Assembly: GCF_021134715.1 (NCBI RefSeq)
Contig: NC_060017.1
Location: 5,518,001-5,582,000, forward strand
Length of the DNA: 64,000 nt
Direction: 5' to 3'
From: Daphnia pulex
Lineage: Eukaryota; Arthropoda; Branchiopoda; Diplostraca; Daphniidae
Position 1 is the stretch's first letter, and every line of letters starts with the position of its first letter. The notes under the pieces were generated by a model. It had not been told where the DNA came from. It did not search any database and was given only the letters and a program-made list of their open reading frames with translations. The translations under genes and the position numbers were made by a program. This document shows, piece after piece, positions 1 through 64,000 of this stretch.

Positions 1-2015
1 TTTATTTTACATATAGAGGCTGTTGATCGATGACAACCCGTTTATGCAGTCCCGCCTTGTCTCCTATTTTTTTTTTGTCCCGATAGGACGCGCGGGACAA
101 TGGGCCGCCCAACGGGACCCGTAGCGGGTGACCAGCAATAATCAATGGACACTTATTATCTCTCTCTTTATTCTTGTAGATATCTATTTGTTGTTTTGTT
201 TTTTTATTATATAGTAGTGTTACGTTATTCTTTCGTTCCCCTCCATTTAGCGTGCAAGTATCCAGCCACGTTGCCGGGCATTTCCAGTTTGGCCTCAAAA
301 TAATAAAAGCCAACGATCATCGTCGTTGCAACAGAGAGGCGTCCGTGACAAAAATACAATTCGCCAGTCGCTGCATATAATATCGAGAAAAATAAAAAAA
401 GATAAATTGTGCATTTCTTCTTCTTCTTCTCGCTGCTGGGCAAAAAGGACCAGCAGCTCGGACAAACCCACGCGAAAAAATGGATAGAAGGAAAAAACCT
501 AACGCTACTGTTATGGATGCTTCTAAAGGTAACAGGACTTTAGCCTGTCAGCCGTGAATTGGCACTTTGTTACAATTGGTAGATCCAACATGTAGCTAGT
601 AGTAGTATGTAGCCATATCACGGTTGTATAGCAGCAGCAAAAGCCGAAAACCCTCTTTTGGGATGCTGATGTTCAATTCGGAATGAAAAACCGGCCGCAA
701 TCTCATTTTATTTTTTTGATATTTTTCCCAGCGCGTATAATATTATATTAACAGTTGGTCGGCTTTTTATGGAGATGTGATGCAGAGCAAGAGAGCGGAA
801 TAATAATCGAATATATGCGGATGCCATTCGGCTGTCTGCGGTGATGGAGATCACCGTGGTGGTGGCCAGTTTTTTTTTCTCTTTTGAAAGAAACAAAATT
901 TTTTATTTTCTTTTCTTTTTCGCAAAGGGTCCCGGTCGAGTTACTCCCGTCAGATGGTCATTTCGGCAACCAACAACCGCGGAAACTAGGAGGCACGAAC
1001 AGGTTATATTTCTGTATAACAGATCGACTCCAATGTCTACCGTTGCCCCTCACAAAAAGAAAACTAGAATTGACCATTTTGAAATAAATTGGAAATGGCA
1101 TTCAGTAATTAACTGGCAGAATTTGGAAAAGAGAAAAAAGAAGATAAATATGAAGGTTGATTGAAGCTGGAGGCCATGTTTCCGCTCGGTTGGGTTCAAC
1201 CCAGTCGGAGCAAACGCCGGTGATAAGCTCCAGTCAAGAGTGAGAAAAACCAGACTGGGAAGAAGAAGAAGAAGAAGAACCGACTTGACTCGCAGATAGG
1301 CTGGGCGTTCTATACGGCATTATATTAGAGGTCCTTCGCCGGGATTATTGTCACGCGGCAGCAGCACAGCAGAGAGAAAAAAAAAAGAAAACGGGAACTT
1401 GACGCGCCGATGAGTTGTAAAAGCGAACCAAGAGAAGGTCAATTACACTCCTCCTAAGAAAACCATTCAACCTGCCATTCGTCGCCTTATTTCTTTTTCC
1501 TCCCAGATTTTTCTTCTTTAACCGGCCCAAAGAAACCTTTCATCTCCTTTCGAGACCCTCGTATATAGACATACCGGATGCACTGGAAGAACAGGAAGAA
1601 CAGCCGGTCATCTACCCGATGCGCCAGCAGACATTTTCCAGCAGCTCCCATCAACTCAATTTCAAACACACAAAAGTGTTGGCGTATCTTCCCTTTTTAA
1701 TCCACACCCGGAATGACGAAAGTTTAATAATAAAAAAAGGGCGACACCTTTCTGTATAGTGAGGGCGACAATGGTAAATAATAAGAATGCAGAGCAAGTC
1801 TAGAGGAACGGCGACATTGTGATCGTGTGTAATCGTTTTTCTTATTATACAACAAACACGGTCCATCGCCCTTGTTTTTCTTCTATCGTCTGCTCAACTG
1901 CGTCGTGGCGAAAAATTTAATATTCAAAATGCGATCTGTCGAATGTATTTTTATTTTAAAAAAAGAACTGGATTTAGATATAATGGATCTTGTCGGATAT
2001 AGGGAGGGGTCGATT
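1..2015. other. Gene-poor stretch
   Basis: I see no supported gene here. The sequence has long T-rich and pyrimidine-rich runs, short CTT/GAA arrays (for example near 1261-1280) and only short reading frames interrupted by low-complexity sequence. No paired splice sites join into a recognisable protein. Confidence 0.5.
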
Positions 2016-3017
2016 ATTAATTGTTTCTATCGATATCTTATTTAAGCACTATGGCTAATTAGAATATTAGTGTCGTCTGCTTACGTCTCGTTTCAAAAGT
2101 TTCAACACAGAGACAAAAGAGACCAAGTTTATGTTTTAGAATAAGATTATTACAAAGAAAACAGATCAACTTTTTTTTTAAACGTGGCTGCACGAAAATA
2201 GTGCAACAAATAAAATGATAAGAATGTGATTGTCGTGTGAACCCTGGTGTCGCGACTCTCCATGCTCTCCACTCCATGCTGTTTGGCAGGTAAATCTAAC
2301 TAAAGAAAGCAAAAGGAATGATATTGGGGGATGAAATAGAATTAAGAGTTAGACCTGTTCCATGTGTGTTAAATATTAATTCCTGACTAGCATAATACAT
2401 GTCCCTTGTTGATTCATGGAAGTTTGTTTGCACTAGCTATAACCTTGAAACCTTCTCCTTTGTGCAGATTTGAGGCCTGGAGCCAGCCATCTCAACAAAA
2501 AAGCATGCAAGTTTTCGCTTGTGCTGGTATTGACCTGTCAACAGCAACCATCTCACCATCACCACTTGCTGGGTAATGATTTTCGATACTTTGATTAACC
2601 TGTGACCTGATAGGTATTTTAATGATGCACAAGTGAATTACATGGAAACCTTCAATTCTCTTGTTCGTGAACAATCATGGTTTACCCACTGTGCCAATTT
2701 AAAGTTTTCCAAACTTGTTGTTTCTTTCAAAATTTTTTCGTAACCCATTTTTGATTTTGCATTTAGATAAACAGCATCCCGTTTGAGTTGGAGTATCTAC
2801 CCAGGATGTCGGTCGAGTTACGGATCTCTTCTTCCCCGTTCTTGAAATGTCATCGTGTACACCCATATCGAGTGTGGGTGAATTCACGAGGACCACCTTC
2901 TCCTACCCCACATGGTGGATTCAACTTTTCTGCGGATGTATGGAGCACTTGTGGATGCCTGGCCGTATTTCCCGGGCTTAAAGGTAGGAAAACTGTTTCT
3001 CTATTCTTCCTTTTTTG
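2016..3017 (+). repeat. Copy A of a dispersed ~1 kb exon-intron-like duplication
   Basis: This segment matches 14620-15597 in the same orientation over nearly its whole length, with scattered substitutions and small indels. Matching positions include splice-like signals: a donor after 2290, an acceptor before 2468, a donor after 2572, an acceptor before 2775 and a donor after 2983. Joining 2468-2572 to 2775-2983 gives one open frame. It includes CAGIDLSTATISPSPLAG in the first block, and GGFNFSADVWSTCGCLAVF near the end of the second. Relative to copy B, two indels in the second block together restore the frame, so its middle reads differently (CHRVHPYRVWVNS) while both ends match. I do not recognise the family. 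It may be a real small gene, a fragment of a multicopy gene or a decayed pseudogene. Confidence 0.55.
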
Positions 3018-5032
3018 ACTCTCTGGTTGCTTTGTTTTTTTTTTAAATCGTGACATAGCACGGAGTACGATTATTCCTGAGCTATGCGATTGACTGGAAC
3101 TGTTTTCTCCTGCCATTTTTGTTGACTCAGTTTGGGTTCACCTCGTTTGTTGAACGACTGGAGATCAGGCCTGTTTTTTTACCCCACAACTTTGTCTGTG
3201 CTTTGTATAAACAATCGAATTCGAAAACTTTTAACCACTTTCGGCAAAAGTGCAACTAGGAAATGGTATGACCAAGAGGGACCTGCCGCCACACCGGCAC
3301 CTCCTCGTAAATATTTAACGTTTTCCTTTGAAGAAATGTTCGAAAACTCTCATCCAACTTTTTATAAGAAACAACAACAACAACAACAACCAAATTACAA
3401 ATGATAATCGGCGCTCATCAAGTGACTTTATACACACACACACAGGCAGGCAGGCAGGCTGGCTGGATCTACTTTTATGTCAGACTGTATATAGAAATGC
3501 ACGTACGGTCGAAGGTGAATTTGTCGTCGTTTTCTTTCTTTTGTGTAATTTCTTTGGGTCGTAAAAAGATGAAAAGGGAAAGAAAGAAGAAGAAGAAGAA
3601 GAGACTCAACGACTGGCTTTAATCCCCTTTTTTTAATAGTTTCGACTCTATTACGGCAACGACGCGCCGTGCCAGAACTGCCACACGGCCTCTTCTTCTT
3701 CTTCTCCTTATGCAGCCAGAGACGCTAAAAGGAGGGATTGAGGTTGAAGACCCTCGTGTGTTCCACTTTCGACCTCTGCGGCAACAACCGGAGGAACAGC
3801 AACAACTTGCTGGCATCTACAGCAGAGCCAGACACAAAAGGGGGGAAGATAGGAAGAAGAAGAAACAAACAGGAACACAACCCCGTTCGTTTGGGTTCGT
3901 GTGCAAACGGGCCCGGCACCCATCGTCGTGAGCGCTGCCGAGCTGTCACACACACACATCTCTCCAAAGCTGATGCTATCATCTCTCGACTGAATTTGTT
4001 TGTTTGCTTTTATTTATCTCCATCCTACTACGTATGTATACGATGGGGGTCTCTTTTGGTGCAGGCCATGCGTGTCTCTGTCGGAGAATGTCGTCCCCAT
4101 TGCGCCGAGTGAAAATCATTCAATATCTCCGGCTAAACACGTTCAAACAAAAATAGTTGGCGCACGATTTTTTCTTTTCTCTTTTTTACTATTTTTTTCT
4201 TTTTTTACACTTTGTGCGTGTCGTGTAAAGTTAGAAGAAGAAAGAAAAGAAAAACACCCGGAAGAAGAAGAAGAAGAACGTGATAAGAAAAATGCGTTTG
4301 GCTTATAACCGACTCTTAATTTCTCTCGGCGCTGTGTGTGCTGTCCTCTTGACAGAAAAATTTACACGCACAACTATCAGGTGCTGGGACTATTTATACG
4401 AGCGCATAATACAGTTTCCTATATAGCAGTAGGAGCTGGAAAAACTGTGTGTACATGCTCGGCATTGACATCATCACGCAATGGCTAATTAAACATGTCT
4501 GCGGGGTAGTTTGGTTTAACGGTCTCGGCCCATTTCTTATTCTTACCTTTTTCGGTTAATTCTTTGGCTGTTGTTGTTGTTGTTGTTGTTGTTGGTTTTT
4601 GTTTGGCGTCAATTGCTCCGCAGAGGAGAACGTCTGGAGGCTCTTTTCTCCGCATATAAAAAGAAAGGAGAGAACACCCCCCTTGAAATATTTCAATTTC
4701 TTCGTTTAAGAGTTGGTGTAGCAACAGTCAAAAACAGTCAGAACCTCTTTGGAGGTAAGCCCATCAGGCGTGTGCGTTCCATGGGGGGGAAACGGTTCAT
4801 TTGGACGACCAATAAAATAACCGACAAGCAATTATTCGTGAAACAAACGGATTGATAGATCTCCATAAAGAGTATAGACAACAAGAGCACAAGATGTTTT
4901 TCATAGTCTTATTTTCTACCTTTTTGGGAAAAAAAAACAGGTAGAGAGACACTCTGTACATATATTAGAAACAGAGGGCACATTTGTACCGTTGCTCGCA
5001 ACCAGCACCTCATATTCTGTCTGAATCCATTT

Positions 5033-5047
5033 GGGGGGGGGGGGGGG
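5033..5047 (+). repeat. G15 homopolymer
   Basis: Fifteen consecutive G residues, followed by ACGGCG and then a T-rich tract. It is prone to sequencing and assembly length error. Confidence 0.9.
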
Positions 5048-8000
5048 ACGGCGTTTTTTTTTTCTTTCCCTTCGGCGTCGTCGGCGTCGTCTCTTTTTAT
5101 TTTTCAATAAACGGAAGAAGAACAACTCCGTATGCCGGCGTGAGTCTTCTCAGACTTTTTTCCTTCCTCCACCCTCCTTGTGTGTCTGTTAAACTCCAAA
5201 AAGGAACGGATGAACTTTTTTTTTTTCTTGTATTTTTCCACATCGCTCATTTGCTACGCGGTCGCAGACACACACACACGGCTCCGCTTCTTCTTATGTG
5301 TGTGTGTGTGTACCGTTAGGCGTTGTTATATCCCGGCGTATACGGAGGGGAAAGAAAAAGGGGGCCGCCACCTAAAAGGAGCTGCTCTCACGATCGAATG
5401 GGTCTGTGACCGAGATCTTTGACGTCATCATCATAGGAAAGAAAGAAAGAAAAAAGACATACCCGACAACAACAACACGATCTTATTCTTGAGTCTTAAA
5501 CTGGAAATTATATCAAATCTAGACTCGAACCAACTAGTAGGAAGATTTTGTCTTTGAGGTGATGGTGGATTCCTGAATGGCGGCGACCACCGCCATCGAA
5601 AAAATCTCGGCAGCACCACCGGTTCTATCTATTGCTTTTTGGGAAATTGTTGTTGTCTCCTATATAGTAAATGGCGTTGTTGTTTATCCTCATTCTTTCG
5701 CCCAGGCGCGTGATTCAGACACATTTCTTTTTCCATTCCAGTTCGATTCGACCGGCCAATAGAATCGAACCCGTGTGGTCTCTCTCTCTCCTATAGACCT
5801 GGGCAACCTCTGCGATTGGGAATCACGAAAATGAGGAGGAAGAATCTTTTCCAAATGGCGTCAGACATTATTTTCTGTCTGCCAACTAATGAAAAATGTG
5901 TACTTAACATATTCTAGGCATTTTCTTACGACATGTACGACTCATTCTATCCATTCATTCGATACTTTTCAAGTGTCTTCTCGTCTGAGAAATGCGCCAA
6001 AGACGTCGAGTCACGCAGGCCATCAGGTCGGGACCGCGCTTGTTGCAGGAAGAAGAACCTGGTCGGTCCTAGTTCTCCCATTTTTGTGTGGGTCGGTCAG
6101 TCGATGCTGACGGGGTCTTCTCCATGTGTGTGTGTGTCTCTTTTCTTTTATTCTAGAGTGTCCTTTTTTCTCTTGATGGGCAACGCCTGTGCCAGTCCCG
6201 GGTGGACACACAACAGGAAAAAAGGGCCAACTTGTATTCTTCTTTTTTTCTCTTGTTCATTAAAAGCCATTATTGGGTGGACTGCTGGCCATACAAGGAG
6301 TCCCATAGGAGAGATGGCTCTGTGTGTTTCATTACCCTCGTGACCAGATAGCCTCGTCCTCCGCAACAGGAGGAGGAAGATTCTTTTTTCGTGTTTTCTC
6401 GTCTTATTTGGGAGAAAAGATTTTTTCTTCTTTCGACTATAATGTAATCATTCGATAATAACTAGGCTCTCTCTCTGGTATTGGGCGTCCTGTTGGTCCG
6501 CCCGTGTGTGTGGGGCGATTACGCAGAGAGTTCGGTTGGATAACGAAGAAATTTCGGGAGAGAAAAAACGAAAAAAATATAAGGAAATGGAACGCGGCGG
6601 TGCGCGCTCATCTGCCCCCGCTGAGATTTCCTTCTCCTCCTATTCATCGTTTTTCTTCTTCTTCTTCTTCCTTCCTTTCTCTTTGTCTGCTGTGTACATT
6701 TACCGTAGTGCGTCGTTCGTTGGTTCGTTCGTTCCTTCCCTCGGCGACTGAATAGAAGAAGCCGCTCGATTGCTCCCACGGTCGACGTGGGATTTACCTG
6801 GGCGCTCATCAAAACCAGAAAACAACAACAAAAAAAACAGAAGAAGAAGAAGCGAACGACCTTGTGTGTGTGTTTTGCTCGGCGCTGGATGCAATCCAGC
6901 GACGCCCACACGCCATTTCAAAGAGGAACGCAATATGCAAGCCAAAATGTGCCATACAGAGATCCTTGGCCAGCTGAACGAATACCTTCGTCCCGACATT
7001 TTTTATTTAAAAACTATTTGTAAGACGAAAAGGCGAGTACTGTACCTGCCTCATTTTCTGCCTGTTGCGTGACAAGGCGGCGGCCGCCCCGGCCGTGACA
7101 GAAAAAGACTCCGACCATCTTCTTCCCCCTAAAGAAAAAAAAAAACCAACTGCGTGATTTGTGAGTTTGGCCATCGTCTAACAAAACTGATGGCAAAAAA
7201 AGAATAAGGAGACTCGCCAAAGTTGTTTTTTTGAAAGCGAAAAGAGAATGTGCTGTGTGCTGTGTGCCAGCTCAGCTGACGTCATGCCGACGCATCGGCA
7301 CAGATGAGGTACGAGTGTGAGTCGCGGCCGACGCGTCTGCTGATTTATAATTCAGGCATTCACTCACGAATCTCTTTTTTGGCATTGACTTATTGTTTCT
7401 CTTTCTCATTTCTTGCTGCTCGTTTTCTTTTTGTCTTATCCCTCCTCTCACTTGGATTGTGTAATGCACATACAGTCGGTGGTGGTGGCGGTACAAAGAC
7501 AAAATGATGAGACGAAATAAATAATCCAACGGGCCAGCGCTTTTATTTTGTGGCCATTTTTTGGCCTTTTGTTGTTGCACCTTTTTCTTTTCATTAAGAC
7601 GATCGCCCATATCGTCTCTTTCTCGTATCATCGTCATCCGGGTTCTTGTTATTATTGTTGTAAGCCAGTTGAAGGACGTTAGAGTCTATTATATACGTAG
7701 GCAAGTATTTAAAAGAAGAAGAAAAAGTCTTGGGGCTCTCGAGGTAGAAGGATGATGATGGCACTGTGCGTCAGGTGTTTTTTCTTGTCGGGTGTATACA
7801 GTGGTGGTCGCAGCTTCAAATCACCTGTACGTATGTACCTTGTGCTGGCAGAAGCGGGAGAATAGGTAGCCATGAAAAGAACATTATGAGCGCAAGGAAA
7901 TTATCTCTGGAAAAAGAAGAAGAAGAAAGATGCGGCACCGAATGTCTTCTGGGCACGTCATGCAGTGGCAGCTGCTTCTGCTGCTGCTGCTGTGAGGCCT

Positions 8001-8578
8001 TGGATTTTTCTAGAAAATTACATCACCCCCGTTTCCTCATATACCCACTACTACTATATATAATACACTTGATGTGTATTAGATTCACCGGGAGGCATAT
8101 AACCTACAGGGGAATTAAACTTACCCCCTTTAGGCCTGGTGCTCGTGATGGGCCATCACCAGTTACACCCTCGATTTCTCTTCGCCCCCAGCAGACCTTC
8201 AATCTTTTTTTTGTTTTTTTTTTCGTTCGTTCGTTCTCACCGTCATCATTCTCCCATATAGACACACACTTAAAGAGATGAAGATAATGACTTGGATGCA
8301 CACAGCAGCTGATAATGAATGCGCAAACACTGCAGGTGTATATATACGCAGTGGCCGGGTCGCTTGACGTTTTTTAAATATTTTTAGACGACGAAGACGA
8401 CGGACTCGACTTGCTTGTTTATCTTGTTATCCACTCGGATACTACATCATCTCTGCTGCTGCTTGTTCTTCTTCTCCTTTGTGGAAACGAGATTCCGACC
8501 TTTGAGGTTGTTTGTTTGGTTGTTTGGTTGTAGATGTGGAGCTCCGTCTTAAGATGGTCTTGCACGCGGGCAAACGCC

Positions 8579-8589
8579 TATATAAAAGG
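8579..8589 (+). promoter_or_regulatory. Orphan TATA-like element
   Basis: TATATAAAAGG is a close match to a metazoan TATA box, preceded by GC-richer sequence (CAAACGCC). A start site would be expected near 8612. No coding exon is recognised downstream on the + strand, so it could drive a noncoding transcript or be chance. Confidence 0.25.
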
Positions 8590-9982
8590 ACGGACTGTGC
8601 TGGAATTGAGGTGACCTACTCCGCTTTTCCACTTCTTCTCCCTCCTGGCTCATCCTCTTCATTTACATTGCAGTCAAAATAACTACACGAAAAAAAAAGA
8701 GAAAATAAACTGGAGAAAATGGTGGTGGTGGTGGAATGAAACCTGCTGGATGGGATGCTGGGCTCTCGACTGACCCCGCACACATCACGGAGGTACACAA
8801 AGGAGCATTTGCTCGGGTTACGGTACTGTGCAAACAACAAAAGATAATACGACGACGAGTCTTATCTCTTCAACTTGTGCATCCAGGGCCAGCAGCACAT
8901 ATTAGTCTCAAAAAGAAAATCGAGGTCTAAAGAAATGACAATAATAAGCACAGAGGGGAGGGGGAGAGAGAGCTAGGATATTTTCTACGGATCAGTGGCT
9001 GCTGTGAATGGCTGGCAAACGATCGAATATCATTCAAAAGGTGAAGAGACTGGGGCATACATCTATAAGCTGCTGGGCGGTGGAAGCCACAAAACAGCTG
9101 TGCCGGGCGACTTGATGGTTATATAGTGGCATAGGTTCTATTCACATTTTCCCCTTTGTGTTGTTCAGAATTCTTTCTTTTTAGTGCTGCCTGGATGGTT
9201 GACAGTCTCCTTTTTTTCCTTGTTGAACGTCACCTGGGCCCGGCCGCTATACAAACTTTGTGGAAGAGAAGAAGGGACACGACGATGGATGTCCAAGTGT
9301 CAACTGGAGATCTTTTTCTTTCTTTCCGTACCGTAGAAATGCGCAGTTTCAACTCCCCTCGTCTTCCACTTCAAAAAAAGTTTCCATCTCTTTTTGAGAA
9401 GGAAAATAAAATGTTCCTCTAATCTTTTCGTGTACATCCCAGTTTTCCGAGCGATAAGATAAGAAAGAAAACTGCCAAAGAAAATAGCCCTTTTTCTTCC
9501 GTGTGGGTGCGACGACCCAGTTGTGAAAAAAATGCCATCTTTTAAGTCTGAATACATCGAAATCGGAATTTATTTTATCTTCGAATTGCAAAAAGAAAAA
9601 TTACAAAACAGAACCCAAGGGTGGAACAGGCGAATTAATAAACAGGGAAACAAACAAACAAACGAAAAGAACAAAAAAAAAATCTCTGGAAAAATAAGGG
9701 GCGGAAGTGGGTACACAGTCACAACGAGATTATTTATTACACACACGTTCGCGTTTTTCTCTTTTTTAATTCTTTTAAATTAAGTACAAAATGTCTATCG
9801 TCTGGTTGTGATCCTTTCCCTTTTTTTCTTTTTCATTTTTTTTTAATCTACAAAAAAGTTGACTCTCATGACACGAAATTCAGAAGAAGAAAAAGAAACA
9901 ACATCAGGACAAGAATCCACATGAAACCAAATTTTTCACGACCTTCCGGGCGATTCACGACCGCCAAATGTTGTGTAGTAAA

Positions 9983-9997
9983 TTTATTTTATTTATT
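9983..9997 (-). terminator. Tandem poly(A) signals for the CABIT gene
   Basis: Read on the - strand, two overlapping AATAAA hexamers (complement of TTTATT at 9983-9988 and 9992-9997) lie about 220 nt downstream of the stop codon of the CABIT-domain gene. This fits a short 3' UTR. The assignment rests on motif and position only. Confidence 0.5.
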
Positions 9998-10211
9998 TTT
10001 TTAAATTCTAGTGGCATTCGTTATATTATTAACGTTAAAGGTTTTTTTGGGGGGGCTAAGAAAAAGAAAATTTCAAAATGGAACCCGGAAACAACAAAAA
10101 AAATCTGGAAATGGAAGCAAACGGAGAGGGACATTAGCGAGCAGAAACAAGGTCACAGGCAAGAAAATGTTGTTGTTACAGAAGGTGGTTGTGTTGTTGT
10201 TGTTGTTGTTG

Positions 10212-12752
10212 TTACAGGTGGTAGAAGATGGTGTGCTTCTTGGTTGTTGTGTGGCTGCTGCTGGATCCATTTCCGGTGGCTGTATTGAGCAGGTGGTGGT
10301 TGGATCCGGAGTGACGGCGCCGGCCCGGAATTTCCCGTTTGAGTCCGGACGTTCGGCTGGAATTGGAGGGAATCACGTCGGCCACCACCGTCGGGTGCAA
10401 GTTGATCTTTAGCGGCGATTTGACGTTGTTGCTGCTGCCGTGCGAGCGGTTGTTGTTGTTGTTGTTGCGCTGGTCGCTGCTGCTGGCCCGGCCCCACAGT
10501 AGGTCAGTGAGGGAACGGGGTCGATGCAGCTGGAACAGCCGGTGTTGAGAGACGGGCGGGGCCGAAACTTGTCGCATGTAATGATGTTGTTGGTGGTGTT
10601 GCTGGGAATGGTGCAGCCGCTGCTGACTGCCGGCCGGAATGTGGTGGTGGTGGTGGGGTGAGCGGACGGCCGCCGATCCCGCCGATCCGCCCGAACAACG
10701 ACCGCCACTCTGGCTGGATCCCAGCGTGTCCGAGTCGGCGGCCGAGTTGGCCAGCAGGAGGTTGGTCATGGACTTGTATCGGATGTTGAAGAGCGGCGAC
10801 GGAGTCAGCGACTGTTTGCTCTCGGCCGGACTCAACATGCCCGGCGAACGGTGCTGGATCACGACGGCCGGATTCTTGCTGTACAGTCTCTGGCCGGCCG
10901 ACACCGAAGGAGCCACCCCGCCGCTGGCCAGGGCGCTGCGTTGCCGGTACATCCGCGGCTTGGCCACCGGTTCCGGCGACGAGTTGACCGTGATGGTCAC
11001 CGTCGTCGCTGCCGCTGCCGATGACGAGTTGAGGTTGTTGTCCGTCTCTTTCTCACCCACTGCCGGGCAGCTGGCGACCTCTTTACTGTAGCTGTTGATC
11101 CGGTTCCGGTGGGTGGGAATCGTCTCCAGCGGAGGTGGGACCGGCTTGACTTGTTGATTGATGGCCTTTGTTGGCTGTTGTTGTTGTTGTAGGTTGTTGT
11201 GATGACTCGGGTTGTTGTTGGATCCGTTTTTATGGCTGACGACTTTGTTGTAGAGGTTGCGGCGCTGCTCCGCCTTCCGGCCGCTGGCCAGGCGGTTGGA
11301 TTCGTTGAAAATGTCGTACGTCGACGTCGACGTCGTCGTCTTCAAATTCTTGGGCAGCGGAGCGAAGCCGCGGATGTAGTCGTAGATCTGGTCGATCTCG
11401 TCGTACTCGGCCGGAAGCTCCTCCTCATCCGCATCCAGGCCTTCCTCCCCTTCCGGCAGCTCCGCCGTCAGCGAGTGATGCAGGCCGTTGCTCATCGAGT
11501 TATCCAGCAGTCCGGAATTCTTGTTTTTGTGGCTGCCGCTTCCGCCGTGACCGGTGATGGACTGGATGAGGTCGGACGTGCTCCGCCGGAGCGGGGCCAA
11601 GAGAAGCGGAACGGGCACCCGCCAGTGCTGGCCGTCGAAGCGCAGGTTCTTGCTGAAATGGGCGTCGTAGACTTGGATGCGATCCGACAGAAGTCCGTAC
11701 TGGTGGAGGCAGCGCTCCGTCATCCGGGCGAACTCTTTGGAGGCCTTGAGGCTCTGCCGGTTGACGGGCAGCTGGAGCTTGAGCGAAACGGACGGCGGGA
11801 TGATGACAACGCCCGGGCCGTCTGGCGACGTCTTGCCTTGGTTGACGCCCAGCGGCATGGCCACGATCATCTCCTCGCGGAAACTGGCCAGCAGCCTCAT
11901 CTCGTAGCAGAATTGCTGGCCGATTTTCAGGCCGGCCGGAGGGCTGCCCGACACCATCCGCACGGTCAGCGGCAGCCGCTTGTTGAGCAGCGCCCGGATC
12001 CGGTGGACGCCGCTGATGCCTTGCTGGTTGTCCTCCTTGGCCACGACGCTGAACTTTGCCCGCATGTCCAGCGGCAGGTAGACGTGGTCGCCCCTCGAGT
12101 CCAGGCAGTGCAGGAAGCGCTGGCCGGACGAGATGGAGGAGGAAGGAGACGACGACAAACTGCCGCCGCTGCCCGTCACTTCGCCCACCAACACGAGCAG
12201 CTCGCCGGCCGTTAGAGTCCGCGAGCGCTCGGTGATGTTGACGTGCTGGCCGTCGGTCGACTTGTGCGTGTTGGCCTCTGTCGACTGCTGGTAAAAGACT
12301 TTGAGGTTCTGACGGACGAGGCAGGAGTCGGGGAACTTGCGGGCCAGCTCGGTCACCGACTCGATGCCCCTGACGGCCCGCCCGTCCTCGTTGAGAATTT
12401 CAAAGTAGCCGTCGAAGGTTTCGGGTATGGCCAATTTGGGTCCGACGTTGACCGTCTTGTGGTTGTCTTTGAATTTGAGGCACTGGACGGCCAGCCGGAG
12501 ACTGGCGCCGGCCGAGGCCACCAGGGCCGTCGACGACAGAGACGGATTGGGCAAAGAGGGTGCGCCCAGGCCCAGGTAGGAGCCCTTGACGATGCGGACC
12601 AGTTGCGGCAATTCGCCCGACTTGACGACGTCGTGCAGGTAAACGTGCGGCGACTCGTCCGTCTGCTGCCCGCAAGAGCCAGAACTCTGTCCGCCGCTGC
12701 TGCCACTCCACCTGGCCGTCGTCAACAGGATGGCTCCATCCGATCCGGCCAT
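10212..12752 (-). CDS. sano: CABIT-domain protein, serrano/GAREM family
   Basis: One open exon of 846 codons. The N-terminal half (about residues 36-370) carries a CABIT-type region: HVYLHDVVKSGELPQLVRIV near 36-55, then the family-like GPKLAIP and the LPLDMRAKFSV/RLPLTVRMV blocks. About residues 448-470 hold EYDEIDQIYDYIRGFAP, a tandem-tyrosine motif like those of GAREM-type adaptors that bind SH2/SH3 proteins. The C-terminal half is disordered, with His, Gln, Asn and Ser runs (poly-His near residue 700). GAREM proteins are Grb2-binding adaptors of receptor tyrosine kinase/MAPK signalling. Fly serrano acts in planar cell polarity; I recall it as the arthropod family member. I chose the ATG at 12752 because its context (AAAAAATGGCC) is good and the 41 residues open upstream are Lys/Arg/Phe-rich, UTR-like sequence. 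Further coding exons upstream cannot be excluded. The exon is GC-rich compared with its flanks. Confidence 0.85.
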   Translation of the reverse strand: MAGSDGAILLTTARWSGSSGGQSSGSCGQQTDESPHVYLHDVVKSGELPQLVRIVKGSYLGLGAPSLPNPSLSSTALVASAGASLRLAVQCLKFKDNHKTVNVGPKLAIPETFDGYFEILNEDGRAVRGIESVTELARKFPDSCLVRQNLKVFYQQSTEANTHKSTDGQHVNITERSRTLTAGELLVLVGEVTGSGGSLSSSPSSSISSGQRFLHCLDSRGDHVYLPLDMRAKFSVVAKEDNQQGISGVHRIRALLNKRLPLTVRMVSGSPPAGLKIGQQFCYEMRLLASFREEMIVAMPLGVNQGKTSPDGPGVVIIPPSVSLKLQLPVNRQSLKASKEFARMTERCLHQYGLLSDRIQVYDAHFSKNLRFDGQHWRVPVPLLLAPLRRSTSDLIQSITGHGGSGSHKNKNSGLLDNSMSNGLHHSLTAELPEGEEGLDADEEELPAEYDEIDQIYDYIRGFAPLPKNLKTTTSTSTYDIFNESNRLASGRKAEQRRNLYNKVVSHKNGSNNNPSHHNNLQQQQQPTKAINQQVKPVPPPLETIPTHRNRINSYSKEVASCPAVGEKETDNNLNSSSAAAATTVTITVNSSPEPVAKPRMYRQRSALASGGVAPSVSAGQRLYSKNPAVVIQHRSPGMLSPAESKQSLTPSPLFNIRYKSMTNLLLANSAADSDTLGSSQSGGRCSGGSAGSAAVRSPHHHHHIPAGSQQRLHHSQQHHQQHHYMRQVSAPPVSQHRLFQLHRPRSLTDLLWGRASSSDQRNNNNNNRSHGSSNNVKSPLKINLHPTVVADVIPSNSSRTSGLKREIPGRRRHSGSNHHLLNTATGNGSSSSHTTTKKHTIFYHL

Positions 12753-13317
12753 TTTTTCTTGTCTCTTTTTTCTTCTCTCACGAAAAAAAAAAACAAAAAA
12801 TCCACGACCACCACACCGCACGTCGTTTTTTTTCTTTTTTTCTTCTTTTTCTGGGGGCCGGCCGCACGATCTCACGAGTTCAACGACTCGTCACCATGCG
12901 GATTACCCTGTCGGGAGTAAGAGAGAGAGAGAGGCTAGGGTGGTATAATCGATCACTCACCAAACACTCGTCTTTCAATCATCATCATCATCATCTTCTA
13001 GTGAAAATCTCCCCCAAAATGTTTGTCTTAAATTTTTCACGAATCCTCTTTTGGCACCGTTCAACTCATTCACGAAAGAAACATTTTTGCACGTTTCACT
13101 TGCACAAACTCACGTCGAAATTTTAAAAACTTTTGGGTTGAAAACAGACAGGTGAGTTGTGTGTGTACAGGAAGAGAAGAAGGAAAGAGAGAGAGATAGA
13201 GAGAGAGAAAAAGGGGGGGAGGAAAAAGGAAAAGAGCAGCAGCAGCAGGTTGGTAGAGAGAGAACTATCTGAGAGGACGGCCGCCAGCCAACTAACGGAC
13301 TAACCGCGACCGAGGCC

Positions 13318-13329
13318 AGCTATATACTA
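13318..13329 (-). promoter_or_regulatory. Possible TATA element of the CABIT gene
   Basis: On the - strand the sequence reads GTAGTATATAGCTGG. It lies about 570 nt upstream of the chosen start codon, which leaves room for a long 5' UTR covering the purine/pyrimidine-rich sequence between. Positional inference only. Confidence 0.25.
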
Positions 13330-14606
13330 CTGCTGCACTGCACAGCACTGCAATCGCCTTATTTTTTTTCTTCTTCTTCATACCAACGGCAGAGGGAGAG
13401 AAGTGGTATGGGGGGGAGAGAGACAGGTAGATTTCGCTTCGGGCGGGATTGAAGCCCGAGCACCTTCATCACGGTCATCCGCCCCTTGAGGGCGGCCCTC
13501 CTATCTCCCGCCATTCCTTTTATTTTTATTTTTTTTATTTTTTGTGATTTCGTATTTTTCCTGGCCAGACCGCCGAAATGAAAAAGAAAAAGAAGGTCCT
13601 CATCATCACCACCACCACCACCACTGGTTACGCTTGTGTAGAGAAAGACGCTGTCGTTCAACTCTCAAGTACGAATAGATCCCGACCTTGTCTAGCGCTC
13701 AAGTCGATTTTTTGTTTTCCCCCCTTAACTGGCGGTTTGGATATTGGCCATCACGGCCGCAACCAAACCCCCAACGATCCGTTGAGAGCCGGACGGAACC
13801 CTGGAGGACGTTTCCAGTCGATCGGAGGTATCGAAATATGTAAGCCAATATCATGTGAGACGATCGCAAGGTTTTCATTCGTACGCCGGCGGATTATTTA
13901 TGAAACGAGTTGCGTATTTTAAAAAGAAGAAGAAGAAGAAGCAGAGGCCAAATTGTTCCGTTTTCTGCACTGAATGGCGTCGAGGCAAATGACCGGCTAT
14001 TATTATAAAGCGTCGGCTGCTGCTGCTGCTGTTGATGATGGCCGAGGAAAATAATTACGTTGGCCAAAAGATCCAAAAAAAGCGGCGAAATGGATCGCCG
14101 ACATCATTAGGAAATAGTATCAGCGGTGGCTCACATCCACATGAATAAATATCGGCCGTCTGGATTGCCTCTAACAAATTTGCGTCGACTAATAAGGAGG
14201 GACGCCATTATTTCCGCGTGGAACAATCGGGACCTGTGTGTGTGTGCTGGAACACGACGGAAAAAGAAAAAAGGACACGAGCATAAAAACGACGCTGAAC
14301 AGAGTTTATTATTAAAAATAAACAAGGAAGAAGAATGGCTGGTCTATACGATCCCATTATTATTATTCCCTCTCGGCTTCCAACCGGGTCCTGGAGGGTC
14401 TCTCATTGTGGCGGTCTAAACTTCATTTTCTGCGGGTTTCGTGCCAATTTTGGCTTTTTTCTTGTCACTGTGATAGGGTGTGGCTCGGTATTATTTGATA
14501 AAACCAACTATTAGATATTCAAATTCAAATAATCCCGATTCGTAAAGCAATTTTTGTTTGTTTGGGTTTTGTTTTTGAGCGGTTTGGTTTTAGGGGGTTG
14601 AGGGTG
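13330..14606. other. No gene recognised
   Basis: Short CTT/GAA arrays, a (CAC/ACC)n tract near 13608-13622 and GCT/CTG repeats near 14019-14032. No frame of recognisable composition or splice structure was found. The left member of a direct repeat that flanks copy B lies at 14320-14343. Confidence 0.45.
14320..14343 (+). repeat. Left direct repeat flanking copy B
   Basis: A 24-bp stretch starting AAACAAGGAAGAAGAATGG is repeated exactly at 15629-15652. After a short mismatched spacer both are followed by ATCCCATTAT, extending the similarity to about 40 bp. The pair brackets copy B of the duplicated unit. Confidence 0.75.
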
Positions 14607-14619
14607 GTGGTCGATTTTT

Positions 14620-15597
14620 AATTTCGATCGATATCTTTTTTAAAAAATGGCAAATTCGAAGAGTGTCGTCTGCTTTTTCGATTTCAAAAGTTTCGACAAA
14701 GAGACAATTAGAGACGAAGTTTAAGATTACTAAGAAATCGAAACGATTACTTTTTTGGAAACGTACACACGTGGCTGCACGGAAAAGAGCATAACAAATA
14801 AAACTACAAAATTGTGGTCGTCGTGTTAACTCTGGTCGAATTTCTTTATACAATCGCTTCATACACAGTCCATGCTTTTTAGAGCAGGTAAATACCAAGA
14901 GTTGAAATTGAATGAGGCTTAAATAGAAGTGAAACCATTCCAAATATGTGAAGTGTTAGTGCTTGACTGGCATTAATCATAAAACCACCCTGTCGATGCA
15001 TGGCAGGTTGTTTGCACTATGTAACCTTTTCTTCTTTTTTTTTTTCAGATTTGAGGCTGAGCCAGCCATCGTGACAAAAAGATGTGCCAATTTTTCTTGT
15101 GCTGGTATTGACGTGTCAACAGCAACAATCTCACCATCACCACTTGCTGGGTAATTGATTTTCGATACTTTTTATTAACCTGTGACCTGATAGGTATTTT
15201 AATGATGCACAAGTGTATTACATGGAAACCTTCAATTCTCTTGTTCATGAATAATCATGGTTTACCCACTGTGCCAATTTAAAAATTTCCAAACTTGTTG
15301 TTGTTTCTGTCAAAATTTTTCGTAACCCAGTTTTGATTTTGCATTTAGATAAACAGCATCCCGTTGGAGAACCTACCCAGGATGTCGGTCGAGTTACGGA
15401 TCTCTTCTTCGCATTTTCTTGAAATGTCATCGTGTACACCCATATCGAGTGTGGGTGAATTCACGAGGACCAACCCTTCTCCTATCCCGCCTGGGGGATT
15501 CAACTTTTCTGCGGATGGATGGAGCACTTGTGGATGCCTGGCCGTATGTCCCGGGCTTAAAGGTAGGAAAACTGTTTCACTATTCTTCCTTTTTTGA
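14620..15597 (+). repeat. Copy B of a dispersed ~1 kb exon-intron-like duplication
   Basis: Direct-orientation relative of 2016-3017, including the same splice-like sites: donor near 14887, acceptor before 15049, donor after 15150, acceptor before 15357 and donor after 15562. Joining 15049-15150 to 15357-15562 leaves an open frame ending in GGFNFSADGWSTCGCLAVC, with CAGIDVSTATISPSPLAG and LPRMSVELRISSS before it. The first block (before 14887) does not join in the same frame: one phase meets TAG and another meets TGA. This copy is therefore either broken at its 5' end or starts within the second block. The product is not recognised. Confidence 0.55.
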
Positions 15598-15628
15598 AAA
15601 CTATTTGGTGGCGTTGATTACAAATCGT

Positions 15629-15652
15629 AAACAAGGAAGAAGAATGGCTGGT
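15629..15652 (+). repeat. Right direct repeat flanking copy B
   Basis: Exact 24-bp match to 14320-14343, 32 bp beyond the end of the copy A/copy B similarity. See the left member. Confidence 0.75.
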
Positions 15653-18600
15653 GTCCCATCCCATTATATAAAAAACTAAAACTTGCGGGAAAATTAGGCG
15701 ACGTGGGGGGGAAAAAATGCACGTGATGTAACAACAGGCACACAACAACAACAGAAAAAAAAGAAACGATAAAAAAAGTGTGACCGTTTCTTCTTATCTC
15801 TCCTGCGGGGTGTATAGTAACTCCCGCGTGTAATAATTCCGCTTAGGGCCACAACATGCAAATGTCGAGCGTCGTAGATGTAGAACGTTGGGTTGTATTG
15901 TGTCGGGAAAGAAGCGTGACCGCAATCGGGAGCGAGATGATATTACTCACTGGCACTGCTGCTACCATTTCCTACTTTACTCGCCTGTTGTTGCGTTGCT
16001 TCTTTGTTACCTTTTTTATTTGACGTGAAAGATATTTGACTATTTTTTTTTTTTTTTTGGCCTTAAAGAAAAATTTTCGGACGTGACGTGGCGGGAAAGA
16101 AAAAAAAACTGGTCCAACCGACAAATCCAGTTTTGTTTTTTTCCCTACACGCTAGCAAACAGTAGCGATTTTTCGCCAAAATGCCGAGCAATCACATTTT
16201 CCAAGTGTTTTCTTTCATCTAAATCTGTCACAACACTTGGTATAGCGCCTTATCAATGCCGAGGAATTTCTTTTTCCAACCCATTTTTCACCTTTTTGCT
16301 GTTCTTCTTTCAAGGTTTTTTATTCCCACCGCATTTAATGACCAAAATTGTGCAGCCTATCTGGGTGGGAGAAAAAATCAAATTTGAAAAAAAAAATTTC
16401 TTAAAAAAAAATAAAAAACGCCCAGTGTATCGTGAGAAACCGGTACAAGGTTACGTGCGGTCATCATCGTCTTCTAAGGGTGGTAACAGAAAAATCAAAA
16501 TCGATCCTTGTGTGTGTGTCTATTCGTTCTCTTTTTGGGTTTGCTACCCCCCGAACGAGAAGAAGAAGATGGTCATCATCATCCCTGGCGAATATAAGTA
16601 TAGCTTATGGGCCACTATATAGTTTCGGCCGTCATTAGAGACGGACAGAGACACACACAGGAGTTGTATGGTGTGTGTGTGTGTGTACTGCGGGCGAGCA
16701 ATAATCACAAGACGGGGGCCCCTCCTTGTGTGTCGGCACACGCACCTATTTCGCTTTTTTTTTCCATCCATTTGTGCTGGCCGGCATGAATAGACACACA
16801 CAAGACACAGCACGCGCTGCTGAGGCCCCGACACAGGTGCGCAGGGTCGTCTTGTAATGGCCAAGATATTCCATTCCGCATGGAATATAATAGAAGAAGG
16901 AGAGAGAGATGGATGTACGTACGCAAGAGTAGAGCGTCTGTGTGTGTTATTTACGCCGTACCCTCATCTCGTCGGCAGATGCGCAACGAATTAAAAAAAT
17001 CTCCTTTCGGCGAATCAGTCCCAAAAAAAAGATGGAAAACCTTGGAACAGGTTTTGTTATTTTATTTTGTTATTTTTTGAAGAGCGCGCCCAAAAATATC
17101 CCGCCACAACGAATCACAGCGCAAACATTTCGGATAAGATGATGGACTATCGCGAGTCGTCGTTATATTACGTGTATGTCATAGTGTCGTTCTTTCCGGC
17201 TCGTCAGCAGTGTGGGCTCATATCAAACTGCGGTCACCGGTAAAATTATAACGACGCACTTCCATCACCGGAACAATGGCCATAAACATGTCGGGGAAAA
17301 AAAAACCGACCGGCGGATTTTGATATTTTTGTTTTTGTTTTTTGTTTTCTTTCGCGTTTACCAACAACGGGACTTTGTTTGGAAATAATTTTTTTTCTCT
17401 CTCTCTCTCTTTGGCTCCTACTCTACTGCAATTATAATGCTGGGCTGGTGAATTCCGGATGCGGATATAACCCCCTCGTTTGCTGTCCGCCATATCTTTT
17501 GTGTTTTGTCATTGTTCTATAGCCTCGTTTTTTTTTTACGTTAAATTCCTGTTGCCTTTCGGGTTTATCACGTTCGAATTTGGATGTAGGAAAAAAAGAA
17601 CTGGGGGATTTTTTTTTTGTTTGTTGTCCGTTCGATCGGCGGCCGGATGTACACGTTGCGCCACTGCTCCGAAATTGCCCCACGGATCCCATAGGACAAC
17701 AAGTTTTTCTCGTCGGTTTTCTTTTAATTATATTTCCCAACTTTTTTTTTTATTTCATTTGGTTCCCCCCGATGTCGGTTACATCGTTTTCGTTTCAGCG
17801 GCTAGGGAAATGCGCGTTGCATGTTTCCGACTACGGTCCTGAACCAATGACCCACTTCGACCCGGGTCCAAAAGAACGTCTGCTGCGTCTCTACGGAATC
17901 GGGAAATCGCAGAGACGGGAATAGCACAGGCGGCACGGGCACGACCAGCTCTCAGCTGTGGAGTAGGTCACAACGTGAAGCGACTAACCAAATAAATTAT
18001 TCCGAGCAGTTAAAGAGGATACAATCAGAGAAGAAGAAAAAAAAATTGCGTTTATATAAGGAGAACGAGATTTGACCCCCCTTCACGCCTATCTCTCACG
18101 CCTTCAATTCCGTATCGGGAGAAATAACAGAAGAATAAAGCCGGAAGGAGAATGTGCTGCATACATTTTTTAGCTTTTCTATTTCAAATTCGCCAATGTC
18201 CTTAATTGTAATTCGTTTCTTTTTTTGTCAATCACGATAGCCGATCGGAGGTATGCGCTGTGTGTGCGTGAGCCACTGGCGATAACCGGTAACCCCTTGA
18301 ACACGCGGGAAAAAAAATCAAATAAGGCGGACAGTATAGCTGGGGGTGCCACGCCTTTTTCTATCAATATGGCCAGCTGACGTACACAGAAAGAGAAAGA
18401 ATCCCCGGCCACACTATCTAGATTTCGATTTTTGTGTCTAAATATTTTTTTAAAAAATCGGACGAAGGAAAATCAAACCGCGCCAGGGTTCACGACCGCC
18501 AAGCTCTGCCGGAACTCAGGAGAAAGGCGGTGACATTCCTATTGCGCCACCAAAAAATCGGGCGACCAAAAAAAATCTCACGAAATCTACAAAGTGGCAA

Positions 18601-21600
18601 CCAGTGCCAGGTGATATTGCAATTGGTGACGTCAGATCCTCCAAATAGCCAAAAGTCCCCCCTCTCCTCAAAGAATTTCGAGAAGAAAAAATAAAGATGA
18701 TTCAAAACGACCATCGGGATCGTGCAATGATGACGAGTTTATCGTTCAACAATTTCAGGGTTACACGGTATAGAAACAGGACGCGTTCAACGACCGCCAG
18801 CACAATACATACATACATCTAAACATACGTTGGGAAATGGTTTTATTTCTGTAGATGTGTGCCTTTATCGTTTCCATGCATCAGGATAAATCAAAATGCT
18901 GCAGAGGAATTAATTCATGCGTCGCTTTTTTCCCCATTAAATCAGGACTGCACTTTTCTGTCTTTCGATCCGGTTTTCCCCTTTTCCTTGAGTTGTAGCA
19001 CGACGGGAAAAAGTTCCCCCAAAACGAAAAAGGAAAAGTGGATGACGAGATTATATCCTGGATCCATCAGCACAGCCGTTGCGTCATGGACGGTCTTTTG
19101 AGCTGGGCTTATTCGCTATAGTATACGACTCGTCTTTTCTTGTTGGCTATCGCGTTGATATGATTTCTTGTTCTCGGCTTTTCTTTTCATTCCGGCTAGA
19201 GGAGCTCCTTTTTTCAGGTAATTAGATCCCGCAGTGAGACATTCCCATTCACAGTTTAGGGCAGCAGCCGGATTCTGTGTGCTGATGCATCGGCCGGCCA
19301 GCAATTATGCACGATTTGACCAACAACAGCGACCGAATAATCATGGAGAACTCTGTCGAATAAGAAGAGAAGAGAATGGCCCAAAAAAACATTTCACGGA
19401 TGGCTGCCCATTTGGCTTATCCGCAATCCTTTAGTGAGTGGAATGGGTGCGATGATTGGATGCGGCCTGTTAACGATACTCGAACTTTTGGGGGTAATTA
19501 AAGCGCAACCGGCCTTGACTTTCACTCGATTTCTTACAAAACAAAACAAAACAAAAAAATGAACATTGAAAGTCAATGAAAGAAAACTGAACTGAATGAA
19601 AAAGTTTTCCAGACATTTTCCCCCCAACGTCCAGCAGGAAAAAAACCAAAAACAAAAAAATGATTGTTCTGTGTGTTGCGGAGACTGAATTTTCTGGCCG
19701 TCTTGCTGGAGAATGACAACCGGCTCACAGCCCAAAATATCTCGGACAGATGGAAAATAGCAATAAAAGTAGCCCAGAAGAAACAACCAACTCGAAATTG
19801 TTTATTCATTCCTTGGGGCGCATCGTCTAGCAGCACCCGTGTCGGTCCGAGACTTTTTGAATGCCGACTTTGAAATGATATTCATTTCCATGTTATGTTA
19901 TAGTAGAGTCTATTCTACTAGAAGCGGTAGTGCCATTTTGAATTTTAAGAGTTGTTTTTCCTTCTTCGTTCGCTAATTTCTATTCATATTTTACATCAGC
20001 TGCTGGAATGTAAAGAAGAAGAAGAAGAGGGGGGGAGCAATAGGTACGAGCAGGTATATACGAGGTTCGGTCGGGAGTGCAGCGATGGGTTGCACGAAGT
20101 TGAACTCTCTTCTCTCTTGTCATGCCAATGAACGACAGCTCTGAAAGAGGCGTGTCTACGTCTTTTTTTAACGTCTAGATGCACTTCACGTGTAGGTTCT
20201 CAAATCAAATGGAATGAAAGTCCTAAACTATGTATGTGCGGTGCTCTTCTGGAGCATGTGTTATAAACTATGTCGGGGTTGAAACTGGAATGGACCAAAA
20301 TGGAACTCTGAAATCACGCGGGAGGCAGCTCGCTATTAGGAGCGTAACAACTTTCTCTTCTTCTTTAGAGTATGGCCCCCTCTTCCGCACATCAGCGCAG
20401 GTGCTTCCGTCATCCAAAAGAAGATGGAACACCGACAAAATAATAATGTCTTTAAATCGTCGTAAAAAAAACCAAAATATTCTCTTTCTTTCTGGTTAGA
20501 TTTTGTTCTTAGAGTCAGTTAAGGAAAGTCTGCTGATGTGTTTTAGGGTTTCCGATGTAATTGTGTTATTACCGCCGAATTATTACAGATTTGCTTTTGG
20601 GATAGATATAAGAAGAAATGTGTATTTCTTTTTCTTTCTTTCCTCGCTGACTCGATTCTTTTTGAGCCCCATTTGCTGGCTTGGCCCTTGTGCGTTTCGA
20701 CTTGACAATGAACTGTTAAACCGGCTCGATGGCGCCACATCACGCGCGCGCGTGTCTCCCTCTCTCTCTCCCACCCGTTTTCTTATTTCCCGGACGAAAT
20801 AAACGGATCGAGAAATTGTTGAGCATGAAAAATCTTCTGAGAAAATATCAAATGCACTCCAACTTTTTTTGGAGGCTATTATAATAGTACTTCTTCTTCT
20901 TTTTTAGAGTGCCTTTTGTGTTTACACCCGGGGAAGATATGGGAAAAGGGCAATTTGGATGTACTAGAAATTCCCATCAACTCTGAATTCTATTCCAGAG
21001 TTTCCGTTGGTCTTTCAATTGGGAACGGCCAGCAGTTTTCCCTTTCTGTTGACAATTTTCGTGAATAATGGACGAGTCAACTTTCAGTGTATCACCGGAA
21101 CAAGCACAACTGTGAGTAGTGTATATAGTCTAGAACACTGAAATAAAACAAACACTCTCTCTTTCTTTTCTCTATTGTCCGTCCAAACTCTCTCTCTCTC
21201 TCCCTACAACTTATTTTTGTTTTTATTATTCCTCCTCCGCTTCCGTTCCGAAATAAAAAAAAAAGTTACGAACAATATCATTTTTTTTCTCGACTCGATA
21301 ATAATTGAAGAGAGGGGTGGGGGAATAGATTGATATGAATGAAAACTAAAAGACGTGAAACGTGAAAGCGGCCTCGGTTATTTGACTCTTGAGACGAACG
21401 GCGTGTATATACGGTTCACGGTTTCCAGGTGGGTAGGACAGGTGACCATGGACGAGGCCATCCACTATCTCTTTCTTTCTTCCAGCCATACCTCGGCTGC
21501 GCTTATAGCTCGCATTTATTATTCAAATCAAAAGTTATTCTCGAGAATTCTTTTTTCGAGCTTTTTCAGTCTAAAAGAATGTTAAGGACGAACACATAGA

Positions 21601-24600
21601 TTTGGTTCGTTTACGTGTGTATCCATGCAAATCCATGCAGAGACAACCACACACACACGCGAATGACGGAGTTGCTGGATCCACTTTTTTTTTTTGGTGC
21701 GACTTGCACGAACTCTAAATACGGACGCAGAGGTCAAGTGATTTGATTAGCCATTCAAGGCAATCCACTTGGCGACGTGGTGTACTTGCACTAAAATACC
21801 ACGCGAATCTTTGTTGGCATCTCTTTCGCCGGGTGCCTTGGATAACTTAGCTTCCTCCTCTTTGGTTATTGTTGAGCTTGGTATAGTTTGATGGATCTTT
21901 TGCGTCAAGAGCCGGCAGTGCTTTTATTGTTACGTACTCCAGAGGACACGATTTATAATGTATTCATAATCTGAATACTGTCTAATATACATATTTCTAT
22001 CGAATCAATCCCGATCTTGTTTTTTGGTTGTTTCCTCTGGGGTTTTCCATCGCCAGGTCGTTCGTCCCCTTTCATCATCAACATATTTATTCATGAGAAA
22101 ATCTGTGTAGACCGGTGACGAAAAGGAAATACTTAAGTTATTATTTTTTACTACGGCGACGACGACACTGCGACAGGTTTTAGTTTTTTATCACATTTCT
22201 AAAATAGTCCTTGGCAGATTGGGTTCCCAAAGTTTTATATCGGTTGCCCTTCAAAAACTTGCAGCGCGCAAATTCAAATCAAAATTCATTTACCAATTTT
22301 TTAAAATGCGCCAAACTTAATATACTGGTTTATACGTAGTCGCTATCTAAATGTCTTATTTATTCATTCGTATGAGTGATGATACATTATGCGATATCGT
22401 CCATTTCCAAATGAGAAGTTGCGCGCATCGTGCGACAGCTCCTGAATTTCATCATTGGTGGATTTGTCCACGTCGTCACAAAGCCATTTGCGTCCGGCGA
22501 TAGAAAAATGACACTCGCTCGCACGCACGCGGCGGAAAAAGAAGCCAAAAAGGCAATTACCGAAATTCCTGTCTCATCCAATGCCCGAGAAAAAATCCCG
22601 TCCCATCTGTTTTATTCTTTCTTTTGGTTTTTTTTATTTTTAAAACTAAATTTCGAAAAGAAAAAAAAAACGAAATAAAATGACAAACAAAAGTTATCGG
22701 ACGCGTCCCCTGGGGACGATCGTATACGTCCAAACACGTAGGTAATAATCATTATTTATTTCTATCTCTGCTAGACGGCAGTTCGTTCCCTGCTGCTTGA
22801 AACAAAACAAAATATTTTTTGAAAGAAAAAAAAGCAGTGCGTTTGTCGCAGGCTCACGAAAACTCTATAAAACACTTTTTTGTTTTTGTTTTTTTCTTTT
22901 TGTCTTTTTGGTTTTCCGCTCCTCTTCTCACGCCGGTCAAAAAAGCTCGGCTCACGCTTTGCTGGACACCCGAAATGTCGTCGTCGACGACTGAGCACAG
23001 GTGATCGAAGCCAATGTTATGTTTGTCTATATATGTACGAGTTGTATTTGTCTGAGATTTAGGCTGTCTGATTTTAACTCGATTTTTTAACATTGAATTA
23101 TTTTTTGGTGTTTTCCCTTTTTGTTGGTTGTTTTTTAAAGAAATTGAGATTCAAGAACGAAATGCAAGAGGAGTTTAGATGGCCCTTTGTTCCGCAATGT
23201 TGACGTTCTTTCATCCGCCGGATAGTTTCCGCTTTTCTTAAAAAATACTGTGTGCGGATCGATTGTTGTTATTTCAACGTCCTGTTTTCTTTTTGGTGTC
23301 GCTATTTGAGATGTTAGCTATTCAACTGGGGAAGCAAGCTAGATAGGCTGGATGAAAAGATTATTCAGCGCGGTAGTTAATCCGGTTAACGTTCAAATGC
23401 AGTCAGGTGGAAGGTGTGTAAGCCCAAGAAATCCATTGGAGGACACAGTGAAAAATGTGTTTTTTTCAAATCGAATTTGTGAGCTTACCTTGTTTCTTTA
23501 ACTCCGTTATTTTCTGTTATTCCAATCCTTAAATTTTCCTTTTTTTTATTTTCACGGGTGATGGGAGCGGCGGCCAGGTGATACGTCTGTTTGTACTTTA
23601 GGTTCCTGACACACAGAAAGAGCTGCTGCTGCTGCTGCTGCTGGGCTCACCAAGGTCCAGTTGGACACGAAAGGGACGAGCTGGGCGTGTATCAACTAAT
23701 AACGAGTTGCTGCTGCTGCTATACAGCCAAGAGTATGTGTGTGTGCTTATATCCGGCGAGAGAGACGTCTGCGGATGCGGTACACACACACACACTGTCG
23801 GAGGGGGCGAGGAAGGGATGTGTGTGTGTGTATAACAACAACACACACACAAGAGAAACGACCCTTATTTCCGACGATGGCTCTGTCGCTATTGACTTTG
23901 TGTTCCTAGAGAGCCGGCCCCAACACAATGGATGATCCACTCTCACTTTTCGATTGTCCGAACTTGTTGTTATTCACCATTGCCGGCCATCAGCACTCCC
24001 GTTTCCCTCCCATGTCGTCGCCATTGACGAAAATCAAAGCCAAGAACAAAATGACAAAGAACAAGAAAAAGGATAACATTTTTTTCGTGTAATTGAATTT
24101 CTCTTTCACGTCAATTGAAAGTGAATAATTGAGTTATATCCGATAGACGGTTGACTATATCTTTATTTTTATTTTTTCTTATCTTTCGATTGAAGATGGA
24201 AAAAAAATAAGGGAGCGGACAACACGCAAGAGCAGCTGTAAAATATTGTCGGAACGGAAGGAAAATCGTCGGAGCCTTCTGCACTCACACAAGACACCAA
24301 CAACAAAAAAAGGAACTGGTGCGACTGCTGCAGCGCCAGTATATATAGCAGCTAGATAGCGTAAATATAGCAACTCCACAGGGCAAGAGGTATTATTATT
24401 ATATAGCTCTTGATGGGTGGCGCTCCTATATAATATCTTTTCCCCCTGTTTTTTTTTTCTGTTTCATTCCACACGCTCCTCGGCCGCATGCGGCCCCCCC
24501 TTCTCTTTTCCCGCAATAGTTAACAAACAACAGGACGAGGCAGCAATCGCCCCAGGACGTGCGACAATAACACCTGGAGGTACCGAAACGAGTCATCAGC

Positions 24601-25511
24601 CAGGAGCTAGAGGTCGTCTGCTGGCACCACACAGCACGGCTCTTATTTATTATTATTAAGGAACCAACGAAACGAACGAACAAAAAATAGCTGATAATAA
24701 CCAAACATTTTTTTTTTTCTTTTTTTCAATTTGATTTCTCGTTATGGCTCTGCTCACAGACTCTCATTTGGATTTCCATTGGTTATCAAGTCTTGTCTAA
24801 TTTTTCTTGTTTTCATTTTTTCCTTTTCTCCCCCCGTCACTTTCCCACACACCTCGACGGGTGTCATTGAAGCGTCGTCATCACGAGCTAATTCACTTAG
24901 GAGGTTTTCGCCTTGACTGAAGCCCCGTCAACTATACACACCTGCGCACAAGGATGATCGTTAAATTCTTTGAAATGATGTGTATGCTCAACTCGACTTC
25001 ACCTTTTCACTCTCGAAAGAAAAAGTGAAAAGAAGAAGAAGAGTCTCACTCCAGGAATGATTATATTACTCCGCTGGATTATTGCGAACCTTTTTCTTTT
25101 GAATTGAATAATTTACTTTTTTCTTAATAACGAGACTTTAGTGTGCATATTACTGTCTTTAGAGTTCTTCCTCAGTAGCTCAACAAATTTTGTCAAAGAA
25201 AAATGAAAGTTTGTCGCGCCTGATTCGCCGTGAATTTACTACCACCTACCAGTGAGCAGCAGCAGCAGCACTGCCGGTCTTGAATGAGCTCATTCCACTT
25301 ATCCTTGTCCGCCATCCCGTCGTTCGGCAGCTCCGTTTACGAGCGTCATTTACAGTAAATCACGCAGTTCCAGTATATTCTCTGCGTGCAGTACGATACC
25401 GGGTGCTGCGGAGGACGGAACCGCCCGACTGGCGACGCTTTCAGGGGCTCTGATTGTCCTCGATTATTCACGTTTGAACGAGCCATTTAAGTGCCGACAA
25501 CCCTCCCGTTT

Positions 25512-25526
25512 CCCCCCCCCCCCCCC
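25512..25526 (+). repeat. C15 homopolymer
   Basis: Fifteen consecutive C residues followed by TTATTTTTTCG. Length is uncertain in any assembly. Confidence 0.9.
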
Positions 25527-27033
25527 TTATTTTTTCGTTTTCTTTTTCTCATCATCATCAACGCTTTCACTCGGTCGGAAAGAAGATTCGAAAATTGTTC
25601 AAATTTTCATTTTGAATTATTTTTTGACTCCCGGCTCCTGATGGCTCCTCGCCGCTTGGTTGACTCCATCTCCTCTGAATTCTCTCATCCCGGCGTGCGA
25701 AAAAATGGAATAATATCCGACAGGAGAAAATTTATTTTCTAAAAGTTGTGTACATTCATCTGTCGTCCGAATTCGAATTGATTGATGGACGCGTTCTTAA
25801 TTTGTTTAGATATCGGCGGCGGCTGTTTTTTTTCTTTTCTTCTTTTCATTCTGTGTCCAACTTTCTCCTCTGGGTCTTTAAATCGCAATCAACGATTTGA
25901 TTGTCCGTTGAATCACGACCGATATCCATGCGATCGGGTTCCGTTTAGCGATTTCCCCGTTGGCCACGATTGCAATTGATTAGCCCGTTATTGTTTTTCG
26001 TGACAGAACCGAGGCGGGGAGGTGGGCATTATAAAGAATAAGGAAAAACAACAGACAGAAAGACAAGCTGAAATTCACAAGTTTGATGGGTCGATTTATA
26101 ATAGCGGGACGATGACGAGTGTTAAAGAAAAACAGCAGAGAGAGATCACAGGTGGTGGTGTTGGTGGGGGAAAAGAGTTGCGGGCAGTTGCCAACTTTCG
26201 CGCCCGCAGAGATATTAGAACGAATGGAAAACAACAACCGCTAATCCGTTATTACCTAGACACACATGTGTTTAGCGGTTAGAGGGCCGAATAGCCAAAA
26301 AAGAACCGGACTGGATTTCTCAATTCATTTGAAAATGGCGCCGGAGAAAATTCATGAGCAATATTGCACGCGAGAGTCTGGGCCGGGAGAAAATCACGAC
26401 TTGTAAACCGCCCAATTGAAGAAATCGCGTTCGGGAAAGTGATGCTCGTCATTCAAATAACACGATATCTTCGGGAGTTGCAGGTGAAATTGGCAGGAAT
26501 CAGGCGCCCGCAAATGTGAAATGCGACTTGGTTTTCATTTCTTTCCAGGTAAAAAGGGAAACAAATCTACGTCATCGTGTCTAAAGTTCAGGTGGAAAGG
26601 TTGTGGAGTAGAGAGGGCAAATGGCGAGACAAGAATATTGTCGATCAACCGCTCCCGCACTACGCTTTACATGTAACGCGTTCGTGAATACTTTTGCGCA
26701 ATCAGGTGGGGAGGCCCTCCCGGGTTTTTTGTTGTTTTTTTTTCTATTCTAGGATCACTGTTGTTTTTCTGTGTCTCTCTTTTTCGAAAATAGTTCTTTT
26801 GGAATGGGCGAAGGTCGTTGGCACGCAATAGAGCCATCGCCTGAGCGCCAGCCACTCTCGATCGCCCGCTCAATTACGCATTCCGATAATTTTTCGCTTT
26901 CCCATAGCGGCGCCGAAACCTTCGTGAGGCGCACACGAGGCTTCGTTCTTTTTTTTTCTGATTTTTTTCCAACAGCCCATCGTAAAGATTGTAATAATGA
27001 ATCTATTTTGGTTCAGTATTTATTTTCAAGGAC

Positions 27034-27052
27034 ATCTAGCCGCATCTAGCGG
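27034..27052 (+). promoter_or_regulatory. Two CTCF-like half-motifs upstream of the sugar transporter
   Basis: The sequence contains CATCTAGC twice in tandem, the second as GCATCTAGCGG. On the - strand this reads CCGCTAGATGCGGC, near the CTCF-type core CCRCTAGATGGC. It lies about 230 bp upstream of the transporter start codon. Function is inferred from the motif only. Confidence 0.3.
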
Positions 27053-27175
27053 TGATAGTGGCAGACTTGCACGACAACACGCGAGTCTCTTGTTTTTTCT
27101 TCTGCTTGGAAATCACGGATGCCGATTTATGGCTTTCTTCAACGGCTGGATTACGGCCACACATAATTGGCGTAT

Positions 27176-27185
27176 CTATAAAAAC
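27176..27185 (+). promoter_or_regulatory. TATA-like element of the sugar transporter
   Basis: TCTATAAAAACG lies about 100 bp upstream of the transporter ATG. A start site near 27210 would give a 5' UTR of about 70 nt, mostly a T-rich tract. Confidence 0.4.
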
Positions 27186-27279
27186 GAGACCTCCCTAGTA
27201 TTTACGTGGTCGACTTTCTTATTATTTTGTTTTTCTTTCTTTCTTTTTCTTGGGGGCTGTTTGCTTTCGAAACTAGACC

Positions 27280-29206
27280 ATGTGTGACAATGAAGAAGAC
27301 GCCAGCACTGTTTTGATGTTGACAGCTGGAGGACAAGAAAGCCTGTTGAACGACGACGACGAACAAACGACCGACAATCAACAGCAACGGTTCTCGCACA
27401 ATGGGCCGGCAAACTCCACGCCGAATTCGAATGTATTTCTATTCTGTTCGGCCTCTATGGCAGCCTTGGGTGGCCTGCTGTTTGGCTACGACATTGGAAT
27501 CATTTCAACTGCCCTGCCTCAAATCAAAGCAGGGTTCTCGCTGACTTGCTTTCAGCAGGAAATGGTGGTCAGCCTCATGTTGGTCGGAGCCCTATTTGCA
27601 TCACTGGTTGGAGGTATATTCTTCATAGTATTCTTCGTTTGACCCTCTGCGATTGCAATTAATTCCATTTTTCTCTCTCTTGTTCCTCGTTGTCCAGGTT
27701 CCTTCATTGATAAAATTGGCAGCAGAATGTCCATCATCCTAAACGCTGTAGTATTTATAGCAGGTGCAATTTTACTTGCACTTTCTCCCAGCTATGGCTG
27801 GCTGTTGGTGGGAAGATTTATTGTGGGCTTCGCTGTGGCCTTGTCAGCAGTCAGTGAGTGCATCTACATATCAGAAATATCCACTCCGCACAACCGAGGT
27901 ATGCTGGTTTCGCTGAATGAACTTGCCATCACCGTCGGATTCCTAGTGGCGTACATAGTCGGCCTGGTATTCATCAACCGGCCGGATGGCTGGAGGTTCA
28001 TGTTTGGCCTGAGCGCCGTGCCAGCGGCCGGCCAATTATTTGGCATGATACAATTGCCCAACAGTCCGCATTTTTTGGTGTTGAAGCATCGCGATCAAGA
28101 GGCCGAGGCTGCCGTTAAGAATTTGCGTCAATTGAAGAATCCCGACCAAGTCCGGCAAGAGCTGACCCACATCCGTTTATCGCTGGAGGCCGGTCGTTCG
28201 CAGAGTTGCTGGTCCTTGTGTTCCAGCGCCGATGGCTTGCGCGCTTCCATGATAATCGCCTTTGGATTGGTAATGGGACAGCAATTGACCGGCCAGCCGA
28301 ACGTTCTCAACTACGCTTCAACCATTTTCCAACAAGTTGGTTTTTGCGGTCGTGATCCGGTCAGTGCTACGTTCCCAACCGTCGGCCTTGGAATCGTCAA
28401 GGTTTTCATATTTTTCGGAATTCCATGTCACCATTTAATTACGTTTGATTCGGGACCAGGTGTATTTATTTATTGATTGGATTTCATTCTTTTCTCAGTT
28501 GGCGGCCACGGTGGTTTCATTATTGTTGGTCGATCGCATGGGCAGGAGGAAAACCTTGCTACTGGGCGCACTCATCATGGCGGCCAGCTTGATTTGTCTC
28601 AGTGTCTTCGCCTTTGTCCAGCAGCAAGGTAGCGACACGATGAGACCCACCTGCACGGACGGCCAGCCTTCGAATTATTCGTCAAACGTCACATCCCCAC
28701 TGACCGACGATTGCGGTTCATCGTCCCACGTCAATCCGGCACTGCGCTACATGGCCTTAGCTGCTTTAATGGCCTACGTGGCGGCCTACTCGTTCAGCTT
28801 CGGACCCGTCACTTGGCTCCTGTTGAGCGAGATATTCCCGGCCGCCATCAAGGGTCGAGCCATGGCCGTTTCGACTTCAGTCAACTGGGCCGTCAATCTA
28901 GTCATTTCGGCCACTTTCCTCCGCACCGTCCAGCTCCTGTCACTGGGCGGCGTGTTTGTCGGCTACGCCGTTCTCACATTCTTGTCGATCGTGTTCATTT
29001 TCCTGGCCGTTCCCGAGACGAGAAACAAGACGCTTCATCGAATCACCAAGGAACTGCAGACGACCACCTTCACCGGCCGCATGGTCCAGCACGCACGGCA
29101 ATTTCCCTGCTTCAATAACTCCGCCTGGCTGCTGAAACTCGGCGGCAATTACTCCCAGCTGGCCAATAATAGTCAAGAAGTCGTTATGGAGACTCTCATC
29201 TCATGA
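27280..29206 (+). CDS. Facilitated sugar transporter, GLUT10/12-like (SLC2, MFS)
   Basis: Three exons, 27280-27613, 27698-28401 and 28499-29206, join in frame at GT-AG introns of 84 and 97 bp to give 581 residues. It is a twelve-helix plasma- or endo-membrane hexose transporter by family. Residues 1-50 are a polar cytoplasmic N-terminus. TM1 carries GGLLFGYDIGIIS. Loop 2-3 has GSFIDKIGSR, a weakened form of the usual D-R-x-G-R-R. TM4-5 has GRFIVG and YISEI. After TM6 the usual PESPR is PNSPHFL. TM7 has GQQLTGQPNVLNYAS, which matches GLUT10/12 (class III) better than class I. Loop 8-9 has LVDRMGRRKT. A large exofacial loop 9-10 with NYSSN and paired Cys is also class III-like. TM10 has GPVTWLLLSEIFP, and VPETRNKTL follows TM12. 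The tail is short. Substrate cannot be told from sequence. Confidence 0.9.
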
Positions 29207-32200
29207 AAATTGGCCCATTCCCCACATCGCTCGCTAACTGTGATTTTGGGTTTTCCCATCCAATAACAAATCAAATGAGGTAAATGACGTAATTTTTTAA
29301 AAGATGGCGCTTCATCGTGGAAACTTTTGCTCACTCCACGGGACCGTATCCAAGATCTGTTTCAAGATAATTTTTTCGTTCCAACTACTTTTTTTTTACT
29401 TCTTTTCTTTCATTCTCTTGCACATTATTCTTCGCCAAGATTCATTTCCGCCGCTTAAATGCCGTAGAGCTGTGGAATTTCGTACAGGGGGGCAAGCCAA
29501 CTATTTCGTGTGCGTGGTTTCGTGCCTCTCGTTCACAAATAGCCACCAATGTCTTTTCTATTTCTTTTCTTTTTTTTTTTTTACCAAATTTCTTTTTTTA
29601 AATTTTTGTATTTTTATTTTCCGATTTCGCCATGTTGTGTGCTGCTATCTAGTGGCAATTCTGTCTACCCTGTGAATGTGACGTCACATTTTGTAATAGG
29701 TCGAGGACTCGAGGTGATTGCGATCACTGTACCGCAAAAAAAAAGAAAAGAAAAGAAATGCTTTGTTTTATACTGGAACGTGTCCTTCGATCCCCCATTC
29801 ACATGGACTGGAAACGTTTGGTGAAAGGAGCATTAGTATATACCATGTAGCATTGAAATTTGGCTCGGAAAGTTGGAAACCCAAGAAGTTTGATTCACAC
29901 ATCCGTCAACAAAAATATCTAATCCTCCAATTGGAATATTAGGTGTCACCGACGTTCCGGAACTGCGTTTTGTTTCGTTTGTATTTTTTCCGCGATCGTT
30001 TTTTTTTCGGTTTAGCGTTCCATGACGTTGATTCTCCCGGTGTCCCTTTGAAAAACGACGACTCGCTGCACCGACGTAGCGCATTATCAGGTATAGGATG
30101 GATAACCTTACGTGGTTTTTGATGTGTGCGTGTGTGTTTGCAAGTTGACGGAAGCCGCGAACTGAAATCATCACAAGTCGAAAAAAATAACAAAAAAAGT
30201 GGGAGGAATGTAGGTCCATCCCAGGGTTTTTCCTGTTGGACATTTTGCTATCCTGGGACTTTCCTAAGCTCTGCGATAACGAACGATGGGTTTAGCTTAT
30301 GCCCACAGAGTGTAGGTGTAGTAGTATATAGGCTCCACCTATCCTGCGGGGCCCGTCCTTGATCGCCGGTTACTTAATTATACTTCCCGACGCCCTTTGG
30401 CTCACGTTCGCCACGACGGGAGAGAACTAGAAATAAGTAGAGACGTAGAGAGAGCGTGATTTATGCTCGGCGAACGTTATAACCCCCCCTCTCGACTCTC
30501 TTTTCTTCTTTCTTCTTGTTGTTGGGCATCCATTCAAAGTCACGTTACGTTCCTCTTTTGTTTTCTTCTTCTTTTTACCTTTTGGCCCGATAGTAAACAG
30601 ACTTTCAAGTTCTCCTTGTCATTCCAGTCTCGCGACGATGAGAACAGCGCAAAAAGGTCAGAGTCGTTACCCACAAGTTAATAGTCCCCAAAAGTCCCCT
30701 TCATCTTTTTTTTTTCTTTTTCTAACCAGGGCGCGGCTGACCGAGAGAAATTATCCCAACGCACTCTGAATTCGCTACTATGTAGGAGACCGTTGTTGAC
30801 ATTCGTGTCGTGCGTATACAGCAAAAGAGACTCGGGTTGAGGGGAGGAGGGCGATCTCTTTGGTAATAGCAGCGTCTAATCATCTTGTTATCCAATTTTT
30901 TTTATTTTGAATTCAAACTCTGTCCCGAATATTTTTGTGCGTTCGGTTCCCCTTTTATTTTTTTATTTTTTGACTGTGGTGTTCGTGAGACAGACGAATC
31001 GCGTGTCTTGTACATTATTATCTCTCCCGTCATTTTCGCCGGACGGAAAAAAATTTTTTGGGAAGAGTCAAGAAGCCACAGGATCCAAAGTCCTGTGTGT
31101 TTGTTTTTTTTTTCCCGAAAAGAAAGAGAAAGAAAGAAACGGTAAAATTTACAAGGGAGAGAGAGAGAGAGAGGAAAGCGCGTGAGTCGCATAGAGCACG
31201 TGACGCCTTTGACATCCCTGAGCAGCAGAAGAGAATATTTCCGTCCAGGGTCTCCTCCTTTTCATTCCACAAGTCACGCAGCGAAAGTTGTTCTCTCTCT
31301 CCTATAAGCGCTGATGCCAAAAGAGAGAGAGAGAGAGAACTGTTGTAAAATGTATCAACGAAAAAAGGACGGATGGAAAACACACACGAAAGAAGAAGAA
31401 GAAGCTGCTGGTCGGCTTGGCTGCAGATATGCTTTGCACGCGGGTATTTCGCTCCCGTTCCTTTTTTTTTCTTTTCTTTTTTTAGGAGCCAGAAAAATCC
31501 TTCCCTCCCGCCGTCGTCGTCGTCGTATATATACTCGTTTGAAAAAGAAGAGTATATTATAACAAGCGAAAGAAGAAACGACGACTACCGGCGCTCACGA
31601 AGCTATTAATAGGTTTCCTTCAAAAAGTCCTCGACGTTCCGTTATGTTCCTACTGGGCAAACCAAAAGATCCTACAGTCGGTAGAGTATGCGCTAAACTT
31701 TCACGTGATGCCTCCCATCGGGACTGGGGGTATCGAAATCAATGTATATAACCAGCTCTCATATACATATGCCAAATTCGAAAGGGAGGCGTGAGGGGAG
31801 GGCAGAGACTTCACCCAACTATTCGAAATATCCGTAGTCGTGTCGTCCGCGGTGCGGTGCGCCTGCGCTCACGCCGATGTGCGTCAGCCGCGCCTCATTA
31901 TCAAAACTTTACGGTTCAATAGACGGAGAAACATGTGAGAGATGGACATTTGCGCTGGCTGTGTGACGCTATTGAATTGAATACATTTTTTCTCTTCTCG
32001 CATCGCCCACCAGTTCCAGGTAAAAGTCGTCAGTAAAAATGACGAACCCCTCCGCCAAATTCGCGCTGACAGATGATCATATCAAACGTGAGCGGTGGTG
32101 GTGGTGGTGGCGGAAACAAGGTTGTTGCGCAATCCGCGCAGAACCGCTGCCGGACAATCACATAATTATAATAAACTGGGCGTATGGAATCAAAGCCAGC

Positions 32201-33256
32201 ACACATGCCCGTCGACCGTGAGTGCATTAAATATATACACGCGCATCGCAGCTTTTTCAGCGCTCAACAACTTTATTTTTTTTCTTTTTTTGTTTGGGGG
32301 GCTCTTTTGTTTGTGTAGTTTGTCCACAAGGATATTTTGGTTTGGTCGTAGCCTTAAATGGAATCGCTCGGCGTGAGCGCGCGCGCGCCCGTGAGTGGGA
32401 CAGACCCGAGCAACAAGAGGCTATACGGCGACAGGGAGAAATTGCGTTCACCGTGTCTAGGTCAATTCCTATCTGGCAAGGAGGCCTTTAAGAGTCTCCA
32501 ACATAGCGGTCTATAAGATGTGCAACGTCACAGACGTAGCTATAGAACTCTACTAGCGATTTAAAAAGGCTCCCATGCTGTTCGTTCGCAGTAACCTCAT
32601 TTCTCTCTCTCTAGCCCGTACACACACACACACAAGTAGCGCAATTCCCGTTCGCCTTTTTTTTTCTGTCTCTTCAAGATTTCCTTTTTCAATCGATCAG
32701 TTCTTTTTTCTTTCTTCATGACGACGCTCCTCTCTCGTTTCCAAGGTGATAAGCAACTACCAACTACTCGAAAGAAAGTAGTGTGTGTAGTAGTAGTAGC
32801 TATATAGGACTTGTCACGGTTTGACAGCCGTAAACAACGCAACGTCATCATCCAACTCACGTTCTTCTACCAGGGAGTAATAAGTAGGAAGGCGCTGGAA
32901 ATCGGTTATGGGCGAACCACGGCAACTAACGGAATCGAAAGTAGGCCTCGCGGATAAACATAGATTTTTCAGGCCTCTCTTATTTTGGCACCACTAGAAG
33001 AAATTGGGAAAAAAAAAGAAGAAAACTGGTTAGGCAAATGTGAAGGGAAAAATCACCACGGGTCGACTTTGAACAGAGAACCATTCTCTCTCTCTCTCGT
33101 TTTTCTTTTCATATTCGGGGCTATCCTGTTGTGTGTGTGACACTTGGGATAGGAAAACGAACGGTTAATCTTATTTCTCTCCTTTCTTTATCGACTCTTG
33201 GCTTGCACAAAAGAAAATGGGCAAGAAAAAGGGCCTGTCGTTTAATGAGAGTCAAC
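29207..33256. other. Intergenic stretch before the TGIF gene
   Basis: It holds the transporter 3' UTR at the left end and no recognisable gene afterwards. T-rich tracts, GA/CT arrays (near 31158-31173 and 31324-31340), a GGT array near 32094-32110 and a GCGC run near 32378-32388 are present. A CTCF-like match (CTGCTATCTAGTGG) sits at 29643-29656. Confidence 0.5.
29643..29656 (-). promoter_or_regulatory. CTCF-like motif
   Basis: On the - strand this reads CCACTAGATAGCAG. It matches the vertebrate CTCF core CCASYAGRKGGCRS at 13 of 14 positions, counted by eye. It lies in the transporter-TGIF intergenic region, about 440 bp after the transporter stop codon. Confidence 0.4.
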
Positions 33257-33270
33257 CAGCGCCACCTATA
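33257..33270 (-). promoter_or_regulatory. CTCF-like motif
   Basis: Reads TATAGGTGGCGCTG on the - strand and contains AGGTGGCGC, a form of the fly CTCF core AGGNGGCGC. It lies about 530 bp upstream of the proposed TGIF first coding exon. Confidence 0.4.
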
Positions 33271-33459
33271 ACAACTTGACATTGGCCGTCTAAAAATAGT
33301 TATTGGGAATTTTTCTGGAACAACGTCTGACGTGGAGAATAGTGTTTGTATGATTCAACAACATTGATTGATCGATAGTGAGTGTGCGGTGTTGGTTGCG
33401 CGGTCACTTGATATTCTTGATAATAACGGTAAGGTTCATTTGCATAGCGGAAATGACTG

Positions 33460-33473
33460 CCGCTAGATGGCGT
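33460..33473 (+). promoter_or_regulatory. CTCF-like motif
   Basis: CCGCTAGATGGCGT matches the CTCF core CCASYAGRKGGCRS at 12 of 14 positions by eye. It is the central member of a group at 33257, 33460, 33508 and 35144. Confidence 0.45.
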
Positions 33474-33507
33474 TTGAGCTTTTGACAGGGCGCCAAAGCG
33501 TTGTGCG

Positions 33508-33520
33508 CCACTAGGGGCGG
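33508..33520 (+). promoter_or_regulatory. CTCF-like motif, one base short
   Basis: CCACTAGGGGCGG resembles CCACTAGGGGGCGG with one G missing. It is 35 bp after the previous motif in the same orientation. Confidence 0.35.
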
Positions 33521-33802
33521 GCCTTGCTGCTTTTAGGAATGGCCGATGCTCATGGTAGCCAAAGCAGAGTGGAGAAGGGCCCTAGAGGGAAGAGTGTGTA
33601 GACTTGTCAGTTTGAAACGCATGGCCAACGTGACTGAAAGTGCCTCCAATGTCTCGTCACCGTCGTTTGTTCACTTTCCAATGACGTTGTGTCGTTGATA
33701 TTGTCTTATTCTTCACAAAGCACGTCGTTTTTTAACACTGGTAGGGGAAAATCAACGCGAAAAGGATTATTACTAACTGATTGGTCTAAACAGACGTCAA
33801 GA

Positions 33803-36800
33803 ATGCTCAGGCTCAACGGTAAGTCTCTTCTTTTTCCATCTCCCACCGAGTGAGTGTGTGTGTGTTCCCTCGTTTTTTCAGTGTCGAAAAACTGCATGTG
33901 AGCCTCTTTGCAATGGCGCCCACGTGGTGACAATTTAGGCTCAGTCGATTTCGACATGTTTCCGACCTACTTTCGATCAAGCAGTTATCTGTCACTTTTT
34001 ATTGAATACTCGTTGAAATGTGTGTTTCTTTCCTTTCGTGGTGGGCAAATCCAGTTTCTATTTAGCCACAACACGTGGCCTTCGAATTGCAAACAAGTTG
34101 GGCCCCCCTCCATCAAATATCCAGGAACTCGTTTCATTAACTCTCTCCCATGAGAGATTGTAGTAGTACGTTTTCGATGTCAAAACCTTTTTTTATTTTT
34201 TATTTTTCTCTTTTAAAAGGGGCGCGATAGCCCAACGTTTGTTTTCATTGGGGCAATTTCGACGACGTTGTGTGTGTGCTTGTAAGGATTCCAGTCATTT
34301 GCAACTGTCAAAAAACCAAAAAGTTTCTAGTGACAGATCGACCTTGGCGCGTTGCTTTGTTTGCGGGCAGAGAGAGAGAGAGAGAAAAGCACATTCGTCG
34401 TGACGTAACAGACAACTTGTGATGTGGGTCATTGCCTACCACTAGTAAAAAAAATTTAAAAAAGAACTTTTTCTTCGTACACGATAGCTGCTGGTTGGTT
34501 GGTGTTTCGCTTTCGAAAAAATTTCTCTTTGCTTTGGTGATTTGCACGGCTTTTGTTGTTGCTCCAATGCCCGAGGCGCATCTTCACTAGTCTACTCGAT
34601 TTCGCTCTCAGACTCTGTTTGAAATTGAGAAGATTTTCTTAAGCCCAGTCACGATTCCCATAACCGAGACCGCTATGGGGGATTGGTGGGATCTGGAGAA
34701 GTGGAAGACAGGTTGACGTTTTGGAAGTCAAAAGGGGAGAGAGAGAGAGAGAGAAGAAAATGAGAGGTGGGTAAGAAAATGGCCGAATTATTTTTGGGTT
34801 GTGCTACTCTGAGCTCGAATTGGGCTCGAGTCCAGGTCGAAAGATGGTGGTGATGGTGGTACATGCACCCGGGCTTGCAGAGAGTTGCTGCCGTTGTAAA
34901 AGCGATGTGTGTGGAAGACGATCCCGAACGTCAGTGACGTCATTTCGGTCAGTGAGCCTCGACCAAAGCGCTCTCGTGCGTCTCCATATTGCAACTGCTC
35001 GTCTTTTTTCTTTCAAGTAGAAGAAGCAGGCCAGCAGCTTTGTGTGTGTGTGTGTGTGTGTTGTTTTGCCTTCAAACAGACAGTGTAATTTGAGCGATCG
35101 TCATCCAATCTGACGTTTCCCCTCCGCACTGAAATGTCAAACAAGAGGTGGCGCTGTTGGCTGGATGAAAATCATAACGGTGACTTGAGTCGGGGCACTG
35201 GGAACACCAGCGCTCGCGCGCTTTCCAATATTTGTCTTACTCACGAAATTCCGCTCCTGGGAAATATTAAACCCAACAAAGTCTTGTTTTGATTACCGTT
35301 TTTTTTCCCCCCGTCTCCCAGTCTCAATTTCTCTCTACTTGTGCGCGCTCTGCTCTTTTCCATTTTCAGTTGCTTGGGCTTTTGGGCCATGATGGGGGGT
35401 CTCGTGACTGAAAATAGCCGAGCTCTGGTTCAGAGGTAGACAGTAAAACTTTGACAGGTTCCACTTCAATCCCCGACCGGGTTTCATTTATCAAATCACA
35501 GATGGCGTGTAACGTCACGAGGTGTGCACGCGAGCGAGATGGATATCTTTGTTTTTATCTCCCTTGCGCTTGTTATTGTTATTATGACTTGATCATCTCG
35601 AGAGCTGCTCTGTCCTATCTGCAATTTCATGAATCTTTTTTTGTTTTCTGTCATCCAATTTAGATCGAGAGAGACGCCGTTCGACGGAAGATGTGGAACA
35701 TTCATCGTCGGACGGCGAAGATTACGGCGCAATGGATTCTGTCATGTCTGGGGGCGAAGAGACTTCCGAAGCTGGGCCAGCGGGAGCCAGCGGCTCTGGT
35801 TCACGGGGCAGTATCCATCATCACCGTTCCAGGCAACAGGCAGCTGCTGATAAGCGGCGACGAGGCAATCTTCCTAAAGAGTCTGTCCGGTTGCTCAAGA
35901 AATGGCTCTACGATCATCGCTACAATGCCTATCCCAGCGATAATGAAAAAGCTATTCTTGCCAAAGAAGCCGGACTCACCGTGCTCCAAGTAAGTCTCTT
36001 TCACGCATGTGTGTCTGCCATTCAACTGATTTTTTATTTTTGTCACATTGCAGGTCTGTAATTGGTTCATTAACGCTCGGAGACGAGTCTTGCCTGAATT
36101 GATCCGTCGTGAAGGCAACGACCCTCAGCGCTACACCATTTCTCGGCGAGGGAAAAAACAAGGTGGAAGTCCAACTAAGCGACCGCCGACCTCGTCGAGT
36201 TGGTCGGAGCAGGAGAATGAAAACGAACAGGAAGTGGAATCTCACAGCAGGGAGCAGCACGGCAGCGACGGCGTGGCTTCAGTCGGTCAGAGTAGTAGCG
36301 GCGGCGGAGCAGGTGGCGATTGGTCACCCGAGTCACAGAGCTGTGGCGACCACGACTACTTTGAAGATCACCCGTCCAGTGGATTCGGAGTCGAATTAGA
36401 GGTAGAGAACGCCGAGCTGGAAACACATCATCATCATCACCACCCGTCCCACACAGCCAGTGCCAAACGTAAATACCGACATTTAAATTGCCTGTCTGTT
36501 TTCATCGTTACAAAATGCTGTTGTTGTTGTTAACAGGACGATCGGGGCAGACCATACATCCAACGTCACCTACACCTTGTTCTTCGCCAGCCGTTGTTTG
36601 TCCTTGTGGTTGCGGTGACGAAGAAGTGGAACACCGTGAAAACTACGTAGTCAGAAAAGCTCAAACTCAAATGGTAGGACACACACCTATATTTTCAATA
36701 TTCCGTTTGGCTTGAGGCATTCCGCTAATTTGTTTTTCGTTGGTCACAGGAATCTCTCTGCGAAATATCGCGCTGGTTCCGTGAAGAGCAGCAACAGTCG

Positions 36801-37118
36801 AATAAGAAACGAGATGACGGCGAAGAGACGATGGAAGAAGAGGATGACGAGAAACAGTTTTGCACTCGAACCGAAAGTTGCGCCGATTCGTCCACTTCAA
36901 GTTCTCGAGACACCTGGACGCCTGTCCATGTCGAGCCGACCTACGGACCTTGCCAACGCTGTTACCCGCGCAACCTGAAATTCGCTCCTCACAGCAGCAA
37001 CCACGTCACTCCACCGCCAACGCCTCCCGACGAGAGAGACAAGTTTGAATGTCTTTACTTGCTGGTCGATACGGCCATTAGCCGCATGGAGCGAGAGCGA
37101 GGTAGGCCGTGGAAGTAG
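33803..37118 (+). CDS. TALE homeobox transcription factor, TGIF (achintya/vismay) family
   Basis: Five coding exons: 33803-33818, 35664-35989, 36054-36468, 36537-36673 and 36750-37118, all joined in frame, giving 420 residues. The first exon (MLRLN plus one base, then GTAAGT) is inferred because exon 2 opens in phase 1 and has no good ATG before the homeodomain. The homeodomain (about residues 63-125) reads [20 protein letters not shown], with the TALE three-residue insertion at AYP and recognition helix [14 protein letters not shown], followed by the TGIF-type YTISRRGKK. An intron splits the homeodomain just before VCNW. The middle is acidic and Ser/Gly-rich with a poly-His run. The C-terminus keeps [18 protein letters not shown], like the TGIF C-terminal LLVDVAL helix. 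Family members bind TGTCA sites; vertebrate TGIF represses retinoid and TGF-beta targets, and fly achi/vis act in spermatogenesis. Homeodomain and later exons are secure; exon 1 is tentative. Confidence 0.88.
35041..35061 (+). repeat. (TG)n microsatellite
   Basis: About ten uninterrupted TG dinucleotides within the proposed first intron of the TGIF gene. Confidence 0.9.
35144..35160 (+). promoter_or_regulatory. CTCF-like motif
   Basis: AGAGGTGGCGCTGTTGG contains AGGTGGCGCTG, the same core as the inverted site at 33257. It lies about 500 bp upstream of the homeodomain-containing exon. Confidence 0.4.
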
Positions 37119-39095
37119 AAACAAAAGAAAGGAAATTCTAGGAGCAGCATTCAACAGTAGTAGTACAAAATCAGAAGAAAACAAATCAGATGGAAAAGTC
37201 AAGTAACGCTCTATTCTCCGGTTCCGAGTCTCCATGACATTTGTCGCGACATCCTACAACCGATAAGTACAACTCGATTAAGAGAAAAAGAAATAACACA
37301 CACGCCGACAGAGAAATAAGGAAAAGAGACGCACATGTAAGGCCATTTTGAATTTTTCCCAACCGAGCGGTTCGCGTCGGATTAAAAAAAAAGTAGTCCA
37401 AATTCGTTTTTTTATGTTTTAAATCACCATTTCCCCGTGTTACTTCTTCATCTCTTTTTGCATTTAGAATTCAGTCGACAAGTTTATTTTAAATAGCACA
37501 AATCGCACGCACGGCTCTTGAGGCGCAGTCTCGAGCAAGTCCTCTGGTCGCGAGAGAGGCCATCTCCCTAAATGTGTTTCCCCACTCCTGCAATCGGTCC
37601 GTGTCCTTGATTTTTTTTTTCTGTCCCGAGTTCCAGTATCCAAGTTTTCCCCACCTAAAACACAGAATTTTTTTGCGTCTGAGGTTCTCAGATTGAGTTG
37701 TAGTAAATTGCGTAATGGTATATAGAGTTACTTTCAGGTCGTTAATTCTTTTGGCTGGTTGACAGTCGAAGAAAAATGGATAATATCGTCCGAGCGTTCT
37801 TTCTACAAAATATGCGCAGTTACTTAGAAATAATTCGTGGTTTAAAACATAATTTAGTGCCATTCTTTTTGTGTTACACAAGATTTTTTTTTTCGTCCCT
37901 GTAGAAAATTCATAGAGAGAAAACCACACACCGAGCTGGCCCATCATTTTGTTGTCTTTCGAGACACATAATCTATCATTTCGTTGGAGTTATAATTAAA
38001 TCCTATGTCTTGTGCGTTGGTACGAATGTGGATGAGGGGGGTGATGGGAATTAGATTTGTGGCGACACTTTTGCTCAACTCAAATCGAAAAAAAAAGAAA
38101 GAAAGAAATTCAAGAAAACTAAGCGAGAGAGAGCTTTTGTATACGTGTAGGCTCGGAGAAACCGGTAGAGCGGATGAAGAGAGCGAATCCGAAAAAAAAA
38201 GCCAAATTTTTGCGCGCACTTTTTTTTTTCATTATTATTATTATTTGTTGAATTTACCTTGTGTGCCTTAATCACCTAGAGAAAAAATTATTTGGTGTAT
38301 TCATGTATCTCTCTCTCTCTCTCAGCTTCTTCTTAAACGATCCTCTACTATCGTCTCCCGTTGATATGTTGCCTTTTCTCTGTCTCGCTGTTTGTATGGC
38401 AGTTACGCCAAACTCCAGCCCCCCCCCTCCTCCCTCTCCTCGGATAAAAACAAAATTAATTCTGAGTTTAGTGCGTGTTATATATAACCTTTTGTGTGCG
38501 TGTGTGTGTTGCCCGCCAGCCCTCCTCTCAGCAAAAAAATGCATCAACTCAGATTTAAAAAAGAGAAACATAGTCCTGGAACTGACGCATCCAGAGAAAA
38601 TCTGTCAATATATTTTTAGTACGCGGAAAGAAACACAATGGAACTGTTTCGTCTTTTTACTAGCTCTTCGAAATAACGGTTTTATTTTTAGAATCACAGT
38701 TTTCCGGATTACACAAACCAAGGATGGATGGATTATAATCTAAGCCAAAATAGTAAGGTAAAAATTATGTGCTAATGTGATGTACGAAGGTACAAAATAT
38801 CCTGGCAATCACGTCAACTTTTACAAACCGATTTTTAGGCCACTACGAATCACCCCCTTCACTCCCTGCCGGATAATTTGATTTGAAAAGGTATTATATA
38901 GTACGTAGAAAAACATAGTAAGCAAGATAAGAATTAGAATAAAACTCGTTCTTCTTGATTCCCTCTATTACCCAAGTTGGCATCTCCCCCCCCCCTTTTT
39001 ACCACCCTTCACGAATCAAATGGAAAAGGAAGAAAGGAAAACATAAATTGTAAGACAAAGTACAAAGTTTTCAAGAGATTGTAAGCAAGCGTAAA
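37119..39095. other. 3' UTR of TGIF gene and convergent intergenic sequence
   Basis: No further gene is seen. The sequence is AT-rich with A and T runs, ending in a pyrimidine-rich tract near 38986-39000. The first clear + strand AATAAA downstream of the TGIF stop is at 38938, so the TGIF 3' UTR could be about 1.8 kb. The next gene converges from the right. Confidence 0.45.
38938..38943 (+). terminator. Candidate poly(A) signal of the TGIF gene
   Basis: AATAAA about 1.8 kb after the stop codon and only about 150 bp before the end of the convergent UBA-domain gene. No earlier perfect hexamer was noticed on this strand. Confidence 0.35.
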
Positions 39096-41262
39096 CTAAA
39101 TAGGTTCGATTAATTCGGCGATAACACGGTCCATGTCGCCATTGTGGCGTATCAAGAGCGTAGCATTGAGGCCATGATCCAAGAAACCCATTTCGAAAAG
39201 TTTCTGTTCTTTGGAAGCCATTTCTATGCGATAGGCCGGTTGTGTTCGGACTGGACTGCTTCTGGGCTGCGGGCTGACCGCGGCAGCTTGTGAAGCAACT
39301 CCCTGAAAAACATTGACATTAATTTTCTTTAGCATATCACACTTTAATTTATGAAAAATAATCATACAGGAACGAAAGTGTCGGCCAAGTTTCCAATGGC
39401 AGTTTTTGCTGCATTATATCTGGAAAAAGAAAAAAGTAAGTATTGAGAAATGTCAAATGCGTACAAAATAGTAGAAATAATAAAGATCAAATACGTCTGA
39501 GCAGCTACGGTAAGGGTCTCATCCCAAAGAGACTCGGGAATATTATCTACACGATAATTTGAATCTCGCTGGTAATGCCTGGGTGGACGAGAAACTTTTG
39601 GAATCTGTTGCGGCTGTTGTGGCTGCTGCTGCTGTTCTTGCTGTTTCTGTGGCTGTTGTTCCGACTCAACCATCGGACTGTGACTATATGGCTTGCGATC
39701 GCGCAGAAACTCTGAAGGCAACGGCTGGCTGTGTACTATTTCTTGGCGATTGATTTTTTCGACCTCTACAAACCAACAAATTAAGAGACTTGATTCGTGA
39801 AATAATTGTCAAGATTGCACCAACCTTCTGATGGTACGCAATACGGAGCTCGTTCTCGTTCGATCTCTAAGATAGGTTCAACTACAGGTTCCAATGCTAC
39901 AGCGCCTTCGGTAGAACACGACGACATGTAACCGTCCAAAACAGTCGAGTTAGTCGATGATGTCATTGTGGACATTGAGAGCGACATTTTTTTAAGCTCC
40001 AATGCCGGATAGAGAGTGCCACTTGTTTGGGAAATGGTGGTATTATCAACTGACATTTGTTTGCAATCTGAAAAAAAAAGTAGAATTAATCAACTAATTA
40101 ATCAACTATTTTCTCTAAATAGCACAGCTCAAAACAACATTGAAAATGAAATTACCTTTAAACTCGACCTTGGTTTCGGTTTCAAAGTCATCGCTGCTGC
40201 TACTGCTGTCATCGTAATCTGATATTAAAGGAGACATGTCTCTTGGCACTGCATAAATCAGAAAAATAAGCTTAATTTTTAGAAAATATTGGAAGCAATA
40301 TCAAATTAATTACATCGAGCATATTCAGAGACAGGATTGACGTTCGGGGGCATTGAAATGACTTCGAACTCGCTATCTGAAGGACTGAATACTTCGCTGG
40401 TTTGGGAGACAGGACTTTCTTGATTTTGAAGTTTCTGCTCAAGCGAATTTTCAGCACTGGCCATTTGTGAATTGTCATCTTTTTCTGAACTGCACAACTG
40501 GAATTCTGGTGATTGTTCTTCAATATTGGAAGTTTCTGCTGGTCCATCTAATAGTTCCTGCCTGTCCAAATTTAACAATTTCGTTAAATGAACAAGTAGT
40601 TCTTTGTTACACAAAGTAGGATCGGTAGTTTCAGCTGAATTAGCAACATCTGTGGTATCAGAAAAATCTGCTGTTTGAACCAAACTTTTTGAAGGACTTG
40701 ATTTTCTGGGTGGTATGGGTGGTGCAACCTTTGGTGTTTCATAGTTCTGAGCAGATATAAGATTATTTGGTGTAGTCTCCAGCATATTTTTCTCATTGTC
40801 AGTGTCTGACTCGCTTACGTTTTTCTGCAATTTGTTGCTTTTCTTGATTTCTTGCTGAATTCTTTTCATCCTCTTTTTTTTCTCTTCTTTCGCTTTTAAA
40901 TTTTGAGATCCACAAAGAGCAGCTAGTTTTTCACTGCATTTATTTAGCTCTTTGCAACTACACTCATCAGCTGTAATTGGCTCATGAAAGGACCGTAGAG
41001 AAGATTTCAAATCTTCATGGAATTGATCAAGCATGATCCTCATACTGTAAGCAACTTTAGCGTGAACTTCTGCACATATTTCTGTTTTCATCTATAAAAT
41101 ACATAAGTGTTGTAATCTAAGATTTCTCTGTTATATATAATAATAGATTATTTGAAAAATCAAACTTACCTTTGTGAATAATGTAATAGCCCATGAGGGA
41201 ATGCTATCATCCGCCATCTCGTATTGTTCTAATGTTACCTCTTCGTTCTTTGTGGAATCCAT
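39096..41262 (-). CDS. UBA-domain protein with LIR-like motif (possible autophagy receptor)
   Basis: Seven exons: 41170-41262, 40314-41091, 40156-40248, 39825-40067, 39495-39765, 39368-39419 and 39096-39302. They join in frame to give 578 residues. The N-terminus (SWAITLFTKMKTEICAEV) is predicted helical. Residues about 97-125 are a Lys-rich helix (EEKKKRMKRIQQEIKK). A long disordered acidic middle includes SDSEFEVISMPP (FEVI near 273-276), which fits an acidic LIR/Atg8-binding motif, and an S-rich DDSSSSSDDFETE stretch. A poly-Gln segment follows. The last 40 residues (KLFEMGFLDHGLNATLLIRH and onward) form a UBA domain of the kind at the C-termini of NBR1 and p62. LIR plus UBA suggests a cargo receptor for ubiquitin-marked material. 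However, I see no PB1, ZZ or FW domain, so NBR1/p62 orthology is not established. Confidence 0.7.
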
Positions 41263-42600
41263 TGGTGCTTTTAATATGTGAAATTTGCAATGGCCACACA
41301 AAAGTCAAATCAAACCAGGTTAATGGATTTCTTTGTTTGGAAAAAAATTATCTAAACAAGAGATAGATATGTAAGATAACTGAGTCACAACGTATTAATA
41401 ACGTCGTGACGATTATCTTCCTTGTTCTTTACCTTTTAGGTTATTGCGTAGTACCCACGTACGAAAACAAAAACACCGTGGAGATGGAGAGTGTTCTCCG
41501 TCAAGCAAAACCTGCTGTGCCAGGATATCGCTCTGGGTTTGTTGGGTAACTGGGATAACATGCGCCAATCAGAGCCTGTGGTGGCTGTGGAGTGTATAGA
41601 GTGTGTTCAGGGATTGAGCTATTGAGAATTGAGCCCAAGTAGTGTTGCCTGTTGGTGGGGGATGTGGAGGGAGGGGGGAGTTTTTGAATTTTGCAACTTT
41701 GTGTGATACTGATTTGTCATTTGTGTCTTTGTGTTCTGTTCCTGTTCCATATCAGTCCGCGCCGCTAAGCCAACACTCGCTTCACTTCATTGCAGTGTTG
41801 GCAGTAGAGGAGCACGTGTGTATTCTTCTTGTTTTAGGCATCTGTGTTGTGTGTGGTCGGTCTCCTAGAATTGACGATGAAACATTTGTTAACAGGATTT
41901 AGATTTTTTGCTTGTCCACTGACAGCTGGGTTTTGGAGGCCATGGCAAGTTAATAGCATAAAAGTGTTCCAGATTGGAAAGTGGTAATATGTTATTGTTT
42001 CCTTCTTAAAATTATGTATTTTCATGATTAAAATAGAGAATGTTCTGTTTATTTTTTATTACATTGAAGTAAGGTTTTATTTTTATCTTCAGATTCCTTC
42101 AATGTTTACAGCAAACACACATTTGAACAGTTGTTTGATATTTTGTTCACCGTGTCTAAATATTGTCTTAGTGTTTTGCATTTCATTTAATTTGTTTGTA
42201 CCTGTCTTAATTTTATAATTTTTTTTTGTCATATGACTCATAACAACCAAGTGATGTTTTTAGCTGTTTGATGTTGCAATTGATGGATTCATCCATAAAA
42301 TTCGCCCACCAAAAAAGGACCAGATTGAATTTGGCGGATTGTTTTCCTTTTTCATATGCGTTATGTCATTGAAGTAATCGTGTAATAATATAACCTGGGA
42401 TTAATTCAATATATTTGGAAAACGAATCGATCAGGCTTCATTTCAACTGAGCAAGTTTATTGCCGAGAGAAGAAGAGCTTAAATGAACTTGAGTTAAAAA
42501 AACATTTCAGATTGCTAAATCCGTAAACTATTATATTTTCAACGAAACTGAAGCTTTACAGTTTACACCCTTTTCATATCGCTCAAAGGAGTCCTGAAAT
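41263..42600. other. AT-rich stretch upstream of the UBA-domain gene
   Basis: The right-hand flank of the - strand UBA-domain gene, probably holding its promoter and 5' UTR near 41263-41500. No other gene is supported. A frame of 86 codons at 41642 has unremarkable composition and no homology I recognise. Confidence 0.4.
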
Positions 42601-42636
42601 CCCCCACCAGGTGCCACTGCAGTTTTATAACAACAA

Positions 42637-43840
42637 TGGCTGCCATGGTTAGTGCACGGTTAGCTGTCTTTCAGTTTCGATGCAGTACTTAAAGTGAACT
42701 ATTAAACATTTCAAAATTTTTGTGAAGTAGCGTAATGTGGTAAAGCAGATTAAGTGTGTATCCAACATTATAGGTATTCTGCTTAGTTGATTTAACCATT
42801 TGTATTTTTTTATTTCCTCAACTTGCAATCTCACACTTATCAATTCTTTTTATGTCTGATTTTTTGAAACAGTGAAATCCATGTGAATGGAAAATAGCAT
42901 TATCCAGGCTGTTCTTCAATTGCAAACAAAGAGAATTAAGATAGGAACAAACGCAAAATATCCAACTGAAATTCTCTTCATATTCATGGTGTAAGTTTTA
43001 CTAAGTTGTACTGTAAAGTTTATACTAATTCCTTTTACTTCTTCTTTTGATCATGATCAGAATTTTGGAAAATCTTCTGTCCAGAGAATAACACCTTAAA
43101 AGAAAGAACTGTGGCTGTGATAATGTAGCAGTATTGTGTGAGTATTAGGTGTATTATTACCCGTTTTTGTTTGTTATGATTGTTTCTTATTTTAGTATAA
43201 GTCTCAATTTAGCTAGAGCAGAGATCCTTTTCATTTTGCTGTTTAAAATTTTAAACATCTCTTGTTTACTAGGCTAGACGATGGCTTAGATCGTTTTTCA
43301 TCAGTCAGAAAAAAACAGTAGTTTCACTGTTTCAGTTACTTTTACTATACGCAATTCTATAGACATTTATCGTCAGTTAATTTTTAGATAATTTTGTGTA
43401 CTGACCGTAAGCCACAAAGCTTATTGCATTGTTAGACTTTGGTAATTTGCTTGTCTACTTTCGGATTTAAAAGGAGTTAGTACTTCATTTAGTACTTATT
43501 AGACGCCCAAAAGAACTAACAGCCAAATATGAAATTCGGCCAAAATCGTGATTTTTCCTGAACTATAGGATATGGCATAAGACAACAATAAGTGCATATT
43601 CGTGATTTGCTGATTTGATTCAATATTTTGAAGTGCTCTCCATTGTTTTTGTTGACTTGTTTCTCTACGCCTCATAAAAGCATCATGCTTGTTATTGATT
43701 ATGATTGTTCTTGTTATTGATCAAATCCTACTTAAATCTCTTTTTAGGTGAATCTGTCGCCGCCATTCCACAGCGCAGACTGACCCATTGGGATGGTGAA
43801 ACTGACGAGAAAACGCTGAAATTCAAGAAAATTATGTAGA
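42637..43840 (+). other. Possible spliced transcript, short coding ends
   Basis: ATGGCTGCCATG followed by GTTAGT at 42637 looks like a short first coding exon with donor. Candidate acceptors follow near 42871 and 43061. At 43748-43840, after TTTTTAG, a frame reads ESVAAIPQRRLTHWDG, then ETDEKTLKFKKIM and a stop; this has protein-like composition. I could not link these pieces in one convincing frame and recognise no family. It may be a small gene, a decayed one or noncoding. Confidence 0.2.
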
Positions 43841-44148
43841 TGTAGATAAATGACAAGTGCATATCTGGGCTCCCTTCTTTTCTGTGGCCCCGTTTCCCTA
43901 ACTAACCACTAACCAACGCCCGCCGGTGGTCACTCACCCGCTGTGAAACCAGGAGGAGGGGAGGGCTCTGGTCGAACGGGGACTTGGAAGGCGCATGATC
44001 CGACGAAAACTTTTAGAGGGTCATGAGTCTAACCCGGAAGCCTAGTAGTGACTAATCGCTCCCCAGTAAAACTTGCCTCGCACTCTTCTCTCCTCTTCCA
44101 TTTCCAGGTAATCTCCCTGGATCTACGCCGACACTGCATGTGTGAGTT
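43841..44148. other. No gene recognised
   Basis: About 300 bp of mixed sequence, somewhat GC-richer near 43906-44050, leading to the foldback element. No coding or RNA feature is evident. Confidence 0.4.
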
Positions 44149-44656
44149 TTGGCAAGCAATCCGCCACCCAATTTGACAAAAAGTGATAGTTTGTTTTCAT
44201 GGAAATTGCGTCAGACGGTTTAAAAATTTCTAGTTCAACAATCTCATGTAGAAATTTGCATCTAGTCTACTGGTGCACTTTGCGATTCTTTAAGCTTTAT
44301 CAATTTATGTCATGTTTTAAAAGCAATTGTGGGTAGCTTAAAAATTGAACTAATTCGCTTTTTCAGAATATTTTGAAGATAGATCACAAGAAAATCTAAA
44401 AACAACAAAGTGATCTAAAACCAAAATATTCAGAAAAAGTTAGATCAATGTTTTAGCTACCCACAATTGCTTTTAACACATCACCTAAATTAATCAAGCT
44501 TAAAGAATCACAATTTGCACCAGTAGACTAGATGCAAATTTCTACATGAGATTATTGAACTAGAAATTTTTTAACCGTCTGACGCAATTTCCTTGAAAAC
44601 AAACTACCACTTTTTGTCAAATTGGGTGGCGGATTGCTTGCTAAAAAGCCTCGCAC
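44149..44656. mobile_element. Foldback/MITE-like inverted-repeat element
   Basis: Two arms of about 240 bp are near-perfect reverse complements: 44149-44388 and 44410-44656, separated by about 21 bp. Matched landmarks include GCAAGCAATCCGCCACCCAA (left) with its complement in 44623-44642, CTAGTCTACTGGTGCA (44263 on) with its complement near 44518, and AGATCAC/GTGATCT at the loop (44381 and 44410). The ends read TGTGAGTTTT on the left and, complemented, TGTGCGAGGC on the right. There is no open frame for a transposase, as expected for a nonautonomous element. No clear target-site duplication was found. The arms differ at scattered sites, so it is not very recent. The DNA transposon superfamily is unknown. 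Confidence 0.8.
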
Positions 44657-44800
44657 AAAAAAAACTGTCTTGAACCGGACGCTCTGTTTAATGAATTGTT
44701 TATTTTGTTTGTATTTAGAATAAAAATAGTTGACGCAATATTTATATACAATGACATTTAATTTATTTATATATAGATGGTTATAGATATACAACAATTG

Positions 44801-44902
44801 TGTGGTTTGATGTTGGAGATTGTGGGGTTTGAGGAATGGATGTAAGTGGATGTGGGATTTGATGTTGGTGTTTATGGGGTTTGAGGAATGGATGTGTAAG
44901 TG
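44801..44902 (+). repeat. Tandem duplication, ~51-bp unit
   Basis: Two adjacent units, 44801-44850 and 44851-44902. They share TTTGATGTTGG and GGGGTTTGAGGAATGGATGT with a few differences. Located just right of the foldback element. Confidence 0.75.
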
Positions 44903-45146
44903 AGGAAGGTTATATAGGTTAACAACAGATTTTATCACTAAGTATTGCGTATTCATTAAAAACACACCTCACTTCTTTTAGTAAATGATAATCAAATATC
45001 CCAACCCAACTCCCTCCTCATTCCCCAATCGCGGACATGTTTTTATTTGTTTGACATGAACCTCCCCGTATTACTTTTTTTTTGTTCCTTCTCAATATAT
45101 AAAAGGTAAACTGCATAGACACAAATAGCAATTAAACACAATGCTG
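44903..45146. other. AT-rich spacer between tandem duplications
   Basis: No gene or RNA feature is seen. Confidence 0.4.
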
Positions 45147-45276
45147 GATGCAGATATCTTTCACCGCCATAGGCTGCAACAACACACCACATTGGACAGG
45201 AACAGCAACTTGATGCAGATATCTTTCACCACCATAGGCTGCAACAACACGCCACATTGGACAGCAACACCACTGC
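45147..45276 (+). repeat. Tandem duplication, 65-bp unit
   Basis: Two units, 45147-45211 and 45212-45276, nearly identical: each starts GATGCAGATATCTTTCACC and contains CATAGGCTGCAACAACAC and CCACATTGGACAG. Confidence 0.85.
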
Positions 45277-46318
45277 TATGTTAACATGAACCTATAACCA
45301 AAGTAAAATTAATCTTCAGCATCTTTGGAAATGCTGTATGAAATTTTAAAAAAATATGCTACATTATATGATCACTTCAAATATTCATCCCAAATACTAT
45401 ATGGCAACATTATCTTTTACCTATTATTGAAAGCGAAATTAATAAATTTACATGAGACTAGATGACTCATTTGAGATTTAAATACAAATTAATTTAAACT
45501 TTAAAGGATACTCTACAGTGGAACAAATAAACAAAACTTCTTTCGGAATCTGCCTTTCTTGCATACAACAAACTCCCCTTTAAAAAATCCATAACAGAAC
45601 ACAACCCTGAAGGAAATAGCTGTTGACTTGACAAAATCCCAAAATGTTAAAACTAACCAATGGATGCAAAGCTTAGTCACATTTTAACTGTAAAATCTAA
45701 ACTGGATAAGATTGTCACCTTCAAATAGTGTATGTGTTCATGATGTTCACAGCAAAGGTAAATGCGACTTCCATGCAGCCTGCACGATTGGATGGAAGTC
45801 CTAGATTGGATGGCTGAAGTTCCTTTTATTAAAAGGTGCCTGCAATCAAACATTACAAATGTTATTATCCAAATATATTTCAATCAGTTTAATTGATAAT
45901 TTTACCATTCTTAACATTGTACAAGTAGAATGTTACTCAGCTTCTCGAAGTGGTGGAAAATATGGTCTCCAAGTCTTAAAGCATCAAAATTCATCTACAG
46001 ATAAAAAATTACATTTATTAACACTTTCACTTTCAGGCACTTTCACTGCACGTGAATAGAATTGAATCGAATCAATACCAAGAATAAATAAATAGCAAGA
46101 TCACCAACCGCCAACCCGAACCAACTAAAACCCATCACAAATTCTAAGAAATGCCTAACAAATTACAAATAGCAATCAAGCTAATTAAGCTAACATCAAA
46201 ACCCCTAACAAATAAAAATGGCGACTCTTTCTCTCAAAAGCTTCAGCTGACAAAAAACCAAGAAAAGGGTAAGGGCTTAAAAGGCTAGCCTACGCCCAAC
46301 AACTGAAGACAAACCTGG
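45277..46318. other. AT-rich stretch without recognised genes
   Basis: No gene is supported. Frames are short and of ordinary AT-rich composition. Confidence 0.45.
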
Positions 46319-46332
46319 CCACTAGATGTCAT
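46319..46332 (+). promoter_or_regulatory. CTCF-like motif
   Basis: CCACTAGATGTCAT matches CCASYAGRKGGCRS at 12 of 14 positions by eye. It lies beside a possible coding fragment. Confidence 0.3.
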
Positions 46333-46334
46333 CT

Positions 46335-46586
46335 TCAGTGTCTCAGCCAACAACAATACAATTTTTCAAAAATTATTACGACTAAATCCATCAGGGGAAC
46401 TTCACAATTTGATGGGTGGACCAATTTACCAAATTCGTCAATCACTTCAATCAGGCTCTGAGCAGAGAGATTGATTTGGCAGCGGAGGAAATGAAACTGA
46501 CTGCATTTCACTTCCACTTCATCTTCGCTCAACGTCTTCCAGAGGTGAGCAGCTTCTGCGTTGCTACTCTCGTCCACCATCTTCAC
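46335..46586 (-). pseudogene. Possible small protein or gene fragment
   Basis: A - strand frame starts MVDESSNAEAAHLWKTLSED (ATG near 46580) and continues CSQFHFLRCQINLSAQSLIE and VIDEFGKLVHPS before a Cys/Trp-rich end. The first 60 residues have helical, protein-like composition; the tail does not. I recognise no family. It could be one exon of an unseen gene, a fragment or chance. Confidence 0.25.
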
Positions 46587-46792
46587 TCAATTTTAGATTA
46601 CAAGCATCCTGGGTGTCAGGGCACACGAAATAGCGTTCACGTGATGAATTCTTCCTGCACTGTGCACTGTTTGTTGGTAACTTAGTATATGTATTAAAAA
46701 AAGAAAAAAAAAAAAACAGTTGAGTGTTATGCATCTTAGGTTTGTTTGTTAACTATATCATGGGAGTCACCTGCCTCAGATAGTAGATAGCT

Positions 46793-47021
46793 CTTGATAA
46801 AGAGTTTTTTCAAATTCTGTCTTGACCAAAAGTCCAAACTGCAGCAATATTTCATTTGATAGGGGACTGGTAGTAGTATCATGTATTTCTTTCCCCAACG
46901 CATGCATTTCATCGCCAAAGCCAATTTCTTCCCGGATGTCAGTTCTTTTGGCAAAGATGCGTTTTGCAATGAACCTGCATTCGCGCCGATCGGTCCATTC
47001 CGTCGCCCGTCGGTCGTGACC
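46793..47021 (-). pseudogene. Possible C-terminal exon or gene fragment
   Basis: After a TTTTTAG acceptor (complement of 47022-47028) one frame reads HDRRATEWTDRRECRFIAKR, then IREEIGFGDEMHALGKEIHD and LLQFGLLVKTEFEKTLYQEL to a stop. The charged amphipathic composition suggests true or formerly true coding sequence. The parallel frame with an internal Met is less protein-like. No upstream exon or family could be assigned. Confidence 0.3.
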
Positions 47022-47028
47022 TAAAAAT

Positions 47029-47637
47029 TCCAGAGTCCGAAAAGAAAATTAAGACATTTCGTTAAAATATCCAGAAAAAGTTATTTTTACTAAAACACTC
47101 AATCTCGAGATGCTAAAGTCTTTCTCAATAGCCTTGTTCATACCAGCTGTAAGAGATTGGCTCTAGAAGACAACACATTAGAGGGTAACGGGACATCCGT
47201 GGGTAACACAGCATTCGAGAGGTAAAAAGCAAACTTTTTCGTTAACGGACTCATTTGCCAAATTCTCACTACAATCAAACAATTAAATTATTCGTGATTA
47301 AAGCTTTGCGACACCTTCAGTCATCACCTACACTGTTAGGTGGTCACTTTGCAACTGGTTTGGTGAATGGTGATGCAGACGAACTTCCGAAAGAACTGGG
47401 AAAGTGGGAAGCGCTGTTGCAGTGCTGTTATTACTGTCTTATTAGTTATTACGGATTTACGGCCATTAGTGAGTTACTGAACGTTATAATATTTAAGTTT
47501 ATAATGTAACAAAAATTACAAACAGAAACAGCCTGGAAAGTGGACACAGCCTACCTTTCTATCGGAGGTAGCTGAGTGAAAAATGCAACGCTGGATGTTA
47601 ATTGCTTATTGTAAAAATTAAAAATCTTACAATTCTG
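47029..47637. other. Spacer upstream of BIN3
   Basis: No gene is supported. An 84-codon + frame at 47255 has no recognised relatives. The right end probably holds the BIN3 promoter. Confidence 0.35.
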
Positions 47638-47651
47638 TCCCATAGATGGCA
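47638..47651 (+). promoter_or_regulatory. CTCF-like motif upstream of BIN3
   Basis: CCCATAGATGGCAG matches CCASYAGRKGGCRS at 12 of 14 positions by eye, 72 bp before the proposed BIN3 start codon. Confidence 0.35.
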
Positions 47652-47722
47652 GAGTGCAACAACTTGTTGTTTTCGGTTGGGTTGGTTCTGTTTCTGTTGT
47701 GCAATATATTTTGTCTTGGTTT

Positions 47723-48697
47723 ATGTCCCATGAGATAAGACAACTCAGGTGGGATCGTGCGGTTTGGAATCATGAATTGGTATATTATTTGCAACTTATT
47801 ATTATTAAATGCAAATTTTTAAAGTATTTTTTGTAGGGGTCTAATGAAAAGAAGTCAGCTTCATGCTAGGCCATCACCTTCATGTGGACTATGCACAATT
47901 GCCGAAGAAGCAGATATTGATTATGCATTTCTCCGGCTTCAAAAGTATTTATTTTTAAGTTGATTTCAAGTATTAAAATACATTTTTTTTTCATGTACAG
48001 GCTTGAAGAAATCAATCGAACAGTCCAAAAAGAGTGCAAGAACCTGAAAGAGTCATTTTCCACTTTAGCCCGTTGTGAACAGAAGCTCACTTCAGATCTG
48101 TCATCATGTAACCAAGTGTATGAAGAGGAACATTTCAGAGTCTTAGCAGAAGAATACCACTCAGTTTCCAAACAAATGGGGGAATCTGCCAAACAATTTT
48201 CTGATATTGTACAAGTTACTGTGAATGACCCCTTAAAGAAACTTGCTAATGAATTTGGAAGTGCACAAACAGCTATTAAAAAAAGAGATCAAATGATTAC
48301 TGATCTCCTTCCTGTAAGAAAACAGTTAGAAAAACTCAAGGAAAAGGAGAGAACAGGAACAAACATTGCAAGGACAGAGCAGCTTAAACGTTCCTTATCT
48401 GTTATGGAAGGAGATTTTAAAACTACAAACAAACAACTATTGAATGACATGAACACAATGTTGGATCTGCGAGCAGATTACATTGAACCATCCCTGTTAG
48501 CATTAATTCGAGCCGAAACTAATTACTATGGTGAATGCACGAAACTATTCAATTCATTAGTCCTTCACAGCGGCACTAGTCCTAAAAGAACTTCTCCGAA
48601 AGCGACAAAAAGCGAACCAGCTGCTTCAGAGTTAATAGCACAATTTAGTCAAGATATGCAAGCTATACGTGCTCTTTCCATTGTTGCTGATAAGTAA
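47723..48697 (+). CDS. BIN3: BAR-domain protein, bridging integrator 3
   Basis: Exons 47723-47748, 47837-47944 and 48001-48697 join in frame to give 276 residues. Human BIN3 is about 253. The third exon carries nearly the whole BAR domain, residues about 45-250. It is all helical, with VNDPLKKLANEFGSAQTAIK and KRDQMITDLLP, then KLKEKERTGTNIA, YIEPSLLALIRAETNYYGEC and the end IRALSIVADK, which matches the BIN3 ending LRALSIVADD almost exactly. BAR dimers bind and curve membranes; yeast and vertebrate relatives act in actin organisation and endocytosis. No SH3 domain is present, as in BIN3. The N-terminal 45 residues (MSHEIRQLRGLMKRSQLHAR) do not resemble vertebrate BIN3, so the first 26-nt exon is tentative; translation could instead begin at the Met in exon 2. 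Confidence 0.85.
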
Positions 48698-50165
48698 AAT
48701 TAAAGCTATGCATTACCAAAAATTTGTTGTAACAGTCCATCCAGCATCCTATACCCGTCACATTTCTTTCCTATAATAATATTTAGTATTGGTGTGCACT
48801 CAAGTGTCTTAAAAACTGTTATAAATACTTTTATAAATACAGAGTACATTTTTCGTCGAATATTTTCTAATTACATCTTATATATATTTCGTTTCCTATT
48901 GCTCCATGCCTCCATCAACAAATTCTTAAGTAAATGCGTTAGATGAATGAATTTATTGATATAGGCAATCCATCATATGACCACTATATAAGTAAATTAC
49001 ATTGATGCGCGCCACGGATTGCAAATTCAATCGATTCAAGGAAAAACAAATTATTTCCACTATAAAAAAAGAAGGGAAGAGAAAAAAAAATAAGGGAGGC
49101 GGTCGTCAGGGAACAACTCAGTAGAAGGCTTAATGTGAAAGTTGGGGAAATGATCAATACAGAAATTCCTTTTTAGTGGCGTTGGGAAACAAGGTTACTC
49201 GCACATTATTTCACGCCATTGATCTGCTGGATATACAATTAAAAGAGGCGGATTAAAAAACTCATACAGAACTCAATTGTCGATTTGAATCGATGGCAGT
49301 CCGACGTGTCATCCTGAAAATAATATTTAAAAACAATTCCAGGTGAAAAGAACAGCGTCTGACGGCTAAGTTGGGCACGTGTTTGCGTGTGTATCTGTGA
49401 TTAATAAACATTTTATTTTCCAATATATCCATTCAAAGAACCTTCCTCTGTCTCTCGCCTCCTTCAATCTCTCTACACTTCGACTAGCCAGCAGCTGGTT
49501 GTGAAAGAAGAAATTAAGGCCCGGAAAATTCCCTATAATATAATATATATGCATAAGAGAAGTGGGAGCGAGAGTTGCAAAAAAAAAAGAAAAAAAAAAG
49601 AAAAAAACAGCCAGATATAAACTGAGAGCGCGTTACCTACAAAGCAAATCAACACTCAGCTCAGTAAAATTAGTAACGTAAAAACAAGAAAAAATCCTTA
49701 TCAATGAAAAAAATAGAAAGCTGTTTTTTCTTGTTTGTGAATATATATATGCTACACGGCTGCTGCAATCCAATCCTTCATAGGTTTACTGGAAGGGGGG
49801 GATAGGGCATTTTCTTACATTTGGCAGCCATCACACTCAATAATGAATGGCCCTAACAGTTTTTCTCGGTAGTTTTAAAAGATTCAAACAATTATCATTT
49901 CTTTAACCTCAATTATTTGCTTAATTTAGTCTCCATTTTTCTCTTTATTCGCACAGTAGAAGTATCGCGTCAGTTTGTGTTTGTTCCAGTCAGGCACTGC
50001 AATGTTGAGTGCGAAGGGTAGCGGACGGGAGGCGGGGGAGATGTTTCTAACCAAATAGGGCGGCGGATAACTTCTTGGACGAGGAATAGAAATAATTTGG
50101 TCATCCCTTTCACTCTCGCCCTCGATTTTCAAACGAAAATAATGCAAATATCAAGAAGAATTTCA
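48698..50165. other. Convergent 3' regions of BIN3 and KCMF1
   Basis: No gene inside. It should hold both 3' UTRs. On the - strand, AATAAA complements at 49412-49417 and 49943-49948 are candidate KCMF1 poly(A) signals. The rest is AT-rich with A-rich runs near 49578-49605. Confidence 0.45.
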
Positions 50166-52866
50166 TTAGTGGGAGGAAGGGGGAGGGGGAGGATGACTGG
50201 TCTGAGGCCTGACAGGCTTTCTTAACAATCCACCGGGCGCTCCAGTGCTAGATCCAGAGGCCCCACTAGCTCCGTTGGTGCCATGACTTCTAGATCGGAC
50301 CATTGAGTTGACAGACCCACTTCCGATCCCACCACTCGAGCTGTGAACAGGCGGTCGCGAAGACGACGATAACGAGTTTGAAGAGGAAGAGGCACTGGGG
50401 ATGCGCATACTTGATGTTGGCGCCTGGTGATGAGTTACTCGCCGCCCTGTTACAGATGACGATGAGTTACCAGAAGCTGATTCAGGGGGTAAAAAGCAGT
50501 AAACAACTTTGCTATGACTCAATTTAAAAGGAAAGCCAGTTCCATTACCTTTCGGTTCGGTGTGGTGAACCGTTTGCTTGGGTCTGGTCGACAATGGAGA
50601 GCCGCTTATAATCGAAGAAGCGGGTCCTCTGGTTGGTGGTCCATCTGGGAGAGCGGACGCAGCCGTATTTGAAGACGCTACACTCGTACTGTCGGCAACG
50701 AGGTTTCCGCTGGTGTTCTGTGAAGCGCTTCCGGTTGACGCTACACTCGCCTCGCCAAGATTGTTTCCTAATAAAATAGTGTTGACTGTAAAGGGGAATG
50801 TTGACGTTATTCTAACTTTTAGATCGCCTCACCCCTTGAAACTGCAACATCATTCTTTTCGGGTCGATCGGTAGTCAAAATATCTCGAGATAGTTCAACA
50901 CTAGACAACGGAGTAGTCAAATCTCTGTCAATGTCCAACTCAAACCCAGCAGCTAGAGTTGAGAGGATCAGATCTTGTATGAAAAGGCTTCGATCTTGAC
51001 AGCTCTTACTGTTTGACTCTTTTCTATCGTCTTTTAGCACATTTCCCAACCTAAAAAGAAAAAGAACAGATATGACTCACATTGAAACAATTTAAATGTT
51101 ACAGTGCTCGACAAACCTTGATAAGAGTAATTGAGAATTGTTTGTAGAATCGGGGCTACCGACTGAAGCGGTGGTAGGTATCATGGAACTGGAGCCGTTG
51201 GGGGTCACACCAGTAGTAACATTCGTTGATGAAAACGTTGACGGTGCGGATATGACTTGTGTCTGTCGCCGGGGCAACCTCAACGCCTGTTAAACAATAA
51301 CCCGACATAATTAAATCAATCATTTGTTTGTTGGATGCCGAAAATACATATGAAATGAAAAATGCGAACCTGGTGCCGCTCTAATTGCGGTTGGGATTGT
51401 CCACTGGCTCCATTATTGACTAATTCACTAAACGCTCCTAAAAAATTATACAAAATGTAAAATTTGTAATTTGACGACATGACTTAAAGTAAAAAGTGTA
51501 GAGGTAGTAGCAGTTACCTGCATTATCTCTTCCAACTAATCCTAATAGTCTCCCTCTTCCAGAAGGTGTAGGTAAACTCGAATTATTGGAACCAGGCGAT
51601 TGGCCACTTAGGTTGGCTGCAATAAATATTATAAACGTGAAACAATATGTAAAAAACACAAAGCAATATCATAATTCATACCTCCTAGCGATCCCAAAGC
51701 TCCACCTAATGATCCCAGCGCGCCTAAACCGAGAACACTCCCAAGTCCGGAAGCCCCGAGACCTCGACGAACACCACTCAATTGAGAAAGGAGTTCAGCA
51801 ATCGGATCCATGGCCTCCCTTTCACGTTCCCGATCACGCTCTCGCGACGAACTAGAGTTAGATCCAGGCGTACTTCCGGACGACGTCAGGACGGAACCAG
51901 TAGAACTAAAATTAATTAGGTTGTAATTATATAATGTAACTTTGCTGAATTCAATTCGATAGAAAATTTAATTACGTAAAGTGCATATTAGGTCTTCTTG
52001 TTCTCGGACCAGAAGATCCTCGAGCTGGATGAGGAATGCGACGCACACCTCGACCAATTCCTCCTGGTTCTTCTTCTCGTAAGACACCATTGTGACCGAT
52101 AATTCCACCTTTGAAATGGTTGAAACAAAAACGGTAACGAAAGTAGATTGATTGCAATTTCAATTAAAACTTTACCACGATGTTCCATGGTTAGATGGGC
52201 CGCGAAATCTTCAGTAACCTGGTTTGGCTCTCCACCCGGTAAAGACGCACATATGGGGCATACCTGAAACACAATTGAGGTTACCACATACTGCCGGATC
52301 ACTGAACAATCTTTAGAAACAGACTTACCACTTCATAAGGAGTTTCTGTGTGGTCTGATGTCACATGATCATACAATCCTGTCTCGGTATATCCAAGCTT
52401 CCCACAATATGGGCATGAAAAAGACTGGGGTGTATCTGAGCTGATTGATTCTCCTCCATAAAAAGTATCTGTAAAAACATTCAAAATTAAGTGAAAATAA
52501 CTGTTGCATAAAACTCACTTTCATACCATAGTCTGATCTGGTGAGTATACACTGCATGGGGTGATCTGCAGTGTGGCGAGTGTTGGTGGCTCCTGCCTCA
52601 TAACAAGTTGCACACAAATCATAGTCATAGCATATCAAACATTTGAATCGCAAACCCCTAAAATTTCCTTTAATGCAAGAATCACAGCTGACACCTGAAG
52701 AAAAAGAGAAAAATATTAGTTAATTAATAGAACTTTGGAGTAAAAATGGGAGTTTAGCATAGGGGCCATCATCACAAAAGTAAACTTTTGATCTTTGTGA
52801 AATCTATAGAAGACAAAGGTTTATAGGTACAACAAAATAATATGACTTACCTTCATGCCTAGACAT
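50166..52866 (-). CDS. KCMF1: RING-less E3 ubiquitin ligase KCMF1
   Basis: Twelve exons run right to left: 52851-52866, 52527-52694, 52329-52468, 52176-52263, 51976-52108, 51682-51905, 51518-51616, 51370-51437, 51117-51286, 50833-51050, 50549-50767 and 50166-50476. They join in frame to give 617 residues (human about 381). Residues 1-60 are a ZZ zinc finger: MSRHEGVSCDSCIKGNF, then CLICYDYDLCATCYEAG and H-x5-H. Two C2H2-like fingers follow (CPYCGKLGYTE...HVTSDH and CPICASLPGG...HLTMEHR). After these come GPRTRRPNMHFT and MDPIAELLSQLSGVRRG, both KCMF1 hallmarks. RSLFIQDLILSTL (exon 10) matches RSLFVQELLLSTL. The end is Pro-rich (PPPPPSSH). KCMF1 binds N-degron and stress-linked substrates with UBR4 and promotes ubiquitination and autophagy. 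The extra length is Ser/Gly-rich linker in exons 6-12. Confidence 0.95.
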
Positions 52867-53883
52867 TTCTTTTTTGCAGCGAAGTTTTTCAATAGAAATT
52901 CTCCGGGGAAAGCAACCGAGTCTTTTGATTGATTTCACAAGAGAAACGCACTCCCAAATTCTACACTAGTAGAGGGTCGGGGTCGAATATAGAATTTTCC
53001 GAAAATCAATATTTATAGGTCGGGAGATAGTTTGGCGGTCGGGATTTCAACTGGAGGACTAATTAATGAGTACCAAGCAGATAGGCAGATCTGCATTGGG
53101 TAATCACGCAAACAAACCGTAAATCAGAAAATGTCTTCTCTTCTGATGAATGGAAAAACATTCTCTAGAAAAGATTCTCTAATACGGCCATATTGTGACG
53201 TCGAAAAAACGATTGAGCAGTCATCTAGCGAGTATTTAGAAGACTGAAGTTAATTCACACTTTTCAAATTTGTGGAATGGTAATGGTTGCAAAGGGTAAT
53301 GGTAAAGGCTTAAATGTGTTTTAAATGCTTACTAAGATATATAAATAGCTCGTTTTCGTTCTGTGTCCCCATATCACTTTGATGGAATAAACATTTTTTC
53401 TGGCGTTGAATACAGGCACATGTATTCAGAAATCAGAATTCAGAATAATAAATTAGCAAATGCAAAAAGCGAACTTGTTTTCCGTCGTTAAGTACGGAGA
53501 TCAAAACGTCATTTTATGAAACAAAACTTATTGATCGGAAAGTTAATTAATGAAAGACTTCCTGCCTTTACACAAAGTACGAAAAATACGAAACCACATC
53601 CTACAAGGCGAAATGTGATGTGCTATATAGAAAACTGAGGCGTTGCTGATACGGTTATTTTAATATGGGCGATTTAATTATTATCTCAATTAACATGCGT
53701 ACATCCGAGCCAGTGCGCATTGATTTCAGCTGAGTTCCCCAAACTCTTCCTCTAAGCATTGCCTTAAGTTTCGTGGCCTCGTCCAAAAATCGTTCATTTA
53801 CGAGAAGGACACGACTGAGAATAGGACCTTTATTCACGCGGCTAGCAGAAGACGTTTTGGCTTTTTAAACTTACATTGAGGCC
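52867..53883. promoter_or_regulatory. Divergent intergenic region KCMF1 / folate receptor
   Basis: About 1 kb between two start codons pointing apart, so it should hold both promoters and 5' UTRs. No TATA box stands out. A CTAGCGA element near 53225 is a weak relative of the CTCF-like motif. A 60-codon - strand frame at 53655 is not supported. Confidence 0.4.
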
Positions 53884-55081
53884 ATGCTTTCCCACCACCA
53901 AAATGCATGTGAAACGAGACATTATGTCATTTTCGTTCTTCTATTTCTTGGACTATTTCATTCGATCTCTGGTCAAATCAGTGTGAAGGATAAGAGACAG
54001 TTAGTGAATTCTTGCATCGATGGTAACAATCACAAACGAGAACCTGGCCCAGAAGATTCTTTGCACAAACAGGTAATATTTGTCTTACATATCTTGAATA
54101 ATATTTTATCGATCGCCACTTTTTCGGTTCTTTTCAGTGCCTACCATGGAAAAACAATTCTTGTTGCACAGGAAACACGACAGTTCATGCTCATGGAGGG
54201 AAAATGTATGGCTTCAACTACAACCACTGTCCCAACAGAAAAATGTCGAGCAAATGTCTAGAACATTTTGTTCAGGATTTATGCTTTTATGAATGCTCAC
54301 CTAATGTTGGACCATGGATGCAAACGGTGGGTTCCATGAAACTCATGGAAAAAATGTGTTCTCTCTTTAACATGCTTATGCAAGCTATAGGAATATAGTC
54401 AGTTCATTTTTCCTAAAGATTCACTCTGAAAACAATAGGCAGAATTAATTTTCTCAGCTGTTACATAATAAATAAGACATTGTTGTCTGTAAGCTTTGTA
54501 ATTTTAGAAACACAGATCCACCTAGAGGCCTAGATGCTAGTTTTATATAACCAGCAGCATTTGTTTTGAATGTTTTAAACTTGTAGAAAATAATTGTATA
54601 TTTTCTTTTTTATCTAGGTAAACATGAAAATGCGCAGAGAAAGATTCTTGGACGTGCCTCTTTGCGCCACTGATTGTGATGATTGGTTCAATGCTTGCAA
54701 GGATGATTACACATGTACAGACAATTGGACATTAAACTTCAAATGGATTAATGGGACCAATCACTGCCGACCTGAATCCGAATGTCGCACCTTTTCCGAT
54801 ATCTTTCAAAACTCATCTAATTTTTGTGAAAGGGTAAACAGTATTAACATTCTCCCTAGAATTTTGATTACATTTTTATTTTCTAAAAGGTTTGGGATCA
54901 TTCATGGAAGTATACCAATAATTCAGAGCCCTGCATGCGTATTTGGTTTGACGGTGATCAAGGCAATCCTAACGAAAATATTGCACGATGGAAAATCCAA
55001 CAAAGTAACAGCGCGGAAACGTTTTCAACGAAGCCGCTTACATACGTACTCCCCGCCTTGATGTTGTTTCTAAACTACTAG
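53884..55081 (+). CDS. Folate receptor-like GPI-anchored protein
   Basis: Four exons, 53884-54072, 54138-54326, 54618-54833 and 54890-55081, join in frame to give 261 residues. A hydrophobic signal peptide (YVIFVLLFLGLFHSISG) covers about residues 14-30. The Cys-rich folate receptor domain follows with conserved blocks CLPWKNNSCCTGNTTVHAH, NYNHCPNRKMSSKCLEHF, LCFYECSPNVGPWM, LDVPLCATDCDDWFNACKDD, YTCTDNWTLNFKW, then VWDHSWKYTNNSEPCMRIWF and QGNPNENIARWK. N-glycosylation sequons occur at NNS, NTT, NGT and NNS. The last residues (LTYVLPALMLFLNY) are a hydrophobic tail typical of a GPI signal. The family binds folates at the cell surface and brings them in by endocytosis; some relatives have other ligands (riboflavin-binding protein, JUNO), so folate binding is probable, not proven. 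An ATTAAA at 55127 is a likely poly(A) signal. Confidence 0.93.
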
Positions 55082-55307
55082 AATAGAGAAATTGCGTTCT
55101 CATTTTCATTGTAAAAGAAAGCATGTATTAAATAGTTGATCATAACACAGTTTTTTTTGTGTTTTTCAGTTTATAAAATGAGAATGATAATGATAATCAA
55201 TTTGTCACACCCATGGACTGGTCATTTGTGCCCTGTATTCCATCCTGTGATTGTGCTGACGAGGGAGGCCTACATAGTTATCACAGTGTATTAAACAATT
55301 TTAAAAT

Positions 55308-55313
55308 TTTATT
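55308..55313 (-). terminator. Poly(A) signal of cyclin C
   Basis: Complement of TTTATT gives AATAAA 57 nt after the cyclin C stop codon. Confidence 0.5.
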
Positions 55314-55369
55314 CTTTGCAATGTGATCAAATAAGAAAGAATTGGGATCTAAATAGGAAATTGAATATC

Positions 55370-56496
55370 CTACCGACTTGGCTGCGTTTTGGGTTTAGGC
55401 ATTTTGGCCAACAAACCCTGAATTTCTTTTTTCTCGTCGTAGGTCTTGTAGAGATCGTACAGAGCCAGAATTTGACGCGTTATTTCTTGAATTTTATCCG
55501 TATCGACGGCAATTTCCGCAAACCAATTTTTCCCGTCTTTCTGAAGCACAACACAAGCCATTTGCATGGCAGCTAATACAGAAGAAAAGAAAGAAATAAA
55601 TGAAGTAGAGTTCACATGATAAAAGACAAAAATAATTCAAGCTAACCCAATGCAATTTGGTAAGGGGGGTACAGAAGAGATATATCAGTTCTTAGGCTAT
55701 CATTGACTATTTTCCATGACAATCCAAGAAGATCTTCTTGCCCAATGTCTTGAACAAATTGGACAAGTGGTCTGTGTGGAAATTTCAAATGAAAACATTA
55801 TTACATTATGCTTTAAATTTTCTCAGAAACAGTTGATCACCTGTAAGGTTGGTAAACAACTAGACAGCAATCCATGTTTTCCAATAAATAAAATTCACAC
55901 TCAAGGATGTGTTGTGCTCTGTAGGGAAACTCTTGAGGATAGGCATAGTTGAACTTTGACTTGACTGTTTAAGAAGTTGATTGAATCACAATAACAAATT
56001 TTGTCTTATGAAAAGATCACATACCAACTGATTGACATGTTGTGATTAATCTGTTGTTCGAAATTACACCAAACTCTTCGACTTTTGAAGCCAACAGAAT
56101 GCATGTGGGGGCAAGTAGCAGTGGATCAATGCATTTCAAGGAATTCCTGGCATAAAACCGCTTGAAGTAAACTGTGGCAGTCGCTATGACTTGTTGTTTG
56201 AGTTTCAAATGCTCACCAAGAACCTGGATGACTAACATGAGAAAGACACTTTTATTATTCAACATTTAGGAGATGATTCCATAGTTAATATAAACTTACA
56301 GTTACTAAAGAAGATGAAGAGTTTTTGATAGTCTTCCTCCGTGACGATGGCGAAATCCCCTTGGCGTTCTCGAACCAAATCAGAAGGGTCTAGTAGCCAC
56401 TGCTGACTAATAATAAAGTGAGTAATTAAATGTGAATCAAAACGTTAGACAAATAAAAACTAACCAATGCGAGCTTTGCCAGAAATTCCCAGCCAT
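55370..56496 (-). CDS. CycC: Cyclin C, Mediator kinase module
   Basis: Six exons: 56465-56496, 56300-56406, 56025-56231, 55841-55964, 55647-55771 and 55370-55572. They join in frame to give 265 residues, against 267 in fly. It starts [17 protein letters not shown], as in metazoan cyclin C. The first cyclin box has [40 protein letters not shown] and [18 protein letters not shown]. The second part has [20 protein letters not shown] and [20 protein letters not shown], followed by [20 protein letters not shown]. The end is [13 protein letters not shown], as in fly. Cyclin C activates CDK8/19 in the Mediator kinase module and has stress roles at mitochondria in some species. Introns are 58-99 bp. 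The gene converges on the folate receptor gene with about 290 bp between stop codons. Confidence 0.97.
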
Positions 56497-57495
56497 ACTC
56501 TGCGGCCGAGGTTTAACTTGTTTACTGTGTGTAAACGATGCTCGACACTGTTAGGTTAGACGACGTAAGGCGGCGCTTATTAAAATGTCGCCGTGCCCGG
56601 ATTTTCTAACATGGAAGCCTTTTCGCACCCGAGCACGCCAATAAACGAAAGAAAAGAAAACATCGTGATTTACTGATTTAGTGATTTGTGAACGATCGTA
56701 TTCGTGATTTTGTTCTGTTTTTTTTAAAGTTTTATTAGCGTTCAACAAAACAAAACATTGCATTCCATTTGGTTTTAATTAATTAATTGTAAACTTATGA
56801 CTTACTGTATGACTGTTTTTGAGTGATTAGGATGATGACGCAATGAGTTACTTTGGTTCGACGTAAATAAACATGATTTAATATTTTTGAGACTCATTAC
56901 ACAGCGTATTTGTTTACATATTATTGTCGCCTAACGAAACGTTCATAACACAATGTTTGTTACATTTTACAAAGTTACAAACGATCCATGAATAATTGAG
57001 TATGTAAATTTGGCTACTAAACACGAAGGAATTTGACCACTTGTCCGTTTTACAACAACGAGAATCATGAGTACATCAGGCCGAAAAGAAATGCGTTGCA
57101 AAAAAATAAGAAAATACAAAATGCGGAATGGACCATTGAGTAAGAAAACAGAGATGATACAAAATATGTGTGGGCTATATGACGATATGGACAGTCAGAG
57201 AGAGTTTGAATCCCGTGGCATCGGCACGAACGAAAAATACAATCAACATTCAATGGAGCCTATACACAAGACATGAAAATATTTTAATATCATCAACACA
57301 ACCGATGGGGGGAAAAAATCATGTGACATATCTCCCGCATCAGTCAACAGCAACGATGGACAGGCCAAGAAGCAGAGGCATCCTGCATGAATAAAGAGTG
57401 TAGCCCCCGTGAGAATTGACTTGAACGATTCTTGGCATGCGTCCGGCGTAACGTGAAAAAACAAAAACTATTTCAAAACGTGCCGTCGTGAATTT
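56497..57495. other. Spacer between cyclin C start and GPCR end
   Basis: Left part is the cyclin C promoter side, GC-richer near 56500-56600. The right part is presumably GPCR 3' UTR. No gene is supported in between. Confidence 0.45.
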
Positions 57496-59768
57496 TTACA
57501 AGTCCGTGACTTGTTGCTGATCCGGCGGGATCGTTCGTTGTAGGTAGTCGTCGTTGGAGAGGTCGGTGGAGTTGATTTGCCACTCGATAGGTGGCAGCTC
57601 CAGCTGATAGATTTTACTGAGTCGCTGTCGATCGTGCGGCTGGATGGATCCAGCTCTCGATCCGATTCCGGTGGCCATTTCCACCGAGCTGAGCGAGCGC
57701 TCCATCGCCCACTTGGAGCAGGGGACGTAGCGGAGCAAACGGGCGAAAGCCAGTCGGAAATCGCGGTTCTTCCATCCGTAAATAAATGGATTCAGGGCTG
57801 ATTTCCCGAAATACAAAATCATGACAACCTGCCGAAAACAAACGGCAACATTGAGGAAAAGAGTTGCGTGTCGGTTACACAACAACAGCTCGGATAAAGA
57901 AAATTAAACTGTTTAGCATGTTTAGATCCGGGTTGAGCCGGTTGTAAAATTATCACGGTTTTTTCCCTATTGTTATACATGTTGTTTACAGGGGATTTTA
58001 AATTTTGCCACGCACCCATCTAAACGTAACAAATTCAAAACTGAGAGCGAATTTGAACGAAATGTCGTAATTTGAGAAAAAACCCCAAAACAAATCAAAT
58101 AAAAAATATATTTTTTAAATTCCTTGACTGCTATTAAAATTTAAAAGTGGTTGATGAAACTCAACCGCGTTTCCCGTTTTATGCGGAAATGTCAAACATT
58201 TTTTCAAAATTTTCGACCCTCAAACAAAAAAATAGAATTGATCGTTTCTTTTAAAAAACGAACGAACGAACCGGGACGATAAAAACTGAAGGAGCTGCAA
58301 GTTATTATCTTTTCGCCTTAAATTTCCCGAAACTGTCACAGATAAAAAAAAGGGAAAATGGGAGCGACTGAATAAGTGATGGACGTATTATGAAGCGGGC
58401 CAGTGAACTATGTAATCTGTTGTTTGCATTCAACAACAACGAAAGCGAAAAAGGGAAAAGTTCCAACCGTCTATCTAAAAATATCTGAGAGAGTTTCACT
58501 AGAAAATTGGCGTGCATTATCGTCCCATATTTATTTGAGCGGTTTTTCTGGCTAATTCAAATGGTCATAGTTTACCTTTTTGGCTCGGCTGAGTGCCGTC
58601 TGGTCGATTTGTTCGTTGTGTCGGTATCGGATGCCAACGACTATCAGATAGGGAAGAGTGCTCACGATGTTGACTCCAAAGATCAACACCTGGGCGTGTA
58701 ACAGCGTCGTCGTCCAATCGAATTCCAAGAAAAAGAACAAAAACGAGAGTCACTGTGCGCACTTGACTGCGCGATTAGTTTTCATATATGTACAGCCCAT
58801 ATAACTTTACGGACACAGCACTCGTGTTAATCTTTATACAAGGGAGTTGATCAACAATAGTCGTAAAAAACGACCAAACGATCTGCTATGGCTTGTTTGG
58901 AAATATATGAAATAGAGTCATCATAGCTCAGATAATAAGCGCGGGCCTTTTAAAAAATATAAGAAAAATGGGCCATCACGGGTTTTTTTTTCTGTCAGCC
59001 GCCGTATTTTTATGACGCACAAGTTTGAGATCTTAAATAATGTGATATAAATACCATCATGAGGGCCGTTTTGGCTTCTTGATGCAAGTGGTGCCGGTTC
59101 TGGCGCCAAGCCTCTCTGAAAATGTGGCCGTAGAGGAATGTGGTGACGATGAGCGAGAACGCCAAATGGGCGCAGAAGAGAATGGCGTAATTGGCGGCCG
59201 AAACGTAGACCAGATCGCACTCGGTCATGACCGTCAAATCCTTGAGGGCCCCCGTCCAGAGGTACGGCAGGGCCACAAATCCCGTGACGTAGAGGCAGAC
59301 GAAGGCGACGATGGAACGGGAGACTCGACGGCTGACCAGCCGCGGATAGGCCAGCGGATGGACGATGGAGACGTAGCGATCCAGGGCCACACCGATGAGC
59401 AACATGAACGAGCACAACGTCGTCCACATGGCCACAAAGTTCTTGACCTGGCAAATGGTGGGATTGCAGGCGTAGTCGGGCAGGTCAAAGTAAAAGGACA
59501 CGTAAAAGGGGATGACGAGGCCGACCATCAGGTCGGACAGGGCCAGCGCCACCACAAAGTGATTGGTCGGCGTCCGCAGGATCGAATAGCGAACGACGGC
59601 CACGATCACCAGCAGATTGCCGAAGGTGGCCAGCAGCGAGATGAGCAAGTTGCACGACACGATGACGCCCGTCGTAATGTCGAAATGCTCGCCCATCAAT
59701 TGACAGGCCGACTCTCTGTTGGCCGTCGTTTGGCTCTCGTTCCCGACACTACTGTTGTCGCTCGACAT
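57496..59768 (-). CDS. Class A (rhodopsin-like) GPCR, orphan, adenosine/aminergic-like
   Basis: Three exons, 59055-59768, 58576-58689 and 57496-57828, join in frame to give 386 residues. The N-terminus has NSS and NES sequons. TM1 has GNLLVIVAVV. TM2 has LALSDLMVGLVIPF. TM3 starts at C106 and ends in DRYVSIVHPLAYP (D130-R131-Y132), the intact E/DRY motif. C184 in loop 2 can pair with C106. Intracellular loop 3 is short (FREAWRQNRHHLHQEAKTAL). TM6 reads MMVLIFGVNIVSTLPYLIVV: the family CWxP is STLP here, so the toggle tryptophan is absent. TM7 has SALNPFIYGWKNRDFRLAF, a good NPxxY and helix 8. The tail is about 80 residues, Ser-rich. TM2/TM3 and the short loop 3 recall adenosine and biogenic amine receptors, but I see no amine-binding Asp in TM3 (MWTTLCSFMLLIGVAL). 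The ligand is unknown. Confidence 0.88.
57829..58575 (-). other. Second intron of the GPCR gene
   Basis: 747 bp between GTAAAC and CGGCAG, AT-rich, with no exon-like frame. Its length contrasts with the 58-99 bp introns of neighbouring genes. Confidence 0.6.
58690..59054 (-). other. First intron of the GPCR gene
   Basis: 365 bp from GTATTT to GCCCAG. The acceptor I chose keeps the frame and completes TM6. An earlier acceptor would add residues at the cytoplasmic end of TM6, but I see none in frame with TM-like sequence. Confidence 0.55.
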
Positions 59769-62700
59769 GATTTCCGATGTTGACGGCTGTCATTTCACAT
59801 TTTTCACGCACATGTCACACCATCAGGCAATTCTTTTCGTTCAGCCAAACGGAAATGACGCCACACAGATACACGGGAAACTGAAAAAGACGGTGCAGCG
59901 AGGATGCTGGACATGAGACGACTGCTCACTGCTGGCCAGTCCAATCCTTGGCGGCTTTGGTCGATGTCTCCTCAGCATGGCCTTCGTCCATCTCTCTCCC
60001 GGCTCGGCTCTCTCGGTTAGTTCTTGTATCTTTTACCTCCTCTTTAGATCACAACTCAAAGGCATTTGCTGGCGTATAGATTTGCCCAGTGAAGCAGCAG
60101 CAGCAGCCACTTTCAGCCTTTCTTCCAATACTGAATTGCAGTTTCCATGGTCAGCTCTCTGTTGCGCTTGCTCCCGCTAGCTGCTGCTGACCAGGTCGTC
60201 ACGCCTCTTTTCCCCGGCCAGCACACACTCACGCACAGCACACAACATGGACCCCATATCCTGGATATGGGAGAATATAAGAGATATAGGCCTATACACC
60301 GGATTGGCTTCTCCAATGTCTGTTTTATTTTCCGCGGGGGAATAAATAGATTGAACGGACGTTGGCTGATTAACGTGTGATCCGCAACACCAATCTGAGG
60401 ATGACGCGGGCGCCGGATATGTGTGAATCAAATCCTCGGAGCGGGGCGCCGGAATAGGGGGGTGGCAGATGTTGGTGTCGGTTGGGTTGACGTACTCGTA
60501 AGATACTACTGACCTGCCCCCGTCGTCGTATAATGTGGCCAAAAAAAGAGTCCAGCTGATCTTCGGATGATGTTGGGCATCGAACAAGTAGGCGGTGCAA
60601 CGGGTGAGCGACGAGCGCAAAAAACTCGAATGAAATTAATGGAATTTTTCTTTTGTTTTTCATCCGACGTGCACCTTGTGTGTATATATATTTCTATTAC
60701 TTTTCCGGGCAAAACAAGAAGAAACACATCACGTCCTGTATACTCGACGAACTTTTGGCTTGTGGCGTTATGGAGATTTTTTGGTTCGAAATCCTCAGTC
60801 CAGAGAGTCTGCTGGTCAAGAGAGAGACGGATCGAGAGCCTCACCCAATATGGGACCAGCAAGGTTTGAAATGCAAAGAGAGAAAAAGCTTCTTTTCCGA
60901 CTAATTCCCAAATGCATTTCCAAACATTTCAAGGTGAAATAGACAAACGAGGAAGAAGCGAAAAACAAGACAAGTCGACAATGACTAGAACAACAACGTA
61001 ATGGCGCGCGCGGCCCGGCTTCCGTCATCCGCTCCGACTATTTTGTTTTGTTTTTCCAAACCCAGACTCTCCGACTGCGACTGACATTAATTGGTGTGAA
61101 GTTTAAGCGAATTAACTTCTTCTTCTTTTTTTGAGCAGAAGCCGCAGGCAGCACTTGAGAGAAGAAGAAGAAGAGAAATGGTCGATTGTATGGGGACTCG
61201 ACAGGAGAAACGGCGGATCGCGCGAAATAGGAGAGTCTAAAAAGTAGTTACATAAAAGGCAATGGCAGTCGATTGAAACGAGTCGCGCTCTATTTGAACC
61301 CAAACGGCCCCCCGGATAGACCGACCTACCGAGAACGGCTGCCAACACGCACGGAGTATAGACACTTTTGCTGCCTCTTCTCTTATCTGACCAAAAGTCT
61401 CAAACTAAAAAACCGCGCTGTCGCCATGGTGATGGCTAGAAATCGATTCATAATAAAAATATACGTAACAGTTGGGGGATCGCTGAATATCATGGGATAT
61501 CACATAATCGATAAAAAAGGACTTATGATTTCATATTGGCCCAGTCAAAAAATAAAAAGAAAAGGATCGATGTAATATCCGTCTAGCGCAGTTAAATGCA
61601 AGCTGGCAGCTCTATCCCGCGTTAATAGCGTCAAGATAAGTGCAACTTGATTGATGTTCCCAAAGCAAAAGGGGTAGTACAGCAGCAGTAGCAAACATGT
61701 GTGTCAATTCAATCTCGCCTTCTTCTTTTACACACACACACGAGACGCACTTCAAGTGTTTCTCTTTCTCGACTTGATTGAACGAGTGGACCACCGTTTA
61801 TTGATCCCCGACAATAAATAGTAGCCAGCAACTATTAAAAATAAAAGTGGAAACGAGGTCACAACCCATTTGTGTGTCTGTTTTTGTTTTATTTTTTGAT
61901 AGGCGAGAGACGTACAGTACAGCAGTAGTACACGGCATATATATATAATTAAATATATAACAATTGATGACAAACAACGGGAGGAAAAAAAGAAACAAAA
62001 GTAGAAAAACAAGTAGCTGGGACTTTGTTGTTGTCGTTTTTTTTTCTTTAGCCCGTCGGTTCGGATGGTTGTGCACGCATGCGGAGCGAAACGACCGGAG
62101 AGATAAGAGAAATGATTCCAAATGGCGACATATTGACGACCCTTTCTTTCCTACACATAACTTTTCTTTTCTTTCTTTAGTTTATTTTGCGCTGTTATTT
62201 TTCAAAACATATCGAAGCTGTGAGGCTCTGACGCCCGTGATCAACGACATTGAAAAAGGGCGTTGGCCGGCAAATAAATGACACGTAACGGCGTGAAAAG
62301 AAAAATTTCTAAAAAAAAAAAAGGAAAAAGAAATGTTTGGGGGGCGACAAAAAAAAAATAAAAATGTGGGCACAATTTATACAAAAATATCGGCGTGAAC
62401 AACAACGGAAGGCGAGACGGAACACACGTGTAGGAGAAATTAGTTAAGGATGTTTTTAACCATCCGAGCGCAGTTTTTTTTTCGTTTTTTTTTGTAGACA
62501 TTTTGTTTCTTATATTTTTTCGATTATGTTTAATCATTGAAATTGTCACGAAACGACAAACGACAACGGCGGCGCGAAATTGCAAAAAATAATCGAAACT
62601 AAAAGGAAAAATTGTGTAAAGAAAGAAAATGTGTACCCAAAATAATTCCTCAAATCAACTATTGTTTTTGTTTTAGTGTGTTTGTTTGAAACTAACAAGG

Positions 62701-62879
62701 CAATCATTCAACATCGGGAAGTGATTTTTGAAAAAAAAGAATTGAAATTATTCTTTTTTTGTTTGTTTTACAACAACCGTTCCCCATTTTGTGGATATGA
62801 CCAGTTTGTTTTTGTTATTTAACGCGGATTCATTTCACATGTTTGCGCTGTTGCTGGCTGGCTGGATGGATAAAATCAA
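59769..62879. other. Upstream region of GPCR and intergenic sequence
   Basis: No gene is supported in about 3.1 kb. It should hold the GPCR promoter (- strand) and the 3' UTR of the gene at the right edge. CAG repeats occur near 60092-60106, GAA repeats near 61161-61175 and a TA run near 61937-61947. A perfect 19-bp palindrome is at 60253-60271. Confidence 0.45.
60253..60271. repeat. Perfect 19-bp palindrome
   Basis: CCCATATCCTGGATATGGG: two 9-bp arms around a single T. It lies about 490 bp upstream of the GPCR start codon. It could be a dimeric factor site or chance. Confidence 0.6.
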
Positions 62880-64000
62880 TCACCAACCGCCGTAGACTTT
62901 GCCTTTGCCGTGATCCCACTGGTTGGATTGTGCGTTTTTGGTGATGTCTTTCAGCTGTAAGCCCGACACTGAAAAAAAAAGGCATCAATCAAATTGAGTA
63001 AAAAAAATGTAAATCCAATCTGGAATCGCAATTTGCGGCACGCAAGGAAAGTATCAATGTTTTGTTGTTTTACCTTCACCGGCGTTGACGTCGTTTTCCA
63101 GGTTGGCCGATTTGATGAGGTCATCAATCACTTGCCTGGCGTCGATCCTCGACTCTTTGCTTTCGATTCTCTCCTCCAACTTTTTGCGCTTGTCCGCCGT
63201 GCCCGACGAGGAGCAAGTCGACGTGTTGGTGGCGCTGGCCGAAGAGGACGAAGAAGAGCCGATAGATGACACTGTTCCCGTGGCCAGCCCGACACCCGTT
63301 CCAGCAGCAACTCCACTGCCGGCTATTTTGGGACGTTCCATCGAACCCGTGTCGCTGAATCCCGACCCGTTGCTCGGATTCCTGTCGGTGTGTCGCAGAA
63401 AACCAAATGTCAATTCCGGAAAAACAAAAAAAAAATATTTTTCGGGCCCGCCAAAAATTGGCACGACACAAAACGAAAATTGCGTGACACATAAAAATGC
63501 CGTGCAGAGTGATGACCCCCCGCCTCTGGTTGCGGTCATTGAACGTGGATGGATCACATCAAATAATAATAATCATAATTAACCAAAAAATGTCCTCAGA
63601 CAACACAAATGAGGGTGGAATGGATGGTGGATGACGTCAAGAATACCTGGAATGTCCCAAACTACTTTCATGCGGGGGTGGAATGGCGGCGGCGGCAACG
63701 GTGGCTGATGGCGGAATGAGCGAGCGGAGCGGAACGTCAGCAGAAGGTGATGGAGGAGGTTTTAACGCCGTTAGACCGAGCGGCTGCGGCCGCCCAACGG
63801 CCAACGGACTGATGGGCCTCCAACTAATGTGCGGTCGCACCAGTGGACTCGTATGATTGCCAGTGTTGAACGACTGGAGCCTCGCTTCCGGCCCGTCACT
63901 GCCAATATTGCCAACTCCACCGCTGCCGCCGATGCCGGAAGATGAGGAAGAAGTGTTGGAAGCGGGCCCGTCGGCCGGTGCCACAACGGGCAGAGGCTGC
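62880..64000 (-). CDS. C-terminal exons of an unidentified low-complexity protein
   Basis: Partial: the gene enters from beyond the right edge. Exons 63647-64000 (open at the edge), 63074-63381 and 62880-62968 join in frame. Most is disordered: Ser/Gly runs, PISPLAVGRPQPLG, Pro-rich SPSADVPLRSLIPP, then a Ser-rich stretch in the middle exon. A charged helix follows (DKRKKLEERIESKESRIDAR, then QVIDDLIKSANLEND). The last exon encodes SGLQLKDITKNAQSNQWDHG and ends KGKVYGGW. The charged helix and tail look conserved-type, unlike the rest, and may be a binding region. I could not name the family. Introns are 105 and 265 bp. Confidence 0.65.

Follow-up and report, generated by a model that had tools for sequence, protein, structure and literature searches.

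A decayed, HINE-like element family of Daphnia pulex with a conserved interior that resembles a spliced hairpin RNA unit

Two related copies in the window

The window, that is, the whole 64,000-nt stretch of DNA that was analysed, comprises positions 5,518,001-5,582,000 of the forward strand of Daphnia pulex contig NC_060017.1 (assembly GCF_021134715.1), and all feature coordinates of the two copies described here are positions within it. Segments A (2001-3037) and B (14601-15619) align in direct orientation with 79.4 per cent identity over 1073 alignment columns, and a genome search recovered B with an E-value of 1.4e-244. The direct alignment of 2016-3017 with 14620-15597 proposed in an earlier note is therefore confirmed at ~79 per cent identity, as is the equivalence of splice-like sites in A and B, which also holds across 40 aligned copies. 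The unit of ~1 kb proposed there was too short, since A extends to 3308 and B begins at 14363, and its count of two copies was wrong, since the genome holds hundreds.

Copy A (2002-3308, + strand) is homologous to other copies over positions ~2001-3326. Its 5' end is missing or unrecognizable, and its 3' end (3280-3308, + strand) is intact, with a TGCCG/CGGCA stem, no mismatches, and the subterminal repeat CCAAGAGGG directly upstream. Copy B (14363-15620, + strand), homologous to A until 15619, has a 5' end with a palindromic subterminal repeat (14363-14391, + strand; three mismatches to the 29-mer) and a truncated 3' part. The sequence upstream of B (14304-14360, + strand) recurs downstream of it at 15613-15667 (80.7 per cent, 57 columns). 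A and B diverge by 33 per cent in putative intron 1, 6.7 per cent in putative intron 2, and 5.2 per cent in exon 3; because divergence is low in intron 2 and exon 3 and high in intron 1, the copies share a young 3' tract that includes an intron. A tandem-repeat scan listed none inside A or B.

A dispersed family with Helentron-like ends

Genome-wide, 482 hairpin-arm sites were found versus 3 in the control, so that the family is dispersed and numbers several hundred copies. At up to three mismatches there are 177 sites for the 3' end and 72 for the 5'-end 29-mer, with none in the control for either. Both ends were matched in nine copies, and among copies with both ends found the element is mostly 1.3-1.5 kb long; both ends are detectable in only 5 of 39 copies.

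Close to their terminus, intact 5' ends carry the palindrome CCCTCTTGG-CTT-CCAAGAGGG, a palindromic subterminal inverted repeat such as HINEs have within a few nt of the 5' end. CCAAGAGGG is repeated near the 3' end, spanning ~27-36 nt from the terminus (38-60 bp in the HINE description), and the TGCCG/CGGCA stem-loop, a HINE feature, stops 8-9 nt before the terminus. The terminus itself reads CTCCTCG and not the canonical Helitron CTRR; it is followed by T in all eight of the two-ended copies with a fetched 3' flank. No target duplication was seen by eye in two-ended copies, which agrees with the T-rich flanks and absent duplication of HINEs. The truncated copy B, with its 57-bp flanking repeat, is an exception in this respect. 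Judged by the sequence of its ends (palindromic 5' repeat, 3' repeat, 3' stem-loop, and T), the family fits a non-autonomous Helentron of the HINE/DINE-1 kind.

A candidate autonomous partner shares these ends, as judged by end regions and Rep domain matches on two contigs. On the minus strand of C11, an 11.9-kb interval has both end regions flanking a Helitron Rep domain: the 5' region at 5894361-5894108 (72 per cent match), the Rep domain at 5889910-5889330 (its larger piece matched at E = 2.2e-8), and the 3' end at 5882442 (one mismatch). On the + strand of C10, a 5' end at 10040581 is followed downstream by a Rep domain at 10042565 with six stops. The start-like motif GTGTCGTCTGCT, with one mismatch, was also found upstream of a Rep domain. 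No match to the endonuclease domain PF03372 was listed in C11 5882442-5894361, among the 150 of 178 candidates scored. A reverse-strand frame near the C11 3' end looked RPA-like, but two pieces of it had no relevant Pfam match, and neither had a third piece, taken from the C10 element upstream of the listed Rep match.

Flanks and database searches

Exons of host genes named by Pfam beside four copies (L014, L017, L027, and L043), and a CABIT-domain exon between A and B, lie on the strand opposite to the element. The tested frames were 20 candidates picked by score (44 fetched loci were scanned) or by eye, and most had no Pfam match. Beside L013 lies a same-strand, protein-like frame without a Pfam match. 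We claim no count of orientations because the frames are few and selected, most are unmatched, and the L013 frame is on the same strand. The flanks examined do not support a role of the element as promoter of a downstream sense gene.

No known RNA family from Rfam matches the window; eight loci that hold copies gave three hits with E no greater than 1, each of them below the gathering score. Two exact patterns had no match in viral contigs. In the literature, the element's motif strings turned up in no paper, and, as far as titles and the beginnings of abstracts tell, nothing listed names the element. A consulted paper that treats Helentrons mentions Daphnia once, for a retrotransposon protein, and a search on Daphnia promoters yielded unrelated work.

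Anatomy of the interior

On the + strand, the interior has a palindrome kept in the 40-copy alignment (TATCGATATC, A 2028-2037; counterpart CGATCGATATC, B 14625-14635) that may serve as a promoter, followed by a motif at which transcription may start (GTGTCGTCTGCT, A 2070-2081, B 14663-14674). Exact GTGTCGTCTGCT sites number 570 versus 84 in the control. Putative intron 1 (A 2290-2467, B 14888-15048) has its GT and AG letters kept in 37-38 of 40 copies. In putative intron 2 (A 2573-2766, B 15151-15348), the donor G is kept in 37 of 40 copies, and the donor T and the acceptor AG in all 40. The CAG before 2775, a junction position in the earlier note, is well conserved, but the best-conserved candidate is TTTAG at 2762-2766.

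Exon 3 contains a 45-nt hairpin (hairpin 1; A 2849-2893, B 15426-15470), with strand-specific, pair-keeping substitutions and a predicted fold of -30.7 kcal/mol for its majority sequence. A second hairpin, GCCTGG/CCGGGC (A 2957-2977), lies just upstream of donor 3 (AAG/GTAGGA; A 2981-2989, B 15560-15568), all on the + strand. At donor 3, GGTA is present in 40 of 40 copies, GGTAGG in 39 of 40, and GTA in 67 of 67. No well-conserved acceptor for it was found within the element; the AG at 3129-3130 shows 3 and 7 changes.

Conserved sites between decaying ends

The family tree is star-like, with terminal branches making up 90.6 per cent of its length. Younger subgroups are present. The ten GT/AG columns underwent 13 Fitch changes in total, versus ~53 expected from the core mean of 5.3; donor 3 shows 2 changes in 8 columns (Poisson P = 3.6e-16), and GTCGTCTG, at the start-like motif, shows 5 in 8. 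Across 39 copies, mismatches amount to 6 of 390 letters (1.5 per cent) in the donor 10-mer and 36 of 702 in the hairpin arm, versus 112 of 780 (14 per cent) in a mid stretch, 64 of 560 at the 3' end, and 45 of 312 at the 5' end (11-14 per cent for the ends). The 12 copies with neither end show the same pattern, with mismatches at 2 of 120 letters in the donor, 11 of 216 in the hairpin, and 47 of 240 in the mid stretch.

GGTAGG is present in 20 of 20 copies picked by their hairpin, and among 20 picked by their 3' end, the 17 with an interior have GT in 17 and GGTAGG in 15. With the donor T left open in the search pattern, T occurs in all 100 listed of 214 sites. In the hairpin, transitions that keep pairing (through G-U on one strand) outnumber pair-breaking ones by 55 to 16 (P = 3.8e-6). 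The segmental duplicates L034 and L045 changed at 1 of 123 columns conserved elsewhere versus 63 of 895 others, but their flanks differ by only 2.4 per cent, so that exchange with other copies is possible; this comparison is suggestive of constraint in place, and is confounded by such exchange. The earlier note held that many genomic copies without gene structure would indicate an ordinary repeat; the copies exist, but that label is not quite right, because specific internal sites are strongly constrained.

Interpretation and alternatives

We consider it probable, from sequence comparison, that this is a decayed HINE-like family whose interior is a putative noncoding RNA unit, spliced and with a hairpin, kept by purifying selection for which mobility would not account. 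The several hundred copies, most without a detectable end, would be non-autonomous rolling-circle elements. They have defined, HINE-like ends and no conserved reading frame, and their splice sites, start-like motif, and hairpin resisted change while the mobility ends decayed. The interior would be transcribed on the + strand and spliced to a noncoding RNA with the hairpin within exon 3, and many copies may owe their retention to a role, other than in transposition, of that RNA or of splicing at donor 3. Counting against this reading are the mild rate variation over the entire element (gamma shape 2.48), the failure to find a well-conserved acceptor for donor 3 within it, and damage to the hairpin in several copies (e.g., L078, L080, L083, and L086).

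More tentatively, hundreds of immobile copies might each be selected in place, as dispersed spliced hairpin RNA genes that serve the host or as outward splice donors feeding flanking transcripts.

It is rather unlikely that this is an ordinary HINE family with interior motifs kept for transposition and fairly recent copies from many old active lineages. Drosophila DINE-1 elements also have a conserved 90-bp core according to the parts consulted of Yang and Barbash (2008; PMC2374699), the start-like motif recurs upstream of a Rep domain, and there are younger subgroups. However, the ends, which a transposition protein should need most, diverge to about the same degree as the mid stretch and in many copies escape detection, whereas donor and hairpin differ little even in copies with neither end, and the star-shaped tree has long tips.

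Even less probable is that the internal hairpin works in the form of single-stranded DNA, e.g., as a second rolling-circle terminator. Strand bias alone cannot discriminate here, as such DNA, with G-T pairs, would also give a strand-specific signal, but this explanation does not account for the conserved GT/AG at five splice sites or the start-like motif, and the start of the hairpin arm precedes the 3'-terminal 29-mer by 369-467 nt in all of 17 copies but L097, where the distance is 266 nt.

The protein gene family suggested earlier is refuted for the family as sampled: although exons 2 and 3 of A and B are readable with few stops and their indels do compensate, all three + frames are interrupted by one or more stops in 39 of 40 copies, exon lengths (90-111 nt for exon 2, 204-229 nt for exon 3) follow no multiple-of-three rule, the 40 copies show no strong codon-phase signal in their divergence and no shared open frame over exons 2 and 3 (as in HINEs, which lack coding capacity), and the compensation marks no coding frame, since A and B resemble each other in intron 2 about as closely as in exon 3.

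Comparison with known systems

In the parts consulted of Thomas et al. (2014; PMC4067079), HINEs have in common with our family palindromic subterminal repeats, a 3' stem-loop, a T-rich target, no protein, and no target duplication (here judged in two-ended copies); our family differs in its long interior, where splice signals are conserved and a hairpin resembles that of an RNA, and in a 3' repeat slightly closer to the end. Helitron2, as described there, likewise has a palindrome at either end, together with terminal repeats that are asymmetrical, and is not separable from our family here, the distinction hanging on an endonuclease in the partner protein. HeliDaphNA1.1 and HeliDaphNA2.1 are also non-autonomous rolling-circle elements of the D. 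pulex genome; the consulted parts of Schaack et al. (2010; PMC2884549) give 346-389 copies for the former and put the two at 159 kb and 52 kb altogether, implying shorter average copies, and, as we compared descriptions, identity is possible.

Drosophila DINE-1/INE-1, in the consulted parts of Yang and Barbash (2008; PMC2374699), shares hundreds of copies, subterminal repeats, a 3' stem-loop, and a conserved core, which is called strikingly conserved and whose role is left open there. Our core differs in having splice sites and strand-specific pairing, and A and B in having no listed tandem repeats. The core has a recognizable anatomy of start-like motif, putative introns, hairpin, and exposed donor. 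What separates it from mobility is that it persists while the ends used for jumping decay, which makes the family a testable case for the retention of hundreds of copies for an RNA-level function.

Copies of the Element and Their Ends

Copies A (window positions 2002..3308) and B (14363..15620), both on the plus strand, agree at 79.4 per cent over 1,073 columns of a pairwise alignment of 2001–3037 with 14601–15619 in direct orientation, which bears out the earlier note's observation that two segments here align directly. With A as the query, a search of the 133.19-Mb genome (13 contigs) yielded at least 62 match pieces from the best 40 of 703 candidates, and these 40 scored copies, picked by similarity to A, were fetched and aligned as the first set. 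Extension into the flanks gave sharp ends, TTATTCCCTCTTGGCTTCCAAGAGGGTCC at the 5′ side and GACCTGCCGCCACACCGGCACCTCCTCG followed by T at the 3′ side, which occur with at most three mismatches at 72 and 177 genomic sites, respectively (reversed-pattern controls, 0 and 0). Both ends were matched in 9 of the 60 loci scanned. The end motifs are 1.29–1.52 kb apart in seven of these; the other two are L043 (1.22 kb) and L030 (1.16 kb, with a 5′ match that looks spurious).

On contig C5 (299852–331929), hairpin-arm matches are spaced about 11.1, 11.1 and 9.9 kb apart, suggesting a local tandem expansion that contains the element. Copies are paired head to head at loci L025 and L021 (matched 5′ parts about 55 and 230 bp apart), and the L043 copy lies antisense within a G-alpha gene, between exons. 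L112 (contig C3, 3194525–3195024) is a short form of about 570 bp that has the 5′ leader of the family and its 3′ end without the interior, possibly a deletion derivative. The minus strand between A and B, opposite to both copies, has a large open frame at 10215–12890 that encodes a CABIT domain (Pfam E = 3e-33); a period-65 tandem repeat of 1.9 copies is located at 45147–45269.

Conservation of the Core

The core comprises a start-like motif, two putative introns, a hairpin in exon 3, a second hairpin and putative donor 3 (AAG|GTAGGA, A 2981..2989). The tree of the 39 distinct copies is star-like (terminal branches, 90.6 per cent of its length), with a mean of 5.3 Fitch changes per core column, and 60 core columns are unchanged versus 4.4 expected under a Poisson distribution. 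Change is lowest in the donor window AAGGTAGG (2 changes across 8 columns), in the hairpin windows and in GTCGTCTG, GATGCCTG and AAACAGCA. Over three donors and two acceptors, the ten GT/AG columns total 13 changes, whereas the mean would predict about 53.

Because the first 40 copies had been selected for similarity to A, extra samples were drawn. At 20 sites taken in list order by an exact hairpin 18-mer, leaving out those already fetched, GGTAGG is present in all 20 and the start-like motif (at most one mismatch) in 18. Another 20 sites, from the 12-mer list, were chosen by eye at a distance from exact hairpin matches, and 11 of them are element copies; in the eight with the donor seen, it is exact in seven and GT is kept in every one. 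Of 20 not-yet-fetched sites with the 3′ end at 0 or 1 mismatch, 17 have the interior, with GT in 17/17 and GGTAGG in 15/17; mismatches, counted by eye, amount to 4/170 in the donor 10-mer and 35/300 in a 20-mer further on (15 copies having it). When the donor T was allowed to vary and every other fixed base had to match, 214 sites were found, and T occupies the position in 100 of 100 among the matches listed, which is supporting evidence only, since exact neighbours favour well-kept copies. With one donor base open and at most two mismatches, there are 567 sites versus 18 in the control.

Since donor 3 is not matched by any well-conserved acceptor found inside the element, this putative site may serve splicing to flanking DNA, U1 binding or something else.

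RNA, DNA or Transposition

In the two hairpins (67 copies, 23 pairs, excluding the poorly held outermost pair and one G-U pair), 55 transition events keep a plus-strand G-U pair versus 16 that break the pair (P-value = 3.8e-6 against one half), the events being approximate and their tree built from the same 149 columns. By our arithmetic, the per-column rates at unpaired columns (C>T 3.05, G>A 2.33, A>G 1.5, T>C 2.31) predict a near-even split. A hairpin acting as single-stranded DNA could likewise give a strand bias, and therefore the case for RNA is carried by the putative splice sites. A DNA-binding palindrome would be expected to lack such a bias.

The core could alternatively be kept for transposition. 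The main argument against this is that the ends on which mobility depends drift at roughly the pace of the mid stretch, whereas the core does not, a comparison that depends on best-match end detection within set distances (ends with more than eight mismatches scored absent). Specifically, in the 39 distinct copies, mismatches number 6/390 in the donor 10-mer, 36/702 in the hairpin arm and 112/780 in the mid stretch, versus 64/560 at the 3′ end (20 copies in which it is detectable) and 45/312 at the 5′ end (12 copies). Both ends are detectable in five copies and neither in 12; these 12 have 2/120 mismatches in the donor, 11/216 in the hairpin arm and 47/240 in the mid stretch. L034 and L045, on different contigs, hold copies within a common duplicated stretch of about 3.4 kb, in which the element's rate of divergence is about three times that of the flanks and changed columns number 1/123 among conserved versus 63/895 among other columns (Fisher P-value = 0.0045); because the flanks differ by only 2.4 per cent and the differences cluster, exchange between copies is possible. 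Selection on the core may act through the host, in place.

A protein-coding reading is rejected: among the 40 aligned copies, all three plus frames of the joined exons are interrupted by one or more stops in 39 (L039, with one open frame, is the exception), exon lengths vary (exon 2, 90 to 111 nt; exon 3, 204 to 229 nt), and divergence has no strong codon phase. The frame common to A and B, which the earlier note regarded as compatible with selection on the reading frame, is explained by a young tract common to both, intron included, because A–B divergence in intron 2 (6.7 per cent) is similar to that in exon 3 (5.2 per cent), with intron 1 at 33 per cent.

Relationship to Rolling-Circle Elements

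On contig C11, a 5′ region (72 per cent over 239 query bases), a Helitron_like_N match (E = 2.2e-8) and the 3′ end (one mismatch) occur in this order on a single strand over 11.9 kb. On contig C10, a decayed Rep domain lies 2 kb downstream of a 5′ end; the 5′ region shares about 250 bp with the element family, and the start-like motif is present again with one mismatch. The hairpin and donor 3 of the interior were not found in the stretches read of these Rep elements. Because the fused endonuclease that sets Helentrons apart from Helitron2 had no match on the C11 element among the best 150 of 178 candidates scored, the two classes are not separable here.

Copy B is truncated at its 3′ end and flanked by a 57-bp direct repeat (14304–14360 and 15613–15667, about 81 per cent), which differs from the duplication-free insertion expected for the HINE-like class. 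The element resembles HINEs as described in PMC4067079, in which subterminal repeats are palindromic, a stem-loop lies towards the 3′ end and insertion is T-rich.
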